Shown: positions 1 to 64,000 of the stretch, piece by piece
How positions within the stretch are numbered: position 1 is the first letter of the stretch
Layout of the letters: every line of letters starts with the position of its first letter
Source: Chryseobacterium sp. OSA05B
GTDB lineage: Bacteria > Bacteroidota > Bacteroidia > Flavobacteriales > Weeksellaceae
Assembly: GCF_019970065.1 (NCBI RefSeq)
Contig: NZ_JAHXYH010000001.1
Span: 1-64,000 of the forward strand
DNA length: 64,000 nucleotides
Direction of reading: 5' to 3'
Made by a program: the position numbers and the translations under genes
Notes under the pieces: model-generated
The model's input: only the letters and a program-made list of their open reading frames with translations
Told to the model about the DNA's origin: nothing
Databases searched by the model: none

Positions 1-187
1 TTGCAAAATAATCTTCTACTTTGTATTTAAAATTCCCTTTATCATAGGAAATCAGCTTGTCAAGGGTCTCTTTGGTAGAGGGAAGCGTAGGGTCGCCCGG
101 CAGTTTAGCCGTTGAAGTTTGTGCATTTATCATCATTGCTGACAGTACGATCTGAGCCGCACCAAAAAATTTTGCATTTAGATTCAT
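1..187 (-). CDS. Secreted protein, N-terminal fragment (possible S9 family peptidase)
   Basis: The gene runs off the left edge, so only the first 62 codons are visible. They begin at an ATG read from 187 down. The N-terminus has a short basic stretch, a hydrophobic core and an A-Q junction (INAQ) near residue 22, as in Bacteroidota type I signal peptides. The mature start contains LPGDPTLPSTKE and KVEDYF. This resembles the start of secreted prolyl-oligopeptidase-type (S9) peptidases of Chryseobacterium, but that rests on recollection. No catalytic residues are in view, so the family call is tentative while the secreted CDS call is firm. Confidence 0.5.
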   Translation of the reverse strand, partial: MNLNAKFFGAAQIVLSAMMINAQTSTAKLPGDPTLPSTKETLDKLISYDKGNFKYKVEDYFA

Positions 188-370
188 AACTTATGTTTTT
201 AAGATTAAACGGTATAAAGTAAGATTTTAAAAATAGTAAATATCTTTGCTTAATATGACGCACTTAATCTCAATATGTTACACAAATCACAATTAATTCA
301 TTAAAAAAATATATTTATAGAAAATAATTAAGCATTAAAATGGTATTCATGTTTTTTTTCCTAGTAATCA

Positions 371-829
371 TTAACTTAAATAAATTCCAAAATAGTATGT
401 CCAGGCTATTAAAATAAGCTGCATCGGAATTCGCTCCTTATAAAGATAATTCATACCGGGACCAGTATAGTCTGCTTTGAAAATATTAATGTTTTTCTTT
501 GAAGAATTGATGTTGGCCATAAAAACCAGAACATAAAAAATAATCAGCAGTATTGCAGTCAGTTCACGTACAGATGGGATCATCAATCCTATTCCGGCTG
601 CAATTTCAAGAATTCCTGTGAAATAGACCCAGAACATTTTACCGGGAACCAATTCAGGAATCATCATCGCCATTCCTTTCTGAAATTTAAAGTGGGAAAA
701 CCCTGTGAATATAATGAATACAGCCATTCCCAGATTTCCTGAGAATAAAAAATCAGGCTTTCCCTGAAGGGCGAATGTAGCCACCAGAGCGAGAAGAAAT
801 GTTCCGAAAAGAATGCTTAATAATTTCAT
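371..829 (-). CDS. DoxX-like membrane protein
   Basis: This 152-residue protein has four hydrophobic segments and the DoxX family pattern: an N-terminal helix, a helix with FTGFSHF, a helix with GILEIAAGIGLM, and a C-terminal helix. DoxX-like proteins are small inner-membrane proteins often linked to redox or thiol stress; the exact role here is unknown. It starts at an ATG ending at 829 and is followed on the minus strand by the peptidase gene. A second, shorter DoxX-like protein lies at 21923-22315. Confidence 0.75.
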   Translation of the reverse strand: MKLLSILFGTFLLALVATFALQGKPDFLFSGNLGMAVFIIFTGFSHFKFQKGMAMMIPELVPGKMFWVYFTGILEIAAGIGLMIPSVRELTAILLIIFYVLVFMANINSSKKNINIFKADYTGPGMNYLYKERIPMQLILIAWTYYFGIYLS

Positions 830-942
830 AGGGTTGTTTATTATAACGGATTAGAAAGATACTGCATCTTCTCTTGATATCAATAAAAACCTTATAGATT
901 TCATATATCTATAAGGTTAGTTTTTATTAAAGCAAGTACGGA

Positions 943-1386
943 TTATTTATTTTCGGCAAGGTTTTTCACCACTTCCAGGCCTTTTGTAAACCCCATATCC
1001 AGATGCTCTTTCCATTCTTTATCTACCTGTACCTCAGCGTGAAGCTTGGTTTTACCTTCCAGATCAATGAGGATATATTTTTCAAAAGCACCGCTCCATT
1101 CCATTACTTCTTTGCTGTGTATATCTTCATTCCCTTCTTTGTCTACCATTCCCAGATGTTTAAAAATGATCTGATTGGGTTTATCCAGACTGTCAATAGT
1201 GGATACCATCCCTGCGCCTTCAGCATTCACAAAATAAGTTTTTCCTCCAACGGTCCAGTCGGATTTCATGACAGATCCAGGACCAAAAAACTGAGTCCAT
1301 TCGGTATAGGTTTCAGGAGTCCACAGAACGTCCCATACTTTCTGTGATGGGGCGTTGATAACGATTTCATAAGATAAGGTTTCCAT
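943..1386 (-). CDS. SRPBCC/AHSA1 domain protein
   Basis: A 147-residue single-domain protein of the START/Bet v 1-like superfamily (AHSA1 branch). It opens with the family pattern I-NAPSQKVWDVLWTPE, followed by YTEWTQFF and a long C-terminal helix (GFTKGLEVVKNLAE). Such domains form a hydrophobic cavity and are linked to small-molecule binding or Hsp90-like activation; no ligand can be named. It lies 35 bp downstream of a close relative at 1422-1850 on the same strand, which suggests duplication and cotranscription. Confidence 0.8.
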   Translation of the reverse strand: METLSYEIVINAPSQKVWDVLWTPETYTEWTQFFGPGSVMKSDWTVGGKTYFVNAEGAGMVSTIDSLDKPNQIIFKHLGMVDKEGNEDIHSKEVMEWSGAFEKYILIDLEGKTKLHAEVQVDKEWKEHLDMGFTKGLEVVKNLAENK

Positions 1387-1421
1387 ATTTTAAGTTTTTG
1401 TAATTTTTATATTGTGTGGTT

Positions 1422-1850
1422 TTACAGCTGGTTTTCTGAAAGATTTTTCACAATTCCCAAAGCGACCGGGAATTTCTCTTCAAAAAACGTTTTAAACTCT
1501 TCAGGAGTCTGAATTTCAATTTTCAAGATGGTGCCCGTTTCAGTTTCTTCCAAAATATAAGCTTCTGTAGCTTCGCCCCAATCCTGAGGTGTTTCTACAC
1601 CATCATAAATTTCTCCAAGATGCAGGAGCTTCAATTCTTTATGGGAGATATTTTTTTCAACACGGCTGTACATTCCGTTATTATTGGGATCGAAAAACTT
1701 CATGATGCTTCCCTCTTCAAATGTTCCCTGATAAAAAGAACCTTCCGTAAAAGCTGTTGTCCACTGTCTGTAGGTAATATCACTCCAGAGTACATCCCAT
1801 ACTCTTTCAGTAGGTGCATCAATCTGGATTTCAAAAAATATTTTTTGCAT
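1422..1850 (-). CDS. SRPBCC/AHSA1 domain protein
   Basis: A 142-residue relative of the downstream gene. Both share the opening IxAPTERVWDVLW, a WTTAF/WTQFF segment, and the ending VKNLSEN/VKNLAEN. The fold is the START-like hydrophobic pocket and the ligand is unknown. It starts at an ATG ending at 1850. The upstream spacer toward the SDR gene consists largely of 7-bp repeats (1902-2062). Confidence 0.8.
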   Translation of the reverse strand: MQKIFFEIQIDAPTERVWDVLWSDITYRQWTTAFTEGSFYQGTFEEGSIMKFFDPNNNGMYSRVEKNISHKELKLLHLGEIYDGVETPQDWGEATEAYILEETETGTILKIEIQTPEEFKTFFEEKFPVALGIVKNLSENQL

Positions 1851-1901
1851 TGTTTTTTATTTAGGTGTTAGATGTTAATAACGGGGATAGAGCCAGGAAT
1901 C

Positions 1902-1984
1902 AAGATGCTAGATATCAGACATCAGATTTCAGATACCAGATGCCAGATGCCAGATGCCAGATGCCAGATGCCAGATGCCAGATG
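1902..1984. repeat. Heptanucleotide tandem repeat, unit CAGATGC
   Basis: Seven perfect 7-bp units (CCAGATG register 1936-1984) are preceded by decaying units in the same register: AAGATGC, TAGATAT, CAGACAT, CAGATTT and CAGATAC from 1902. The gradient from degenerate to perfect suggests repeated slippage expansion at one end. It lies between the SRPBCC gene and the SDR gene. Confidence 0.95.
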
Positions 1985-2020
1985 CCAAAAATACTATTAC
2001 TGATCGTTATAACCTCCAGT

Positions 2021-2062
2021 TTCTAGCTTCTAATCTCTAGCCTCTAACTTCTGATTCTCACC
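2021..2062. repeat. Degenerate heptad tract, unit TTCTAGC
   Basis: Six consecutive 7-mers (TTCTAGC, TTCTAAT, CTCTAGC, CTCTAAC, TTCTGAT, TCTCACC) form a degenerate 7-bp periodic tract just after the CAGATGC array. The final unit covers the SDR stop codon (TGA on the minus strand, 2058-2060). Confidence 0.7.
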
Positions 2063-2891
2063 CTCCAACGAAATCTCCCCCATTGACATGAATCACTTCT
2101 CCTGTAATGTAATCCGCGTCTCTGGAGGCGAGAAAAACATATGCCGGAGCGACTTCTGAAGGCTGTCCCGCACGTTTCAGGGGTGTATCTTTTCCAAATG
2201 TTGAAAGATCATTGAAAGCTTCTTTTACCAATGGCGTCCATATAGGTCCCGGAGCAACTCCGTTGACTAGTATTTTCTTTTCAGCAAGATTGGTTGACAG
2301 CGAGCGTATAAAGGATAAAATAGCTCCTTTGGTTGCCGCATAATCAATCAGATGATCACTTCCCCGATAGGCTGTAACCGATGTCGTACAGATTATCCGG
2401 CCTCCTTCTCCCATCAAAGGCAGAAAATTTCTTGTGAAAGAAATCATCGAGATGATATTGGTAGTAAAAGTTACGTTAATCTGCTCATCAGTGATCTTTT
2501 CAAGGCTGTTCTTTGAAGTATGGATTCCGGCATTATTGACCAGAATATCCAGATTCTTCCAGTCTTTTTTTATTTTTTCAAAACATCTTGTTCTGAACGT
2601 TTTTTTGGTGAGATCCCCTTTAATCAGAATACATTTTTGGCCTTCTTTCTCTACCAGTCTTTTTGTTTCCTTAGCATCCTTGTCGCTTTCTTTATAAATG
2701 ACTGCGATATCTGCTCCTTCTCTTGCAAAATGAACGGCTACTGCCTGCCCTATTCCGCTGTCTCCACCTGAGATGACCGCCTTTTTCCCTTTAAGTTTCC
2801 GGCTGCCCTGATAATCGCTACGGATGATCTCGGGAAAGAGTCCGTCTTTAGGAACTTTTGATTTGGATTGTGACTTGTTCTGTGTTTTCAT
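2058..2891 (-). CDS. SDR family NAD(P)-dependent oxidoreductase
   Basis: A 277-residue classical-type short-chain dehydrogenase of the YghA/glucose-1-dehydrogenase-like group with a charged N-terminal extension. Visible motifs are the nucleotide-binding SGGDSGIG (about residues 41-48), NNAG (about 119), catalytic Ser171, and Tyr184 with Lys188 in YAATK. The C-terminus HVNGGDFVGG is typical. The substrate cannot be read. I start at the ATG ending at 2891 (MKTQ); an in-frame TTG two codons upstream is less likely. Confidence 0.85.
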   Translation of the reverse strand: MKTQNKSQSKSKVPKDGLFPEIIRSDYQGSRKLKGKKAVISGGDSGIGQAVAVHFAREGADIAVIYKESDKDAKETKRLVEKEGQKCILIKGDLTKKTFRTRCFEKIKKDWKNLDILVNNAGIHTSKNSLEKITDEQINVTFTTNIISMISFTRNFLPLMGEGGRIICTTSVTAYRGSDHLIDYAATKGAILSFIRSLSTNLAEKKILVNGVAPGPIWTPLVKEAFNDLSTFGKDTPLKRAGQPSEVAPAYVFLASRDADYITGEVIHVNGGDFVGG

Positions 2892-3000
2892 AAGCAAATC
2901 TTTATCTAAACTCCATCAAACAGCAAGCCGAAAACTAAAATCTAAAATAGTAAAACCGCTGAAAAACGAATTTTCGTTTCATCATTCAACCCTTTTATCA

Positions 3001-3867
3001 TTAAGAATTATAAGCTTCTTCCAGGTCTTTTACAACGATTTTCTGCATTTTCATCATCGCCTGAACTACTTTTTGAGCTTTTGACTGATCGGAATCGTTC
3101 ATGAGTTCAATGAGTCTTTTCGGAACAATCTGCCAGCTCAATCCATATCTGTCTTTCAGCCACCCGCACATACTTTCTCTTCCACCTTCTGAAATAAGCG
3201 TATTCCAAAGGTGATCGGTCTCCTTCTGATCATCGGTCATGATAACGATAGAAATTCCTTCATTAAAATCAAATTGATGATCATAAGAATTATCCATGCA
3301 GAAAAAGCTGTAGCCGTCGATCGTAAATTGGGCATGCTGTATGTTTTCGGCAGGTTCTGTGATAGGATGCCCTTCTCCTCCGTCACCATATTTCAAGATG
3401 TTTCCAATGCTTGAATTCGGAAAAGTTTTGGTATAAAACTCCATGGCTTCTAAGGCTTTTCCATTGTTCTGATGGATAAACATCATGGTTGGAACTATTT
3501 TCTGTGATTCCCGTTTATCTCCCAAAAACAGCTGCCATGTTACGCCGTATTTATCCTGTACCCAGCCATATTTTTTGCTCCAGGAATAGGAATCCAGAGC
3601 CATAAGAGCCATTCCTCCTTCCATAAGCTGATCCCAGTATTTCTGAACCTCATCTTCCGTTTCGCAGATGATCATAAAGGAAACTGAAGGATTCTTTGTA
3701 AAATGAGGACCGCCGTTCAGAAGCATCAGTTTTTGTCCGAACAGATCAATATTCATGACCACGGGAGTATCTGCAGTGATCTTTCCGTCAAACACCTGAC
3801 AATAGAATTCTGCCGCCTCTTTCGATTCCTCATCAAACCAGAGGCATGGGAAAATATCGTTATTCAT
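3001..3867 (-). CDS. Two-domain VOC/PhnB-like protein
   Basis: A 288-residue protein made of two similar PhnB-type vicinal-oxygen-chelate domains. The first (about residues 1-130) carries PCLWFDEESKEAAEFY and YGVTWQLF. The second (about 135-270) carries PTMMFI, AMEFYTKTFPNSSI and YGLSWQIV. A helical tail follows. Such proteins are often annotated as 3-demethylubiquinone methyltransferases, which is misleading. A metal-dependent small-molecule function is likely but unspecified. It starts at an ATG ending at 3867 and belongs to a run of VOC, SRPBCC and DinB genes. Confidence 0.8.
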   Translation of the reverse strand: MNNDIFPCLWFDEESKEAAEFYCQVFDGKITADTPVVMNIDLFGQKLMLLNGGPHFTKNPSVSFMIICETEDEVQKYWDQLMEGGMALMALDSYSWSKKYGWVQDKYGVTWQLFLGDKRESQKIVPTMMFIHQNNGKALEAMEFYTKTFPNSSIGNILKYGDGGEGHPITEPAENIQHAQFTIDGYSFFCMDNSYDHQFDFNEGISIVIMTDDQKETDHLWNTLISEGGRESMCGWLKDRYGLSWQIVPKRLIELMNDSDQSKAQKVVQAMMKMQKIVVKDLEEAYNS

Positions 3868-3950
3868 CGTATTAAATTTAAGAGTTGAAATATATAGTTT
3901 TATCAGCCATTACCAGCTGAAAGAGCCCACAATAACGGAAGTTTCCGGTA

Positions 3951-4217
3951 TTACGGGTATGAGTTTTTGAAAGAAACCTGATGCTCTTTCATATGGTTTT
4001 TAAGTTTCTCCATGACATTCTTGCCGAAACCATGAAGCTGCATGATCTCTTCTTCAGAATAGTCCGACAGCTTTTCAAGAGAGTCTATTTTCTCTCTTTC
4101 CAAAGACCTTCTCGCCGGTATTGCAATAACGCCGTTCAGGAAATTATTACTTTTAGCAAAATGATTAACAGCGCAAACAGAGCTTAAACATTTTGCCATT
4201 ATCAAGAGATTGATCAT
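3951..4217 (-). CDS. Helix-hairpin-helix (RNA polymerase alpha CTD-like) small protein
   Basis: The conserved part is IPARRSLEREKIDSLEKLS followed by EEEIMQLHGFGKNVMEKL, which matches small helix-hairpin-helix proteins related to the RNA polymerase alpha C-terminal domain. A DNA-contacting role is plausible. The first ~28 residues are not family-like, and no good internal ATG lies just before the conserved part. The start (ATG ending at 4217, or the internal ATG ending at 4199) is therefore uncertain. Confidence 0.6.
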   Translation of the reverse strand: MINLLIMAKCLSSVCAVNHFAKSNNFLNGVIAIPARRSLEREKIDSLEKLSDYSEEEIMQLHGFGKNVMEKLKNHMKEHQVSFKNSYP

Positions 4218-4234
4218 GACTTAAAATGCGTATT

Positions 4235-4648
4235 TTAATGATTTTCAACATACTTGTGAAAATTATTGAGAATAGCATACCAGCCATCTCGCTGCATTTC
4301 CACAGAATTTTGTTTTTCAGGATCGAAAATCTGAATAACCTTTGTGGTATTTTCGTCTATCTTGTCAAACAGGACTTCTACTTTTCTTCCGTCCTCCAGA
4401 TGGTATTTAATAACCGCATTCGGAATCACCTCATCATAAATTCCTTCAAAATCGAAACCGAAGCTTTTATCTTTCGCCTCCATTCTTGCTTTAATTTTTC
4501 CTCCCACTCTTAAATCATTTTCTGCACTTGGACATTCCCAGGTTTCATGGGCAAAATTCCATTTCGTGATGTGTTTCGGTTCGTTAAAATAATTCCAAAC
4601 CTTTTCTACAGGGGCCAAAATCGTGATATCTATCTTAATAGGATCCAT
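4235..4648 (-). CDS. SRPBCC family protein
   Basis: A 137-residue START/AHSA1-like protein with the opening ITILAPVEKVWNYFNEPKH and the ending QRDGWYAILNNFHKYVE, both typical of the branch that includes activator of Hsp90 homologues. The sequence WNFAHETWECPSAENDLRVGG is a common pattern in this subgroup. It starts at an ATG ending at 4648. The ligand is unknown. Neighbours on both sides are small proteins on the same strand. Confidence 0.8.
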   Translation of the reverse strand: MDPIKIDITILAPVEKVWNYFNEPKHITKWNFAHETWECPSAENDLRVGGKIKARMEAKDKSFGFDFEGIYDEVIPNAVIKYHLEDGRKVEVLFDKIDENTTKVIQIFDPEKQNSVEMQRDGWYAILNNFHKYVENH

Positions 4649-4723
4649 AAATCTACTTTTTAATGTTGAAATAAAAAGGCAGTCCGGGTGAACTGCCCTC
4701 CATAAATTGAGTTAAATATAAGA

Positions 4724-5155
4724 CTATTTTGCAGATTGTTCATTATAGTTCACCATCCAATGAACACCATATTTGTCCTGAAAACTTCCGAAATAATCTC
4801 CCCAAAACTGGTCTTCAATGGGCATTTCTACATTTCCGCCTTCAGAAAGTCCTTTGAAAAGTCTGTCTGCTTCGTCTTTTGATTCCGGAAAAATTGAAAC
4901 GTAATTATTATTTCCTACGTTAAGGGTCTGTCCGAAGCTTGGAACAATATCCGAAGCCATCAGAAGATCTTGCCCGATCGGAAGCGCTATGTGCATGACC
5001 CTGTTTTTTTCTTCTTCTGATAAATTTTCAGTTCCGGGAGCGTTTCCCATTTTGTGGATTTCGCCAAAGAATTCTCCTCCGAAAACAGATTTGTAAAAAT
5101 TGAAAGCTTCTTCTGCTTTCCCGTCAAAATTTAGGTATGGATTTAATTTAGCCAT
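4724..5155 (-). CDS. PhnB-like VOC protein
   Basis: A 143-residue single PhnB-type VOC domain with NPYLNFDGKAEEAFNFYKSVFGGEF at the N-terminus (only parts are diagnostic), HIALPIG in the middle and DYFGSFQDKYGVHWMVN near the end. It resembles one half of the 3001-3867 protein. It starts at an ATG ending at 5155. The chemistry is unknown. It is the most conserved-looking VOC member of this gene run. Confidence 0.85.
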   Translation of the reverse strand: MAKLNPYLNFDGKAEEAFNFYKSVFGGEFFGEIHKMGNAPGTENLSEEEKNRVMHIALPIGQDLLMASDIVPSFGQTLNVGNNNYVSIFPESKDEADRLFKGLSEGGNVEMPIEDQFWGDYFGSFQDKYGVHWMVNYNEQSAK

Positions 5156-5224
5156 GATTTCTTGTTTTTAAATGTTATTATTAATTAATGATTTGTTTTA
5201 AACGCTATAAAGCACGAGGTAAGA

Positions 5225-6001
5225 TTAATGGGTTAAAAACTTCACCACCTCGCCTACGGTGAAGTTTATTAAATGATCATCCGTATTTCCTTCGAAATTG
5301 GCCATCATGTAGGAACCATGCGTTGCGGGCAGGATCATCAGTTGAGAATCCGGGATCAGTCGCCACATTTCCACCACATGTTCCGGTTTCATAACATCTT
5401 GGTCCCCGCTGATGAATAATGCGGGAGCATCTATGGATGTTAAAATGCTCTCATCCCAGTCTTCAAAAGTCTGCATCCTTTTGCTGTCTTTGTCGAACAG
5501 GTTTTCCAATTTTGAAAAATCCGGATTCAGATTTAGAAAATTAATTTTAAGAGGTTCCGGCATTGACTCCAGTGTGGCTTCTGCCATACTTTCGAAAAAG
5601 CCGTCCATCATTCCGTTTCTTTTATAAAATGCAGAAGCGACAATCAGCTTTTCAACGATTTCAGAGTAAAGATGAGCAACCTGCATCACTGTATTCCCGC
5701 CGTTGCTGAAGCCCCAGAAAAAAGCTTTTTCTACATGGATCTCCCTTAAAAGAGCAGCGATATCATGAGCATCTTGTTCAAAGGTTTCAGGAATATCGCG
5801 GTGATCAGTCATTCCATGGTTTTGAAGATCTATTCCTATCAACTGGAACTGATTTTCAAGCCTGGAGATCACTTCTTTAAAATCAAACAGAATTGAGGAG
5901 CCTCCACCATGAATCAGCACCAGAGGTTTTCCGGAACCGTAGATCTCATAGTACATACGGATCCCGTTGACCTGTTTGTAGCCTTTTTCTTTGGGTTCCA
6001 T
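5225..6001 (-). CDS. Alpha/beta hydrolase
   Basis: A 258-residue alpha/beta-hydrolase-fold enzyme. The oxyanion region HGGGSS is at about residue 31, the nucleophile elbow GFSNGG places the catalytic Ser at 99, the acid is in SGDQD (Asp200/202), and the His is in ATHGS (His228). All members of the triad are present. The substrate is not predictable. Its ATG (ending at 6001) lies 3 nt after the stop codon of the upstream DinB gene, so the two are very likely cotranscribed. Confidence 0.85.
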   Translation of the reverse strand: MEPKEKGYKQVNGIRMYYEIYGSGKPLVLIHGGGSSILFDFKEVISRLENQFQLIGIDLQNHGMTDHRDIPETFEQDAHDIAALLREIHVEKAFFWGFSNGGNTVMQVAHLYSEIVEKLIVASAFYKRNGMMDGFFESMAEATLESMPEPLKINFLNLNPDFSKLENLFDKDSKRMQTFEDWDESILTSIDAPALFISGDQDVMKPEHVVEMWRLIPDSQLMILPATHGSYMMANFEGNTDDHLINFTVGEVVKFLTH

Positions 6002-6004
6002 TGA

Positions 6005-6529
6005 TTAGTATTTTATATTCTCATCCACATCATAGGTCATTCCCGGATAGCCAAGGATCTTTCTCATCAGGCCGATCTGTCCGCATAAATAGTCTTCCCG
6101 GCCGATGCACATTCCTGCGAAATTGAGTTTGGTTTCACGGATAAAAGGGATATTCATTCCCATCTCAAAAATTTCATCCAGTTCTTCATCTGTCACTTCT
6201 AAAAGCTTTTGGAATATCTTTGGCGAAATATCATGGAAATTTTTCTCAAGTTCGTCTAAAGTCGGGTATTTATTACTCTCATCTAGAGCTTTCCCCTGAA
6301 AAAAAAGATCACTATACGGATCTTCATCCCTGAGGCCTAAAACCCATCCCAGGCTGTAGCGCATGTTCACAAAGTTTCCTGCCATCCAGACAATATGGTT
6401 GGTTTTTCCTTCAATTCTTTTTAATCCGTCTTCTTCCGAAATACCGTCCAAAACATTGAGAAAGCTTTGGGTATGCATTCGGTAGGCCGGAATAATGATT
6501 TCCATTTTTTTTGATTTTGGTGTGTCCAT
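6005..6529 (-). CDS. DinB-like family protein
   Basis: A 174-residue four-helix-bundle protein of the DinB/YfiT superfamily. Recognisable parts are IVWMAGNFVNMRYSLGWVLG in the first half and YLCGQIGLMRKILGYPG at the C-terminus, where other members carry metal-binding His. The usual His residues are largely absent, so metal binding is doubtful. Some relatives act as metal-dependent thiol transferases, but this is not shown here. It is followed 3 nt later by the alpha/beta hydrolase. Confidence 0.7.
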   Translation of the reverse strand: MDTPKSKKMEIIIPAYRMHTQSFLNVLDGISEEDGLKRIEGKTNHIVWMAGNFVNMRYSLGWVLGLRDEDPYSDLFFQGKALDESNKYPTLDELEKNFHDISPKIFQKLLEVTDEELDEIFEMGMNIPFIRETKLNFAGMCIGREDYLCGQIGLMRKILGYPGMTYDVDENIKY

Positions 6530-6549
6530 TTTCTTGATTTTTAGTTGTT

Positions 6550-6993
6550 TTAAAAATGATATCTTTCTGCATAAGGAACATGAAGTCCCTCTTCTACAAA
6601 TTTTCTCAAAATCCTTAAGTAGGTTGCCCAGCAGAATGAGCTTTGACGGAAATGTTCATGGGTATCTTTCCACCCGGTATGGTAAAAACTGATTCTGGTG
6701 CCGTTTCCCGTTTCTGTTAAAACAAACCCAACGCTGGTTCCTATCCAGTCCTGGTCACCTTCTGTTATTAAAAATTCAATTTCATTAGGAGGACTGAACT
6801 TTGAGACTTTTCCCTGTAAGATGTCTGTTTCAGAAAACTCGAAAGTATATTCCGCATCGGGTTCAGGATTGCCCTGGCAATAATGAGTCCACCATTCATT
6901 GAGAAATTCGGGAACGGAAACCATCCGGAATACATTTTCCAGTGTTGCGTCTACTTCCAGATTGTGAAAGATTGAAAAGGAATTTTCCATCAT
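6550..6993 (-). CDS. SRPBCC family protein
   Basis: A 147-residue START-like protein. It opens with LEVDATLENVFRMVSVPEFLNEWW and ends with CWATYLRILRKFVEEG, the pattern of AHSA1-type proteins. Two adjacent ATG codons (ending at 6993 and 6990) could both start it. It is the fourth SRPBCC gene in 7 kb and lies 20 bp upstream of the DinB gene. The ligand is unknown. Confidence 0.8.
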   Translation of the reverse strand: MMENSFSIFHNLEVDATLENVFRMVSVPEFLNEWWTHYCQGNPEPDAEYTFEFSETDILQGKVSKFSPPNEIEFLITEGDQDWIGTSVGFVLTETGNGTRISFYHTGWKDTHEHFRQSSFCWATYLRILRKFVEEGLHVPYAERYHF

Positions 6994-7016
6994 TATTTGT
7001 TTTGGAATTTGACGTA

Positions 7017-7478
7017 TTATTTTATCGCTCCTGGTTTTCCCAGGATTCTTCTCAGATAGCCCAATTGTCCGCCGTGATAGAGTTCATGAAGACAGAAAAT
7101 CGCAATATCATTGATTGTTTCAGGAGCAAAACTTTCCATGCTGATGAGTTTTGCTTCCAGCCTATCCTGAGATTGCTGCAGATAAGATTTCAGCTCCTCA
7201 AAGGTGACCAGCTCGTCTTTTCTTTCAAGCGGAATTGCACCTCTCTCATAGCATGAAAATTTTTCACCATCCCAGACTGATTCTTCTCCAAGAACATTTA
7301 AGAAGGCATTTCTGATGTAAATTAAATGTCCGAGGATCCAGTTCATACAATTGGCTTCACCATTCGGAAAAATCATGGATTCTTCCTGGGTAATGCCGTC
7401 GATATTCATTGAAATTACTTTGTAGTTGCTGAATACCTGCACTTTTACGATTTCAATGTCGTTTGATTGGGTTTCCAT
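7017..7478 (-). CDS. DinB superfamily protein
   Basis: A 153-residue DinB-like four-helix protein. The segment NWILGHLIYIRNAFL and the C-terminal LHELYHGGQLGYLRRILGKPG show the expected His residues (GHL, LHELYHG), which in the family bind a divalent metal. The open frame continues upstream to 7652 without family similarity and would overlap the VOC gene. I therefore start at the ATG ending at 7478 (METQSND). Confidence 0.8.
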   Translation of the reverse strand: METQSNDIEIVKVQVFSNYKVISMNIDGITQEESMIFPNGEANCMNWILGHLIYIRNAFLNVLGEESVWDGEKFSCYERGAIPLERKDELVTFEELKSYLQQSQDRLEAKLISMESFAPETINDIAIFCLHELYHGGQLGYLRRILGKPGAIK

Positions 7479-7524
7479 AGCTGTACGCTTTATTTTCTGC
7501 GGATTTTCCAGATTGTTGGAATTT

Positions 7525-7938
7525 TTAAAATTCAGTAGGCATTTGAGACATATCAGCAAATGTGATATTCCAGCCGTGTCCGTCCAGGTCCCAGAAAGAG
7601 TTCTGATACATCCATCCGTAATCCTGAGGTTCCTCATGTTGTGAAGCTCCATTCTGCAAAGCGGTATTCACCACCTGATCAACTTCTTCACGACTGCTAA
7701 GAGCAATGGCGACAAGAACCTGAGTGGTATCTCCTTTCGGAACGGGTCTTTCGGAAAAAGTCATGAAATATTCTTCGGTCAGGAACATGACGTAGATGCT
7801 GTCTTCCTTTATCACAACGCACGTCGCTTTGTCATCTGAAAATTGTTCATTGATTTCAAATCCGAGTTGGATCCAGAATGCTTTTGTTTTCTGAACATCT
7901 TTTACCGGAAGGTTAACATAAATTTGATTGGCTTTCAT
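7525..7938 (-). CDS. VOC family protein (glyoxalase-like)
   Basis: A 137-residue single VOC domain. The N-terminus IYVNLPVKDVQKTKAFW and the C-terminus FWDLDGHGWNITFADMS match the glyoxalase/bleomycin-resistance superfamily. It starts at an ATG ending at 7938. It lies between a DinB gene and a Crp/Fnr regulator gene, all on the minus strand. The reaction is not known. Confidence 0.8.
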   Translation of the reverse strand: MKANQIYVNLPVKDVQKTKAFWIQLGFEINEQFSDDKATCVVIKEDSIYVMFLTEEYFMTFSERPVPKGDTTQVLVAIALSSREEVDQVVNTALQNGASQHEEPQDYGWMYQNSFWDLDGHGWNITFADMSQMPTEF

Positions 7939-8016
7939 AATTGTAATTATTTGGTGTTAAACTATAAACCAAAATTACCAAGCCTTCATGAAAATCAACT
8001 TGCCATAGGACAAGAT

Positions 8017-8607
8017 TTAATTTTTCTTTGGATGAGAGACGATTTCCTTACGGATCCGGCTTAAAGAAGTGTCTGTAACGCCCAGATAGGACGCAATCTG
8101 CTTAAGCGGAGCAAACTGCACCACCTGTGATTTCTGTTCTAAAAGATTAAGGTAACGTCTGGTGGCAGACAGGGTAAACATTTCTACAGAACGCTGTTTA
8201 TACGCGAAAAGTTCTTTCGACATCCACGATCTTCCCCATTCTCTGAGGTTAGGTATTTTGTGAAAAAGTTCCTGAAAAGTGTCATAATCAAAACGCCAGC
8301 ATTCGCAGTCTGTGATACACACAATATTTTCCTGGGAAGGAATTCTCTGGAAAAGCGACAGCACTTCAATAATGATCTCGTTATCGGCAAAAAAATGAGT
8401 AGTTACTTCATTTCCGTTAAAATCGTTAACGTAGGAACGCGCCAGGCCTTTTTCAAGAATATAGTATTCATTGGCTGTTTTTCCTTCTTCCAGAATCATA
8501 TCTCCTTTTTGAAATGAGACTTTTTCGTGGGCCTGAAAAATTTCTTCAAGCTCTTCCTGAAAAAAGAACGGGAAATCATAACAGATTTCTAAGGCTTTGC
8601 TGGTCAT
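8017..8607 (-). CDS. Crp/Fnr family transcriptional regulator
   Basis: A 196-residue regulator with an N-terminal cyclic-nucleotide-binding-like beta-roll (about residues 15-120, with ILEEGKTANEYYILEKGLARSY) and a C-terminal helix-turn-helix (QIASYLGVTDTSLSRIRKEI, about 166-186). There are no Fnr-type cysteine clusters. It is encoded upstream of the VOC/DinB/SRPBCC run on the same strand and could control part of it, although 78 bp separate it from the next gene. The effector is unknown. Confidence 0.85.
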   Translation of the reverse strand: MTSKALEICYDFPFFFQEELEEIFQAHEKVSFQKGDMILEEGKTANEYYILEKGLARSYVNDFNGNEVTTHFFADNEIIIEVLSLFQRIPSQENIVCITDCECWRFDYDTFQELFHKIPNLREWGRSWMSKELFAYKQRSVEMFTLSATRRYLNLLEQKSQVVQFAPLKQIASYLGVTDTSLSRIRKEIVSHPKKN

Positions 8608-8800
8608 TGAATTGGTGCTTTTTTAAGGCTTTAAAAATATCATTTTTAATTGAATCCGGAATAAAAAAAATTAAACAGATTAATGAAGTACATAGAAAAA
8701 GCTTCATTTAACTGTATTATTACTAATTGTTTTTATTCTTTCTAAATAATTAAACAGATTTCTAATCACCTTCAAATCTTCGAAAAGTTTGTGCTTTACA

Positions 8801-10012
8801 TCAGAATAAAGAAAGCTGGATCGGTTTAGGTTTTTTAGGAGGTTCTGCATCTCCAAAAACCGTTTTCCCTCCGAAACGCCAGGAATTCTGTCTTTCTTCT
8901 TCTATCACCTGCTGAATGTCGAAATCGGGAGTAAAGTCTTTTTCTGTGGCAACTACAATTTGATGCAGCTTATTTAAAGTATTCAGCTTGTCGGAGCTTC
9001 CAAGTTTGGATTTTTCAATGCCTTTTCTGAGAATGCTGATGCTCTCATCATAGGTTTTAGTCGGAACCGGAAAAGGATGTCCGTCTTTTCCGCCATGAGC
9101 AAAGGAAAATCTCGCAGGATCTGCAAATCTTGAAGGCGCTCCATGGATCACTTCACTTACCAATGCGAATGACTGCATTGTTCTCGGTCCTACGCCTTCC
9201 AACATGAGAAGATCTTCGAAATTCTGTGGCTGCTGTTCACGGGTTAAGTACAAAAGAGCTCCGAGACGTTTTAAATCAACATCTGAAGCCTGAACATCAT
9301 GATGCGCGGGAAGGATCAGCCTTGAAAAATCTTTCATGACATCTATGGAATCGGTATGGGAAATATCCAGAATTCCCTTTCTGTTTTCCGAAGCGTCAGC
9401 ATCGGTAAGATTGAGTATTTTTCCTCTTGAAACACCGTTGATTCCTGTATGAGGCTCTTCTATAAATGATTTGATGTTTCCGGAATGCCAGTGATACCGT
9501 CTTGCTGTACCATCCGACTCGTGCATTCCCTGTTGTACCACACTCCAGCTGCCATTATCAGCCAGTATAAAATTGTGCAGATAGAGTTGATACCCATCCT
9601 GAATGGCTGTATTGTCCACTTTTGCGGAAAGTTTGCTGGCTCTGACCAGTTCATGACCGTTCAGTCCGGTTTTATCAGCAATCTGAAGGAGTTCTGAAGG
9701 TGTTTCTCTTGAAAATTTTCCTTTCCCACCGCAGATATAAAGCCCGAGCGACTGTGAGTTGGGATTAATGGAACGCTTCAAAGCCCCCATAACCGAGGTG
9801 GTGATCCCTGAAGAATGCCAGTCCATTCCCATCACCGCTCCAAAACTCTGAAACCAGAAAGGGTCTGCAAGCCTTCGGAGGACCTCATCTTTTCCGTAGT
9901 CCATCAGAATCACTTCAATAATGGAAAGTCCGAGTGCGGACATACGCTCATACAGCCATGGCGGTACTTTTCCATAGTGCAGGGGCAGATCGGCGGTTCC
10001 TGAACGTTTCAT
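8801..10012 (-). CDS. DUF763 domain-containing protein
   Basis: A 403-residue protein that matches the DUF763 family in length and in the N-terminal pattern SGTADLPLHYGKVPPWLYERM, followed by DPFWFQSFGAVMGMDWHSSGITTSV. Later it carries VQQGMHESDGTARRYHW and a helix-hairpin-helix-like LMLEGVGPRTMQSFALVSE (about residues 266-284). That segment suggests nucleic-acid contact. DUF763 is shared between archaea and bacteria and has no agreed function. It ends in a PIQLSLF tail. It is monocistronic on the minus strand. Confidence 0.85.
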   Translation of the reverse strand: MKRSGTADLPLHYGKVPPWLYERMSALGLSIIEVILMDYGKDEVLRRLADPFWFQSFGAVMGMDWHSSGITTSVMGALKRSINPNSQSLGLYICGGKGKFSRETPSELLQIADKTGLNGHELVRASKLSAKVDNTAIQDGYQLYLHNFILADNGSWSVVQQGMHESDGTARRYHWHSGNIKSFIEEPHTGINGVSRGKILNLTDADASENRKGILDISHTDSIDVMKDFSRLILPAHHDVQASDVDLKRLGALLYLTREQQPQNFEDLLMLEGVGPRTMQSFALVSEVIHGAPSRFADPARFSFAHGGKDGHPFPVPTKTYDESISILRKGIEKSKLGSSDKLNTLNKLHQIVVATEKDFTPDFDIQQVIEEERQNSWRFGGKTVFGDAEPPKKPKPIQLSLF

Positions 10013-10079
10013 TATACAAAGGTAATTATCGTATTATTAATTTTTGATGATTGGGATCATTTGTTTTGGTTGCAGATAG

Positions 10080-10147
10080 GTTTTGGCTAAACCCTCAATG
10101 CCGATTTTTTCTATAAAAATGGACTAAAGTCCGTTCCTATTGAATTG
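10080..10147. repeat. Interspersed GGCTAAA-type palindromic element, copy 1
   Basis: The copy has TTTTGGCTAAACC on the left and GGACTAAAGTCC, then GTTCCTATTGAATTG, on the right. The same order of parts recurs at 15886-15949 and 55261-55324. The palindrome GGACTAAAGTCC can form a small hairpin. It lies between the DUF763 gene and the glyoxalase-like gene. Confidence 0.65.
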
Positions 10148-10179
10148 AATGCTTCAAAGTTCTTTTTTAATTGCAACCA

Positions 10180-10584
10180 TTAATGAATAGAACAGAATTC
10201 AAGGTCTTTGTGTTTCTCTTCATCAAATTCTTCATTAAATATAATTTTGTTTCCGAAAGGATCATGGACTGTAAATGAAACTGCTCCATAAAAAGCTTTT
10301 TCCAATCCGGGGTAGTTATATTTATATTTTTTACCGATCAGTTCTTTATGGTATTCTGAAACACCTTCGCACCAGATAAACACCTTGCTTCCGGGTGTTC
10401 CGTCATCGTGATGTTCGCTTAAATGAAGGATAATATTTCCTTTTTTCACTTCCATATAAACGGGGGTATTTTCCTCGAAATGATGTTCCCACTCGATCTC
10501 AAAACCGAGCCAGTCTACGTAAAATTCTATTGTTTTTTTGTAATCAAAAATTCTGAGAATGGGAATCATTTTTTCTGCTTTCAT
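10180..10584 (-). CDS. Glyoxalase/bleomycin-resistance-like protein
   Basis: A 134-residue VOC-fold protein. IPILRIFDYKKTIEFYVDWLGF and the ending VSFTVHDPFGNKIIFNE match the glyoxalase superfamily group that includes bleomycin-binding proteins. Drug binding is not shown. The start codon is the last part of a 7-bp tandem repeat (AAGCCAT units, 10583-10608), so the whole visible 5' untranslated region is repeat. Confidence 0.8.
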   Translation of the reverse strand: MKAEKMIPILRIFDYKKTIEFYVDWLGFEIEWEHHFEENTPVYMEVKKGNIILHLSEHHDDGTPGSKVFIWCEGVSEYHKELIGKKYKYNYPGLEKAFYGAVSFTVHDPFGNKIIFNEEFDEEKHKDLEFCSIH

Positions 10585-10608
10585 GGCTTATGGCTTATGG
10601 CTTATGGC
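10583..10608. repeat. Heptad repeat, unit ATGGCTT, at a start codon
   Basis: Three perfect ATGGCTT units and a partial fourth (ATGGC). On the minus strand it reads AAGCCAT repeated and ends in the ATG of the 10180-10584 gene. Changes in copy number would move the promoter relative to the start codon in 7-nt steps without changing the protein. Confidence 0.9.
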
Positions 10609-10618
10609 AAAATAATTA

Positions 10619-10966
10619 TTACTGATGGGAAAGTAGATTAATTAAATTTCCGAACGGGTCTTTTACATAAAACCTCCGGACACCCCAATCTTCATCGGTG
10701 ATTCCGTAAGTAATTTCAAAGCCTGCCTGCTTTATTTTGTCGTACAATTCATCTACGTTGTCTACTTCAATGGAAAGTAACGGAACTTCCGTATCATTTC
10801 CGCCCTGAGTGGCAAAGCTTATTTGAACCCTGGCTTCTTCATCGTTTCCAAAGGTTTTGATCCAGCCATGATCCATCAGAATTTCAAGGCCCAGAATTTC
10901 ATTATAAAACAGATCTGCTTTGGAGAGATCTTCACTCTTTATATTGGCGACAATTCTTTTTATCAT
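10619..10966 (-). CDS. VOC family protein
   Basis: A 115-residue single VOC domain with IVANIKSEDLSKADLFYNEILG at the N-terminus and VRRFYVKDPFGNLINLLSH at the C-terminus. The final Glu metal ligand seen in some members is not obvious. It starts at an ATG ending at 10966. It lies upstream of the glyoxalase-like gene, separated by the ATGGCTT repeat. The substrate is unknown. Confidence 0.8.
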   Translation of the reverse strand: MIKRIVANIKSEDLSKADLFYNEILGLEILMDHGWIKTFGNDEEARVQISFATQGGNDTEVPLLSIEVDNVDELYDKIKQAGFEITYGITDEDWGVRRFYVKDPFGNLINLLSHQ

Positions 10967-11056
10967 TGTTCAACGGATTTAGAAATTATGAATGCCAAAA
11001 AAAGCCCTGCTAAATAAAATTTCAACAAGGCTTTTATAAAATTTTATTTTCAGATT

Positions 11057-11554
11057 TTATTTTAAAGCAGAAAGAGCTGCCTCATAGTTAGGCTCATCTG
11101 CAATTTCAGAAACCTGCTCTGTGTATACTACTTTATTATCAGCATCTGTTACGATGACAGCGCGGCTTAAAAGTCCTTTCAATGGAGAATCTGCGATAGT
11201 CAGCTGATTATCATCCCCGAAGCTGCTTCTGAAATCTGAAAGCGTTTCTACATTGTCTAATCCTTCTGCCGCACAAAATCTTCCCAGTGCAAAAGGTAGA
11301 TCCTTAGAAACGTTGATCACCACTGTATTATCAAGGCTTGACGCTTCTTCATTAAATTTTCTTGCAGAAGAAGCACAAGTCGGTGTATCAATACTTGGAA
11401 AGATGTTGAATACTTTTTTCTTGCCTTCAAAGCTTTCTAGTGTTTTTACATTTAAACCTGAATCCACCAAAGCAAAATCTTTAATGGTTGTTCCTACTGA
11501 TGGTAATGTACCTATTGTGTTTACTGCGTTTCCTTTTAATGTAATATTTGACAT
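11057..11554 (-). CDS. tpx: Thiol peroxidase Tpx (cytosolic)
   Basis: A 165-residue atypical 2-Cys peroxiredoxin that reduces peroxides using thioredoxin. The peroxidatic Cys60 is in DTPTCASSARKFNE and the resolving Cys94 is in GRFCAAEG, the spacing expected for Tpx. SKDLPFA and LLSRAVIV are family motifs. There is no signal peptide, so it acts in the cytosol. A second, exported Tpx is encoded at 34653-35225. Confidence 0.95.
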   Translation of the reverse strand: MSNITLKGNAVNTIGTLPSVGTTIKDFALVDSGLNVKTLESFEGKKKVFNIFPSIDTPTCASSARKFNEEASSLDNTVVINVSKDLPFALGRFCAAEGLDNVETLSDFRSSFGDDNQLTIADSPLKGLLSRAVIVTDADNKVVYTEQVSEIADEPNYEAALSALK

Positions 11555-11884
11555 AAATTAATTTTTAGTTTTTCAAATTTACTCAAAATAGAAAATTTCT
11601 GAGGATAAATAAAGGTTAAATAATTCTTAAAGTAAGTTGGAAGTTTGAATCAAGAGCCTGAACTATGATTTCAGATGGTAGAGGGATGCGAGATTCGAAC
11701 CAGCAAATATCAACCAGCAACTCCCTTTTACTCTCAGAACTCGAACCCCGTAACCCGCCACCACCTCAATCTTAATTCCCTGACCGCGAACAGAGGTTAC
11801 AGCGAAAATAAAAAGACTTATCCGTCTGAAGTGATTTTTAAGCTAAATTTTTATTTATATTCGCAATCCAAAAAAATAATAGCC
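11555..11884. other. Spacer with degenerate heptads
   Basis: No convincing gene was seen in these 330 bp between the tpx start and the T9SS-tailed gene. An open frame continues upstream of 11885 but its residues look like translated repeat. 11742-11762 reads as three 7-mers (CGAACCC, CGTAACC, CGCCACC). TATATTCG just before the 11885 start may be a -7 box. Confidence 0.5.
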
Positions 11885-12337
11885 ATGCGAAAAAAAATTA
11901 CTTTCCTGCTCTTCGGAGTGCCGGTCTTTGGTTTCGCCCAGTCTGTGATCGGAAACATCAATTCCGGGGCAGTTTCTGATACTGGTTTCATACATTCTGT
12001 AGGGGAAATTTATGTAATTCCTTCAGATCCTGACCAGGCTAATTCAGGGACACTGGGAATGTTCTACCAATCCGTATTACAGGTTTTAGGCGTTAAAGAA
12101 CTTGAAAAAGATAACGTTAAGATTTACCCCAATCCAACTGCTGATTTTGTTCACATCACTCTTAAATCCAATTCAAAAATTGAGGAAGCTGAAGTGTATG
12201 ACGCCGCAGGAAGACTTGTTTTGAAAGCGAAACTGGACAGCGGAAAGCTTGATCTCCGCAGCCTTCATTCCGGGATGTATATGATCTCTTTTAAAAATCC
12301 GGATCTAAAACCTATTAAAATCATCAAAAAACCTTAA
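11885..12337 (+). CDS. Secreted protein with type IX secretion sorting tail
   Basis: A 150-residue protein with a signal peptide (basic start, hydrophobic core, VFGFAQ cleavage region). Its type A sorting domain (about residues 79-150) contains IYPNPTADFVHITL, EVYDAAGRLVL and SGMYMISF. The T9SS would remove the tail and attach or release the cargo at the surface. The cargo part is only about 55 residues, so this is a very small client. I start at 11885 because the hydrophobic signal follows directly. The next secreted gene begins 13 nt after its stop. Confidence 0.8.
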   Translation: MRKKITFLLFGVPVFGFAQSVIGNINSGAVSDTGFIHSVGEIYVIPSDPDQANSGTLGMFYQSVLQVLGVKELEKDNVKIYPNPTADFVHITLKSNSKIEEAEVYDAAGRLVLKAKLDSGKLDLRSLHSGMYMISFKNPDLKPIKIIKKP

Positions 12338-12350
12338 AAACTCATCAAAC

Positions 12351-13451
12351 ATGAAAAAACTTTACGCTACTATAGGATTATGTATTGCTGCACTGGTAAG
12401 TGCACAGGTTCCACAGGCTTTCAGCTACCAGACGATTGCTTTCAATGCTTCGGGAGCTCCCATTGCCAACGGAAATATTTCTTTAAAAGTAAGTATTCTG
12501 GAAAATACAGCTACAGGAAATGTTTTATATACTGAAACGCATACCAAAACAACCAATGCAAAAGGATTGGTTAATCTTAATATCGGTCAGGGAACACCTT
12601 CTACAGGGACATTTGCCGGAATCAACTGGGGAGCGAGTACTAAATTCGTGAAAGTAGAAATGGATCCTCAGGGAGGTTCAAACTATACCAATGTAGGGGT
12701 TAATCAGCTGATGAGTGTTCCTTATGCACAGGTGAGCAAAACGGTTGTTACAGGTGCTGGACAAGGCATTACACTTGTTTCTCCAAACGGAACCAATTAT
12801 ACTTTAAATGTCAATGATTCCGGAACGTTGAATCTGCCGGTAAGTTCGGGTTCAAGCACCCAATTGCCAGCCAATTTATATGTTTATGGAACTTATAATA
12901 ACTTTAATGCAGCTTCTGCAGATCTTTTGAGAACCAATGTCACTAAAATAGGCTACAAATATCTGCCTGCCAATTCACAGATCAAATTCATTGCCGCTCA
13001 AAACGCGAGCGCTCAAAATTACGGATCTGACAGTCAGGGCAATCTGGTCATCAATGGAACTGCCTTTAATATTTCTTCCAACGGGTTCTATAAGATTGAA
13101 GTAACCAATAATCCCGGAAATCCTATAAAAACGTTCAATTTCAGTCCGGATGTTTCACTCAATACTTATGGATCTACACAGTCTCCGTTCACTTATACTC
13201 CCGCAACAAATAAATTCTCATTCAATATAACAGGAGCTACTTCTACAAACTTTACAGGATTTAAAATTAATCTTTCGCCGGGAGGAGCTACTAACAGCGA
13301 AGTATTGGGAGATAACCTGAATGATGGAAACTTTGACATCGGCGGATCATGGATTATGCTTCCCAACCTTACCAACACACCAAAAAGTTTCAAAATCGAA
13401 TTCAATGTCAATTTTGATGCTACCGGAAGTTATACAATCACACCCATATAA
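12351..13451 (+). CDS. Secreted beta-rich protein of unknown function
   Basis: A 366-residue protein with a signal peptide ending near LVSAQ. Residues ~20-130 (QAFSYQTIAFNASGAPIANG, then VSILENTATGNVLY) are a module often found at the N-terminus of Bacteroidota surface proteins. Residues ~165-366 contain LYVYGTYNNFN and repeated T/N/S-rich strands, loosely reminiscent of SusE/SusF-type glycan-binding domains. There is no T9SS tail. It follows the T9SS-tailed gene by 13 nt, so they are probably one transcript. The ligand is unknown. Confidence 0.65.
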   Translation: MKKLYATIGLCIAALVSAQVPQAFSYQTIAFNASGAPIANGNISLKVSILENTATGNVLYTETHTKTTNAKGLVNLNIGQGTPSTGTFAGINWGASTKFVKVEMDPQGGSNYTNVGVNQLMSVPYAQVSKTVVTGAGQGITLVSPNGTNYTLNVNDSGTLNLPVSSGSSTQLPANLYVYGTYNNFNAASADLLRTNVTKIGYKYLPANSQIKFIAAQNASAQNYGSDSQGNLVINGTAFNISSNGFYKIEVTNNPGNPIKTFNFSPDVSLNTYGSTQSPFTYTPATNKFSFNITGATSTNFTGFKINLSPGGATNSEVLGDNLNDGNFDIGGSWIMLPNLTNTPKSFKIEFNVNFDATGSYTITPI

Positions 13452-13456
13452 ATTTA

Positions 13457-15776
<2,320 letters not shown>

Positions 15777-15796
15777 TTTCCAGTTTTGATATAAAT

Positions 15797-15825
15797 GAAA
15801 GCTCCTTTTTTAGGGGCTTTTTTTG
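15797..15825 (+). terminator. Rho-independent terminator of icd
   Basis: AAGCTCC and GGGGCTT flank a short T/A loop and are followed by a seven-base T run, about 20 nt after the icd stop codon. Confidence 0.8.
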
Positions 15826-15885
15826 TTTTAAGGTGAGGTTGAGGATAATAAGGATAAGACTAAGGTTATTATACCGTTGAATTAG

Positions 15886-15949
15886 GTTTTGGCTAAAGCC
15901 TATTGACTTTTTTATTAATGAAAACGGGCTAAAGCCATTCCCTATTGAA
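15886..15949. repeat. Interspersed GGCTAAAGCC element, copy 2
   Basis: The most complete copy: GGTTTTGGCTAAAGCC on the left, an AT-rich spacer, then AAAACGGGCTAAAGCC and CCCTATTGAATC on the right. It lies between the convergent icd and HxlR genes. Confidence 0.7.
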
Positions 15950-15976
15950 TCTTCACAACAATATATGTAGCGGCGC

Positions 15977-16023
15977 CCCTAATCCCTAATCCCTAATCCC
16001 TAATCCCTAATCCCTAATCCCTA
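15977..16023. repeat. Heptad repeat, unit CCCTAAT
   Basis: Six perfect CCCTAAT units and a partial seventh. Degenerate 7-mers (TCATCTG, CCACCTC, ACACCTA, CCCCTCT) continue to the end of the HxlR gene at 16042. The unit is the reverse complement of the array at 60831-60886. Confidence 0.95.
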
Positions 16024-16041
16024 TCATCTGCCACCTCACAC

Positions 16042-16374
16042 CTACCCCTCTACAATAACCCTCCTGTGCGCCCTTCCCCAATTGATCATTTCAGCAATGA
16101 TATTTCCAAAAGTCCGGCAGTATTCTGTTGGTTCATATTCAATTAAAACAGGTGTTTCAGGATAAACATTCCTTTTCAGCAGTTTATTAAGCTCCATGTC
16201 TTTAAGTTCTTTTGAAAGCATTCTAGTAGTGATTCCCGGAATGCTTCTTTCAATTTCACGGAAACGTCTGTTCCCGTTACAGATTGAATTGATTACAGGA
16301 ATTCGCCACTTCCCTCCAATAAAATAAAGGGTATCCTGCAGGGCACGTAATTCTTCGGTCTGATCTCTTTCCAT
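16042..16374 (-). CDS. HxlR/MarR-like winged-helix regulator
   Basis: A 110-residue HxlR-family repressor or activator with GGKWRIPVINSIC, RRFREIERSIPGITTRMLSKELKDME and EYEPTEYCRTF. It lacks the N-terminal Cys of the thiol-sensing YodB/HypR group, though Cys32 and Cys86 are present. It is divergent from an SDR gene, and a symmetric operator lies between them. A -7 box (TAACTTTG, minus, 16379-16386) ends only 4 nt before the ATG, so the mRNA may be nearly leaderless. Confidence 0.9.
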   Translation of the reverse strand: MERDQTEELRALQDTLYFIGGKWRIPVINSICNGNRRFREIERSIPGITTRMLSKELKDMELNKLLKRNVYPETPVLIEYEPTEYCRTFGNIIAEMINWGRAHRRVIVEG

Positions 16375-16378
16375 TTTG

Positions 16379-16386
16379 CAAAGTTA
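16379..16386 (-). promoter_or_regulatory. -7 box of the HxlR gene
   Basis: Minus-strand TAACTTTG matches TAnnTTTG. The ATG begins 4 nt further downstream, implying a very short or absent leader. Confidence 0.5.
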
Positions 16387-16406
16387 AATGATATCATTCA
16401 TGATAC

Positions 16407-16443
16407 TGGTATACTCTGTGATACTGATTACAAAAGTATACCA
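16407..16443. promoter_or_regulatory. Candidate HxlR operator (TGGTATAC/GTATACCA)
   Basis: A perfect 8-bp inverted repeat has arms at 16407-16414 and 16436-16443. Each arm falls about where the -33 region of one of the two divergent promoters would be, which fits autoregulation plus control of the SDR gene. Confidence 0.6.
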
Positions 16444-16451
16444 AATTCAAA

Positions 16452-16459
16452 TAACTTTG
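16452..16459 (+). promoter_or_regulatory. -7 box of the SDR gene
   Basis: TAACTTTG matches TAnnTTTG and lies 16 nt upstream of the SDR ATG. The right half of the operator is 8 bp further upstream. Confidence 0.55.
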
Positions 16460-16475
16460 TCAAAAATTTTAAGAA

Positions 16476-17222
16476 ATGAAAAAATTCAATAACAAATTGG
16501 CATTAATCACCGGTGGAAATAGCGGAATCGGATATGCAACAGCAGAGGAACTCATTGCAGAAGGCGCTCAAGTCATCATTACAGGTAGAAGAAAAGAAGC
16601 TGTTGAAAAGGCCGCTCAGGAGCTCGGTGCGATTCCTTTTACAGCGGATCAGTCGAATCTTACTGATATTAACCTGTTAAAAGAAGAAGTTGAAATGAAA
16701 TTTGGAACCATTGATATTCTGTTTATCAATGCCGGCATTACAGGAAGTCTCACTTCCATTGAAAAAATGAGTACCGAAAACTTTGACGAGGTAATGAACA
16801 TTAATTTCCGGGGTGCTTATTTTACATTGAGCAAATTAATCCCGCTTCTTAATGAAGGCTCATCAGTTGTCGTTTTATCATCAATTGTCGCAGGAACCTA
16901 TAAGCCAAACAGTTCAGTCTACCAGGCAAGCAAAGCCGCCTTAAACTCTATTGCTAAAACCGCCGCCGCAGAATTGGCTCCAAGAAAAATCAGAGTCAAT
17001 ATGATAAGCCCCGGTCCGACAAAAACTGAAATAATGAATAAAGCCGGCCTTGATGAAGATACTTTAAAAGGTATCAATGAATATCTGATCAGCGAAATTC
17101 CTTTAAAGAAAATGGGCACTGCTGAAGACGTGGCCAAACTTGTAACCTATCTTTCCGACCCTGTCGTTTCAAGCTTTATCACAGGCACTGAAATTATTAT
17201 GGACGGAGGAATGGTCTTGTAA
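16476..17222 (+). CDS. SDR family oxidoreductase
   Basis: A 248-residue classical short-chain dehydrogenase. It has the cofactor motif TGGNSGIG (residues 12-19), INAG (about 84), Ser136, and Tyr149 with Lys153 in YQASK. GRR after the second strand suggests NADP preference. HxlR-linked SDRs are often induced by reactive electrophiles or quinones, but the substrate here is an inference. It is transcribed away from the HxlR gene. Confidence 0.88.
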   Translation: MKKFNNKLALITGGNSGIGYATAEELIAEGAQVIITGRRKEAVEKAAQELGAIPFTADQSNLTDINLLKEEVEMKFGTIDILFINAGITGSLTSIEKMSTENFDEVMNINFRGAYFTLSKLIPLLNEGSSVVVLSSIVAGTYKPNSSVYQASKAALNSIAKTAAAELAPRKIRVNMISPGPTKTEIMNKAGLDEDTLKGINEYLISEIPLKKMGTAEDVAKLVTYLSDPVVSSFITGTEIIMDGGMVL

Positions 17223-17311
17223 CTAAAGAATGAACCAAAGGCCGGAAATGAATGAAGACTCAAACCAATTCCGGCGTCCTTGATTTTTAACCTAAAAAAA
17301 ATCCATTCTCA

Positions 17312-17375
17312 CCTTTCAATTTGTCCGGTTCACCTCATTTCAAATTTCAGAACCTTACCGAAGCTTCTACTTTTG
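17312..17375 (+). promoter_or_regulatory. Shared upstream motif plus -7 box, copy A
   Basis: CCTTTCAATTTGTCCGG (17312-17328) is followed by TTCACC. The -7 box TACTTTTG is at 17368-17375. The identical 17-mer occurs at the same 56-bp distance from an identical box before the DUF1223 gene (20833-20896). The motif sits just upstream of the core promoter, as an activator site would. Confidence 0.7.
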
Positions 17376-17396
17376 ACCCATAAAAAATGATATAAT

Positions 17397-18377
17397 ATGG
17401 ACTCAGTAAAGAAAAAAAGAACAGTAAAGCCCATAGCCATTATATTTTTGGCAGTTATGGCCATCTTTGCCGTTTTACAGCTTTTCAACAAGCCTCTGGA
17501 AGGAAAACCTGTTGCAAAAAAAATCGAGGCTCCCCGTGAGGTTCTTGCGATTCTGGAAAACTCTTGTTTTAATTGTCACTCCAATGAACAGAAACTGAGT
17601 TGGTATGACAAAATAGCCCCTGTATCTTGGGCCGTCAATAAGGACATAAATAGAGCTAAAGAAGTATTAAACTTTTCGGAATGGAATTATTCCGCCGGGG
17701 AACATCAGGGAAAATTATATGCTATTTTAAATATGATGCAAAGCGGGAAAATGCCGCTTCATGAGTATACACTGCTTCATCCGTCAGCTAAAATCACGGA
17801 AAAAGATATTGAAACCATTAGAAAGTACACTCTTTCATTATCAGGTCTCACTTCCACAAAACAGGAAAAAGATCCGCACCAGAGTATTGGAACCCATCAT
17901 AACTCCACTCCAGCGAAATTCCCAGTTTCTCCCAATGGAGTACAATATACAGATGCGTTTAAAAACTGGAAGGTCATCAGTATGAGTACGCTTTTCGATC
18001 ATTCTATCAGGGTTATTTATGGAAATGATATTGCAGTAAAAGCCATTGAAACAGAAAATTTTCATCCTTGGCCGGATGGGAGCATCATTGTAAAATCTGT
18101 TTGGAAACAGGAAAATTTCGCAGACGGAGAAGTGAGAGCCGGCGAATTTGTTAATGCTCAGTTTATGGTCAAAGATGCTCATAAATACACCGATACGGAA
18201 GGTTGGGGATTTGCTAAATTTTCAGGAACTGACCTTCATCCAACGGGAAAAACAGCCTCATTCGCGAAAGAATCCTGTATCGCCTGTCACCGCCAGCTAG
18301 CCGAAAAAACGGGCTACTTATTTGATGTTCCCATGAAAGTGAATACCGAAAGATTAATTAAAAACCTTGAGAAATAA
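17397..18377 (+). CDS. Haem-binding domain / cytochrome P460-like protein
   Basis: A 326-residue protein with one N-terminal membrane anchor (about residues 10-30). A haem-binding domain with CFNCH (residues 57-61) comes next and the conserved SWAVNKDINRAKEVLNFSEW follows. The C-terminal half is cytochrome-P460-like and ends with CIACHR (about residues 294-299). Both CxxCH motifs could bind c-type haem on the periplasmic side. It overlaps the downstream lipoprotein start by 1 nt. Its promoter carries the motif shared with the DUF1223 gene, pointing to common control by the LytS/LytTR pair. Confidence 0.8.
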   Translation: MDSVKKKRTVKPIAIIFLAVMAIFAVLQLFNKPLEGKPVAKKIEAPREVLAILENSCFNCHSNEQKLSWYDKIAPVSWAVNKDINRAKEVLNFSEWNYSAGEHQGKLYAILNMMQSGKMPLHEYTLLHPSAKITEKDIETIRKYTLSLSGLTSTKQEKDPHQSIGTHHNSTPAKFPVSPNGVQYTDAFKNWKVISMSTLFDHSIRVIYGNDIAVKAIETENFHPWPDGSIIVKSVWKQENFADGEVRAGEFVNAQFMVKDAHKYTDTEGWGFAKFSGTDLHPTGKTASFAKESCIACHRQLAEKTGYLFDVPMKVNTERLIKNLEK

Positions 18378-18817
18378 TGAAAAAAATACTATTCATCACC
18401 CTGTCTATCTGTGCATTATTTACTGCCTGTAAAATCGATGAGCCGGATAAAGATTTAAAACGAATTGTTTTCGATCCCGGAGATTTGAAGTTCATTGCCA
18501 CTTCATTAAATACAAAAAAGGAAACCTCATCCGCACTATACGGAAACCCGGAAGCTTTAGCCTCTTTATCAGATGAAAATAATCAATTAAAAAATGGTTC
18601 TGTGATCAAATTAGTCACCTGGAAGTACCATGATAATCCGCAATACATCGGAGGAACTATTACCGGTGAACTACTGAGTGTGGAAACCGTTCAGGCCGAT
18701 AATAGCGGAAACATATCCTACAAAATGCAAAGCACTTCCGGAACTGGAAACATTCAGCCTGACAAAGAAGAACGAATACGGTATATCATGACTTACAAAC
18801 CGGTTACAAGACCTTAA
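18377..18817 (+). CDS. Lipoprotein of unknown function
   Basis: A 146-residue protein with a lipoprotein signal peptide (ICALFTACK, acylated Cys at about 18). The rest is polar with TWKYHDNPQYIGGTITGELLSVE. P460-like domains often contain similar W-Y-H segments, so it may bind or assist the upstream haem protein. Its ATG shares one base with the upstream stop (TAATG), indicating translational coupling. Confidence 0.65.
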   Translation: MKKILFITLSICALFTACKIDEPDKDLKRIVFDPGDLKFIATSLNTKKETSSALYGNPEALASLSDENNQLKNGSVIKLVTWKYHDNPQYIGGTITGELLSVETVQADNSGNISYKMQSTSGTGNIQPDKEERIRYIMTYKPVTRP

Positions 18818-18819
18818 AA

Positions 18820-18860
18820 AATACTCTGAAGCTGAATATCCGGCTTCGGAGTGTTTTTAT
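18820..18860 (+). terminator. Rho-independent terminator
   Basis: A stem formed by ACTCTGAAGC and GGCTTCGGAGT around GAATATCC is followed by TTTTTA. It ends the haem protein/lipoprotein transcript. Confidence 0.8.
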
Positions 18861-18977
18861 GTGAATGGGTAATTTTTTAATTGTCAATTTTGCTAAAGCA
18901 AGTCAATCGTTAATTTCCACAGCAAAAATTCAAAAGCGAAGCGAATTGACTATTCACGATTCACCATAACTATTCAC
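18861..18977. repeat. Inverted-repeat element bounded by GTGAAT
   Basis: About 117 bp begin with GTGAATGGGTAATTTTTTAA and end, in inverted form, with GACTATTCAC. GTCAATT plus GCT recur in mirrored positions inside. The right half has 7-bp periodicity (ATTGACT, ATTCACG, ATTCACC). It lies between a terminator and the LytS gene. Confidence 0.5.
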
Positions 18978-19036
18978 CCCACTCTTCTTTTTACAAATAA
19001 AAAAACCTAATTTCACTTCTCAAAATCCCTGTTCTC

Positions 19037-20053
19037 ATGCAACAGCAAAAAGTAAAAATTTCATCGGCCATCATCTGGATAAGCTCCCTCTTTCTGGGTA
19101 TTTTATCTTCCGTTCCTCAGTTAGCTTCCCATGAATTCAACTGGAAAGAAGCCGCTGTAAATTCGGCAATAACGGCGGCATTTTCCGTGATCATGTGGTA
19201 CCTCAATATTTATCTTTTAAACCGTAGTGCAGGAAAACGCAGACAGGATATTTCGTATTCCAGATTATTAACGGTCTTAGCATTCGGAATGGTCATTATG
19301 TTTGGACTGGCCTGGATCCAGCAGCTTATTTTATCGCATATCAATTTCGGTCCGGTGATGCTGATGGTAGAAGTAAGGGGAATTCTGATTAATTTAGTCT
19401 GTTATATGTTTCTGACTTTGCTTCAGAATAATTATGCAGGACAACAGATACAGCTGGAGCTTGAAAAAGTAAAAAGCGATAATCTGGGTGCCCAATATGA
19501 ATTATTAAAACAACAGGTCAATCCCCATTTTCTGTTCAACAGCCTGAATACCTTAAAATCAATGGCAGAAACCAACGATTCGGAAACGGTGGACTTTGTT
19601 ATCAAACTTTCTGACTTTTACAGATTCACGTTGGAAAGCAGAAAATTAGACCTTATTTCAGTCCGGGAAGAAATGAACATCATTGAAGCATATCTTTTTC
19701 TCCAGAAAGCGCGTTTTGGTGAAGGAATTACATTTACCAACGAACTTAAGCAGGAAGATCTTAAAACACTCATTCCTCCTTTTACGATGCAACTTCTGGT
19801 AGAAAACTGCATCAAGCACAATATTGTATCACAAAGCAAGCCGCTGCACATCAGGATCTACAGTTCGGAGGACAGAATCATTATTGAGAATCCGATCCAG
19901 CGAAAAATCGCGACAGAAGACTCCCTTGGCGTTGGCCTGGATAACATTAAAATGCGTTTCAGACATCTGCTGGAACAGGATATCGAAATTCATTCAGACG
20001 AAAAAATTTTTCAAATAAAACTACCCTTGATCCATGAATATCATCATCATTGA
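19037..20053 (+). CDS. LytS-type sensor histidine kinase
   Basis: A 338-residue kinase with four N-terminal membrane helices (about residues 10-130) and no large periplasmic domain. A coiled linker precedes the His_kinase domain, where QVNPHFLFNSLN places the phospho-accepting His at 164. LLVENCIKHN and the glycine-rich GVGLDNIKMR form the ATP site. It partners the LytTR regulator, whose ATG lies within the last 20 nt of this gene. The signal is unknown. The flanking genes with the shared promoter motif are candidate targets. Confidence 0.92.
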   Translation: MQQQKVKISSAIIWISSLFLGILSSVPQLASHEFNWKEAAVNSAITAAFSVIMWYLNIYLLNRSAGKRRQDISYSRLLTVLAFGMVIMFGLAWIQQLILSHINFGPVMLMVEVRGILINLVCYMFLTLLQNNYAGQQIQLELEKVKSDNLGAQYELLKQQVNPHFLFNSLNTLKSMAETNDSETVDFVIKLSDFYRFTLESRKLDLISVREEMNIIEAYLFLQKARFGEGITFTNELKQEDLKTLIPPFTMQLLVENCIKHNIVSQSKPLHIRIYSSEDRIIIENPIQRKIATEDSLGVGLDNIKMRFRHLLEQDIEIHSDEKIFQIKLPLIHEYHHH

Positions 20054-20795
20054 AGACGAATTTAGAGCGGCAAAGTCCCTTCAGAATCTTATTTTAGATT
20101 TAAAACCGGAATCTAAAATTCTTGGCGTTTATGACAGTATTGAAGCCAGTGTTGAAGCTTTATCAAAAGACATCAGGCCGGATCTTATTTTTATGGATAT
20201 CCAGCTCTCAGACGGTCTTTCATTTGAGATCTTAAAAGCAGTGGATATAACCTGCCCTATCATTTTCTGTACTGCTTTCGATCAATATATGCTGGATGCA
20301 TTCAAAAGCAAGGGAGTGGATTATGTGCTGAAACCTTTTTCCCGTGATGATATTTCGGAAGCTCTGAAAAAAGTTGACGAACTCAGGAAATTCTTCCAAA
20401 AGAATGAACTTCCCGATATTGAATCGCTGCTGCAGAAGATTAGCCAGCCTTCAGGGAAAACAAGTTTTCTTGTTTTTAAAAATCAAAAGTACACCACCAT
20501 TGCCACCGAAAGTGTTGCCTATTTTTATATCCATAATGAAATAACGCATCTTGTCACTTTTGAAAAGGAGCAGTTTCAGCTTTCTCAACCCCTTGGACAG
20601 GTTGCAGAGCAGGTTTCCGGGAAAAAATTTTTCAGAATCAATCGACAGTATCTTGTCAATTTCAAAGCGATAAAGGAAATGGAGCATTACTTTCAGCGTA
20701 AAATTTTGGTTAAACTGATCATTGAAACGCCTGAAAAACTGCTTATCAATAAAGAGAAAACCCACAGTTTCTTCAGCTGGCTGGAGAACCGGTAA
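20034..20795 (+). CDS. LytTR family response regulator
   Basis: A 253-residue regulator with an N-terminal receiver (phospho-accepting Asp55 in FMDIQLSD, switch Lys in LKPFSRDD) and a C-terminal LytTR DNA-binding domain (about residues 150-253, with FFRINRQYLVNF). It overlaps the kinase gene by 20 nt, so they are translated together. The two promoters that share the CCTTTCAATTTGTCCGG motif lie on either side of this pair. Confidence 0.93.
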   Translation: MNIIIIEDEFRAAKSLQNLILDLKPESKILGVYDSIEASVEALSKDIRPDLIFMDIQLSDGLSFEILKAVDITCPIIFCTAFDQYMLDAFKSKGVDYVLKPFSRDDISEALKKVDELRKFFQKNELPDIESLLQKISQPSGKTSFLVFKNQKYTTIATESVAYFYIHNEITHLVTFEKEQFQLSQPLGQVAEQVSGKKFFRINRQYLVNFKAIKEMEHYFQRKILVKLIIETPEKLLINKEKTHSFFSWLENR

Positions 20796-20832
20796 CCTCT
20801 CAAATCTTAGACCTGAATATTTTCCGGGTTCG

Positions 20833-20896
20833 CCTTTCAATTTGTCCGGCTGACCCTTTTTTATATTCTTTCGCGCTTACTGAGCAACTACTTTTG
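20833..20896 (+). promoter_or_regulatory. Shared upstream motif plus -7 box, copy B
   Basis: CCTTTCAATTTGTCCGG (20833-20849) is followed by CTGACC, and TACTTTTG is at 20889-20896. Sequence and 56-bp spacing are the same as in copy A at 17312-17375. The ATG of the DUF1223 gene follows 17 nt after the box. Confidence 0.7.
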
Positions 20897-20913
20897 AATC
20901 AAAATTAAAAGAA

Positions 20914-21690
20914 ATGATTCTTAAAAACCTCTTAACCGTAAGCGCTTTTACGGTCTTCATGTTCGCAGCTTCTGCATTCATACAGAAAGACGAAATTAAA
21001 ACAACCTCTAAAGACACAGCACCTGACAACAATGGCTTTGCAGTTTTGGAACTTTTTACTTCAGAAGGCTGTTCAAGCTGTCCTCCCGCAGATGACCTGA
21101 TGGGACAGATCCAGAAAGAATACAAAGACCAACCGGTTTACATCCTTTCTTATCATGTAGACTACTGGAACCGTCTCGGGTGGAAAGACAGGTTCAGCAG
21201 TGCTGAAAATTCACAACGGCAACAAGCGTACAGCCGGCTTCTCAAATCACAAACTTACACACCACAATTGGTTGTGAATGGAAAAAATGAGTTTGTAGGT
21301 TCTGACCGAAACGCCATAGAAAACGCGATTCAAAAGGTTATTCCTGATTCTAAAAATACTTCTATAAACCTTTCCGCAGCTGTCTCACAAAAAGCAATCA
21401 CCGTTAGTTTTAAAACAACTCAAGCTGATTCTCAAAGTAAATTAATGATTAATCTGGTTGAAAAGAAATCATCCACTCAGGTGAATGGCGGAGAAAATGA
21501 AGGGCATCGGCTGCTGCACTGGCAGATTGTGCATAAGCAAGAACATATCTCACTGAAAGATCATCCGGAAGGAACTTTGAATTTTACACTTCCAGAAAAC
21601 TTCTCTCCGGATAACTGGGAAATCATTGGATTTATTCAGAATCCTAAAAACGGAATTATTTCTGGAGCATCCAAGGCTATCATTCAGTAA
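20914..21690 (+). CDS. DUF1223 thioredoxin-fold protein
   Basis: A 258-residue exported protein with a hydrophobic N-terminus (about residues 5-23). The DUF1223 signature is clear: LELFTSEGCSSCPPAD with a CxxC pair at Cys53/Cys56, then HVDYWNRLGWKDRFSS and YTPQLVVNG. The fold is thioredoxin-like and a periplasmic thiol-redox role is likely, but no substrate is established. Its promoter repeats the motif found upstream of the haem protein gene. Confidence 0.88.
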   Translation: MILKNLLTVSAFTVFMFAASAFIQKDEIKTTSKDTAPDNNGFAVLELFTSEGCSSCPPADDLMGQIQKEYKDQPVYILSYHVDYWNRLGWKDRFSSAENSQRQQAYSRLLKSQTYTPQLVVNGKNEFVGSDRNAIENAIQKVIPDSKNTSINLSAAVSQKAITVSFKTTQADSQSKLMINLVEKKSSTQVNGGENEGHRLLHWQIVHKQEHISLKDHPEGTLNFTLPENFSPDNWEIIGFIQNPKNGIISGASKAIIQ

Positions 21691-21734
21691 AATAGGTTAA
21701 AAATCATCATCCAACGAGTATAAACAATTGTTGG

Positions 21735-21868
21735 AGAATCACAAAGGCGCTAAGCTTTATCTAATTGAAAAATATTTTAAGGCGCTAGAAAATTAAAAAT
21801 TTTCAGCAGGGAATAGATAATGAAAACGTCTTACAGCATACAGTTTCTCCTAAATTTGGCGCCTTTTC
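21735..21868. repeat. MITE-like inverted-repeat element M1 (CACAAAGGCGC ends)
   Basis: The left end CACAAAGGCGCTAAGCTT is mirrored at the right by AAATTTGGCGCCTTTTCG. The inside is AT-rich without a gene. It belongs, by its end sequence, to the same group as elements at 36108-36265, 46849-46999 and 63826-63998. Confidence 0.5.
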
Positions 21869-21922
21869 GATAACTAAGAAAAAATCATTCAAACAACAAC
21901 AAAACTTAAAATAATAAAAACA

Positions 21923-22315
21923 ATGAAAACAAAAACAACAAAAATCATCTACTGGTCAGGCATTATTTTCATGTCATTATGGTTCGGTGCCAGCGGTTTC
22001 TTTGAACTGACCAAAAATCCAGTGGTATGGGACATTACCCAACAACTTGGCTATCCGCCCCATTTCATCTACATTCTTGGTGTTTTTAAATTATCCGGAA
22101 TCCTAGTACTTCTTATTCCCAATCGTTTATTAAGGCTTAAAGAATGGGTATTTGCAGGAATGTTTTTTGATATCATCTTTGCCTTCTTTTCAAAAATTGC
22201 CGTACTTGGTTTTGCAGCAACAACAGATGCTATTATCGCTTTTACGGTACTTTCTGTAACGTACATCATGTTCAGAAAACTGTATACACATGAACTGATA
22301 TTTGGAGAAGCTTAG
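21923..22315 (+). CDS. DoxX family membrane protein
   Basis: A 130-residue protein with four membrane helices. YWSGIIFMSLWFGASGFFEL, the LGVFKLSGILVLLIPNRL helix and a C-terminal helix fit DoxX. It follows the DUF1223 gene by 230 bp, with a MITE-like element between, so cotranscription is uncertain. DoxX proteins are associated with thiol/redox partners, which fits the neighbour, but this is an inference. Confidence 0.75.
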   Translation: MKTKTTKIIYWSGIIFMSLWFGASGFFELTKNPVVWDITQQLGYPPHFIYILGVFKLSGILVLLIPNRLLRLKEWVFAGMFFDIIFAFFSKIAVLGFAATTDAIIAFTVLSVTYIMFRKLYTHELIFGEA

Positions 22316-22626
22316 CAGGAATTTCACCTCTAAACGGATCAATTGATAAGTTAGAAATTCAGAATTGCACACTTCTTCTGTTTTTTAGTAAGGAAGAAAA
22401 AGCTAAAATTTGTCAAGCATTCAACTTATCAATGATCATTTAAGAGTTATAGAAAAAAATTTATGTTCCCCCAATCAGATGACTGTATGCCTTATTCATT
22501 TTCTACTTTACGTTGCTTTGGTTGGGGAATTTTTCAATCAATAAATCCTCCCGGAAATGAGAGGATTTTATTTTTAAATGATATCGTAGAAAACTTAAGT
22601 TAAGCTTATTGATACTCCTTGTTCCG
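22316..22626. other. Spacer with long inverted repeat
   Basis: No gene was seen. Arms at 22337-22352 and 22423-22437 (GATCAATTGATAAGTT against AACTTATCAATGATC) could form a hairpin about 100 nt long. A terminator-like hairpin follows at 22543-22574. Confidence 0.5.
22543..22574 (+). terminator. Terminator-like hairpin
   Basis: AAATCCTC and GAGGATTT flank a 10-nt loop and are followed by TATTTTT. It is positioned to end plus-strand transcription from the DoxX gene before the convergent hydrolase gene. Confidence 0.65.
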
Positions 22627-23619
22627 TTAATTCATGAAACTCTCCGGAATCCATTCATAGGCTGTATCTTTTTTCCTTGTAAAGCCGAGTCCCGGCCATG
22701 GAAGATGATAGGCAAATGCTTTGGTCTTTGTTTCCGCCAGCTGCTGAAGAAGTTTCTTACGGGAGTCCGTAGCGATATCCAAATCGGTATCTCCTGAAAA
22801 TCCCCATTCGGGATGTGGGAAAAGAATGACATCAGAATGGATCAGATCTGCCATATAGATCAGTCTTTCATTTCCTGAAGAAATCGTCATGATGGTAAGT
22901 CCCGGCGTATGTCCCGGAGCAAGCTGAAAATTGAAATGATCATATAATGGCTTTTTAAAGTCATAAAACTTCAGTTTTGGACGAATCGTTTTCAGGATAT
23001 TCTGAAGAGGAGGAATCACTTGGTTAAGAAATTCCGGTTCGTTTTTTAAAAAGCTGTTTTTAAAATCTTTAAGGGAAGCCTGAAGCCAAAAATCATGCTC
23101 GATCTTTGAAATATATAAATCTGCATTCGGGAAAACCAGATTATTCTGCTTGTCCACCACTCCACCGATGTGATCCGGGTGAGCATGGGAAATAAAAACA
23201 TCGGTAATATCTTTAGGTGAAAATCCTGCTTTCTGAAGACTTTTCAAAAGGAAACCTGTTCTTTCATCCGCAAAAATCCCCATTCCGGCATCCAGTAAAA
23301 TCAGTCGGTTCTTTGTTTTAACGAGCAGCAGGTTCATCGCCATGTCGACATAATCATCGGGACGGAAATGATCTCTGAGAAGTTTTTTTAATTGAGGAAC
23401 ATCTGCCCGAGGAGAAAATGTATCAACGTTTTTTTCGTGAATGTATCCGTCGGTAAGAATATACAGATCCAGTTCTCCAAGTTTAATCTTTTTAAATGCT
23501 GAAAGATCATCCTCCGAATGGGGTAAAACCTGCTGTGTTCCGGCAAAAACATCAGAAAAAGGGACAAAACTTAATGCTCCTGCGAGGAGTCCGTTTCTTA
23601 AAAGTTCTCTTCTGTTCAT
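22627..23619 (-). CDS. Exported MBL-fold metallo-hydrolase
   Basis: A 330-residue metallo-beta-lactamase-fold hydrolase. The zinc motif HAHPDH is at residues 145-150, with later ligands in LAPGHTPG and MADLIHSD. The N-terminus MNRRELLRNGLLAGALSF resembles a Tat signal, suggesting export as a folded, metal-loaded enzyme. I start at the ATG ending at 23619; the upstream extension lacks signal features. Close relatives include quorum-quenching lactonases and hydrolases of unknown substrate. It is followed upstream by the aldo/keto reductase gene. Confidence 0.82.
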   Translation of the reverse strand: MNRRELLRNGLLAGALSFVPFSDVFAGTQQVLPHSEDDLSAFKKIKLGELDLYILTDGYIHEKNVDTFSPRADVPQLKKLLRDHFRPDDYVDMAMNLLLVKTKNRLILLDAGMGIFADERTGFLLKSLQKAGFSPKDITDVFISHAHPDHIGGVVDKQNNLVFPNADLYISKIEHDFWLQASLKDFKNSFLKNEPEFLNQVIPPLQNILKTIRPKLKFYDFKKPLYDHFNFQLAPGHTPGLTIMTISSGNERLIYMADLIHSDVILFPHPEWGFSGDTDLDIATDSRKKLLQQLAETKTKAFAYHLPWPGLGFTRKKDTAYEWIPESFMN

Positions 23620-23687
23620 AATTGAATAGGTGATTATTAATATTCCGGATTGCTGAAAAGTCATCAGGAATCCGGAAATATTATATT

Positions 23688-24689
23688 TTAGTTATTGACT
23701 AATTTCATAGAACCTTCTGTATACCTTTCACCAACGTTAGGATATTTTTTAAGAAGTGAATCAATCGTTTCCAGATCAGACTTTGAAAGATCGATATTCA
23801 CCGCAGCAATATTTTCTTCCAGATATTTGATGCGTTTAGTTCCCGGAATCGGAATGATATCTTCTCCCTGATTCAGCACCCATGCTAAGGCAAGCTGGGT
23901 TCCTTTTACTCCTTTAGATTCGGCAAATTCATTGATTTCTCTTGCCAGATTTCTGTTGTTCTCAAGATATTCTTCCTGATAACGCGGAAGGGTCTTTCTG
24001 AAATCTTCATCACCGAAATTCTGTACTTCATTGATATTTGCGAAAAGGCCTCTAGCCAGTGGAGAATAAGGAACCAACGTAATTCCAAGCTCTCTGATCG
24101 TCGGAAGTATATCATTTTCTACATCTTTCGTCAGGATGGAATATTCTGACTGTAAAGCTGTAATCGGATGAATTTTATTCGCTTTTCTGATGGATTCCGC
24201 AGAAGCTTCTGATAATCCCAGGTATTTTACTTTTCCTTCTTTAACCAGTTCTGCCATCGCTTCAACTGTTTCTTCTACCGGAATATTCGGGTCTACCCTG
24301 TGCGCATAATACAGGTCAATGGTATCGATTTTCAGTCTCTGAAGGCTTAAATCAACAGCCTGTCTGATCCATTCGGGTGAGCCGTCAAAATACGTTCCGG
24401 GAGCTCCGCTGTGACTTGGTTTTCCGTCTTTAAATCTGAATCCGAATTTGGTCGCGATAAAGACCTTGTCTCTGTTGGGAACCAGAACTTTTGAAATTAA
24501 CTTTTCATTTTCTCCGGCGGCGTACATGTCTGCCGTATCCCAGAAATTTACACCTAAGTCCAGTGCCTTGTGAAGCGTACTGATACTTTCCTGTTCATCT
24601 GCCGGGCCATAGGCAAAGCTCATTCCCATACATCCTAAACCTACTGCAGATAACTGCTCTCCTGTGTTTCCTAATTTTCTGAATTTCAT
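23688..24689 (-). CDS. Aldo/keto reductase
   Basis: A 333-residue AKR of the YhdN/AKR11-13-like group. The catalytic tetrad is visible: Asp51 and Tyr56 in DTADMY, Lys81 in IATKFGF, and His130 in YYAHRVD. The C-terminal IPIPGTKRIKYLEEN binds NADPH. It likely reduces aldehydes or ketones. An AraC-family regulator gene lies 88 bp upstream on the same strand, the usual arrangement for control of this kind of gene. Confidence 0.9.
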   Translation of the reverse strand: MKFRKLGNTGEQLSAVGLGCMGMSFAYGPADEQESISTLHKALDLGVNFWDTADMYAAGENEKLISKVLVPNRDKVFIATKFGFRFKDGKPSHSGAPGTYFDGSPEWIRQAVDLSLQRLKIDTIDLYYAHRVDPNIPVEETVEAMAELVKEGKVKYLGLSEASAESIRKANKIHPITALQSEYSILTKDVENDILPTIRELGITLVPYSPLARGLFANINEVQNFGDEDFRKTLPRYQEEYLENNRNLAREINEFAESKGVKGTQLALAWVLNQGEDIIPIPGTKRIKYLEENIAAVNIDLSKSDLETIDSLLKKYPNVGERYTEGSMKLVNN

Positions 24690-24777
24690 AATGGGTTGTG
24701 ATTTTAAATTGATAAGACAAAATTAGAATAAGAATAAGCCCTACACTCTATAGAATTCAAACCAAGAATTATAAAAT

Positions 24778-25683
24778 TCAAACAACTTCCGTTCTGATGG
24801 CGTTGGGAGCCATTCCGGTCTGTTTTTTAAAGAAATTGGTAAAGTAAGCCGGTTCTTCAAATCCTAATCCGTAGGCAATCTCAGAAATGTTCCAATCAGT
24901 ATGTTTCAGCAGTGCCGTGGCTTCCTGAACAATCCTTGAAGCGATCTGTTGGCTCGTAGTCTTTCCTGTCATTTCTTTCACAGAACGGTTTAACGAATTT
25001 ACGTGAATGGAAAGGCTCTGCGCATAATCATTGGGGGTCTTCAGTTTCAGAAATGCTTCAGGGCTGTCAATGGGAAACTGCCTTTCCAACAGTTCCATAA
25101 ATAATGAAGCAACACGCTGGGATGCGTTCTGATAGGGCTCAAAGTTATCAGCAGGATGCATTTTCATGGTTTCATGAATCATAAGATGAAGACAGGCACG
25201 AAGCATATCATACTTATGCATGTATTCGGATTCGATCTCTTTCATCATTTTGATAAAAAGATCCGAAATGGTTTTCTGCTGCTCTTCATCCACAAAAAAC
25301 ATGGGAGTTCCGCCAATTTTAAACAGCTGAGAATCCTGGAGATTTCCCAGACGTGTTCCGTTTTGTAAAAACTGGTCTGTAAAGAGGCAAAACCATCCTG
25401 TCTGATCCTCGTCATCCGCTTCCCACGAGTATGGAACTACAGGATTTGAGAACAAAAGTGCCGGACGGTCTACATAGATCCATTTGTCTGCATAATGAAG
25501 CTTTCCTTTTCCGATAATGAGTGATATTTTGTAATAATCCCTTCTGCTGTAAGGGGTTATCAGTGAACAACTTTCGCGTGTAAACACGTTAAAATGCCCT
25601 ATCCCGGGAGTTCTGACAGCTTCCAGTCTTTCCACAGATGCATTCCGTAAATAAAATCCCTGTATTGTTTCTTTAGATTCCAT
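24778..25683 (-). CDS. AraC family transcriptional regulator
   Basis: A 301-residue regulator with an N-terminal cupin-like sensing domain (ITPYSRRDYYKISLIIGKGKL region) and a C-terminal double helix-turn-helix (about residues 195-300; LKHTDWNISEIAYGLGFEEPAYFTNFFKK is diagnostic in parts). The ATG ends at 25683. It is directly upstream of the aldo/keto reductase and exported hydrolase genes, its likely targets. Confidence 0.9.
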   Translation of the reverse strand: MESKETIQGFYLRNASVERLEAVRTPGIGHFNVFTRESCSLITPYSRRDYYKISLIIGKGKLHYADKWIYVDRPALLFSNPVVPYSWEADDEDQTGWFCLFTDQFLQNGTRLGNLQDSQLFKIGGTPMFFVDEEQQKTISDLFIKMMKEIESEYMHKYDMLRACLHLMIHETMKMHPADNFEPYQNASQRVASLFMELLERQFPIDSPEAFLKLKTPNDYAQSLSIHVNSLNRSVKEMTGKTTSQQIASRIVQEATALLKHTDWNISEIAYGLGFEEPAYFTNFFKKQTGMAPNAIRTEVV

Positions 25684-25803
25684 ACCACTAAGTTATAAAA
25701 TTCAAACAAATAAAAAACAGGATTGATACAGATGATCGATATAATAAAAAATGGCCGGCAAAACGCCAGCCATCCAAGATTGTATGTATAGTTAATCCCT
25801 GAT

Positions 25804-26223
25804 CTAGTGATGATGTCCGTTTTTCTTCTCCATTTTGTACACTTTGTTCTTTTTGGCCTTGCTTTTCTTGTAGTTATTTTTGTTTCGGTTGTAAACGGCT
25901 ACAGGATTCTGACCTTTGTAATAATTCTTTTTGAACTTGGTATATTTTTCCCTTCCTAGTATTCTTTCAATTTCATAATACCGGTCTTCTCTCCATCTGT
26001 CCGGCTGGCTTACATAGGCCCTGTTCCAGGAATCATAATCGCGGTATCTGTCATTTAAGGCATTCAGCTGATTGGTCTGAGTCACAGAAAGCAGAAGATC
26101 TGCTGCCACATTCTGCCAGTTGATATCTGTAATACTTCTTCTGTAATCGATATAATAATCTGACTGTGCATAGCTGAGGCTGAAAGTTCCTGCAAGCATT
26201 AATGCTATCATTATTTTTTTCAT
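25804..26223 (-). CDS. Small secreted basic protein, unknown function
   Basis: A 139-residue protein with a signal peptide (FSLSYAQ cleavage region). It has a Tyr/Arg/Asp-rich middle (YYIDYRRSITDINW, YRDYDSWNRAYV) and a Lys/Asn-rich tail ending in three His. The tail may bind polyanions or metal. No family is recognised beyond similar Chryseobacterium proteins. It is monocistronic on the minus strand. Confidence 0.6.
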   Translation of the reverse strand: MKKIMIALMLAGTFSLSYAQSDYYIDYRRSITDINWQNVAADLLLSVTQTNQLNALNDRYRDYDSWNRAYVSQPDRWREDRYYEIERILGREKYTKFKKNYYKGQNPVAVYNRNKNNYKKSKAKKNKVYKMEKKNGHHH

Positions 26224-26621
26224 CTTTAGTCCTATTTTTGGTTAAGTGCTTTAACATAGTCAATTAAAATGCCAAGTTCACAATGTATCTTCCCAATCTT
26301 TGTTAAAAACCACAAAAACAGGTTCAATTATTACTTAAAATACATAGTAAAAGACTCAATCATAAGCGATAAGAGGTCTACAAACAGATAAAAATTCCAT
26401 ACATCATAATACTCAAAAAACTCTATAACTCTCGAACCCTCTGACTCTTTCATTCTCCTAAAATTTCGTTAAGTTTCCCGAAAACTCATGTTTTATATTA
26501 TTTTAATTTGTAATTTTAAGAGTGAGAAGTATGCATACGTAAGGTTTGTAATGTCGAGGGACTGTTAGATTGCTTTATCCATTCAATAAAGCAAGTCATT
26601 TTTTAACTAATCAAATTTTTA
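26224..26621. other. Spacer with degenerate heptads
   Basis: No gene was seen in these 398 bp between divergent genes. 26419-26460 reads as 7-mers (AACTCTA, TAACTCT, CGAACCC, TCTGACT, CTTTCAT, TCTCCTA). CGAACCC also appears in the tract at 11742. Confidence 0.5.
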
Positions 26622-26915
26622 ATGATTATGGAAAATATAAAGTTTGAGATATCTCCTTATCAGGATGAACTGCAACTATTACTGGACGGAGAAAAGGCCG
26701 GATATATGTCAATAAAAATTGATGGAAGGCTGCTGATCGTTTATTACACAAAAATCATTGAAGAACGTGAAGGCCATGGATACGCCAAAATGCTTCTGGA
26801 CGAACTGGTTCGTTACTCTGAAGAAAAAGATCTTCTGGTAGATCCGGAATGTGATTTTGTGCGCCAGCAGTTTGAAAATCATCCTACCCGGTACAAAGAT
26901 ATCTGGCATGCCTGA
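26622..26915 (+). CDS. GNAT-like N-acetyltransferase (YjdJ type)
   Basis: A 97-residue compact acetyltransferase-fold protein. TKIIEEREGHGYAKMLLDELV forms the acetyl-CoA site, and CDFVRQQFENHPTRYKDIW is the signature of this short family. The substrate is unknown. Translation may begin at 26622 or at the ATG two codons later (26628). It converges with the hydrolase gene that ends at 26917. Confidence 0.8.
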   Translation: MIMENIKFEISPYQDELQLLLDGEKAGYMSIKIDGRLLIVYYTKIIEEREGHGYAKMLLDELVRYSEEKDLLVDPECDFVRQQFENHPTRYKDIWHA

Positions 26916-26916
26916 A

Positions 26917-28017
26917 TCAGTCTTCCCACCAGTTGCTGAACTGATAGTGAGTATGATTCATATCCACTACTTCCCCGATCATTGGGGTAAGGATATTGAG
27001 TCCTTTTTCTTTTCCTAAACCTGTCACTTTCTGGAGCGGCTCATTCCATGGATGAAGAGCCAGCGCAAATTTTGATGAGTGGACAGGAATACTATGTTTG
27101 GCTTTAAGATCAATGGCTGCCTGGATCACGTCTTCAGGCAGCGCGTGGATATACCGCCATGCTTCATCATACTGTCCGTTTTCAAGAACAGCATAATCAA
27201 AAGGTCCGAATTGTTCACCAATCATTTTGAAATGAGAATCGTAGCCGCTGTCACCACCTAAAAATATTTTTTTCGTAGGAGTTTCAAGAACATAGGAAGT
27301 CCACAGGGTATTGTTCTGTTTTATTTTTCGCCCGGAAAAATGTCTCGCCGGTGTAAAAGTAATTTTCAGATTATTTTTTAAAAGAACTGCTGTACCCCAC
27401 TCTTCTTCGATCAGGTTTTCTTCTGCATAGCCCCATCTTTCAAGGTGTGCACCAGCTCCCAGTGGTACAATAGCCTTTTCGGTTCTGTCTCTTATCGATT
27501 TCACAGTCGGATAATCCAAATGGTCGAAATGATCATGTGTGATGATCAGATAATCCAGATCAGGAATATCTTCCGGTTTAAACAAATCAGAACCTTTAAA
27601 TGCTTTGTTAAAATATTTGAATGGTGAACCGTACAGGCTCAGCACAGGATCTACCAGAAAAGACACACCATCAGTCTGCAGATAATAGGATGAATGGCCC
27701 AGCCAGATGAAGACATCCTGATCTTTCCGGATTCTTTTCAAATCTGTATGAATGGCGGGAATATTTTTGAGAGGCTTGAGCAACGGATCTTTTTTGCCCA
27801 AAATAAAATCGTAAGTAACCTTTATGGGACTGTACCCTTCAGTAATGGAAGGCGTATGACTGATGTTACGGAACTGTCTGTTTTTGTAGAGTTTTGACTG
27901 TCTTATACGTTCCAGTCTTTTTCCTTTGGGAGCTGCTCCGAAATCGGGCCTATTCATCACCAAAAGATAAATGGTCACTAAAAGAATGACTGTAAAAATC
28001 AGGTATAGCATCTGCAT
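26917..28017 (-). CDS. Membrane-anchored MBL-fold hydrolase (UlaG/NAPE-PLD-like)
   Basis: A 366-residue protein with one N-terminal membrane helix (IFTVILLVTIYLLV) and an MBL domain. The motifs WLGHSSYYLQTDG, VDPVL, ITHDHFDHLDY, FTPARHFSGR and LGGDSGYD match the N-acyl-phosphatidylethanolamine phospholipase D-like branch. A lipid or phosphodiester substrate is possible but unproven. I start at the ATG ending at 28017; an upstream TTG is possible. Confidence 0.85.
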   Translation of the reverse strand: MQMLYLIFTVILLVTIYLLVMNRPDFGAAPKGKRLERIRQSKLYKNRQFRNISHTPSITEGYSPIKVTYDFILGKKDPLLKPLKNIPAIHTDLKRIRKDQDVFIWLGHSSYYLQTDGVSFLVDPVLSLYGSPFKYFNKAFKGSDLFKPEDIPDLDYLIITHDHFDHLDYPTVKSIRDRTEKAIVPLGAGAHLERWGYAEENLIEEEWGTAVLLKNNLKITFTPARHFSGRKIKQNNTLWTSYVLETPTKKIFLGGDSGYDSHFKMIGEQFGPFDYAVLENGQYDEAWRYIHALPEDVIQAAIDLKAKHSIPVHSSKFALALHPWNEPLQKVTGLGKEKGLNILTPMIGEVVDMNHTHYQFSNWWED

Positions 28018-28154
28018 CGAAATAAGCGTCAAAGGTATTGACTTTTGGTCTCACTTGGAAAACTCAACGGTTTTTTAACTTAATTTATAAAGCTTTCTGA
28101 ATAATTTATTATTTATTTAAATTAAAATAATCTCAAACTTTTTAACTTAGCAGA

Positions 28155-29708
28155 TTGAAAAAAATTCAAAATACGTTGAAAAATTATTCGATCATACTGC
28201 TGGCTGCAGCACTCTCTTCATGTACGTCTATCAGAAGGCACAACGAACAGAGGGCGACCTGCGTGGGCCCTGATGAGCTTAAGGAGGATGTAGATTACGC
28301 CTACCTAAAACTTCAACAGATGCACCCCCAGCTTTACTGGTACATTTCCAAGCCGGAACTTGACCGTAAATTTGACAGTCTTAAAGGGACCATCGACGAG
28401 CCTTTGACTCCGCTTCAGTTTTATTTTAAACTGCAGCCTGTGATCGCTGATATCCGTGAAGGACACCTTGCCCTGAGAATTCCGAGGAAAAAATTCACCA
28501 AAAGACAAATTAAATCTCTGGAACATAAAAAAGGAATGTTCAGCCGTTTTGAATATTATATAAAAGATGATCATTTGTTTATTATTCAAAATAAAGATTC
28601 AATTGAAAATATAAAACCCGGAACTGAGATTCTGACCATCAATAAAGTTCCTGCCTCCAATTATGTAAAAAAATACCGTGAACTGATCAGCAGTGACGGC
28701 TACAATACTACGTTTCAGTCTTACTTTCTGAAGGATGTATTTTTTAATTTTTATACTGCAGAAAACGGATTCAAGGACACTGCAACGATAGAAACGCTTT
28801 ATAACGGCGAAAAACTGACTTATACGCTTCACCGTGAATCCAAATCTAAAAACGATCTGGACAAAGACAAGGAGCAGGAAAAAAGAACGCCTGAAAAAAA
28901 AGTTAATGATTATGTAGCGTCCAGTGATTCTTACAACCGGAATTTTAAATTCCTGGATAAAGACAGCACGACTGCCTATATTAAAGTAAAGAGTTTTTCA
29001 AGAGATTATTCCGATAAGTTTTACAAGGAAACATTTGCGAAAATAAAAAATGCAGGGTCAAAATACCTTATTATAGATGTCCGCAATAACTATGGCGGGT
29101 CTCTGCATGAGATTAATAATCTGTATTCTTATCTGGCTCCGGAACCGTATGTCCTAATAAAACCATCACAGCTTACCTCAAGGATTACTCCTTTAAAAAC
29201 AAATTATTTCAGAAAAAGTACACCTTTTCAATATGCTTTTAAGAGTCTGGCGTACCCGACTTATGTTTTTGCACAGACCTTCAGTACTTATAAAAAGGAC
29301 GGAAAGGTATATTACAAAATGAAAGCTGACAAGCCAACAAAACCCAATAAAGATGCATTCCAGGGGAAGGTTTTTGTCCTGATCAACGGAGGAAGTTTTT
29401 CAGCTTCTTCTATCATTACGGCAAAGCTGAAATACGATAAACGCGCGGTCCTCGTGGGTGAAGAAACCGGCGGTGCCAATGACGGAACTGTGGCGGGTTT
29501 CTATTCTTACCAGAAACTCCCGCATTCAAAGATCAATCTTCCTATCGGTTTACTGCTGGTACAGCCTAATATTGATTTTCTGAATACCAAAAAAGGCGTC
29601 GTTCCGGATATTACAATTACCGAAAGCATGCAGGATATTATTGATAAAAAAGATCCGCAGCTGGATTGGGTAAAAAATGAAATTGCAAAGGAAAAAGAGC
29701 TTCAATAG
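28155..29708 (+). CDS. S41 family peptidase, lipoprotein
   Basis: A 517-residue C-terminal-processing-peptidase-like protein (S41). A lipobox (ALSSC, Cys23) anchors it to a membrane. The C-terminal half contains YIKVKSFSRDYSDKF, LIIDVRNNYGG and INGGSFSASSIITAKLK (nucleophile Ser near 414-418), followed by VGEETGG. No ATG fits; the signal peptide begins at a TTG at 28155. It is monocistronic and ends at a strong terminator. Confidence 0.85.
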   Translation: MKKIQNTLKNYSIILLAAALSSCTSIRRHNEQRATCVGPDELKEDVDYAYLKLQQMHPQLYWYISKPELDRKFDSLKGTIDEPLTPLQFYFKLQPVIADIREGHLALRIPRKKFTKRQIKSLEHKKGMFSRFEYYIKDDHLFIIQNKDSIENIKPGTEILTINKVPASNYVKKYRELISSDGYNTTFQSYFLKDVFFNFYTAENGFKDTATIETLYNGEKLTYTLHRESKSKNDLDKDKEQEKRTPEKKVNDYVASSDSYNRNFKFLDKDSTTAYIKVKSFSRDYSDKFYKETFAKIKNAGSKYLIIDVRNNYGGSLHEINNLYSYLAPEPYVLIKPSQLTSRITPLKTNYFRKSTPFQYAFKSLAYPTYVFAQTFSTYKKDGKVYYKMKADKPTKPNKDAFQGKVFVLINGGSFSASSIITAKLKYDKRAVLVGEETGGANDGTVAGFYSYQKLPHSKINLPIGLLLVQPNIDFLNTKKGVVPDITITESMQDIIDKKDPQLDWVKNEIAKEKELQ

Positions 29709-29715
29709 CTTTATG

Positions 29716-29757
29716 AATAGTTTCGGCGGGCTGAAAGCCTGCCGAAACTATTTTTAT
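29716..29757. terminator. Bidirectional terminator
   Basis: AATAGTTTCGGCGGGCT and AGCCTGCCGAAACTATT form a long stem with a small loop and T runs on both strands. It separates the convergent S41 gene and the minus-strand membrane protein gene. Confidence 0.9.
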
Positions 29758-30344
29758 CTTTTTAATTCTTTCATAAGATCTTCGATATGTACGATATATC
29801 GTCCGTAATACCGGTTGAACCAGAACTGTCCCATCAAATAGAGCACAAAAAGCCCTACCGTCACTGAGCTGATCAGGATTACGGCAATTTTTATTTCGCT
29901 CATGGGTTCAGGCCACGGAATAAATTCTATCACGATAATCATTTCGCAGACGATAAACGGCACAAAGCTCAGATAGTACGACAGATAATATTGCTTATTG
30001 AGATTGACCTGCATGACCAGATCTTTTAACGAATCATAGGTTTTAAGCATTGGATTACTGATATCGCTGTAAAGTCTGAAAAATTTACTGAAAAAGAAAA
30101 TGGTCACCATCAGCATTGACGCTATAAGAACCGTAATGTAAAACTGTAATTTAAAGGGTTGGCAGAATGCACACACGATAAATGAGAACGTAAAGATCGC
30201 AATGATGGACCAGAATTCCATGCGCATATTTTTTCGCATTTTTTCCAGCGGAAGATTGATCTTATTTCTCTGCTCAATACTTATTTCAGGTGTTTCTTCT
30301 GAAACATCTTCATTCCATGCATTTTTTAATTCATCTATATTCAT
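29754..30344 (-). CDS. Four-helix membrane protein paired with a sigma factor
   Basis: A 196-residue protein with a cytoplasmic N-terminal part (MNIDELKNAWNEDVSEETPEIS) and four membrane helices. It follows the sigma factor gene by 16 nt and resembles the 31363-32178 protein at the N-terminus (LWDKDTRQDLPEISLE) and in helix pattern. The position suggests an anti-sigma role, but no zinc-binding anti-sigma motif is present. Confidence 0.65.
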   Translation of the reverse strand: MNIDELKNAWNEDVSEETPEISIEQRNKINLPLEKMRKNMRMEFWSIIAIFTFSFIVCAFCQPFKLQFYITVLIASMLMVTIFFFSKFFRLYSDISNPMLKTYDSLKDLVMQVNLNKQYYLSYYLSFVPFIVCEMIIVIEFIPWPEPMSEIKIAVILISSVTVGLFVLYLMGQFWFNRYYGRYIVHIEDLMKELKR

Positions 30345-30360
30345 TGGTACTGATTTAAAG

Positions 30361-30861
30361 TTATGGTTGATTTGAGTTTAAGATATCTTTCAGTTTATTT
30401 TTGGCCCGGTTCATCCTTACTCTGGCATTACCTTCGGAGATTCCCATCTGTTCTGCAATTTCCTTTCCTGAAAAGTCTTCCAGATAATAAAAGATAAAAG
30501 CTTTATCAATGGAATTCAGCTCACGGATCGCTTCATACATCTGAACCAGTTTTTCTTCCTTTCCGTAATCGTATTCATCCTGAATCACTTTATAGCCTGC
30601 AAAATCCTCATTAGAGATAAAACTTCTTCTTTTCTCGGATTTCAGAAAAATAATAGCGGTGTTGAGGGCAATTCTGTACAGCCAGGTAGAAAATTCGCTT
30701 TGTCCCTTGAAGCTCGGATACGCTTTCCATAGCTGACAGGTGATTTCCTGGAAAAGATCATCACGGTCATCTTTTTCAGACATATACATTTTAGAAATCT
30801 TGAAAATGATTCCTTTATGCTTTTCTATTTTGTCTAAAAATTCCTGCTCTAATGAGTTCAT
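30361..30861 (-). CDS. RNA polymerase sigma-70 factor (ECF-like)
   Basis: A 166-residue ECF sigma factor. Region 2 holds DRDDLFQEITCQLWKAYPSF and STWLYRIALNTAI; region 4 holds LEDFSGKEIAEQMGISEGNARVRMNRAKNKLK. It is close to the 32190-32699 factor. A TGTAAC box on the minus strand (30902-30907) about 40 nt upstream may be its -35 element, but the -10 part is unclear. It is followed by its partner membrane protein gene. Confidence 0.9.
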   Translation of the reverse strand: MNSLEQEFLDKIEKHKGIIFKISKMYMSEKDDRDDLFQEITCQLWKAYPSFKGQSEFSTWLYRIALNTAIIFLKSEKRRSFISNEDFAGYKVIQDEYDYGKEEKLVQMYEAIRELNSIDKAFIFYYLEDFSGKEIAEQMGISEGNARVRMNRAKNKLKDILNSNQP

Positions 30862-31362
30862 ATTTTCGGGCTCTATAGAGTTAGTTTTAATTGTAAAAAA
30901 ATGTTACAGATATTTTTGAAAAGATAAAAAAAACCCAACAGAAAATTTCCTGCAGGGCCCATTGTGTGTTTTTTTGTTTTACTCCAATCCGTGTTTCAGA
31001 AAAACACAGTCTTTGTACGAAATAATTTTAATCTATAAACCGACTCATGAACGGCTTATATTTTAAATTGAACAGTCAGTTAAAAATTTGAACAGTAACA
31101 GTCCGAATTTGGACACTAACATTTTATGTTTCTAATAGTTAGTAGAAAAAAAGTGAAAATGTTACACTATTTGGGGAAAAATTTTCATCAAAAATTCACA
31201 ATATATTTTTAAAACTTCCAGTAAGCTTTGTGAACTCCTTGATACTGCCCATTTATGATAATTATGATTTTTATTGATGCTGCAAAAAAAATCCCGGCAG
31301 AAAAAATTCTTCGGGATTGTTTCTTTATTTTTAAATGTATGATCATTCTTTTTCCTGAAAAA
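30862..31362. other. 501-bp spacer with direct repeats and terminator
   Basis: No gene was seen. TTGAACAGT occurs at 31068-31076 and 31088-31096, 20 bp apart (two helical turns), upstream of the sigma gene at 30361-30861. A minus-strand terminator for the next operon lies at 31283-31318. Confidence 0.5.
31283..31318 (-). terminator. Terminator of the second sigma operon
   Basis: AATCCCG (31290-31296) and CGGGATT (31312-31318) form a stem. On the minus strand it is followed by a T run (the A run at 31284-31290). Confidence 0.75.
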
Positions 31363-32178
31363 TCAATTCAGTCTGTCCAGGGCATTCTGGAGGGTATGAA
31401 TATCAATAAAGTGGAGCTTTACGCCAATAATAATAAAAATCAGAAGAACCAGTGTCAGGAATATGATGATAAAAATATACACCGAAACAAACCATATCAC
31501 TGTATTCAAAATATTTCCCTGAAGTCCGAACTTATTCATGAAAAATCTTTGAGAACGCTCAAACCATGAATTTTTTCTTGCTTTCTTCGGCTCTATTTCA
31601 AGGCCGTTCAGTTCATCTACCAAACGTACAACGTCTTGTATATACCGTCCGTACATATAATAAATCCAATATTTGATCACAAACCACACCAGCATCAGGG
31701 TAATCAGGAAACTGATCCCGAAAATGGCTAGATTATATTTCGCCTCAAAATGAAAGTTGATCTTGATAAGAGATAGCAGAAAAGCCAGTGGAATGTAGGA
31801 AATGTAATAGGAAATGTAGATTTCTTTCGATATTAAAAGTTGTGTTTTAAGGTTAAACAGATCATAATTTGTATTGATACTGCTATTACAAAGCATTTTG
31901 TAAAGCTTTAGAAAACGGGAATAAAAATAAATGATGGAAGCAAGCGTAAGGGCGACGACGAATGCCGATATAATAACAATATTCGAATCTCCGGAAGCAA
32001 ATGGAAATCCCATCAAAAGCATAGGCAAGGTGACGACCATCAGCCAGAATTCTGTTTGCATATTGATTTTGAGCATCCGCATCGGCGAATGAATTTCACG
32101 CTGCTTCTCCAGAGAGATCTCAGGCAAATCCTGCCTGGTGTCTTTATCCCAAAGTTCTTTAAAATTTTCTAACTCCAT
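31363..32178 (-). CDS. Membrane protein paired with a sigma factor (paralogue with extension)
   Basis: A 271-residue protein whose first ~195 residues mirror the 29754-30344 protein: an acidic N-terminus then four helices with YYISYIPLAF. It adds a C-terminal extension with a charged stretch and a further membrane helix (VSVYIFIIIFLTLVLLIF). It follows its sigma factor gene by 11 nt. An anti-sigma or membrane-sensor role is inferred from the repeated pairing. Confidence 0.65.
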   Translation of the reverse strand: MELENFKELWDKDTRQDLPEISLEKQREIHSPMRMLKINMQTEFWLMVVTLPMLLMGFPFASGDSNIVIISAFVVALTLASIIYFYSRFLKLYKMLCNSSINTNYDLFNLKTQLLISKEIYISYYISYIPLAFLLSLIKINFHFEAKYNLAIFGISFLITLMLVWFVIKYWIYYMYGRYIQDVVRLVDELNGLEIEPKKARKNSWFERSQRFFMNKFGLQGNILNTVIWFVSVYIFIIIFLTLVLLIFIIIGVKLHFIDIHTLQNALDRLN

Positions 32179-32189
32179 TTGTTTTTACT

Positions 32190-32699
32190 TTAAATCTTGT
32201 CGCTTTCTTGTTTTTCGATGATTTGCTTCAGTTTTGTTTTTGCCCGATTCATTTTTACACGGGCATTCACTTCAGTGATCCCCAGCTGGCGGGCGATCTC
32301 TTTACCCGGAAAATCTTCCAAAAAGAAAAAAATAAGCGCTTTGTCTATAGGACTGAGTTGATGAATAGCCTCATACATCAGCTTCATATTTCTATCATCT
32401 GCATCATTATAGGATTCATGTGGAACAACAAGATCTTCTATCCCCTGATTTTGTATAAAACTACGTTTTTTTTCACTACGCAAAAATACAATCGCTGTGT
32501 TAAGCGCAGTCCGGTAGAGCCATGTAGAGAAGTCACTTCTCCTCTGGAAATCGCCGTATGATTTCCAGGCCTGATAAATGATCTCCTGATAAAGATCATT
32601 CTGATCATCCCGATCGTCCATATACATTTTAGAGATCTTGAAAATGACACCTTTGTGCTTTTCTATTTTCTCTAAAAATTCTTTTTCCATTAAAGACAT
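32190..32699 (-). CDS. RNA polymerase sigma-70 factor (ECF-like)
   Basis: A 169-residue ECF sigma factor with region 2 (DDQNDLYQEIIYQAWKSYGDF, parts diagnostic) and region 4 (IARQLGITEVNARVKMNRAKTKLK). It shares most of its length with the 30361-30861 factor, including FLxKIEKHKGVIFKISKMYM. I start at the ATG ending at 32699, which aligns with the paralogue; a TTG two codons upstream is possible. A palindrome AGTATTTTTGATAAAAATACT near 32722-32742 lies upstream. Confidence 0.9.
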   Translation of the reverse strand: MSLMEKEFLEKIEKHKGVIFKISKMYMDDRDDQNDLYQEIIYQAWKSYGDFQRRSDFSTWLYRTALNTAIVFLRSEKKRSFIQNQGIEDLVVPHESYNDADDRNMKLMYEAIHQLSPIDKALIFFFLEDFPGKEIARQLGITEVNARVKMNRAKTKLKQIIEKQESDKI

Positions 32700-32847
32700 G
32701 CTCAAACTCTACTCGTACAGCAGTATTTTTGATAAAAATACTACAATTTTAACATAAAAACTAAAAAGTCCACGTCTCAAAGTACAAAATCCTCAAAAAA
32801 TAAAGAAATTTAATGAGGATTATTATTTTATGTTAAGTAGAATATAC

Positions 32848-34476
32848 CTAGAAAAGATAGTCGGTGCTTAAAAAATTAGAGTCATGATCTCTAACGATCG
32901 TATTTAATAATTTCTTGTTGGAATCTGTCAGTTTCGCAGCCACCAGAGACCGGATGGAAAATGAACGGAGCGCATCAAAGACAGAAAGTGTTCCTTCCGC
33001 ACTGTCTTTCCTTCCTGTAAACGGAAAAACGTCCGGCCCGCGTTGTGCCTGACAATTGATATTCACACGGCTCACCAGATTCACAAAAGGGTCTATCAGC
33101 CTGGAAACTTCCTGAGGATCTTCGCTGAAAATACTTACCTGCATTCCATGGGATGCATTGACCTGATAATCGATGGGTTCTTCGATGTCTTCAAAAGGAA
33201 CTACCGGAATCACCGGACCGAACTGCTCTTCATGATAGAGTTTCATATCACTGTTTACCGGATAAACCACTGCAGGAAAGACAAAAGACTCTTCCGTAAA
33301 CCCTCCGTTTTCATTTAAAACTTTTGCACCTTTAGCTAAAGCATCTTCAATACATTCTTTGAGATACAGTGGTTTATTCACTTCGGGAAGCGGCGTCACT
33401 TTCACATCTTTTTCCCACGGAAGTCCCGGTTTTAAAGCAGAAACAGCTACACTTAACTTCCGGGTGAATTCTTCGGCAATTTCTTTCTGAACAAAGATCA
33501 GTTTTAATGCTGTACATCGCTGCCCGTTGAATGACAGTGCTCCCAGGATACATTCGCTCACCGCTACATTCAGATCGGCATTTTTAGTTACAATCGCTGC
33601 ATTTTTGGCATCAAGGCTCAGGATAGCTCGTAAACGATTCACTTTAGGATGCAGTTTCTTCAGTCCGTTAGCTACTTTACTGGATCCGATAAATGCCAGA
33701 ACATTTATTTTTCCGCTTTCCATAATGGGAGTAATAATCTCAGAGCCTTTTCCGTAAAGCGTGTTTACAGTTCCTTTCGGGAAAGCCTCTTTAAAAGCTT
33801 TCAGTAATGGATAATGGGCAAGAACACCGTGCTTTGGAAGCTTGAACAAAATCGTATTTCCCATGATCAATGCGGGAATCAGTGTGGTAAAGATCTCATT
33901 TAAAGGATAATTAAACGGTCCCATACTTAAAACAACGCCCAGCGGAGCTCTTCTGATCTGTGCAATAGTTCCTTCTGCTTCCTGAAAACGGGATGATTCT
34001 CTGTCAAGATCTTTCAGCGCATCAATGGTCTGGTTGATATAATCTACAGTCCTGTCGAATTCTTTGGTAGAATCTGCCAGAGTTTTCCCGATCTCCCACA
34101 TTAACAATTTAATGACCAGATCACGCTGCTCTATCATCAGATAAACAAATTTCTGCATACACTGAATACGTCCTTCTACAGACATGGTAGGCCATTCTCC
34201 GAGACCGTTATCATAGGCTTTAACAGATGCTTCAAGCACTTCCATTGCTTCTTTCGGACTGATATTCGGAATACTTCCCAGCAATTTTCTCTCGAGACCG
34301 TTTTCCGTAGGAATACAGACTGGCGAATAGATATTCTGAGTCTCCCCTTCCCATTCCACCAGCTCTCCATTGAGGAGATACACTTTCTGATGAATTTCCT
34401 CTACTTTAAATTCTTCCGGAATTTCGATTTCGCTTTTAAAAATATCCTTAAATAACGGCTTATTGACTGAATCCAT
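32848..34476 (-). CDS. NADP-dependent glyceraldehyde-3-phosphate dehydrogenase-like ALDH
   Basis: A 542-residue aldehyde dehydrogenase superfamily protein closest to non-phosphorylating glyceraldehyde-3-phosphate dehydrogenase (GapN-like). Visible parts are GPFNYPLNE, FKLPKHGVLA, FIGSSKVAN and the catalytic Cys321 in NGQRCTA, then EEQFGPVIPVVPF. The usual ELGGK segment with the general-base Glu reads LSLDAK, so that Glu is Ser here. Activity may therefore differ. It is monocistronic on the minus strand. Confidence 0.8.
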   Translation of the reverse strand: MDSVNKPLFKDIFKSEIEIPEEFKVEEIHQKVYLLNGELVEWEGETQNIYSPVCIPTENGLERKLLGSIPNISPKEAMEVLEASVKAYDNGLGEWPTMSVEGRIQCMQKFVYLMIEQRDLVIKLLMWEIGKTLADSTKEFDRTVDYINQTIDALKDLDRESSRFQEAEGTIAQIRRAPLGVVLSMGPFNYPLNEIFTTLIPALIMGNTILFKLPKHGVLAHYPLLKAFKEAFPKGTVNTLYGKGSEIITPIMESGKINVLAFIGSSKVANGLKKLHPKVNRLRAILSLDAKNAAIVTKNADLNVAVSECILGALSFNGQRCTALKLIFVQKEIAEEFTRKLSVAVSALKPGLPWEKDVKVTPLPEVNKPLYLKECIEDALAKGAKVLNENGGFTEESFVFPAVVYPVNSDMKLYHEEQFGPVIPVVPFEDIEEPIDYQVNASHGMQVSIFSEDPQEVSRLIDPFVNLVSRVNINCQAQRGPDVFPFTGRKDSAEGTLSVFDALRSFSIRSLVAAKLTDSNKKLLNTIVRDHDSNFLSTDYLF

Positions 34477-34652
34477 AAATTTTTATTTTTTGATAATTGA
34501 GTGTCATTCTAAAATTATACAGAATAAAGGTAGCCGTTAAAATTGGTTTTAAAAATAACCACTTGATAGATTTGTTCTATTTGGCGGGTGTTTGAATTAA
34601 AATTAATGTCGGGTACTGAAAAAATGAATAATTTTACTAAAAATAAAATTTC

Positions 34653-35225
34653 ATGTTTTCAAAATTAGCTTTCAGCACCTTATTGTTTTTCTCAGCATTT
34701 ATTTTCGCTCAAAATAGCAAAACAGCGAATACTGTTCTGATGGGAGGAAAACCGGTACATACGTATGCGAAACTTCCGGCCTTGAATAAAGCAGCCCCAA
34801 AGTTTACGCTTACAGACGTTACGATGAAGGATCAGACACTTGATTCTTACAAGGGAAAATTTATGATTCTTAATATTTTCCCCAGTGTAGATACCGGAGT
34901 TTGCTCGGCTTCCGTACATCATTTCAATGAAGATGCAGCGAGTATTCCCAATACCGTTGTTCTTTGTATTTCTAAAGATCTGCCTTTTGCCCAAAAAAGA
35001 TTTTGTGGTGCAGAAGGAATTAAGAATGTGGTGATGCTTTCAGATTTCCGTTCAGATTTCGGAAAAACGTATGGCGTAGAGATTACAGATTCTATGATGA
35101 AAGGTCTTTTAAGCAGAGCCGTAGTGGTGATCGATCCTTCAGGGAAAATCATTTATGAAGAGCAGGTTGCTGATATTTCACAGGAACCAAATTATGAAGC
35201 AGCGATTGCAGCTGTGAAAAAATAA
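34653..35225 (+). CDS. Exported thiol peroxidase (Tpx family)
   Basis: A 190-residue Tpx with a signal peptide (AFIFAQ cleavage region), so it works in the periplasm or at the envelope. The peroxidatic Cys84 is in DTGVCSASVHHFNE and the resolving Cys118 is in KRFCGAEG. SKDLPFA and LLSRAVVV match the cytosolic paralogue at 11057-11554. It would need a periplasmic thiol reductant. It is monocistronic and converges on the 35285-36001 gene. Confidence 0.9.
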   Translation: MFSKLAFSTLLFFSAFIFAQNSKTANTVLMGGKPVHTYAKLPALNKAAPKFTLTDVTMKDQTLDSYKGKFMILNIFPSVDTGVCSASVHHFNEDAASIPNTVVLCISKDLPFAQKRFCGAEGIKNVVMLSDFRSDFGKTYGVEITDSMMKGLLSRAVVVIDPSGKIIYEEQVADISQEPNYEAAIAAVKK

Positions 35226-35251
35226 TTTCTCGCTTTTGGAATAATTTAAAA

Positions 35252-35292
35252 CAGGCTTCGGCGATCTTCGATCGCCGAAGCCTGTTATTTTT
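35252..35292. terminator. Bidirectional terminator
   Basis: ACAGGCTTCGGCGATC and GATCGCCGAAGCCTGT form a near-perfect 16-bp stem with loop TTC and flanking A/T runs. It serves both the exported tpx gene and the convergent minus-strand gene, whose stop codon lies in the T-rich flank. Confidence 0.92.
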
Positions 35293-36001
35293 TCAGTTTT
35301 CCTTCCTTTTTTGTGGTGATGACAATGACACCGTTTTCGGCTTTTATCCCATCGAAAACAGTCGTGTCTTTTTCAATATTAATTGTTTTTATCATTTCAG
35401 GATCAATGGTATTGAGCTCTTCCAAACTGCTTACCTTCCCATTGATTATGTATAAAGGTTTTTTGTTAATCTTAGGAGTTGATGAGGCTTCGCCAATCCG
35501 TATTCTGCGATGAACCGAATTATCTATTAGTTCGGTAGAAACGACCTTACCAATTGTACTACCAGATTGTATTACAATTTCATTCAGTTGATTATTGACT
35601 AAAAGATTTCCCGGTATTACTGTCGTTGAGCCAAGCAACATTTTTTGTTTTTGGGGGAAGATCACAACGTCTTTGATTTCGTCTGCTTTTAAAGTATCGT
35701 GTATTTCATTTTGCTGGGCATGTACCGAAACAAAACCTCCTGTTGTCAGCATAAAACCGACTGCAAACTTCGTAAATAATGAATTGATAAAAGAATAGTT
35801 CAGATCTCTGTTAAGCTGTGATGAATTAAAATTCCCACAAATGTCTTCTGAAGAATGGGAAAAAACCTCTATAATTTCCTGATCAGAAGCCACGGTGAAA
35901 TCCCGGACAGTTTTGGAACAAACGGAACAGAACCTTCCTTTCTCTTCGGGTGTCATAGCTTCCCAGTTTTCATGACATGGTTTGGGTATGGTGATTTTCA
36001 T
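35285..36001 (-). CDS. Cys-motif membrane protein with TonB-plug-like tail
   Basis: A 238-residue protein. The N-terminal ~60 residues have a four-cysteine pattern (CHENWEAMTPEEKGRFCSVC, then a later Cys in EDICGNF), possibly a zinc site on the cytoplasmic side. One membrane helix follows (about 78-93), then a periplasmic part. The C-terminus (PLYIINGKVSSLEELNTIDPE, then KAENGVIVITTKK) matches the plug segment of TonB-dependent receptors. The combination suggests interaction with outer-membrane transport, but the function is unknown. Confidence 0.6.
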   Translation of the reverse strand: MKITIPKPCHENWEAMTPEEKGRFCSVCSKTVRDFTVASDQEIIEVFSHSSEDICGNFNSSQLNRDLNYSFINSLFTKFAVGFMLTTGGFVSVHAQQNEIHDTLKADEIKDVVIFPQKQKMLLGSTTVIPGNLLVNNQLNEIVIQSGSTIGKVVSTELIDNSVHRRIRIGEASSTPKINKKPLYIINGKVSSLEELNTIDPEMIKTINIEKDTTVFDGIKAENGVIVITTKKEGKLKK

Positions 36002-36107
36002 AGTCTCTTTTATATAGAGATGTGGGAATGATGGGAAAGGTTGGAAAGGTTATGTTGAAATAATCATAAAGTTGGATGATCGCTAAGACGCAAATTCTAT
36101 GACAAAA

Positions 36108-36265
36108 ACATGTTTTAAGGCGCAAAGATTTTATCTCCGATACAATTGATCACACCGTCATTGCGAGGAGCGCAGCGACGAAGCAATCTCACTCTCATCT
36201 TGCCGAAATATTCGATTTTCTTGCACATTAAATAATCATGTAGCTTAAAAACCTTGCGCCTTTGC
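36108..36265. repeat. MITE-like inverted-repeat element M2
   Basis: The left end TTTTAAGGCGCAAAGATTTT is mirrored by AAAAACCTTGCGCCTTTGC at the right. The CGTCATTGCGAGG repeat is nested inside. The ends resemble M1, M3 and M4. Confidence 0.6.
36156..36190. repeat. CGTCATTGCGAGG-type interspersed repeat
   Basis: The stretch begins CGTCATTGCGAGGAGC and ends GACGAAGCAATCTC. This sequence type is known as a dispersed palindromic repeat in many unrelated bacteria; TTGC and GCAA arms allow a hairpin. There is one copy in this window. Confidence 0.75.
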
Positions 36266-36291
36266 AATGGTCCAACAAAAAGAAATATAGA

Positions 36292-36330
36292 AGAATCTGT
36301 CTCACAACCAATTTGTGAGACGGATTTTTC
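36292..36330 (-). terminator. Hairpin downstream of the 36362 gene
   Basis: AATCTGTCTCACA pairs with TGTGAGACGGATT and is flanked by T and A runs. It lies 30 nt after the stop codon of the minus-strand gene. Confidence 0.7.
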
Positions 36331-36361
36331 TATATGTAAAAAGTTTAAAGCAAATTATTAT

Positions 36362-36820
36362 CTAATCCCCATCGCCACCAATAGAACTAAACTCCTGCGT
36401 AGAATAATGTAAGAAAAATAACACCAGTAAGTCATCAACAGATTCATCAACCTCAACGTGATAAGTAGGATGTTTAATTTTCTTTTTATCTTCGGGTATT
36501 ACTTCTATTAAGAGTTTTCTTTTTTCAAATAACTGATTTGTTTTACTCAATTTGAAATTATAAATCCTAACATCGGCTCCGGACTTAATGATTCTTTCTT
36601 TTCCCAAATCTGTAAAATAAATGACGCCTTTGGAATTAAAAAGTTCTGCATCGTTCTTTAGAAAACCTACATTTTTGATATCATAGCTTCTGGAATTGCA
36701 AATGATATAATAACCAGAAGAAAAGAACTTATTGAGTTTTACAATCCTGCCCATCTCTTTTTGATCTTCTGAAACTAAGACAAGTTGTTTGTTATTAATT
36801 TGCGTTGTATATCTTTTCAA
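36362..36820 (-). CDS. Beta-rich protein of unknown function
   Basis: A 152-residue protein without a signal peptide, rich in predicted beta-strands (TQINNKQLVLVSEDQKEMG, GYYIICNSRSYDI). It loosely recalls tubby/LURP-like single-domain proteins, but I do not claim that family. The start is a TTG at 36820; no ATG fits. It begins 8 nt after the stop of the TPR gene upstream, so the two are likely cotranscribed. Confidence 0.55.
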   Translation of the reverse strand: MKRYTTQINNKQLVLVSEDQKEMGRIVKLNKFFSSGYYIICNSRSYDIKNVGFLKNDAELFNSKGVIYFTDLGKERIIKSGADVRIYNFKLSKTNQLFEKRKLLIEVIPEDKKKIKHPTYHVEVDESVDDLLVLFFLHYSTQEFSSIGGDGD

Positions 36821-36828
36821 TGTAAATT

Positions 36829-37746
36829 CTATTTAAGCATCGGGAATATCTTTTTTCTGAAAATGAAAACGATCATCGCAGAGAAAAGCAATGAAAATAC
36901 AGACAGACCCATTTTGAGCATCTCTTCCGTGGATTCATCAACTGGACTGTATCGGGCTTCTTTATTGCTTGTCATTGATGATAAAGACATCATCCTTTGT
37001 TGTATGATAGAATCTTTAAAACCATAATCCTTTGCCTCTTCATAATCTCTTAAAGCTTCATCTTTAAATTTCATTAAAAAAGCGACATTTCCCAGATCAA
37101 ACAGTAGCTGAGCAACAATTTTGTCTTCAGGCTTTACAAAAGATATCCGTTCATTTAACTGATAAAAAAGAGATTTGCGAAGTTTATACAATTCTTCTTT
37201 GGTTAAATCCGTTTCAGGGTATTTTTTGCTTCCGAAATCAGTTTGAATCAAGGATTGTGAGGTATACGCTTCACCACCTTTAATTTTTGCTTTCAGAATA
37301 TTGGCATGAATCCACTCGGAACTGAAATGAGATTCGGGTTTAATTTCAATAGACTTTTCAATCCATTTTAAGGCCTCCACATTATTACCCATCAGTTCGT
37401 ATGCCGTTCCCATATTGGAAGCTGTAGAGTATCTTCCAGGATCATTAGATTCAATTCTTTTGTATAGTTCTACGGCTTCCTGATATCTTTTAAGAATGAT
37501 CAGAATATAGCCTTTATCCGACAAATAATCCAGATCTTTTGTTCTTTGGTACTCTTTTTCCAATCCTGCTAAAGTTTTTTCCAAGGTTTCAGGGTTGTTA
37601 AAACTGTGACCTCTGGGGGAAAAACCCTGAAAATCCGTATAAATATTAGTTCCGTCTTTGAGGTCTCTGGTCTCTCCGTTTAAGCAGGCCAAGGCCGGAA
37701 TTGAAAATAAAGAGCAGAACATGACACTTAAAAAAAACTTTCTCAT
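36829..37746 (-). CDS. Exported TPR-repeat protein with C-terminal anchor
   Basis: A 305-residue protein with a signal peptide (SIPALACLNG) and tetratricopeptide repeats (about residues 50-240; YILIILKRYQEAVELYKRIE, TAYELMGNNVEALKWIEKSIEIKP). A C-terminal membrane helix (VFSLLFSAMIVFIF) and a short basic tail end it. It probably scaffolds protein contacts at the envelope. A gene with a TTG start follows 8 nt later. Confidence 0.75.
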   Translation of the reverse strand: MRKFFLSVMFCSLFSIPALACLNGETRDLKDGTNIYTDFQGFSPRGHSFNNPETLEKTLAGLEKEYQRTKDLDYLSDKGYILIILKRYQEAVELYKRIESNDPGRYSTASNMGTAYELMGNNVEALKWIEKSIEIKPESHFSSEWIHANILKAKIKGGEAYTSQSLIQTDFGSKKYPETDLTKEELYKLRKSLFYQLNERISFVKPEDKIVAQLLFDLGNVAFLMKFKDEALRDYEEAKDYGFKDSIIQQRMMSLSSMTSNKEARYSPVDESTEEMLKMGLSVFSLLFSAMIVFIFRKKIFPMLK

Positions 37747-37808
37747 AGGCAGTTATCTGAAATTTTATTGAAAATATTTGTAATTCGTTATCGTGCTAAA
37801 AATAAAAA

Positions 37809-37840
37809 AACTTTGCTATATAAAATACAGCAAAGTTGTT
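37809..37840 (-). terminator. Hairpin downstream of the hutU 3' fragment
   Basis: AACTTTGCT and AGCAAAGTT flank an 11-nt loop. On the minus strand it is followed by T-rich sequence. It lies 25 nt after the stop codon of the hutU remnant and may be the original hutU terminator. Confidence 0.6.
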
Positions 37841-37864
37841 TATTATAATCTAATTTATGTTTAA

Positions 37865-37975
37865 TTAAAACAAATTCTCATCCACAAAATTCGGCAGCGT
37901 CACCTTCAAATTCGGTTCTGCTTCCATCGCTCTTTTAATAGCGAAAACAGCGCCTTCATTTCTGGCCCAGCTTCG
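37865..37975 (-). pseudogene. Duplicated 3' end of hutU
   Basis: This 111-bp stretch encodes RSWARNEGAVFAIKR...LPNFVDENLF and a stop, matching the last 36 codons of the complete hutU at 38418. About 10 of 111 bases differ and nearly all differences are synonymous (for example CGA/AGA, GCC/GCA, CTG/TTG); the clear exception is Asn/Ser three residues before the end. It has no start and cannot encode an enzyme. A small membrane protein gene lies between the two copies. Confidence 0.85.
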
Positions 37976-37990
37976 TACAGTATTTTTCAC

Positions 37991-38386
37991 TTATTTTAAA
38001 TTAGTAGTTTTCGTTTTCAAACTACTTTGTAACATTAGCTTAAAAATATCTATTAAAAGAAAAATGAGAATTAAATTTTCCAAGAAATTTATATAATCAA
38101 ACTGTACAATCCCCCAGTCCATTAAAGAATCTTTTCCTAAAGAAGATTTTTTCAGATAAAAATATTTTGGAAAACCAGAAGTTTCAATAAGCCAATCATT
38201 TGATTTTGAAGATTCACAATACGACAACCCCAATAACGTAATGACAAAAGCTGATACAATCACTTTCCAATCAAACAAAACTTTCCAATTTTGCTTTTTA
38301 AATCTTAAAATGATAAGATTTAATGCAACAAAAGTTGTAAATAAAAGTAGAAAGTACATACTTGTAAATTGATTGTGAATATCCAT
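37991..38386 (-). CDS. Small membrane protein of unknown function
   Basis: A 131-residue protein with three hydrophobic segments (YFLLLFTTFVALNLIIL, VIVSAFVITLLGLSYC and FLENLILIFLLIDIFKLML). It has no recognisable family. It is more AT-rich than hutU and sits between hutU and the duplicated hutU 3' end, so it appears to have come in with a recombination event. I start at the ATG ending at 38386; an upstream TTG is possible. Confidence 0.55.
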   Translation of the reverse strand: MDIHNQFTSMYFLLLFTTFVALNLIILRFKKQNWKVLFDWKVIVSAFVITLLGLSYCESSKSNDWLIETSGFPKYFYLKKSSLGKDSLMDWGIVQFDYINFLENLILIFLLIDIFKLMLQSSLKTKTTNLK

Positions 38387-38417
38387 TTTCAAATTAATTC
38401 ATTCTCAAATTCTCAAA

Positions 38418-40403
38418 TTAAAAAAGACTCTCATCCACAAAATTCGGCAACGTCACCTTCAAATTAGGCTCAGCTTCCATCGCTCTTTTAATCGCGAAAA
38501 CAGCACCTTCATTTCTTGCCCAGCTTCTTCTGGAAATTCCGTTGTTGACGTCCCAGAAAAGCATAGATTTCAGTCTTCTGTCTGCCTCTGCACTTCCGTC
38601 CAGCAGCATTCCGAAACCTCCGTTGATCACTTCGCCCCAGCCTACTCCGCCACCGTTATGGATAGATACCCACGTAGCACCACGGAAACTGTCGCCGATT
38701 ACGTTGTGAATCGCCATATCTGCGGTAAACCTTGAACCATCATAGATATTGGAAGTCTCTCTGTAAGGCGAATCTGTCCCGGAAACATCGTGATGATCTC
38801 TTCCCAAAACAACAGGCCCAATTTCCCCGTTTTTAATGGCATTATTGAAAGCTTCAGCGATCTTCATTCTTCCTTCTGCATCTGCATAAAGTATTCTCGC
38901 CTGAGAACCTACAACCAGTTTATTTTCCTGAGCGCCTTTGATCCACTGGATATTGTCTTTCATCTGCTGCTGAATCTCTTCCGGAGAATTTTTCACCATC
39001 TCTTCCAGTACAGCACATGCAATATTGTCGGTTTTCTGCAGATCTTCCGGTTTTCCACTTGCACATACCCAACGGAAAGGCCCGAAACCATAATCGAAGC
39101 ACATAGGTCCCATAATATCCTGAACATAACTAGGATATTTAAATTCTCTTCCTAAAGTCGGATTTTCAGCCATTACATCAGCTCCGGCTCTTGAAGCTTC
39201 CAGTAAAAAGGCATTTCCGTAGTCAAAGAAATAGGTTCCTTTCTGTGTATGTTTATTGATGGCTGCAGCATGTCTTCTTAAGGTTTCCTGAACTTTTTCT
39301 TTAAATAATTCAGGTTCTTCGGCCATCATTCTGTTTGATTCCTCAAAACTCTGTCCGGCAGGATAATAACCACCCGCCCAAGGATTGTGAAGCGATGTCT
39401 GGTCAGATCCGATATCTATTGTTAAGTTTTTCTCATCAAATTTCTCCCAAACCTCAACAATATTTCCAAGATAAGCCAGAGAAACAGTTTCTTTGTTTTC
39501 CTGAGCTTTCAGGATTCTTTCTACCAATTCATCCAGGTTTTCGTGAATTTCGTTCACCCATTTCTGATCGTGACGGATCTTGGTGATCTTAGGATTCACT
39601 TCAGCACATACCGTGATACAGCCTGCGATATTTCCTGCTTTTGGCTGTGCACCGCTCATTCCTCCCAATCCGGAAGTTACAAAAAGGCCTCCTTTCGGTT
39701 CTTTTTTGATTTTTCTGAAAGCATTCAGAACAGTGATCGTAGTTCCATGAACAATTCCCTGCGGACCAATGTACATATAACTTCCCGCTGTCATCTGCCC
39801 ATATTGAGTAACGCCTAAGGCATTGAATTTCTCCCAATCATCCGGCTTGGAATAATTAGGAATCATCATTCCGTTGGTTACCACTACTCTGGGTGCATCT
39901 TTATGCGATGGGAAAAGACCCATCGGGTGACCTGAATACATGGTTAAAGTCTGCTCATCCGTCATTTCAGACAGATACTTCATGGTCAGAAGATATTGTG
40001 CCCAGTTTGAAAATACAGCTCCGTTTCCTCCGTACGTAATCAGTTCGTGAGGATGCTGTGCCACTGCATAATCCAGATTATTCTGGATCATCAGCATAAT
40101 GGCTTTTGCCTGCTCAGATTTTCCGGGATAATCCGCAATTGATCTTGCCTTCATTTCATAATCCGGACGGAAACGATACATATAAATTCTCCCGTATTTT
40201 TCCAGTTCTTCTCTGAATTCGGGTAAAAGCTCCGCATGAAACTGAGGTTCGAAATAACGTAAAGCATTCTTCAGAGCAAGCTTTTTCTCTTCCTCTCCTA
40301 AAATTTCTTTACGCTTCGGTGCATGATTGATATTGGTTTCGTATGGTTTAGGTTGTGGCAGCTGATTCGGGATCCCCTGCTGTATCTGTTCTTGAAATGT
40401 CAT
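38418..40403 (-). CDS. hutU: Urocanate hydratase
   Basis: A 661-residue urocanase that converts urocanate to imidazolone propionate in histidine breakdown, with tightly bound NAD. Motifs are ELITYGGNGAVFSNWAQY, TSGLGGMSGAQPKA (NAD binding) and FGPFRWVCASG with the catalytic Cys. Length fits the longer urocanase group of Bacteroidota. No other hut genes are in this window. A 111-bp copy of its 3' end lies downstream at 37865-37975. Confidence 0.96.
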   Translation of the reverse strand: MTFQEQIQQGIPNQLPQPKPYETNINHAPKRKEILGEEEKKLALKNALRYFEPQFHAELLPEFREELEKYGRIYMYRFRPDYEMKARSIADYPGKSEQAKAIMLMIQNNLDYAVAQHPHELITYGGNGAVFSNWAQYLLTMKYLSEMTDEQTLTMYSGHPMGLFPSHKDAPRVVVTNGMMIPNYSKPDDWEKFNALGVTQYGQMTAGSYMYIGPQGIVHGTTITVLNAFRKIKKEPKGGLFVTSGLGGMSGAQPKAGNIAGCITVCAEVNPKITKIRHDQKWVNEIHENLDELVERILKAQENKETVSLAYLGNIVEVWEKFDEKNLTIDIGSDQTSLHNPWAGGYYPAGQSFEESNRMMAEEPELFKEKVQETLRRHAAAINKHTQKGTYFFDYGNAFLLEASRAGADVMAENPTLGREFKYPSYVQDIMGPMCFDYGFGPFRWVCASGKPEDLQKTDNIACAVLEEMVKNSPEEIQQQMKDNIQWIKGAQENKLVVGSQARILYADAEGRMKIAEAFNNAIKNGEIGPVVLGRDHHDVSGTDSPYRETSNIYDGSRFTADMAIHNVIGDSFRGATWVSIHNGGGVGWGEVINGGFGMLLDGSAEADRRLKSMLFWDVNNGISRRSWARNEGAVFAIKRAMEAEPNLKVTLPNFVDESLF

Positions 40404-40483
40404 ATTGCTATTTAGTTCAATGTTTAGAATTCTAACTTTTTGAAGTTTTAAAGATATTCAAATTAGAAAATATAGGCAAGGGT

Positions 40484-40553
40484 ATTTGATGATGTGTTGA
40501 TGGGGTGATTCGATGATGGGATAATGTGATGATTGGTTGTGGTTGAGATGGCG
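40484..40553. repeat. Low-complexity GATGATG/GTGATGATT tract
   Basis: About 70 bp of imperfect repeats built from TGATG and GGGATAATGTG. No strict period was established. It lies between hutU and the DUF559 element. Confidence 0.45.
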
Positions 40554-40560
40554 GGTAAAG

Positions 40561-40620
40561 ATTCCCCTCCTCCGGAGGGGTGGATTGCAAAATTTATAAA
40601 ATTTTGGAAGACGGGGTGGT
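40561..40620. repeat. Left terminal inverted repeat of the DUF559 element
   Basis: The sequence runs ATTCCCCTCCTCCGGAGGGG, TGGATT, an AT-rich insert, then GGAAGACGGGGTGGT. The parts recur in the same order and inverted at 41046-41099. CCCCTCCTCCGGAGGGG is itself a palindrome. Confidence 0.85.
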
Positions 40621-41031
40621 CCCAAAATACTGAATAATAAAACATTCCAGATCTTTCATCACTACATATATATTATTCCTTACGTCAAAATCAGTAGTCC
40701 TGAAAACCAAAAGTCCCAAAGACTCAAGATATTCCTGTCTGATTCCATCGTAAACTTGTTTTTCATCATGGCTGGAACCATCAATTTCAACAATTAGCCC
40801 TAAAGTTTTTACATAGAAGTCAACAATATAATTCCCGATGATTCGTTGTCTGTCAAAATCAATGTGGTGAAATGCTCCCGCCCTCACCTTTTTCCAGAAA
40901 ATAACCTCACTTAAAATACGTGCTTTCCGTTTTTCTTTTAGCAATACTGTTAAATGGGGATTAAAGGGTAGATTTTCTACAAAATTCCTTTGAATGGGAA
41001 TACCTTGAATATGGGTAAGGATTTCTTTCAT
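40594..41031 (-). CDS. DUF559 (Vsr-like) endonuclease domain protein
   Basis: A 145-residue protein with a restriction-endonuclease-like (PD-(D/E)xK, Vsr-type) domain. RARILSEVIFWKKVR leads into IIGNYIVDFYVKTLGLIVEIDGSSH, giving candidate metal ligands Asp71, Glu82 and Asp84 plus His88; later VFRTTDFDV closes the fold. DUF559 proteins are predicted nucleases of unclear role. The last ~9 codons (TTPSSKIL and stop) are read from the left inverted repeat. The start ATG lies 15 nt from the right repeat. Confidence 0.85.
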   Translation of the reverse strand: MKEILTHIQGIPIQRNFVENLPFNPHLTVLLKEKRKARILSEVIFWKKVRAGAFHHIDFDRQRIIGNYIVDFYVKTLGLIVEIDGSSHDEKQVYDGIRQEYLESLGLLVFRTTDFDVRNNIYVVMKDLECFIIQYFGTTPSSKIL

Positions 41032-41045
41032 TGTTTATGTTTTTT

Positions 41046-41099
41046 TAACCACCCCGTCTTCTCCTTTCAGTCAAATCCACTCCTCCAAAAGAGGGGAAT
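41046..41099. repeat. Right terminal inverted repeat of the DUF559 element
   Basis: Read on the minus strand it is ATTCCCCTCTTTTGGAGGAG, TGGATTTG, a short insert, then AAGACGGGGTGGT, matching the left repeat part by part. The promoter of the nuclease gene must lie within or beside it. Confidence 0.85.
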
Positions 41100-41130
41100 G
41101 ATATTCGTCAGAGAACAAGTGGTTTTCAAA

Positions 41131-41163
41131 AATAAAAAAAAACCTCACTGAAAATCAGTAAGG
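41131..41163 (-). terminator. Terminator of the acidic protein gene
   Basis: CCTCACTG and CAGTAAGG form a stem around AAAAT. On the minus strand a long T run follows (the A run at 41133-41142). Confidence 0.8.
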
Positions 41164-41188
41164 CAATTGTATTTTATATATCCGAAAT

Positions 41189-41479
41189 TTAAGTTAAAAC
41201 GTCATCATTTTCTTCTTCGTGATCGTCCGCATTATCACTGCGGCTCCAGTAATTGTTTTCTTCATCTTCGGATCCTATTTCTTCCATATCATCGTCATCT
41301 TCAGTTCCCGGAATATCAAGTCCTTTATCTAGTTTATCATTGTCCTCTTCATTCAGGATTGGGTTTCCGTCGCCGTCCAGCGGAATATGTTTTTCTTTAT
41401 TGAATATATCTTCACTGGGATTGTAATCCATCTCTTCGAGTTTTCTGTTCTGTTCGTTTGTATTGTCTTCTGGTATCAT
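41189..41479 (-). CDS. Small acidic protein, unknown function
   Basis: A 96-residue, strongly acidic protein (runs of D and E such as TEDDDDMEEIGSEDEEN) with no signal peptide. It is probably largely disordered. Similar acidic proteins are common in Chryseobacterium but have no assigned function. It has its own terminator and is transcribed away from the DUF559 element direction only by spacing, on the same strand. Confidence 0.6.
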   Translation of the reverse strand: MIPEDNTNEQNRKLEEMDYNPSEDIFNKEKHIPLDGDGNPILNEEDNDKLDKGLDIPGTEDDDDMEEIGSEDEENNYWSRSDNADDHEEENDDVLT

Positions 41480-41565
41480 AATATCAGTATTTAGTGTGAA
41501 TGGTATAGATCAAAAACGGTTCCAACCTTTCTTTTTACGGTCAGTGATTTACAAAAACATAACAA

Positions 41566-43929
41566 CTAATTGGCGAGATCGGTATTGTTTATTTTGCGTT
41601 GGGGAGTTTTAATTTCATCTTTGAGCCTTCCGAATTTATATGTAACATTGAAACCGAAAGACCTGTAATAGTCTCTGATATCATTATTCTGCCCGAATGT
41701 ACCACCAAAAGTTTCTGTAACCGCTTTTCTATAAGTATTAAACGGATTATTTATAAAGGCTGAAAAGGAAAGTTTATGGGCAAGAATACTTTTACTGACA
41801 CTGAAAAACGAACCGGTAAAAGCATTGGTGGTACTTTGTAAACCTGCAGGCATTTTGCTGTTGATCTCCAGATTTGAACTGATGGTCCAGCTATTTTCAA
41901 AACTATAATTAGCAGACAGATAGATGTAGTACGTCAACAGATTATTTTCAACAGGTATATCATTCACTTTTCCATTGATAAAAAATAAGGCGGAATTTCC
42001 ATTAATGCTCAGATTCAGCTTTTTTGTCACCGGATAACTGAAATAATAATCAAGTCCCAGTCTGCTTGCGTTACCCGAATTTTCAAAAGTCGTTTTTGTA
42101 ATATTGGTCATGGGATTATAGGTTGAAACTTTCAGATCAATTTTATTGGAAAAGGAATAGGAAAGTCCAACGTTCAGATTTACTTTTTTATTGTAGGAAT
42201 AACTGGTCATAATATCGTTGTTCACTACAGATTTTAAGTAGGGATTTCCACTGATTTCAAAATAGGGATTTGATTGATTAACAAATGGATTCAGACGAAT
42301 AATTCCGGGTCTTTTGATCCTCTGGGAAAAGCCAACACTGATGCTGTGATGCTCTTTCCAGGTTTTCCCTATTGAAATATTCGGGATAAAATTGAAATAG
42401 TTCTGATCAACTTTGGCATTGGTGGAGATAAAACTCACATCCGTTGCAGTACTTTCTGCTCTTACACCTGTCTGGAAATTCCAGTTTAATAAAGAGAATT
42501 TCGCAGAAACATAAGCACCATATATATTTTGTCTGTTGAGGAATTCATCCGAATTATTGACATTTTCCGGAACGGATGTATAATCACTGCTGTTTTTCCT
42601 GAGTATGGCTTTCACTCCTGTTTCGAGCGCTATTTTCTTTATATTTTTCACAAAATCGATTTGAAAAGTATGTTCACTGTTCCGGTTAGCGTTATGCTGA
42701 TCAATTCTGTCTGATACATGAAGGATCCGGTTCTGAATATCTGAAATAGCCATTATATCGTAGTCATAACTATTGAATTTATAGGACAGGGTTAAAAATT
42801 GGCTTTTATCATGCTTAAACCCAATCTGATAATTAGCAGAAGTTTCAAAACCTTTCCCTTTGCTGTCAGAATGGTTACTGGAATTATTATTTTCCGAAAG
42901 GGCATTCTGCTGATAAAAGTAAGAATCCAGAATATCCTGAGACTTGCTGTTGGAGAGGTTTGAACCCAATTGTAGGTTGAGCAATTGTAAACTGTCTATT
43001 TCATAACTTATATTCGCATTAAAATATCCGCCAATACCTTTGTTTGAAGTGGTTCCATCCTGTTGAAGCCTGCTGGAAACCGTATTCTGATGATTGTGAT
43101 AGTCTATTTCAGGATTTTTTCTAAAAAAACCGCCCCCATAAGCAGAAATACCCAGTTTTTTATGTTTTGTATTCAAAGAGAATCCCAGATTCTGTTCCTG
43201 TTTGGGAAATCTCGTTCCAAAATTAACGGAAGCATTATATCCGTCATTCATTTTTTTTGTGGTAATGATATTGATGACTCCTGAAACTCCTTCTGCATCA
43301 TATTTTGATGAAGGATTGGTAATAATCTCAATATCCTGAATGGTGCCGGCAGCAATACTTTTCAGTACTTCCTTTGCATTGGTATTGAGAAGCTGTGTTT
43401 CTTTACCATTGATGAGTATTTTAAAATTGGTATTTCCTTTGAAAAGTATATTTTCATTGGCATCTACAGACAGATAAGGTAATTTTCTCATCATTTCGAT
43501 CACATTTTTTGACCGGCTTTCGGGATCAGACTGAACATCGTAAACCAGCCCGTCTATTTTATTTCTGATTAGTGGCTTTTTGGCGTTGATCACTACTTCT
43601 TCTATGGAGTTTTCACAGTTGAGAAATAAAGTTCCAAGATCTGTCTGACTGGCATTAATTCTCACTCTTTTAGATCCGAATTCCGAGCTTACAACCAGAA
43701 GTTGCAGATTCGTGATATCTTCTTTAACAGGGATTAAAAACGATCCGTCTTCTTTTGAAATTTCTGTCTGAATAATATGCTGGTCCTGATCAATAATTTT
43801 TAAAGAAGCAAAAGAAACGGCCTTACCTGACACAGAATCCTTTATGTTCCCTGACCATATTTTCTGGGCGCATAAACTTCCTGCAAATAGCAAAAAAATC
43901 AAAACTGAAAATACATATATACGTTTCAT
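41566..43929 (-). CDS. Outer-membrane beta-barrel / TonB-dependent receptor-like protein
   Basis: A 787-residue protein with a signal peptide (AGSLCAQ). A carboxypeptidase-regulatory-like domain (about residues 22-105) comes first, then a plug domain (IRNKIDGLVYDVQSDPESRSKNVIEMMRKLP region, EIITNPSSKYDAEGVSGVINIIT), then a large barrel ending in YYRSFGFNVTYKFG. It fits the OMP_b-brl_3 family, which has no fixed substrate and can lack a TonB box. I start at the ATG ending at 43929, where the signal peptide begins. It is downstream of the DUF6249 gene on the same strand. Confidence 0.88.
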   Translation of the reverse strand: MKRIYVFSVLIFLLFAGSLCAQKIWSGNIKDSVSGKAVSFASLKIIDQDQHIIQTEISKEDGSFLIPVKEDITNLQLLVVSSEFGSKRVRINASQTDLGTLFLNCENSIEEVVINAKKPLIRNKIDGLVYDVQSDPESRSKNVIEMMRKLPYLSVDANENILFKGNTNFKILINGKETQLLNTNAKEVLKSIAAGTIQDIEIITNPSSKYDAEGVSGVINIITTKKMNDGYNASVNFGTRFPKQEQNLGFSLNTKHKKLGISAYGGGFFRKNPEIDYHNHQNTVSSRLQQDGTTSNKGIGGYFNANISYEIDSLQLLNLQLGSNLSNSKSQDILDSYFYQQNALSENNNSSNHSDSKGKGFETSANYQIGFKHDKSQFLTLSYKFNSYDYDIMAISDIQNRILHVSDRIDQHNANRNSEHTFQIDFVKNIKKIALETGVKAILRKNSSDYTSVPENVNNSDEFLNRQNIYGAYVSAKFSLLNWNFQTGVRAESTATDVSFISTNAKVDQNYFNFIPNISIGKTWKEHHSISVGFSQRIKRPGIIRLNPFVNQSNPYFEISGNPYLKSVVNNDIMTSYSYNKKVNLNVGLSYSFSNKIDLKVSTYNPMTNITKTTFENSGNASRLGLDYYFSYPVTKKLNLSINGNSALFFINGKVNDIPVENNLLTYYIYLSANYSFENSWTISSNLEINSKMPAGLQSTTNAFTGSFFSVSKSILAHKLSFSAFINNPFNTYRKAVTETFGGTFGQNNDIRDYYRSFGFNVTYKFGRLKDEIKTPQRKINNTDLAN

Positions 43930-44023
43930 AATAGGTTGGATTAAGGGCATAAAAATCCCAGGAGCAAAGTTTTTTGCCCTTAATATGGTACAGGATTTTT
44001 ATGGATGAGTTAAAGAGAGAAGA

Positions 44024-44356
44024 TTATTTCTTTTGATTTTTCATCACGAAATAATAAGTAAGAAAACCGAGTGCAACAAAGACGGTCAGCACTCCATAAG
44101 GAAGCGGTGTATTTTCATTATGTGGAAGAAATTCAAGAACAATTAGTCCTGCTCCACCGAATAACAGGATAATTCCCCATTTCAGCATTTCAGAATTAAA
44201 TCCGGTAAGATTGTTAAGGATTAAATACATGCGCTCATCTATATTTTCCTTATTCAGGATCTTCTTTTTCAGGTTGTAATTGGTGATCACGACAATAATT
44301 ACAGCTATGGTAATTAGCAAAGCAATCATGACTATAAAGGGTGCCAAATGTTTCAT
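44024..44356 (-). CDS. DUF6249-like membrane protein
   Basis: A 110-residue protein with three membrane helices: MIALLITIAVIIVVITNY, WGIILLFGGAGLIVLEF and GVLTVFVALGFLTYYFVM. It fits the small DUF6249 family, which usually accompanies ECF sigma genes in Bacteroidota. It is divergent from the sigma gene at 44464 and shares a palindromic promoter region with it, so it is a likely target of that sigma factor. Confidence 0.7.
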   Translation of the reverse strand: MKHLAPFIVMIALLITIAVIIVVITNYNLKKKILNKENIDERMYLILNNLTGFNSEMLKWGIILLFGGAGLIVLEFLPHNENTPLPYGVLTVFVALGFLTYYFVMKNQKK

Positions 44357-44374
44357 AACAATTTAGATTTAACC

Positions 44375-44458
44375 AATAGACAAAATACGATAGCAAAAGG
44401 TTACAAAAATTGCAATACATTAGAAATTTGTAACCTGAACGTAAAAAGATTGTCTAAT
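44375..44458. promoter_or_regulatory. Mirrored ECF-type divergent promoters
   Basis: Two nested inverted repeats share one centre near 44417. The inner arms are AGGTTACAAA (44398-44407) and TTTGTAACCT (44427-44436). The outer arms are AATAGACAA (44375-44383) and TTGTCTAAT (44450-44458). Each strand therefore reads GTAACC, 15-16 bp, TGTCTA, the layout of an ECF -35/-10 pair. The plus copy drives the sigma gene and the minus copy the DUF6249 gene. Confidence 0.65.
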
Positions 44459-44463
44459 GTAAT

Positions 44464-45009
44464 ATGTTTGATGAAGAAAAAACCATTAATGATATTCTGA
44501 AGGGAAACCTTGGCGCTTTTCAGCATATTGTAAAGCAGTATCAGAATTTGGTCTATTCTATTTTGAACAGGTTATTGAGTAATGATGAAGATATAGAAGA
44601 TGTAGGCCAGGAAGTTTTTATAAAGGTGTATGGTCATTTGAAAAATTTTAAAAGAGAATCTAAACTTTCCACCTGGATCGCTAAAATCACCTACAATATT
44701 GCCGTTAATTATCTGAAGAAAAATTCAAAATATCAGTTCAATATCATTGATGATGATTCAGACTTCAGATTTTCTTCCGAAACTCCGGAAACAAAACTGA
44801 TAGGGAAAGAATTCGATCTCTACATCAACAGGCTGATTAGTGAACTGCCTTTACCCTACAGAACGGTAATCACATTGTATCACATGGATGATTTCAGTAT
44901 TCAGGAAATTCAAAATATTACAAAATTTCCTGAAGGAACTATAAAAGGCTATTTATTCAGAGCAAGAAAATTATTAAAACAAAAACTTGAAAAAGATGGA
45001 TACCCATAA
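44464..45009 (+). CDS. ECF RNA polymerase sigma factor
   Basis: A 181-residue ECF sigma factor. Region 2 has QNLVYSILNRLLSNDEDIEDVGQEVFIKVY and STWIAKITYNIAVNYL; region 4 has MDDFSIQEIQNITKFPEGTIKGYLFRARKLLKQKL. It overlaps the next gene by 14 nt. The predicted -10 element ends only about 8 nt before the ATG, so the mRNA has almost no leader or translation begins further in. Confidence 0.92.
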   Translation: MFDEEKTINDILKGNLGAFQHIVKQYQNLVYSILNRLLSNDEDIEDVGQEVFIKVYGHLKNFKRESKLSTWIAKITYNIAVNYLKKNSKYQFNIIDDDSDFRFSSETPETKLIGKEFDLYINRLISELPLPYRTVITLYHMDDFSIQEIQNITKFPEGTIKGYLFRARKLLKQKLEKDGYP

Positions 45010-45391
45010 AGATAAAATAATTCAGAAGATCATTGATGATCAGAAAGATTTCCAGGAACTATCCGGGAATGATCTCAACCTCTACGGGATGATTTACCAA
45101 TCATTGGAGCAGAAGCCTGATGCAGGATTTCCACTAGGGTTTTCTGGTACAATCATCAGAAAAATTGAAATGAAAAAACAACGTCAATTCAATCTGAAAT
45201 TATATGCCTTGTTTTCAGTATTGCTTGTCATGTGCCTTGGTTTCCTCTTTACTTTTTTTAGTAGAGATCAGTTGTCAGTAATGATTTCGACAGTAATCGA
45301 ACACAAATACATGATTCTGTTTTTTGTGTTCATAGTCACATCAATTCAGCTAGCAAGCCATTTTTTCACCATAAAAAAATTGGAAAGATAA
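44996..45391 (+). CDS. Membrane protein, putative anti-sigma factor
   Basis: A 131-residue protein with a cytoplasmic N-terminal ~65 residues and two membrane helices (LYALFSVLLVMCLGFLFTFF and YMILFFVFIVTSIQLASHFF). It overlaps the sigma gene by 14 nt, the classic arrangement for an anti-sigma factor, but it lacks the zinc-binding HxxxCxxC motif. I start at the ATG at 44996; the upstream TTG is less likely. Confidence 0.65.
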   Translation: MDTHKDKIIQKIIDDQKDFQELSGNDLNLYGMIYQSLEQKPDAGFPLGFSGTIIRKIEMKKQRQFNLKLYALFSVLLVMCLGFLFTFFSRDQLSVMISTVIEHKYMILFFVFIVTSIQLASHFFTIKKLER

Positions 45392-45405
45392 TTCTCCCCA
45401 ATTTT

Positions 45406-45426
45406 ATTACTCATTACTCATTACTT
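45406..45426. repeat. Short heptad repeat, unit ATTACTC
   Basis: Three 7-mers (ATTACTC, ATTACTC, ATTACTT) lie between the putative anti-sigma gene and the convergent dehydrogenase gene. Confidence 0.8.
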
Positions 45427-45431
45427 ATGTT

Positions 45432-46409
45432 TTATCCTGTATACACCTCAGGATTGGCACAATAAGGTATTTTCTCGCCTTTAGAAAAAGCAATGATATT
45501 GTCAGCAGCTATTATTGCCATTCCGGTCCTCGCCTCGATGGTGGCAGAACCGATATGCGGCAGTACACAGACACTCGAAAGTTCTAAAAGCGGGCTTTCT
45601 TTGGACATCGGCTCAGGATTGGTAACATCTAAACCTGCTCCCCAGATCTGTTTTGAAATCAATGCTTCGTACAGATCTTTTTCATTCTGGAAACCGCCTC
45701 TAGCTGTATTAATGAAAATCGCATTGTCTTTCATTTTCGCAAAAACCTGTTCATTGAAAAGATCTTTCTGCTCAGGAGTGAAATTGGCATGAATACTGAG
45801 AACGTCGGATTGTTCAATCAGTTCTTCGAAAGAAACATAGGTGGCATCGAGCTCTTTTTCTGCTTCTTCATTCTGATGGCGGTTGTGATAAATAATATCC
45901 ATATCAAAGGCCTTTTGGGACTTTTTAGCCATTTCAAATCCGATTCTTCCCAATCCTAATATTCCCAAAGTTTTTCCGTACAACTCCTGCCCTAAAGCAT
46001 GCAACGGATCAAAGTCGCCCCAGTTGCCATCTTTTACTTTCTGAAAGTTATAACTTGCTCGCCTCGCCACCGACTGCATCAACAGAAAAGCGACATCAGA
46101 AGTAGCTTTACTGAGTACATCCGGTGTATTTCCCACAGGAATATTTCTACGGTTCGCTTCGTTAATATCAACATGATCGAAACCTACGGAATATAAAGCA
46201 ATCGTTTTTACGTTGGGACATTGACTGAAAAAATCTCTGTCGTATTTAAATTCTCCGCCCACGCTTAAAATAGCATCGTGGTTCCGGCAATAGATCAGCC
46301 ATTCGTCATGAGACAGATTTTCATGTTCCGGAATAAAAACTTCCAGTCCGGCTTCTTTCAGCATCTTGATTCCTGTTTCAGGAATTCTTCTGTTTACAAA
46401 TACTTTCAT
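45432..46409 (-). CDS. 2-hydroxyacid dehydrogenase (glyoxylate/D-glycerate type)
   Basis: A 325-residue D-isomer-specific 2-hydroxyacid dehydrogenase. The NAD(P) site GLGRIG is near residue 150. Catalytic Arg (TARGG), Glu (NPEPMS) and His (LPHIGSAT) are all present. The length and N-terminus (VNRRIPETGIKMLKEAGLEV) fit glyoxylate reductase/hydroxypyruvate reductase. It is monocistronic on the minus strand. Confidence 0.9.
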   Translation of the reverse strand: MKVFVNRRIPETGIKMLKEAGLEVFIPEHENLSHDEWLIYCRNHDAILSVGGEFKYDRDFFSQCPNVKTIALYSVGFDHVDINEANRRNIPVGNTPDVLSKATSDVAFLLMQSVARRASYNFQKVKDGNWGDFDPLHALGQELYGKTLGILGLGRIGFEMAKKSQKAFDMDIIYHNRHQNEEAEKELDATYVSFEELIEQSDVLSIHANFTPEQKDLFNEQVFAKMKDNAIFINTARGGFQNEKDLYEALISKQIWGAGLDVTNPEPMSKESPLLELSSVCVLPHIGSATIEARTGMAIIAADNIIAFSKGEKIPYCANPEVYTG

Positions 46410-46443
46410 TATTTATTTCGATTTAGTTTTCGGGTATTCCCAC

Positions 46444-46478
46444 AAAAAACCTCACTCCTGTTATAAGTGAGGTTCTTT
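46444..46478 (-). terminator. Terminator of the 46496 gene
   Basis: AACCTCACT and AGTGAGGTT form a stem around CCTGTTATA. On the minus strand a T run follows. Confidence 0.85.
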
Positions 46479-46495
46479 AACTTCTGTATTAAAAA

Positions 46496-46750
46496 TTACT
46501 GATGTTGATCTTTATTTTTGTCCCAGGCTTCTGAAGCCATCTCGTGAATTTCTTCCCAAACATCTTTTGCAGATTTCTGTGCATGAGCCATAAATCCCTG
46601 TTTGGTCGCTTCCTGATTCTTTGTTTTCATATCATTCATATAATCCTTCACCTGCTGCCCATAGCTTTCTACATGATATCCGGGATTATTATGCAGGTTT
46701 TTCTGAATATTGCTAAAGTCATGTGATGCTTTAAATCTATTCGTATCCAT
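46496..46750 (-). CDS. Small cytosolic protein, unknown function
   Basis: An 84-residue hydrophilic, probably helical protein (NIQKNLHNNPGYHVESYGQQVKDYM, EATKQGFMAHAQKSAKDVWEEIHEM in part). It is His/Lys/Asp-rich with no membrane segment. It resembles small stress-type proteins of Flavobacteria, but no family is assigned. It has its own terminator. Confidence 0.55.
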   Translation of the reverse strand: MDTNRFKASHDFSNIQKNLHNNPGYHVESYGQQVKDYMNDMKTKNQEATKQGFMAHAQKSAKDVWEEIHEMASEAWDKNKDQHQ

Positions 46751-46848
46751 AATAATACAATTTAAGTGATTAGGTAGTGTACTGAATTCAATTACTATTC
46801 CGAACCGGTCTTAAAGTTTATTAAAATGTTAGATTTTTTTAAACCATT

Positions 46849-46999
46849 AAAGGCACAAAAGATTTTATAACACTTTAATTTATCTGAAGTTTAAATTCAT
46901 ACTGCAAAAAAGTACACTCAACTTTTTATGAAAATAATTGATTTTCTACTTAGTTGCTCTAAAGTGTTAAATGAATTAAAAATTTTGAAACCTTTGTGG
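46849..46999. repeat. MITE-like inverted-repeat element M3
   Basis: The left half runs AAAGGCACAAAAGATTTT then ATAACACTTTAA. The right half runs inverted, TAAAGTGTTAAATG then AATTTTGAAACCTTTGTGG. It is an imperfect hairpin of ~150 bp, AT-rich inside, with no gene. Confidence 0.55.
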
Positions 47000-47010
47000 C
47001 TAAAATATCA

Positions 47011-47661
47011 TTAATGATTTGTATCTCCCAACATAGGAACAAATTTGTAAGCCCCAAATTCTTCTTTTTCAAACTGAGTGGGAGCCGTTTTTGTAAACCT
47101 GTACAGGATCTGCTCATCAGTAGGACCTAATGGAATGACCATTTTTCCACCCATATTCAGCTGTTTAAGTAATTCTGTCGGCAACACTGATGCACCACAG
47201 GTCACAATGATCTTGTCAAAAGGAGCAAACGTAGGAAGTCCGGCAAAACCATCCCCGAAACTTTGAAATTTCGGACTTAAATGCAGCTCACGGAACTTCT
47301 TTTTTGAAAAATCAAAAAGATCTTTCTGCCTTTCTACCGTATAAACCAAGGCTTTCATTGCTAACAAAACTGCGGTCTGGTATCCACATCCGGTTCCGAT
47401 CTCCAGCACTTTTTCTCCTGGCTTCACCTGCAACAGTTCAGACTGCTCAGCGACGGTTGAAGGATGAGAAATAGTCTGGTGTGATAAAATGGGAAATGCG
47501 CGGTCTTCGTAGGCGAAATCCTCAAAAATGCTCTCGATAAAAAGGTGTCTCGGAACCTGACTCATTGCCGAAAGTACATTCTCATCCGATATCCCGATCT
47601 TATGTCTTAAATATTCAACTAAGATTTTTCTTTTTCCTTTATGTACAAACGAATCATGCAT
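47011..47661 (-). CDS. pcm: Protein-L-isoaspartate O-methyltransferase
   Basis: A 216-residue SAM-dependent methyltransferase that repairs isoaspartyl residues in damaged proteins. The SAM site EIGTGCGYQTAVL, the preceding TISHPSTVAEQSELL and the later VTCGASVLP match the family. The open frame extends upstream to 47787, but the conserved MHDSFVHKGKRK begins at the ATG ending at 47661; the ATG one codon earlier is also possible. It is divergent from the 47801 gene. Confidence 0.93.
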   Translation of the reverse strand: MHDSFVHKGKRKILVEYLRHKIGISDENVLSAMSQVPRHLFIESIFEDFAYEDRAFPILSHQTISHPSTVAEQSELLQVKPGEKVLEIGTGCGYQTAVLLAMKALVYTVERQKDLFDFSKKKFRELHLSPKFQSFGDGFAGLPTFAPFDKIIVTCGASVLPTELLKQLNMGGKMVIPLGPTDEQILYRFTKTAPTQFEKEEFGAYKFVPMLGDTNH

Positions 47662-47800
47662 CATTGGTAAGATAGTAGTTATTAGGTTGCGTGTAGTAGT
47701 TTCTACAAAAGTAAAAAAACTATCAATACTTATCAACCTAAATGCAACAAGGTATTTCCTAATACCTAAAATTCTTATCTTTACCAAAATAAAAAAATCT

Positions 47801-48763
47801 ATGTTAAAAGCAGGTTTGGTAGGTGCCGGACATCTGGGAAAGATCCATTTAAGACTTCTTAACCAGTCAGATAAGTACGAGCTGGTAGGTTTCCACGATA
47901 AAGATATTGAAAACGGAAAAAAGATAGAAGCTGAATTCGGATATAAATATTTTGAAAATTTTGATGAACTTCTTGGGCAGATCGATATGCTGGATATTGT
48001 GACGCCTACTGTATATCATTATGATTATGCTCTAAAAGCGATTGAGAAAAAGCTTCATTTTTTCATTGAAAAACCAGTGACCCAAACCCTTGAGCAGGCT
48101 GAAGAAATCCTTCATAAATGTCAGGAAAATGGCATCAAAGCACAGGTAGGACATGTTGAAAGATACAACCCCGCATTTATTGCTACAAAGGAATATATCA
48201 ATAATCCGATGTTTATTGAAATCCACAGGCTGGCAGAATTCAACCCGAGAGGAACGGATGTTTCTGTTGTTTTGGATTTAATGATTCACGATCTGGATAT
48301 TTTATTGAGTATGGCGAAATCCAAGGTTAAAAATATTCATGCCAGTGGTGTTTGTGTAGTAAGCAAAACTCCTGATATCGCGAATGCAAGAATAGAGTTT
48401 GAAAATGGGTGTGTAGCGAATCTTACTACTTCCAGAATTTCAATGAAAGCCATGAGAAAAAGCCGTTTCTTCCAGAAAGATGCGTACATCTCTGTAGATT
48501 TCCTGGAGAAAAAAGCGGAAGTGATCAGAATGAAAGATGCTCCTGAAAACCCTACTCCTTTTGATATGATCATTGAAAATGCAGATGGAGAAAAGAACCA
48601 GATTCTGTTTGAATACCCTGACATTCAGCCTAATAATGCTATTCTTGATGAATTAAATTCTTTTGCAGATGCAATCACCGACGGTAAAAATGTAGAAGTT
48701 TCTCTTGAAGACGGAACCGAAGCTTTAAAAGTTGCCCTTGAAATTGTAAAACTGATTTCTTAA
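47801..48763 (+). CDS. Gfo/Idh/MocA family oxidoreductase
   Basis: A 320-residue NAD(P)-dependent oxidoreductase. The Rossmann motif GLVGAGHLGKIH starts at residue 5. EKPVTQTLEQAEEI carries the conserved Lys of the family, and VLDLMIHDLDILLS the conserved His. The substrate (often a sugar or sugar nucleotide) cannot be read. I start at 47801 because the Rossmann fold begins at once; the upstream open frame is shadow. A hairpin terminator follows. Confidence 0.9.
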   Translation: MLKAGLVGAGHLGKIHLRLLNQSDKYELVGFHDKDIENGKKIEAEFGYKYFENFDELLGQIDMLDIVTPTVYHYDYALKAIEKKLHFFIEKPVTQTLEQAEEILHKCQENGIKAQVGHVERYNPAFIATKEYINNPMFIEIHRLAEFNPRGTDVSVVLDLMIHDLDILLSMAKSKVKNIHASGVCVVSKTPDIANARIEFENGCVANLTTSRISMKAMRKSRFFQKDAYISVDFLEKKAEVIRMKDAPENPTPFDMIIENADGEKNQILFEYPDIQPNNAILDELNSFADAITDGKNVEVSLEDGTEALKVALEIVKLIS

Positions 48764-48788
48764 AAAGATCTCAATATAACTTCATAAA

Positions 48789-48824
48789 AGGCTGTCATGG
48801 TATACATGACAGCCTGTTTTATTT
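48789..48824 (+). terminator. Rho-independent terminator
   Basis: AGGCTGTCATG and CATGACAGCCT form an 11-bp stem around GTATA, followed by GTTTTATTTT. Confidence 0.9.
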
Positions 48825-48924
48825 TAACCCTACCATTTGGCATAGGTTGTTTTTATTTTTACAATTCATTGAAAATAATCTGTTTTTGTTACATTATATT
48901 AATCTTTGTTCTGGATTTTTTAAA

Positions 48925-48932
48925 TATATTTG
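48925..48932 (+). promoter_or_regulatory. -7 box of the GH5 gene
   Basis: TATATTTG matches TAnnTTTG; a TTG at 48906-48908 is a fitting -33 element, 16 bp upstream. The ATG is at 48991. Confidence 0.5.
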
Positions 48933-48990
48933 TCTTTCTTAAAATAATTATTCTATAATCCTCTCCTATAAATTAAATATATAATTCCAT

Positions 48991-50721
48991 ATGAAAAGAG
49001 CCATCCTATTATCCACCCTATTATTGTCTCAATTTGGGACATCCCAATTATTAAAAACCGACGGACAGAAAATAATAAATGACAAAGGTGAAAATATTCA
49101 GCTGCGGGGTCTGGGTCTCGGCGGATGGATGCTTCAGGAAGGTTATATGCTGAAAACGGCTGATTTTGCCGGTCCACAATACAAGATCAAGGAAAAGATT
49201 TCTGAATTAATTGGTGAAGACGGAATGAAGGAATTCTATAAAGCTTATCTTAAAAACGGCATTACCAGACAGGATATCGATTTTCTGGCTAAAGCCGGTT
49301 TCAATTCCATAAGGCTGCCGATGCATTATGATCTGTATACGCTTCCTATTGAAAAAGAGTCCGTAAAAGGACAAAATACCTGGCTGGAAGAAGGTTTTAA
49401 AATGACAGATGATTTGCTGAAATGGTGTGCTGCCAATAAAATATATCTGATTCTGGATCTTCATGCAGCTCCGGGAGGACAGGGAAATGATGTCAATATT
49501 TCAGATAATGATAAAACAAAGCCGTCACTTTGGGAAAATACGGACAACCAGAAAAAAACAATCGCATTATGGAAAAAGCTTGCCGAAAGATATAAAGATG
49601 AGCCCTGGATCGGAGGCTACGACCTGATCAATGAACCGAATATTAATTTCACAGGAAAAAATCCGAACGGTACCGATGAAATGTCCAATGCCCCACTCTG
49701 GAAACTTCAGAAAGAAATTACAGCAGCCATCCGTGAAACAGATAAAAAGCACCTCATATTCATTGAAGGAAACGGATGGGGAAATAACTACAACGGATTG
49801 ATTCCTCTTTGGGACAGCAATATAGCGTTCAGCTTCCATAAATACTGGAATTATAACAATGATGAGACCATCCAGTCTATCCTTGAACTCAGAAAAAAAC
49901 ATAATATTCCAATCTGGTTTGGAGAAACCGGAGAAAATTCAAATGTGTGGTTTACGGAGCTGATCCAGCTTCTGGACAAACATAATATAGGCTATGCATT
50001 CTGGCCTATGAAAAAGATCGATAATATTGCAGGAATCACCAACGTCAAGATCACTCCTGACTATGAAAAACTTCTGAATTATTGGAAAAACGGAGGTGAA
50101 AAACCGTCTAAAGATTTTGCCACGAAAGCATTGATGCAGATTGCAGAAAATTATAAATTCAGCAATGTTGAAATCAAAAATGATGTTATTGATGCTATGT
50201 TCAGACAGGTAACCGACGACACGACAAAACCGTTCAAAAACCATCAGGTTCCGGGAAGAATATTTGCATCCGAGTATGATTTGGGAAGAATGGGTTCGGC
50301 TTATCTGGATCATGATTTTGTCAATCTTTGGGTAAGTGATCCTAAGAAAAGATCTGAATGGAATTCCGGACAGCAAATGAGAAATGACGGTGTAGACATT
50401 TATCTCTGTCATGATGCTATTACCAATCAATATTATGTGGGAAAAACGGAAACGGGAGAATGGCTTCAGTATACCGTTACTGTAAAATCCGAGAAAAATT
50501 ATACGTTCAATATCCGATATTCAGGCAGCAATGATACCAATATTAAGCTTGAAGATGCGTCAGGAAAACAACTGGCCAATGTTTCACTGTCGTCTACCGG
50601 TGGAGAAGAAAACTGGAAAACAGTATCCGTTAAAAATGTCCCGCTGAAGAAAGGAACAAACAAAATCAGGCTTCGATTTGAAGGCAACGGTTCGAATCTT
50701 AATTATTTTGAAATACAATAA
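48991..50721 (+). CDS. Secreted GH5 family glycosidase with C-terminal CBM
   Basis: A 576-residue secreted enzyme (signal peptide ends near TSQ). The GH5 domain (about residues 20-370) has LGLGGWMLQEG, the acid/base Glu215 in LINEPN and the nucleophile Glu312 in FGETGEN. A linker follows, then a beta-sandwich module (about 440-576) resembling CBM6. It probably cleaves beta-glucans or a similar polysaccharide, but GH5 subfamily and specificity cannot be read. It is followed by a hairpin and the beta-lactamase gene. Confidence 0.85.
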   Translation: MKRAILLSTLLLSQFGTSQLLKTDGQKIINDKGENIQLRGLGLGGWMLQEGYMLKTADFAGPQYKIKEKISELIGEDGMKEFYKAYLKNGITRQDIDFLAKAGFNSIRLPMHYDLYTLPIEKESVKGQNTWLEEGFKMTDDLLKWCAANKIYLILDLHAAPGGQGNDVNISDNDKTKPSLWENTDNQKKTIALWKKLAERYKDEPWIGGYDLINEPNINFTGKNPNGTDEMSNAPLWKLQKEITAAIRETDKKHLIFIEGNGWGNNYNGLIPLWDSNIAFSFHKYWNYNNDETIQSILELRKKHNIPIWFGETGENSNVWFTELIQLLDKHNIGYAFWPMKKIDNIAGITNVKITPDYEKLLNYWKNGGEKPSKDFATKALMQIAENYKFSNVEIKNDVIDAMFRQVTDDTTKPFKNHQVPGRIFASEYDLGRMGSAYLDHDFVNLWVSDPKKRSEWNSGQQMRNDGVDIYLCHDAITNQYYVGKTETGEWLQYTVTVKSEKNYTFNIRYSGSNDTNIKLEDASGKQLANVSLSSTGGEENWKTVSVKNVPLKKGTNKIRLRFEGNGSNLNYFEIQ

Positions 50722-50738
50722 TAATTATCTTAAATTGC

Positions 50739-50772
50739 AGATCCCTTTTAGCGTCTAAAAGGGATCTTCTTT
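50739..50772 (+). terminator. Hairpin between the GH5 and beta-lactamase genes
   Basis: AGATCCCTTTTA and TAAAAGGGATCT form a 12-bp stem around GCGTC, followed by TCTTTT. It ends 14 nt before the beta-lactamase ATG, leaving no room for a promoter between them. Confidence 0.8.
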
Positions 50773-50785
50773 TAAGCTGTATACT

Positions 50786-51664
50786 ATGAAAAAAATAGGA
50801 CTTTTCTTTCTTCTGATCTCGGTACTTGCAACGGCTCAGAAATCTGTTTTGGAGCAAAAAATAAATGCCATTACAGAAGGAAAAAAAGCAACCGTTGGAG
50901 TTTCAGTTCTTGGGTTCGAAAATAATTTTAAATATAGCAAAAACGGGGATCAACCACTTCCGACTTTAAGTGTATTCAAATTTCATATTGCCTGTACAGT
51001 ACTGGATCTTGTCGATCGGGGAAAGCTGTCTCTGAATCAGAAACTTTTCTTCAAAAAGGAAGATATGCTCGAAAACACCTGGTCGCCAATTCGTGAGAAA
51101 TATCCAGATGCCAATATTTCACTGTCTTTGGGTGAAGTACTTGATTACACCGTTGCATTAAGTGATAATAATGGCTGTGACGTCTTACTTAAACTTATCG
51201 GAGGCACACAGACTGTTCAGAAGTTCATGGATTCGAAAGGAGTAAAAGGATTTCAGATCAAACACAACGAAGCTGAGATGCATAAAAGCGGGAAGGCTTT
51301 GTATGAGAATTACAGTACACCCCGGTCTGCCATACAGGTTCTGAAAAAATTCTATGACGGAAAACTTCTTACCAAAAAATCAACAGATTATCTCATGAAG
51401 ATTATGATCGGAACCAAAACCGGTACGAATAAAATTGTTGAACAGCTTCCCAAAAATACTCCGGTAGCCCACAAAACCGGTTCTTCGGGGAAAAATGACA
51501 ACGGACTTACCATCGCAGAAAATGACATGGGAATTATCACTCTTCCGAACGGAAATCATTACGCAATTGCCATATTTGTAAACGATTCCATGGAAACAGA
51601 TGCCGTGAACTGTAAAATGGTTTCAGATATTTCCAAAGCGGTCTGGGATGATTTTAATAAGTAA
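50786..51664 (+). CDS. Class A beta-lactamase (Chryseobacterium type)
   Basis: A 292-residue serine beta-lactamase with a signal peptide (SVLATAQ). The active-site SVFK (Ser62, Lys65), SDN (126-128), a Glu in HNEAEMH (the Glu166 equivalent, 162 or 164) and HKTGS (Lys230) are present and spaced as in class A. The family matches the chromosomal CIA/CGA-like enzymes of Chryseobacterium in sequence style; the variant cannot be named. It hydrolyses beta-lactams in the periplasm. The upstream hairpin may limit read-through from the GH5 gene. Confidence 0.92.
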   Translation: MKKIGLFFLLISVLATAQKSVLEQKINAITEGKKATVGVSVLGFENNFKYSKNGDQPLPTLSVFKFHIACTVLDLVDRGKLSLNQKLFFKKEDMLENTWSPIREKYPDANISLSLGEVLDYTVALSDNNGCDVLLKLIGGTQTVQKFMDSKGVKGFQIKHNEAEMHKSGKALYENYSTPRSAIQVLKKFYDGKLLTKKSTDYLMKIMIGTKTGTNKIVEQLPKNTPVAHKTGSSGKNDNGLTIAENDMGIITLPNGNHYAIAIFVNDSMETDAVNCKMVSDISKAVWDDFNK

Positions 51665-51734
51665 AATATTAAGCTTATTTTTAAAGCTGAAAAACCGGTA
51701 GAATTTCATTTCTTCAATCCGGAAAACCATCGAT

Positions 51735-52145
51735 ATGAAAAAAATTGTATTAACAACATTTTTGTTCTGTTCTGCCTTCTTTTTTTCACAAAAGAGTATG
51801 AGCTATGTACGCGTAAGCTATGGCAGCATCTGCTGTGGAACACCCTCCACAAAGCCAGTGACAGATTATCTGAAAAAGTTTGAGAAAAGCAATAAGCTAA
51901 AGGCCTTTGAAGTCTTAAAACAGGGCGGATTGGGGAGAGAAGGTGAATTTAATTTATATATAGGAACGGATAAGTTGGGTAAAAAACAGAAAACAGCTTT
52001 TGCCAAAGGCCTTCAGTCCGTTATTACTTCACAAAACAAAATCAGAAAACAGGACAGTGACGGTAGCGTTCATTTTGATCCGGCGGTGACTGTTTATAAA
52101 TCTGACCTGACGGACATTAAAAATTTAACTATCTATAAAAAATAA
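51735..52145 (+). CDS. Secreted protein of unknown function
   Basis: A 136-residue protein with a signal peptide (SAFFFSQ). The mature part contains SYGSICCGTPSTKPV with a Cys pair and ends in SDLTDIKNLTIYK. It lies 70 bp after the beta-lactamase gene and 8 bp before the dehydrogenase gene. No family is recognised. Confidence 0.6.
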   Translation: MKKIVLTTFLFCSAFFFSQKSMSYVRVSYGSICCGTPSTKPVTDYLKKFEKSNKLKAFEVLKQGGLGREGEFNLYIGTDKLGKKQKTAFAKGLQSVITSQNKIRKQDSDGSVHFDPAVTVYKSDLTDIKNLTIYKK

Positions 52146-52153
52146 AAGAAAAA

Positions 52154-53047
52154 ATGATCAAAAACATTGTAGTTATTGGAGCTGGAACCATGGGGAACGG
52201 TATTGCGCATACTTTTGCACAAAGCGGATTCAAAGTCAATCTGGTAGACGTATCTCAGGATGCACTGGACAGAGGACTGAAAACAATTACAACGAACCTT
52301 GACAGAATCATTGCAAAGGGAAACCTTACAGAAGAGCAAAAAGCTGAAACATTAGGAAATATCAGCACTTTTACACAACTTCAGGATGCTGCGGGAAGTG
52401 CAGACCTTATCGTAGAAGCGGCTACTGAAAATCAGGATCTGAAACTGAAGATCTTCGGACAAATGGATGAACTGGCACCTGCCAACTGTATCCTGGCGAC
52501 CAATACGTCTTCTATTTCCATCACAAAGATCGCTGCGGCTACCAAGAGAGCTGATAAAGTGATCGGGATGCATTTTATGAATCCGGTTCCTATCATGAAA
52601 CTGGTAGAAATCATCAAAGGATATTCTACATCTAAAGAGACTTTCGATGCGATTTACGATATGAGTAAGACCTTAGGGAAAGTTCCTGTAGAAGTGAACG
52701 ATTATCCCGGTTTCGTAGCGAACAGAATTCTTATGCCAATGATCAACGAATCTATTGAAACGCTTTACAACGGAGTGGCTGGCGTAGAAGAAATCGATAC
52801 GGTAATGAAGCTTGGAATGGCACATCCGATGGGACCTCTTCAACTGGCAGATTTTATAGGTCTTGACATCTGTCTTGCGATTCTTAATGTAATGTATGAC
52901 GGTTTCAAAAATCCTAAGTATGCTCCTAACCCGCTTCTTGTGAACATGGTAATGGCAGGAAAACTGGGGGTAAAGTCCGGTGAAGGTTTCTACGATTATT
53001 CAGAAAGCAAAAAAGCTGAAAAAGTTTCAAAAATGTTTTTGAAATAA
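52154..53047 (+). CDS. 3-hydroxyacyl-CoA (3-hydroxybutyryl-CoA) dehydrogenase
   Basis: A 297-residue single-domain enzyme that oxidises 3-hydroxyacyl-CoA using NAD. The NAD motif VIGAGTMGNGIA is at residues 6-17, the catalytic His is in GMHFMNPVP, and PGFVANRIL and MGPLQLADFIGLD are family signatures. It acts in fatty-acid or phenylacetate-type breakdown. It begins 8 nt after the secreted protein gene and is 4 nt upstream of the membrane protein gene. Confidence 0.93.
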   Translation: MIKNIVVIGAGTMGNGIAHTFAQSGFKVNLVDVSQDALDRGLKTITTNLDRIIAKGNLTEEQKAETLGNISTFTQLQDAAGSADLIVEAATENQDLKLKIFGQMDELAPANCILATNTSSISITKIAAATKRADKVIGMHFMNPVPIMKLVEIIKGYSTSKETFDAIYDMSKTLGKVPVEVNDYPGFVANRILMPMINESIETLYNGVAGVEEIDTVMKLGMAHPMGPLQLADFIGLDICLAILNVMYDGFKNPKYAPNPLLVNMVMAGKLGVKSGEGFYDYSESKKAEKVSKMFLK

Positions 53048-53051
53048 CTGA

Positions 53052-54368
53052 ATGAAATTAAAGGAAAGAAATATTCAGATAGCAATGGTCATCGTTACAG
53101 TAATGATGACCATTCTTCGTTTTATGCTGAATGAAAAAGGAAGAATAAATCCCGATTCCATACGGTTTATGAGATTTGCGCATGTTCTCCCGACCATTGA
53201 CAATACCACCACCCCGATGGGCTATCCCGTTGGCATCAGGCTGTTTACTTTTCTGGGGTTCGATGAGTTCTGGGGAAGTAAAGCACTCGGCATTGCAGCT
53301 TATCTTTTTATTGTTTATTTCTGCTGGAAAAAAGATTTTTATAAACGCGAAGCCATTGCTGTAGGCGGATTGTTCAGCTTTGTTTCACTATTTGCATACA
53401 CGATGAGTGAAGCCCTTATTCTTCCTCTTGTCTTTTTATTTCTGTACACTGCCTCGCAGATCATTACAGGAAAACTTGAAAAAGGAAAGGCTGTTTTTTA
53501 TCTTTCCCTATCGTTAATTGCTCTTTATAATATCAGATACAGCGCGTTATTCTTTATCGGAGGAACCGGTCTTTACGGGTTGTTGTTTTTGAGAAGAAAA
53601 TATTCATCCGTATTTATTGTTTCCGGTATCATAGGACTCCTGTTTGTTGGGGCTTATAAGCTTTTATTTATTGATTATTTTAATGAAAATTATGTGCAGC
53701 AGGCTTTATCCGTTGGCATACACCCTACTTCTCAACTGCTGACAGAATTGATGCAGGGATTAGCCACTTCATTGAATCCATTCATTCATATTGCAGATCC
53801 CCGCGGCGGATTTATCAATTATGGGATTTATGGCATTGGTGCGCTGAATATTCTCCTGATGATTTACCTCTTTGTAAGAAATAAACTGTCTGACACTGAG
53901 TGGTTCTTTACGATCATCAGTATTTCGGGTATTGTATGCTCTTATTTTGTCCAGTATTTTTATTCTGTAAATCCTATTGATTACAGAATTTTAGGGCCTT
54001 TTACCATTCCGGTATGGGTGATTTATTTTAACCGTCTGTTCAGGATTTTCAACTTTAAAACGTATGCGATTACCGCATTGAGCTTGTTGTCCGGGCTGGC
54101 TTTCACCTGGCTGTCAAAAGGAAACTATCTTGAAAACAGAAAAGCGGTGTCCGATTTTTTAAAAAGTGAGAAACTGGACAAAGTTCCCATACAGTTTTAT
54201 GTTTTAAAAGAAGAGAGTCTGGAAAAAATACAGGTGGCAGAACTTTTAAGTACGGTAAATTCAGATATTACCCTTACGTTCAAGCCTGAAGATACGCTCC
54301 GCAGAACCACACTCACAAGGTATAAAGTTTTGCAAAAAATTAAAATCGACAAGAACAAATATCAATAA
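53052..54368 (+). CDS. Polytopic membrane protein, GT-C-like
   Basis: A 438-residue protein with about ten membrane helices. The early loop INPDSIRFMRFAHVLP and TPMGYPVGIRLF between helices 1 and 2 recalls the acidic-residue loop of GT-C glycosyltransferases, and a large C-terminal loop follows. A lipid-linked sugar transferase role is therefore possible but unproven. It starts 4 nt after the 3-hydroxyacyl-CoA dehydrogenase gene, so the two are cotranscribed although no functional link is obvious. Confidence 0.6.
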   Translation: MKLKERNIQIAMVIVTVMMTILRFMLNEKGRINPDSIRFMRFAHVLPTIDNTTTPMGYPVGIRLFTFLGFDEFWGSKALGIAAYLFIVYFCWKKDFYKREAIAVGGLFSFVSLFAYTMSEALILPLVFLFLYTASQIITGKLEKGKAVFYLSLSLIALYNIRYSALFFIGGTGLYGLLFLRRKYSSVFIVSGIIGLLFVGAYKLLFIDYFNENYVQQALSVGIHPTSQLLTELMQGLATSLNPFIHIADPRGGFINYGIYGIGALNILLMIYLFVRNKLSDTEWFFTIISISGIVCSYFVQYFYSVNPIDYRILGPFTIPVWVIYFNRLFRIFNFKTYAITALSLLSGLAFTWLSKGNYLENRKAVSDFLKSEKLDKVPIQFYVLKEESLEKIQVAELLSTVNSDITLTFKPEDTLRRTTLTRYKVLQKIKIDKNKYQ

Positions 54369-54374
54369 TTTTAT

Positions 54375-54382
54375 TATCTTTG
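54375..54382 (+). promoter_or_regulatory. -7 box of the small acidic protein gene
   Basis: TATCTTTG matches TAnnTTTG and lies 23 nt before the ATG at 54406, just after the stop of the upstream gene. Confidence 0.5.
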
Positions 54383-54405
54383 ATTAAAGTTAAAATATTT
54401 AAAAA

Positions 54406-54645
54406 ATGAAATTACCAAAGTTTTTATTAGCAGACAATTCGGAATTTCCTGAAGATTTATTCGTAGTTCACACAGAATATCCAAGATTCATCTTAAACGT
54501 TGAGGAAGAAGAAGTTGAGTGGCTAGATGATTTGGAAGGTGACGATGAAGAAACTATGGCAGACGAGGCTACAAAAGTAGTAGAGGCTGCGTTCAAATGG
54601 TGTGATGAAGAGTTGGCTAAGTACGACGAAGAAGAGGAAGAATAA
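54406..54645 (+). CDS. Small acidic protein of unknown function
   Basis: A 79-residue protein with a conserved-looking start (PKFLLADNSEFPEDLFVVHT, YPRFILNV) and an acidic tail (EEEVEWLDDLEGDDEE, KYDEEEEE). It is soluble, without a signal peptide. Similar short proteins recur in Bacteroidota without a function. It has its own -7 box and terminator. Confidence 0.65.
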   Translation: MKLPKFLLADNSEFPEDLFVVHTEYPRFILNVEEEEVEWLDDLEGDDEETMADEATKVVEAAFKWCDEELAKYDEEEEE

Positions 54646-54660
54646 TAACGACCTAAACAT

Positions 54661-54694
54661 AAAAAAAGGAACTCAGATTGAGTTCCTTTTTTAT
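54661..54694. terminator. Bidirectional terminator
   Basis: GGAACTCA and TGAGTTCC form a stem with A and T runs on both sides, between the convergent acidic protein and META domain genes. Confidence 0.9.
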
Positions 54695-54695
54695 T

Positions 54696-55106
54696 TTATT
54701 CAGCTTTGTTGAATTTCAACAGCAGAAGATTGTCTTTATAAAGCTCCAGTGTAGTTCCGGAAATTACATATTTGTTGGCCTTCCCTACCATATCCATAAA
54801 GTTTTGCTCAACACTCATATTGTTACACATCATTTTGGTAGATCCCATCTGTCCTGCAGAGAAATCACCGGTAGAAGGATCTATTTTAGCTGTTCCGAAA
54901 TAGTTGTTGCATCCCCCGTTTCCATTGATCTTTTCCCCTTCGATATTCAGGGTAGGAACCTTACCTTTCACGTTATCTGCCAACGTCCATTTTGTATTTG
55001 CCAATGCAGGCTGAGCCTTTCCTACTTTAGATGCAGAAGCGCTGGACATGGTACCGCACGACGCCAGAATAGCAGTCGCACCTATACTTAAAAAAAGATT
55101 TTTCAT
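54696..55106 (-). CDS. META domain lipoprotein
   Basis: A 136-residue lipoprotein (lipobox ILASC, Cys16). The META domain (about residues 35-136) contains LANTKWTL, EKINGNGGCNNYFG and GSTKMMCNNMSVEQNFMD. These domains are exported and linked to stress or heat-shock responses (HslJ-like); the activity is unknown. It is monocistronic and convergent with the acidic protein gene. Confidence 0.85.
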   Translation of the reverse strand: MKNLFLSIGATAILASCGTMSSASASKVGKAQPALANTKWTLADNVKGKVPTLNIEGEKINGNGGCNNYFGTAKIDPSTGDFSAGQMGSTKMMCNNMSVEQNFMDMVGKANKYVISGTTLELYKDNLLLLKFNKAE

Positions 55107-55260
55107 TTTTTTCTTTTTGAATTACTCAAATTTAAGGAAATTATATTATTTAAACGGGATGCAGGGGATTTTATTACTTTTTAAGACTTCTATTTTAGAA
55201 TTAATTTTAAACAGCAACGCGGCTAAAATTATCACTATAACTTAGCGCATGTTCGTTATT

Positions 55261-55324
55261 TTTTGGCTAAAGCCATTCATATTATGATTATTTTAAAACA
55301 GGCTAAAGTCCGCTACTATTGAAC
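55261..55324. repeat. Interspersed GGCTAAAGCC element, copy 3
   Basis: TTTTGGCTAAAGCC, an AT-rich spacer, then AAAACAGGCTAAAGTCCG and CTATTGAAC repeat the layout of copies 1 and 2. Confidence 0.65.
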
Positions 55325-55437
55325 AGTTTATAGGATATTACTTTTATTCTCTCGCATATCCAGCCAATTGGGGAAATTTTTATTAACCATTCTAAATATC
55401 TGCCTGATCTGTTTAATCTGCGCGAAAAAGGACACAA

Positions 55438-55461
55438 AAAAAACGGGCTTAAGCCCGTTTT
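55438..55461 (-). terminator. Terminator of pheT
   Basis: AAAACGGGCTT and AAGCCCGTTTT form a perfect palindrome 24 nt after the pheT stop codon, with a T run on the minus strand. Confidence 0.85.
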
Positions 55462-55484
55462 AATAATATATTTTTTAATCTAAA

Positions 55485-57887
55485 TTAAGATCTTAATTCT
55501 GCGTTGTATTCTTTCTGGAAAGCTTTGATCAGAGAATCCATAACTTCAGAGATTTCTTTCTCTTCCAGTGTTTTCTCTTCATTCAGAAGCTCAAAGCTCA
55601 TGGCATAAGACTTTTTCCCTTCAGGAAGGTTTTTCCCTTCATAAACGTCGAATAAATTGATGCTTTTGATGAAAGAAGATTTATTCTTTTTAGCAGTCTG
55701 ATACAGATCCTGATAGTTTACATTTTTATCGATCAGCAGGGCAAGGTCTCTTCTGATCTTATTGAATTTAGGAATATCCTTAAATTTAAGTTCATTTTTG
55801 GAACGTAATTCCTGTGCCAGTTCAAGCTCGATTTCTGCGTAGAAACATTCCTGATCGATATCAAAGTCTTTCAGCAATACAGGAGATACTTTTCCGATTC
55901 TTACTAACGTTTTTCCGTCTGCTTCATACGCTAATGAATCTGAGAATCTTTCGTCGTTCAAAGCTACTTCTTTATAAGTGACAGCCAGTTTTTCCAATAA
56001 AACTTTTACATACGCCTTAAGGTTGTAGAAGCTTACTGCAGATTTAGGCTGCAACCAGTTTTCTGCTACATCTCTTCCTGTAACAAGAATCGCCAGCTGC
56101 TTTCTTTCCTCGTATTTATCTTTTTTATGGTAAATTTTTCCGAATTCGAAGAACTTGATATCCTGATTCTTTCTGTTGATGTTGTACACCGCATTTTGAA
56201 GAAGACCTTCCAGTAAAGATTTTCTCATGAATGCAAGGTCACCACTTAACGGGTTCAGTAATTTTACAGCATCGGTTTCATCTTTTACAGATGTCAGTGA
56301 GTTGTTCATCACTTCATTGAATCCAATACTTTGTAAAGTTCTTGCCCAGTTGTTTTCCAGCTCGTCCTGATCGTTGGCGCTCAATTTTACCGGTGTAAAT
56401 GAAATCTTCTGCGGAGCATCGATCTTGTTATATCCGTAAATTCTTAAGATTTCTTCAATCACATCAATTTCTCTTGTTACGTCTGCTCTGTAAGCCGGAA
56501 CAGAAATTTCAAGTCCGTTCTGGATCTCGTTTAAAACCTGGATTTCCAAAGCTTTTAAGATTTCCTTTACTTTCTCTCTGTGGATCTTTGTTCCTAAAAT
56601 CTGCTCAATTTTTGAGAATCTGATGATCACATAATTGTCTTCAATTTTCTTCGGATATTCTTCCAAAAGATCTCCCACTAATTTTCCACCTGCAATTTCC
56701 TGGATCATTTTAATCGCATGTGTGATCGCTGTTCTGGTGATATTCGGGTCTACTCCTCTTTCGAATCTGAAAGAAGCGTCTGTATTTAAACCATGAAACT
56801 TAGCTCCTTTTCTTACGGCAACCGGGTTAAAGTAAGCACTTTCAAGGAAGATGGTTTTCGTTTCATCAGACACTCCTGAATTGGTACCACCGAAAACTCC
56901 GGCAATACACATAGGGTTATCTTTTCCATCTTTGATCATCACCTCAGAGCCATTCAGCGTTCTTTCAACACCATCTAAGGTCGTGAATTTAGTTCCTGCT
57001 TTCACAGTTCCCACTTTCACTTTACTATCGGTGATTTTGTCCGCATCAAATGCGTGAAGAGGCTGTCCGTATCCGTGAAGGATATAATTGGTGATATCTA
57101 CAATATTATTAATCGGGTTTAAACCGATTGCTTTTAATCTGTCTTTTAACCAGGCCGGAGATTCTGCTGCTTTTACGTCTTCAATCACAGCTCCGATGTA
57201 TCTTGGACACAACTCGGCATCCTCAACCTCTAAAGTGAAATTGTGCGAACCTTCGTTATTCAAAGCTTCAGAAGATACTTTTTCGAACGTTGATTTCTGC
57301 TGGTTAGTAGAAAGGAATGCGTGAAGATCTCTTGCAACCCCATAGTGTGACATCGCATCTGTTCTGTTCGGCGTCAAACCGATTTCGATCACTTCATCAT
57401 TCGCCAGTTCAAAATAATCTGCAAAGTTTTTTCCTACTTCATATTTCGTTTCATCCAGCACCATAATTCCTCCGTGGTCTTCGCTAAGGCCAAGTTCGTC
57501 TTCCGCACAGATCATTCCCTGAGAAACCTCGCTTCTGATCTTCGCTTCTTTGATCTCAAAAAAGTTTCCGGTTTTGTCATAGATTTTAGTCCCCACAACA
57601 GCTACAGGTACCGTTTGTCCTGCTTCTACGTTCGGAGCACCGCAAACAATATTCAATATTTTTCCGTTTCCTACGTCAACTGTTGTTTTCTTTAACTTGT
57701 CTGCATTCGGATGTTTTTCGCAGGTCAATACTTTTCCTACGACAATACCTTCCAGGCTGCCTCTTACACTTTCAAATTTTTCTATCCCCTCTACTTCAAG
57801 ACCTATATCTGTAAGGAATTCTCCGATTCTTTCAGTTTTCAGTTCCGTTTTGATAAAGTCTTTCAGCCAGTTGTTTGATATTTTCAT
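55485..57887 (-). CDS. pheT: Phenylalanine-tRNA ligase, beta subunit
   Basis: An 800-residue subunit of the (alpha-beta)2 enzyme that charges tRNA-Phe. An N-terminal tRNA-binding OB domain (about residues 40-150, VGKVLTCEKHPNADKL) is followed by the B3/B4 editing domain, the B5 domain, the core and a C-terminal ferredoxin-fold anticodon-binding domain (about 705-800, FKDIPKFNKIRRDLALLIDK). Full length for the family. pheS is not adjacent in this window, which is normal for many Bacteroidota. Confidence 0.97.
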   Translation of the reverse strand: MKISNNWLKDFIKTELKTERIGEFLTDIGLEVEGIEKFESVRGSLEGIVVGKVLTCEKHPNADKLKKTTVDVGNGKILNIVCGAPNVEAGQTVPVAVVGTKIYDKTGNFFEIKEAKIRSEVSQGMICAEDELGLSEDHGGIMVLDETKYEVGKNFADYFELANDEVIEIGLTPNRTDAMSHYGVARDLHAFLSTNQQKSTFEKVSSEALNNEGSHNFTLEVEDAELCPRYIGAVIEDVKAAESPAWLKDRLKAIGLNPINNIVDITNYILHGYGQPLHAFDADKITDSKVKVGTVKAGTKFTTLDGVERTLNGSEVMIKDGKDNPMCIAGVFGGTNSGVSDETKTIFLESAYFNPVAVRKGAKFHGLNTDASFRFERGVDPNITRTAITHAIKMIQEIAGGKLVGDLLEEYPKKIEDNYVIIRFSKIEQILGTKIHREKVKEILKALEIQVLNEIQNGLEISVPAYRADVTREIDVIEEILRIYGYNKIDAPQKISFTPVKLSANDQDELENNWARTLQSIGFNEVMNNSLTSVKDETDAVKLLNPLSGDLAFMRKSLLEGLLQNAVYNINRKNQDIKFFEFGKIYHKKDKYEERKQLAILVTGRDVAENWLQPKSAVSFYNLKAYVKVLLEKLAVTYKEVALNDERFSDSLAYEADGKTLVRIGKVSPVLLKDFDIDQECFYAEIELELAQELRSKNELKFKDIPKFNKIRRDLALLIDKNVNYQDLYQTAKKNKSSFIKSINLFDVYEGKNLPEGKKSYAMSFELLNEEKTLEEKEISEVMDSLIKAFQKEYNAELRS

Positions 57888-58193
57888 TTGCTCAATCTAT
57901 TTTTATTGGTCAGACACCGGTTTTAGCCTTTTATCTGATCATTTTTAATTTTTTCCAAGGTTAAAAACCTTTTCTTATTTTGAAAATTTATTCGAATTTT
58001 CCGCGCTACAAATGTCGTGTTTTTTTGAGAAACGGCGAAATTTAGAGCTCACTTTAAGAGAATAACTTTTAATTTTTTTTAAATCTTTGTTTGGTCAATT
58101 CGGCTTACTTTTTCAATAAAAATCACAACTATCTGTTAGCATTATGTCACGATTGATCTTCAAAATCATGAACAACATTGTAAAGCAGATCAT
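57888..58193. other. AT-rich spacer
   Basis: No gene, clear repeat or terminator was recognised in these 306 bp upstream of pheT. The pheT promoter must lie here. Confidence 0.5.
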
Positions 58194-59027
58194 TTAGTAT
58201 TCTTTTGAATAGTTTTTTTTCTGAAGCAAATATTCTGCTTTGTCACCTTTACCTGTTCTAAAAAGAGTTTTTACTGTTTCTCTGGGATTATCTTTTTCTG
58301 CTTTTGGCAGATAACACATGAAATGCAAATGAGGACCACTGCTCCAACCTGTATTTCCACTTAATCCAATGCTATCGCCCTTCTTCACATGATCTCCGAT
58401 ATTTACTTTCACCCCATTTTCCTGTAAGTGATAGTACTGAGCAAAGGTTCCGTCTGAATGCATAATCGTAATATAATTGCCCTGATCTGCACAGCTTTTT
58501 GAGGGACAGCCGGTATTGTTATGTTTAACAAGATCGATTACCAGCCCTTCTCTGGAAGCTATAATTTCCGTTCCTTCATGCATCTTGAAATCTAATGAGT
58601 TTTCATTCTGATGAGAAAAAACGCCATTATATCCCTGAAAAATATTAATCGATTTTCCTTTTTTAAATGGCAGGTCATATTGATAGTCCCTGTCGTAATC
58701 TTTCAAAGTAACATCTCCCACATACATCAAATAACCAGGGATCTGTTTTACAGCCCACTTCTTTTTTTTATCCGCAATAACAAAATAGGCTATTCTGTTT
58801 TTCACTGATTTAGCGGGGATAACCTGAGTTATTTTAAAGGTTTCGGGAGTTTTCATATTTTCTAATTCCGGTTGGCCGGAAAAAACAACAGACATAGGAT
58901 AGATCTCCTGGTTGTCAGCATAAAATATCACAGCATCTCCTTTTTTCTCATGATAAATTTTAATATTTTTCTGAGAAAATAAATGGATGAATGATAGTAG
59001 TAAAGTGAATATAAGTATTCTTTTCAT
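58194..59027 (-). CDS. M23 family metallopeptidase
   Basis: A 277-residue exported protein (signal peptide SFIHLFSQ). The C-terminal lysostaphin-type domain (about residues 125-270) has KMHEGTEI, where the first zinc site is H-x-G-x-E rather than the usual H-x-G-x-D, followed by the second motif PHLHF. It may cut peptidoglycan peptides, but the D-to-E change leaves activity uncertain. I start at the ATG ending at 59027, where the signal begins. It lies downstream of dnaN after a terminator. Confidence 0.8.
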   Translation of the reverse strand: MKRILIFTLLLSFIHLFSQKNIKIYHEKKGDAVIFYADNQEIYPMSVVFSGQPELENMKTPETFKITQVIPAKSVKNRIAYFVIADKKKKWAVKQIPGYLMYVGDVTLKDYDRDYQYDLPFKKGKSINIFQGYNGVFSHQNENSLDFKMHEGTEIIASREGLVIDLVKHNNTGCPSKSCADQGNYITIMHSDGTFAQYYHLQENGVKVNIGDHVKKGDSIGLSGNTGWSSGPHLHFMCYLPKAEKDNPRETVKTLFRTGKGDKAEYLLQKKNYSKEY

Positions 59028-59043
59028 GAGATTCAGGTCCATT

Positions 59044-59078
59044 AAAAAAGAGACTGGATTGCCCCCAGCCTCTCTTAA
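59044..59078 (-). terminator. Terminator of dnaN
   Basis: Minus-strand AGAGGCTGG and CCAGTCTCT form a stem around a small loop, followed by a T run. Confidence 0.75.
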
Positions 59079-59095
59079 TTATATATATCATATTA

Positions 59096-60226
59096 TTACA
59101 ATCCGATCACCGGCATTGATAACATCAGGATATTTTCGCTTTCTTCAAGACCGTCAAGAGGTTCAATGATCCCCGGTCTGTTCGGTTGAGACATTTTCAT
59201 GGTGATATCGTCAGAACCTAAAATGGTAAGCATCTCCGTTAAGAACTTAGAGCTGAAACCGATATTAATATCTTCTCCGTTATAGTCGCAAGGGATCTGC
59301 ATATCTGCTTTGTTTGCGTATTCAGTATCTTCTGCGTGAAGGTGAAGAATATTGGCAGACAATTTAAATCTTACCTGGTTGGTAGATTTGTTAGACATGA
59401 TCGATGCTCTTTTAATAGCTCCTAGAAGAAGGTTTCTGTTGATCGTCAGTACGTTTGGATTTTCTTTTGGGATTACAGCGGTATAGTTAGGATATTTCCC
59501 ATCAATCAGTCTGCAGATCCAGATATGTTTTCCAAAAGTAAATTTAGCCATATTCTCGTTGAAGTCGATTTTCACATCTTCATTAGAGCTGGCCAGGATA
59601 TTTTTGAAAATATTCAAAGGTTTTTTAGGCATGATGAATTCCATTGGCTCGGCATTCATCAGGTCTGTTCTTTTATACACAACCAGTCTGTGGGAATCTG
59701 TAGAAACAAAATTGGTTTCATTTTCTCCAAACTGGAACAATACGCCTGTCATTACAGGACGAAGAGAGTCATTACTTGTTGCAAAAAGGGTGTTCGTCAA
59801 CGCTTCAGATAAAACTCCGGCAGGCATTGCTACGCTTTGAGAGGCATCAAATTCCGGAAGTTCAGGATAATCATCTGCATTATCCAGTGCTACGGCGAAA
59901 TTGTCTTTTTCATCTAAAATCTCAAGCTGGCTACCGGTTCCTTCCGCATTATCTTTCACAACGAACGTCAGAGGCTGTTCACCATACGTCTTGATAAAAT
60001 CCTGAAAAATTTTAGCAGGAACGGCAAATTTACCCGAATCGTCAGACTTTACCTCCAAAGAAGTAACAAGAGTAGTCTCGCCATCAGAAGCTGTAATGGT
60101 AACGTTATTTCCGTCTAATTCAAAAAGATAGTTTTCTAAAATCGGTCTCGATTGAGAGCTTGATATTACGCCACTTACAGTTTGCAATGCTTTCTGCAGT
60201 TCACCACTTGAAATAATAAATTTCAT
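59096..60226 (-). CDS. dnaN: DNA polymerase III sliding clamp (beta subunit)
   Basis: A 376-residue clamp that encircles DNA and tethers polymerase III and repair enzymes. It begins MKFIISSGELQKALQTVSGVI in the usual way and has SRPILENYLFE and TDSHRLVVYKR, with the ending NILMLSMPVIGL. dnaA and gyrB are not adjacent. A -7 box (TATATTTG, minus, 60248-60255) lies 21 nt upstream. Confidence 0.97.
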   Translation of the reverse strand: MKFIISSGELQKALQTVSGVISSSQSRPILENYLFELDGNNVTITASDGETTLVTSLEVKSDDSGKFAVPAKIFQDFIKTYGEQPLTFVVKDNAEGTGSQLEILDEKDNFAVALDNADDYPELPEFDASQSVAMPAGVLSEALTNTLFATSNDSLRPVMTGVLFQFGENETNFVSTDSHRLVVYKRTDLMNAEPMEFIMPKKPLNIFKNILASSNEDVKIDFNENMAKFTFGKHIWICRLIDGKYPNYTAVIPKENPNVLTINRNLLLGAIKRASIMSNKSTNQVRFKLSANILHLHAEDTEYANKADMQIPCDYNGEDINIGFSSKFLTEMLTILGSDDITMKMSQPNRPGIIEPLDGLEESENILMLSMPVIGL

Positions 60227-60247
60227 AGATTTAAAAATAAGTTTCTA

Positions 60248-60255
60248 CAAATATA
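60248..60255 (-). promoter_or_regulatory. -7 box of dnaN
   Basis: Minus-strand TATATTTG matches TAnnTTTG. The box sits within a GTTTCTA/TAGAAAC inverted repeat (60241-60267). Confidence 0.5.
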
Positions 60256-60462
60256 ATAAATAGAAACTATAATGAAAAAAATAATCATAGGGAGTTTTTC
60301 ACAAATATCACTAATTGGTTTTCAGACTTGACATTATGCTCAGATTTCTTTCTTCATTAATTTTTAAACAGAAGATTTCAGCACCTGCTTATTGTTTTAG
60401 AGCAGAGTCTATTATTTTAAAAACCTACATTTCATCTTCTGCTTTCATTAAAATACAAATAC

Positions 60463-60470
60463 TATATTTG
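60463..60470 (+). promoter_or_regulatory. -7 box of dgkA
   Basis: TATATTTG matches TAnnTTTG and lies 13 nt before the dgkA ATG. Confidence 0.5.
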
Positions 60471-60483
60471 TGAAAAAGAATCC

Positions 60484-60834
60484 ATGAAAAAACCGTCTGT
60501 TCACAGAAGTTTCATCAACGCTTTCCGCGGCATTTTTCTAATGATCAAAGCGGAAAGAAATTTCCAGATCGAACTGGCCGCCTTTTTCATTAATCTTTTC
60601 CTGATTTTCTATTTTAAACTTTCGGCCATAGATACGGTACTCATTCTCACAGCTTCCTTGGCTGTTTTAAGTGCCGAAATTTTCAATACCGCCATAGAAA
60701 GAATATGTGACATCATCCAGCCTGATTTTGACAAAAGAATCGGCTTTATTAAAGATATTGCTGCGGGAGCTGTTGTATTGATGGTTGTTGCATCAGTTAT
60801 TGTGGGAATTTTTGTGTACTGGAAATATATTTAG
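60484..60834 (+). CDS. dgkA: Diacylglycerol kinase (undecaprenol kinase type)
   Basis: A 116-residue inner-membrane kinase with three membrane helices. ERNFQIELAAFFINL and the hallmark AEIFNTAIERICD are conserved in small prokaryotic diacylglycerol/undecaprenol kinases, which recycle lipid intermediates using ATP. Which lipid it uses cannot be read. It is divergent from dnaN. Its TAG stop codon lies inside the first unit of a TTAGGGA heptad array. Confidence 0.92.
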   Translation: MKKPSVHRSFINAFRGIFLMIKAERNFQIELAAFFINLFLIFYFKLSAIDTVLILTASLAVLSAEIFNTAIERICDIIQPDFDKRIGFIKDIAAGAVVLMVVASVIVGIFVYWKYI

Positions 60835-60886
60835 GGATTAGGGATTAGGGATTAGGGATTAGGGATTAGGGATTAGGGATTAGGGA
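60831..60886. repeat. Heptad repeat, unit TTAGGGA
   Basis: Eight perfect TTAGGGA units. The dgkA TAG stop (60832-60834) is part of the first. The unit is the same as the CCCTAAT array at 15977 read on the other strand. Confidence 0.97.
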
Positions 60887-61262
60887 TTAAAATTAAGCGT
60901 TTGAATGTTCTTAAATATTTAAATGTAAAACGGGCTAAAATACCGGCTCTGTCATGTTAGAAATAGGCTTCACTAGAACTATCGTCATCCTACTGTTACT
61001 CGTTTCCAAACGATTTTTTACTCATCTCCTATCCTACCGTGAGATCCCTTCTGCATGATTATTTTCTTAATTTTTTTTGAATTACATCAATATTTTATTA
61101 TTAGTTAAAAGTATTATTTTGCGGTATTAATTAAACCAAAAATAAAATATCGATAAAATAATTACCAAATAAATACATATTTAAAATAAATTTTACTTTT
61201 CACCGTTACATGATATATGTAAAATCAATACATTTATAAAAACCTAATAATAACTTATACGT
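60835..61262. other. Spacer downstream of dgkA
   Basis: No gene was seen. It starts with the TTAGGGA array and has a partial GGCTAAA element near 60930-60955 (ACGGGCTAAAATACC). A TTACATGATATATGTAA palindrome lies near 61204-61220, upstream of the lipoprotein gene. Confidence 0.5.
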
Positions 61263-61640
61263 ATGAAAAGCAAACTATTCTATGCGATCATGATGGCAGC
61301 ATTTATCTCTTGCAGTACAGAATCCACCGCGGTTGTTACTCCGGGTGATGCCAAAAAGAGCAGGGAGATTACTAATTTTGAAAAATCAATCAAAAGCCTG
61401 AGCCTTCCTCAAAATCTTCCGACTGAGGAGGAAAAAAGAAACCAACAATCACTGGAACTGAGTGACCGTCGTAAAGACATTCTCATTCCATCCGCTTTAG
61501 AGTTAATAAAATCTACCGGTACCTCTGACCAGGAGATCAAAAAAATCACCCAGGGAGACCGTGATAAGATCCTTACGTGGGCTGTAAAAATTTACAACGA
61601 AAAAAATAACAAAACTCCTCAAAAAACTCTAAACGATTAA
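61263..61640 (+). CDS. Lipoprotein of unknown function
   Basis: A 125-residue lipoprotein (lipobox AFISC, Cys17). The mature part is helical and charged (REITNFEKSIKSLSLPQNLP). It ends 2 nt before the next secreted protein gene, so the two are cotranscribed and likely act together at the envelope. No family is recognised. Confidence 0.65.
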   Translation: MKSKLFYAIMMAAFISCSTESTAVVTPGDAKKSREITNFEKSIKSLSLPQNLPTEEEKRNQQSLELSDRRKDILIPSALELIKSTGTSDQEIKKITQGDRDKILTWAVKIYNEKNNKTPQKTLND

Positions 61641-61642
61641 TT

Positions 61643-62188
61643 ATGAAAAAGATATTCACCATTCTTCTCGGTCTAAGTATCGCATCTTCTGCTTTTGCAC
61701 AAGACGGTTCTGGAAATTTACATGTATTTAATGATGATTCTTACCACAGCTTAAATTTACACTATACCATATTTACCGTAAACCCTTCCCAATGTGGTGA
61801 TGGGTATCAGGCTTTAGGCCCCAGTATACCGCTGCCTCCGGGCGTGATTGCCGATTATACTACCTTTTTAAAATCATCTTCTTTTGCATCGTCACCGCAT
61901 CCTTATCCTATTGACAGTTATTGGTACAACAACACAATAGTTCCAGCTACATCTATCAGTCCTGCAGCAGCTAATGCTCAGCGATGGAGTTATATGAAAT
62001 TTGAACTTAAAGACCCTAGTAATCCCGGACAAATGAATCCTACTCTGGGAGGATCTGTAGGGTTTTATCAGACTTGTACGGGTATCCCTAATTATATAAC
62101 CGGAACCAGTACACTGAATGGGATCAACTATGCATTTAAAGCAGAAGCTGTGACCTTCGGAGGAGATTTATGGATCAATGTCTGGTAA
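61643..62188 (+). CDS. Secreted protein of unknown function
   Basis: A 181-residue protein with a signal peptide (SSAFAQ). The mature part is Ser/Pro/Asn/Tyr-rich with two Cys (PSQCGDGYQ and YQTCTGIP) that could form a disulfide. It ends in GGDLWINVW, without a T9SS tail. Paired with the upstream lipoprotein gene. It resembles small secreted Chryseobacterium proteins without a known role. Confidence 0.6.
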   Translation: MKKIFTILLGLSIASSAFAQDGSGNLHVFNDDSYHSLNLHYTIFTVNPSQCGDGYQALGPSIPLPPGVIADYTTFLKSSSFASSPHPYPIDSYWYNNTIVPATSISPAAANAQRWSYMKFELKDPSNPGQMNPTLGGSVGFYQTCTGIPNYITGTSTLNGINYAFKAEAVTFGGDLWINVW

Positions 62189-62207
62189 TCAGGTATTGAC
62201 AATCAAC

Positions 62208-62236
62208 AAAAAAACGGGTCAAAGCCCGTTTTTTCT
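62208..62236. terminator. Bidirectional terminator
   Basis: AACGGG and CCCGTT form a stem around TCAAAG with A and T runs on both sides, between convergent genes. Confidence 0.85.
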
Positions 62237-62255
62237 TTATTAGTTAGGTTTAAAA

Positions 62256-62588
62256 TCATTTTCCTACATACATAAATCCTTTCTTTCCCGATTTAAAAGC
62301 CGTTTCAATCCTTTTATAATCATCCACTTCATATTCATCAGCCTGAAGGATTTCCTCTTCCGTCACTTCGAAAAGCATTCCTTCCACTTCATCACCACTG
62401 TTTCCGGAAAGTTCCAGGATCGGATGGTATTTCTGATTGCTTTTGCGCAACACTTCGGGATCGGTAATTTCTACCATTTTCATTGTATAGCCTATCAGGG
62501 TATCTTTTTCACCTTCAAGAATTCTTCCGAATGTTTCAATTTGCACCTGCTCTTTCTGCAGGGTTCCGTAAGAAAATAAATGCACCAT
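62256..62588 (-). CDS. Gamma-glutamylcyclotransferase/AIG2-like protein
   Basis: A 110-residue GGCT-fold protein. The N-terminal LFSYGTLQKEQ forms the substrate loop and VEGMLFEVTEEEILQADEYE carries the acidic residues of the family. It may act on gamma-glutamyl amines or peptides; the substrate is unknown. Its ATG shares one base with the stop of the SGNH hydrolase gene upstream, so they are translated in sequence. Confidence 0.82.
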   Translation of the reverse strand: MVHLFSYGTLQKEQVQIETFGRILEGEKDTLIGYTMKMVEITDPEVLRKSNQKYHPILELSGNSGDEVEGMLFEVTEEEILQADEYEVDDYKRIETAFKSGKKGFMYVGK

Positions 62589-63214
62589 TATAAATATTTT
62601 TCAATGATTGGTATTGCGGTTTCAGCCATTATGCCGTAGCCTTTTTCATTGGGATGAACTCCGTCTGCAGAAAGCAGAATTTCTTTATCTTCTGCCCATG
62701 CAGCATAAAAATCAATATAATATAAAGCGCTTTCAGTGGCTATATCTTTAAGGATTTGATTATAAACTAATACATCTCCGTTGATCCGTAATTTTCCCGT
62801 TGCAGATTCTACTCCATCTATCTTTTCAGAAAATGGAAGAATACTCACCAGATAAATGTCCCCGGAATAGTGTTTTGCATGCTGAATTGCTGTTTTGATA
62901 TTATCCCTGAACTGATCAGGACTCACCATCTGACTTCCATCCTTTAGAGCAAGGTCATTGGCACCGTACCCGATAAAAACAATATTTCCTTCTGCAGAAT
63001 TTCTGGCAGCCAGTTCATGAGGCATTCTTTTCAGTAAGCCTTCTGTGGTTTCACCGCCTATTCCAAGATTGAAAAGAATCAGTTCATTTTTTCCTTCATG
63101 AAACTGCTGCAAGGCATATCTTTTCAGAATATCTACCCATCCGCCGAATACTCCGTCGTATTCTCCATAAGTAATGCTGTCGCCAAAGAACAGCCCGTAA
63201 ATCATTTTTTTCAT
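62588..63214 (-). CDS. SGNH/GDSL hydrolase
   Basis: A 208-residue esterase or lipase-like enzyme with the GDS motif (FFGDSITYGE, Ser13), a Gly block (GIGGETTEG), GANDLA with the oxyanion Asn, and the catalytic Asp/His in DGVHPNEKG. There is no signal peptide, so it is cytosolic. The first codon may be MKKM or the second Met (ATG ending at 63205). 7-bp repeats occupy the upstream spacer. Confidence 0.85.
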   Translation of the reverse strand: MKKMIYGLFFGDSITYGEYDGVFGGWVDILKRYALQQFHEGKNELILFNLGIGGETTEGLLKRMPHELAARNSAEGNIVFIGYGANDLALKDGSQMVSPDQFRDNIKTAIQHAKHYSGDIYLVSILPFSEKIDGVESATGKLRINGDVLVYNQILKDIATESALYYIDFYAAWAEDKEILLSADGVHPNEKGYGIMAETAIPIIEKYL

Positions 63215-63222
63215 TTTTAAAA

Positions 63223-63257
63223 TTAGATGTTAGATATTAGAAATTAGATGTTAGTAC
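63223..63257. repeat. Degenerate heptad tract, unit TTAGATG
   Basis: Five 7-mers (TTAGATG, TTAGATA, TTAGAAA, TTAGATG, TTAGTAC) lie just upstream of the SGNH hydrolase gene. Confidence 0.8.
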
Positions 63258-63265
63258 TGTTGACC

Positions 63266-63314
63266 ATAACTCATAACTCATAACTCATAACTCATCACTC
63301 ATCACTCATCATTC
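63266..63314. repeat. Heptad repeat, unit ATAACTC
   Basis: Four perfect ATAACTC units are followed by ATCACTC, ATCACTC and ATCATTC. With the adjacent TTAGATG tract, almost the whole spacer between the SGNH and barstar-like genes is 7-bp repeat. Confidence 0.92.
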
Positions 63315-63322
63315 GTCCAATA

Positions 63323-63727
63323 TCAATCCAAAATTAGTCTAATATTCTTGTGTGATTCTATAATTTCAATTAAAATTTCAAAGAGTGTCTGACCTTTCCC
63401 TGAAAGCAGTTCATCCAGTTTTTGTTGAATTAATTCTACGTTAAAAGGTTTTCCCTGTCTGATTTTATTTTCGTAAAAAATACGGGTCGTTTCAAGTCCG
63501 AGATTTTCTCTTGATTTCTGGGATGCTTTCCATATGACCTCAACTTTATCTTTGTTTTCAAATACTCCGAAACCATCGTACAGGATATCATCGAAGCCAT
63601 CGAGTGTTCCTACTTTCCAGTCTGTATCTTTCATGAATACCAAAGAAGCTTCATCATAGAATCCGGCCAGATCTGAGAAACGGCTTCCATTGATTGTGAT
63701 TATTTTATTTTGATCTAAATTCAACAT
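63323..63727 (-). CDS. Barstar-like (ribonuclease inhibitor) protein
   Basis: A 134-residue acidic protein with the barstar-type order: KIITINGSRFSDLAGFYDE, then WKVGTLDGFDDILYDGFG, then a late helix and strand (IIESHKNIRLIL). Barstars bind and block RNases of the barnase type. No RNase toxin gene is visible nearby, so it is an orphan immunity protein or has another partner. It starts at an ATG ending at 63727. Confidence 0.65.
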   Translation of the reverse strand: MLNLDQNKIITINGSRFSDLAGFYDEASLVFMKDTDWKVGTLDGFDDILYDGFGVFENKDKVEVIWKASQKSRENLGLETTRIFYENKIRQGKPFNVELIQQKLDELLSGKGQTLFEILIEIIESHKNIRLILD

Positions 63728-63825
63728 CTTACTTGTAAGATTTATTCCGTAAATATAAAAAAAGGGTTTTCTTGTGACTAAGTTATCTAATAAAAATTCA
63801 CATTTTTATCAATCATGCATTAAGG

Positions 63826-63998
63826 ATTTAACGCAAAGTTTTCATTCCAATACTGCATATTTTGAGGAGGCAAAGAAGGAATCAATTAACATTGATTCGA
63901 TTAAGCCGCGTATTATCCACTCGCTTCATTGGCGACGTAGTCGAGCTCTTTGCATTCCTTTAAATTCAACATCGTCTAAAGTAAAAACTTTGCGTCAA
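63826..63998. repeat. MITE-like inverted-repeat element M4 (at the window edge)
   Basis: TTTAACGCAAAGTTTTC (63827-) is mirrored by AAAAACTTTGCGTCAAAA near the window end. The inside is AT-rich with no gene. The element may continue past 64,000. Confidence 0.5.
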
Positions 63999-64000
63999 AA

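Follow-up and report, generated by a model that had tools for sequence, protein, structure and literature searches.

A single nuclease gene enclosed by inverted repeats is located at 40561–41099 of the window, that is, the whole stretch of 64,000 nt that was analysed. The gene encodes 145 amino acids plus a stop codon, lies at 40594–41031 on the minus strand and belongs to the Vsr-like nucleases of the DUF559 family (PF04480; Pfam E = 2.9e-23). No other DUF559 match at E ≤ 0.001 was found in its own 5.25-Mb genome. One terminal repeat lies on the 3′ side of the gene (40561–40620, plus strand), and its inverted, partly decayed partner lies on the 5′ side (41046–41099, minus strand). The left repeat starts with ATT, followed by hairpin 1 (CCCCTCC-TCC-GGAGGGG, 40564–40580), TGG, hairpin 2 (40584–40610) and the inward-pointing end ACGGGGTGGT (40611–40620).

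A mechanical inverted-repeat search recovered outer arms of 26 nt with 85% identity (40561–40586/41074–41099) and inner arms of 36 nt with 75% identity (40607–40642/41026–41061). The inner 11-mer GACGGGGTGGT was exact at both inner repeat ends (40610–40620, plus; 41048–41058, minus), and three matches with at most one mismatch were found in the window versus 0.22 expected. These results confirmed the inverted terminal repeats around one Vsr-like nuclease gene that had been noticed in a preliminary description of the locus. The description had also stated that the end of the gene is read from the left repeat and that the right repeat touches the promoter region; the final eight codons (TTPSSKIL) and the stop indeed occupy 40594–40620 within the left repeat, and ACGGGGTGGT of the right repeat stops 16 nt before the ATG. 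The CCCCTCC/GGAGGGG palindrome ascribed to the repeats was present in the left copy, the single-stranded DNA fold of which (−13.6 kcal/mol) was better than that of shuffled sequences (z = −4.65), whereas the right copy has GGAGGAG in place of GGAGGGG and folded no better than its own shuffles (z = +0.70).

Two conserved neighbours border the element. Downstream lies a gene that we take to be hutU (urocanate hydratase; 38418–40403, minus strand), which is the conserved neighbour at the home site. On the other side, a 96-aa acidic protein (41189–41479, minus strand) was found in 116 of the 118 genomes of the genus sample and served as the anchor for empty sites. This sample included the own genome and consisted mostly of draft assemblies, with one genome per species.

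Protein fold and conservation

The gene is under purifying selection, with a median dN/dS of 0.11 among 329 pairs of 51 genus genes. Residues E42, D58, R61, E82, D84 and H88 were invariant in 51/51 proteins and D71 was conserved in 50/51; E42, E82, D84, H88 and D71 are presumably catalytic. The predicted model (mean pLDDT 76.6) matches a Vsr-like nuclease fold: NGO0050 (3hrl) was retrieved with Z 12.1, Vsr (1cw0) with Z 9.1, and the catalytic domain of the homing endonuclease I-Bth0305I (3r3p), which we assume to be of the Vsr-like/EDxHD class, with Z 11.8 over 94 residues. Low-ranking fold matches (ribosomal proteins, GTPases) were disregarded.

PADLOC yielded nothing better than weak matches (E 0.0048 and 0.0068). 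Of three PHROGs matches, one, at 6.7e-8, concerned a family of unknown function and the other two were weaker. One match was obtained in 50,697 phage records, and the 22 matches in plasmid records were all below 60% identity.

Repeat family in the genus and the phylum

The preliminary description had predicted gene-less copies of the repeat, and it would have regarded repeats confined to this locus as a sign of an ordinary gene. At least five gene-less copies were found elsewhere in the own genome as pattern matches, and the genus pattern GGGGTGGN10-35ACGGGGTGGT yielded 1086 matches across 100/118 genomes, compared with one match in all genomes for the reversed-pattern control. The repeat unit can be written as ATTCCCCTCC-loop-GGAGGGGTG(G)-hairpin 2-ACGGGGTGGT, with two hairpins per end. 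The exact hairpin-1 form was detected in 37 of 395 phylum genomes, representing 19 genera, and the reversed control gave none among the matches listed. We know of no explanation for these palindromes in genomes of this genus.

Hairpin 2 is variable in sequence. The 124 distinct inserts from the set of loci used for this test had a mean minimum free energy of −5.46 kcal/mol versus −1.03 kcal/mol for mononucleotide shuffles, and 64% of them lay below the 5th percentile of the pooled shuffles. The stems included GCCC/GGGC, CAAAAATTC/GAATTTTTG and TCCGTGTGC/GCACACGGA, and the loops were mostly 3 or 4 nt long as judged by eye. The fold is kept while the sequence changes, which from these comparisons marks hairpin 2 as conserved in structure. 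The repeat units also held more open frames than shuffled sequences (4.42 versus 3.23 of 6), and all six frames were open in 55/216 units versus 7% of shuffles.

Some gene-less repeats were nested in a larger intergenic module that starts with AACCACAAAAG and, in locus L004 of the own genome, ends with CTTTTGTGGTT; the empty counterpart of L004 in genome G027 (L217) contained only short ends of this module. The module is possibly a second, nested small repeat element.

Association of the gene with the repeats

Sixty more loci of the genus with the short type of DUF559 (about 65–90 bits) were fetched, giving 61 loci with the window copy; this set leaves aside the copies with the weakest matches or the most damage, as well as a small number of other loci. 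An inward-pointing ACGGGGTGGT end, sought within 400 nt before the protein match and within 300 nt after the first stop, was present with no more than one mismatch on both sides in 55/61 loci, window copy included, and was exact in 48. In many of the genus loci, one repeat overlaps the 3′ end of the reading frame and the other stops 10–21 nt before the start codon. Among the named loci (the best 80 of 340 relatives, of which 79 were testable), GGGGTGG upstream together with CCACCCC downstream was found in 62/79 and at least one end in 79/79, and displaced control windows of the same loci had ends in 0/72. Some named records are apparently also among the 61 genus loci, and the two sets are therefore not independent.

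The number of repeats followed the presence of the gene. The median was 11 repeats per genome in the 68 genomes with a short DUF559 gene versus 1.5 in the 50 without (p = 1.5e-8), a statistic that ignores phylogeny and rests on a hand-assigned split in which broken copies were counted and matches below about 32 bits were not. Sixteen of the 18 repeat-free genomes were without short DUF559, and 34 genus genomes had repeats and no short DUF559 match. In the phylum sample, a relative of the nuclease (A1) was counted by hand in 23/37 genomes with the repeat pattern versus 134/358 without (p = 0.0045), and 14 of these 37 had no A1 relative at 1e-10. These sequences tie the gene to the repeats throughout the genus and, through repeats of other sequence, in much of the sampled phylum.

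A separate case is genome G277, which had 18 matches to the repeat pattern and no close A1 relative at 1e-10. Its repeat was rather uniform, with TCAGTTTACTGA as hairpin 2 among the matches listed, and another enzyme or a lost gene might account for it.

A search for hairpins beside DUF559 domains in general accepted perfect hairpins no more than 250 nt from DUF559, with a left arm of 6 nt or longer that consists only of pyrimidines and contains 4 C or more. Hairpins occurred on both sides in 18 of the 23 phylum loci tested (three of 26 were too short), compared with both sides in 1/46 and either side in 4/46 of the displaced controls. The corresponding figures were 15/20 for in-frame or fused loci (control both 0/40, either 2/40), five of which are shared with the phylum set, and 53/80 for the named loci, which are the best 80 of 340 relatives (control both 0/144, either 1/144). 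Eight hand-picked plasmid loci of other phyla, out of the 22 matches, had hairpins on both sides in 3/8 and on at least one side in 7/8 (control either 2/16); in one of them, Pseudanabaena L375, DUF559 lies in frame upstream of an Eco57I-type methylase domain. Among ten high-scoring DUF559 loci of the genus, both-side hairpins were found in only two, namely, the MetH and LeuS inserts.

Home site, inversion and loss

The same locus with repeats and gene at an identical position in all species had been named as an argument for an ordinary fixed gene, and the home site agrees with this in part. hutU was present within the fetched stretch of about 5 kb in 55/61 genus loci and within 830 nt in 49/61. 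With three extra loci added, 52 loci lay within 830 nt of hutU (31 co-directed and 21 opposed), and six further loci, extra loci included, lay 1.5–4.6 kb from it. Because hutU adjoins most loci, one ancestral site with mostly vertical inheritance and inversions is indicated. When 40 loci were placed on a tree, flipped genes fell into one clade plus the copy of G081, which requires at least two orientation changes. Replacement of the element in G081, the gene of which is flipped and diverged, was considered and rejected: the gene groups with its own clade, and thus an independent inversion of a decaying, frame-broken copy suffices. Six loci of the short DUF559 type (L088, L093, L094, L110, L114 and L121) had no hutU in the fetched stretch and are the best candidates for real relocation events.

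Gene-less home sites were read in several genomes. A bare palindrome of 23–26 nt was found in G103, G032, G037 and G091, and a degenerate palindrome in G050 and G042; no palindrome was found at the gene-less home sites of G083 and G095. G065 retained a shortened remnant between the repeats. In G105 (L145), diverged repeat ends between the 96-aa gene and hutU surround a different small gene, which is lipoprotein-like as judged by eye.

The exact bare palindrome ATTCCCCTCC..GGAGGGGAAT occurred in only 7/118 genomes, always at or beside element sites: four lay beside hutU without the gene, two beside gene copies (G014, G055) and one in G001. At the site of the G001 palindrome, G059 carries a gene-less inverted pair with orthologous flanks (86% over 1077 nt and 91% over 711 nt). 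We first read the bare palindrome as an insertion target; this reading was dropped, since palindromes that are so rare and so confined to element sites are more simply read as deletion scars, with the direction of change being the presumed one.

Close inward-facing pairs of ends were found at 21 places in 18/118 genomes, with none in the control. For thirteen of these, a gene copy lay no more than about 1 kb away, and these pairs may belong to gene units instead of being independent elements; eight places in seven genomes had no gene copy that near. Tandem pairs were present in G047 and G075, and the two read in G047 were complete tandem pairs. The earlier expectation of relatives with clean empty sites was borne out in so far as orthologous gene-less sites exist. 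It failed for solo copies: comparisons of three of them with 16, 12 and 18 relatives gave no clean empty site, the regions being too rearranged or showing the coding side, and some relatives share the solo repeats. No target-site duplication was noticed by eye in the pair and empty-site comparison or at the home-site scars.

The element and its flanks differed in similarity. Between G000 and G012, all five 100-nt windows fully inside the element were 94–98% identical, whereas the alignable flanking windows were 78–93% identical, with one at 97%, and the window at the left boundary was 68% identical. In the comparison with G071, the element was the less similar part (78–87%, compared with 83–96% for most flanking windows). 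Given these contrasts in identity, the element was probably exchanged apart from its surroundings.

In-frame relatives within host genes

The strongest finding came from relatives outside the window. As read from their frames and flanks, related units sit in frame inside unrelated genes, including MetH, LeuS, PheT, HsdR and type ISP restriction-modification genes. Twenty loci were picked for a DUF559 domain within an open frame of 423–1383 aa (17 listed in the phylum search and three from the genus). By Pfam or solved homologues, the hosts were PheT (L353), a type ISP protein (L354), HsdR (L355, L357, L361), HemF with an N-terminal fusion (L365), MetH (L370, L367) and LeuS (L371). Further hosts, which were named by eye and which we take to be such, were HsdR (L359, L362, L363), HemF (L360, L366, L369), LeuS (L368, L372), QueG (L358) and HemD (L364); the set of 20 also includes L356.

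The bracketing hairpin repeats of the in-frame DUF559 domains are translated as linkers. By alignment, the LeuS insert lies between residues 236 and 237 of 1h3n; MetH has 160 residues where 9ssp has 18, and PheT has 197 where 3pco has 10. Within the genus, the MetH stretch was uninterrupted in 116/118 genomes. The insert is carried by G117, in which the junctions replace a linker that is variable among the seven relatives compared, and the MetH frame of G063 was broken in an assembly that is 75% complete.

In seven aligned loci, the DUF559 domain interrupts a type ISP-like restriction-modification protein; the host was checked by Pfam in two of them, L352 and L354, the latter representing the place of L168. 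The insertion occupied one position in six loci and another in the seventh (L168), and the loci thus provide mutual empty sites. The upstream repeat is translated, for example, as NSPPLEGCPKGGV and the downstream repeat as PPRPMGTPPMEGN or TTPPVGHPSKGGE, and shorter repeat peptides such as TTPSFGHPSTGGE were found in other loops of some of these loci. Several in-frame repeat peptides at different loops were also observed in the type ISP genes L335, L343 and L352 and in HsdR of L171. From these sequences, it looks as if restriction-modification genes were preferred or tolerant hosts.

Discussion

With moderate confidence, we describe the locus as a resident copy of a REPtron-like element that is small and probably selfish and that consists of a DUF559 nuclease gene of the Vsr-like (EDxHD) type and inverted double-hairpin repeats. 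Points that count against this description are the age and mostly vertical descent of the home site, the repeat-bearing genomes with no short DUF559 match in the genus or no A1 relative in the phylum, the lack by eye of a target-site duplication and of clean empty sites for solo copies, the eight of ten high-scoring genus loci that have no such hairpins, and the decay of the right end in the window. A REPtron is a RAYT/TnpA-REP gene between inverted REP palindromes, with REPs, REPINs and BIMEs dispersed in the genome, according to the cited passages (PMC2817692, PMC3116915, PMC6006769). As in those accounts, there is a resident gene here, usually one per genome, with an inverted palindromic repeat on either side, and copies of the repeat are scattered over the genome, both as gene-less singlets and as inverted doublets; palindrome changes are compensatory, the gene tree mostly follows the species and tandem doublets lie beside the gene. 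Unlike the REPtron of those sources, with one imperfect hairpin and GT[AG]G, the present element has two hairpins per end (GGAGGGGTG-hairpin-(AC)GGGGTGG), far fewer copies per genome and in-frame copies within conserved genes. Its enzyme is a nuclease of the DUF559 Vsr-like fold and not an HUH Y1 transposase. The element works like a REPtron, and its enzyme is what sets it outside that group.

The unit is not a freely jumping transposon, as argued by the gene near hutU, its inversion in some lineages and the palindrome left at some gene-less sites. It resembles a REPtron with a Vsr-like or homing-type nuclease in place of the HUH transposase. The suggestion that a nuclease takes the place of a transposase in a minimal selfish element is retained as the best explanation of the whole pattern and is strengthened by the in-frame insertions into unrelated genes elsewhere; free hopping was not seen, and the home site is mostly vertical. 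Unlike an insertion sequence or a classical transposon, no known transposase lies between the terminal inverted repeats: DUF559 was the sole family over the cut-off, both in the window protein (Pfam) and in a scan of 30 relatives. Unlike an intein, the nuclease is not surrounded by a protein-splicing family, none being found at E ≤ 1e-5 in a scan of 9 + 2 proteins that carry DUF559 in frame.

HUH strand transfer is not expected of a Vsr-like nuclease, and the model we infer is therefore one in which the DNA is broken or nicked at the hairpins and then mended by the host. The nuclease may recognise extruded hairpins or GGGGTGG-flanked ends and would make breaks or nicks at the hairpin ends. Cellular repair would then copy to new places either the element, through gene conversion or homing, or its ends. 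The element could be flipped when its inverted repeats recombine, and recombination or slippage between two directly repeated palindromes could delete it and leave one palindrome; inversion and precise loss would thus require nothing beyond recombination or slippage between repeats. Since many repeat frames are open, insertions into coding sequences would be tolerated as extra loops.

Four other explanations were weighed against the REPtron-like element. The nuclease may be a homing endonuclease only, which cuts the bare-palindrome allele and is copied by repair from the homologous chromosome without transposition. Its predicted fold and invariant catalytic-type residues resemble those of Vsr-like/EDxHD homing endonucleases such as I-Bth0305I, the exchange of the element apart from its flanks in G000 versus G012 is shared with homing endonucleases, and some empty sites have an intact palindrome, the inner side of which is interrupted by the element. 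Homing endonucleases differ in that no intron or intein was seen here and in that the present element has its own terminal repeats and gene-less copies. The solo and paired repeats at many other sites and the several different host genes are left unexplained by homing alone, and the bare palindromes are rare and look like deletion scars rather than waiting targets, so that this explanation is rather unlikely.

We regard as improbable an ordinary fixed DNA-repair nuclease of the Vsr-like type, the flanks of which merely gathered unrelated intergenic palindromes. The mostly vertical home site, the low dN/dS with invariant active-site-type residues and the fold match to Vsr, the mismatch-repair endonuclease that nicks at T:G mismatches and works with a cytosine methyltransferase, are in keeping with such a role, and Caulobacter VsrA, likewise a DUF559/Vsr-like nuclease, has been proposed to act in mismatch repair (PMC12907096). 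This proposed role sets VsrA apart from the present element, and the term 'inverted repeat' is absent from the main text of that paper. Chance gathering does not account for both ends in 62/79 of the named loci, which are the best 80 of 340 relatives, versus 0/72 displaced controls, for repeats that enter the end of the reading frame and stop shortly before the start codon in many genus loci, or for hairpin-bracketed in-frame copies within unrelated genes.

More improbable still is movement of the repeats by a Y1/RAYT (HUH) transposase from another locus, with DUF559 as passive cargo. A Y1_Tnp match was present in 104/118 genus genomes, and Bacteroidetes tnpA genes are described as flanked by atypical secondary structures in a passage of PMC6006769. 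Repeats were about as numerous without Y1 (mean 8.3 in the 14 genomes without a match versus 9.3 in the 104 with one, p = 0.70), and G116 has 28 repeats and the nuclease but no Y1 match. Action of Y1/RAYT in trans as the main explanation was rejected, as repeat number follows DUF559 instead of Y1. As an observation on its own, the close relative G012 had 15 Y1_Tnp matches, including groups of identical score, and an ordinary repeat number (10); it appears to carry many near-identical copies of one Y1 transposase family.

A role of the repeats as signals in RNA or transcription (terminators, attenuators) that flank the gene by chance is very improbable despite their strong stem-loops, as the two window repeats contained no terminator-like site, no Rfam family reached its gathering score at the locus, and copies are translated in frame within proteins.

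Among known palindromic elements, the Rickettsia palindromic elements (RPE), described in a portion of PMC10969869 as about 150 bp long with a conserved peptide, offer a parallel to the relatives of the element elsewhere, not to the window copy. As with the RPE of that description, palindromic repeats lie in frame in unrelated protein genes and are tolerated as an extra peptide; unlike them, a nuclease gene belongs to the repeats here. A text search of the open-access literature, with subscription papers and preprints outside its scope, found no description of an association of DUF559 with inverted repeats or of in-frame DUF559 insertion, and the association was not described among the matches listed from the open-access literature on palindromic repeats, RAYT and Vsr-like proteins.

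The pattern of sequences suggests a selfish genetic element of a kind that has drawn little notice. As a broader and tentative generalisation, for which the chances seem nearly balanced, DUF559 nucleases might be the resident enzymes of widespread unnamed mobile elements with paired polypyrimidine/polypurine hairpin ends. Repair set off by the nuclease would spread such elements, gene-less hairpin repeats would be their persistent form, and the many open frames of their ends would let them settle in frame inside conserved genes, as a splicing-free counterpart of inteins in Bacteroidota and at a few plasmid loci of Cyanobacteria, Alphaproteobacteria and Deinococcus.

DUF559 is still a "domain of unknown function" in Pfam, and its link to palindromes gives the domain a testable role. 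The natural in-frame nuclease insertions in MetH, LeuS and PheT provide a model for mobile DNA within conserved genes. The finding also suggests that a REP-like repeat economy is possible around a non-HUH nuclease, and if the nuclease were shown to move the repeats, the element would be more than a REPtron variant.
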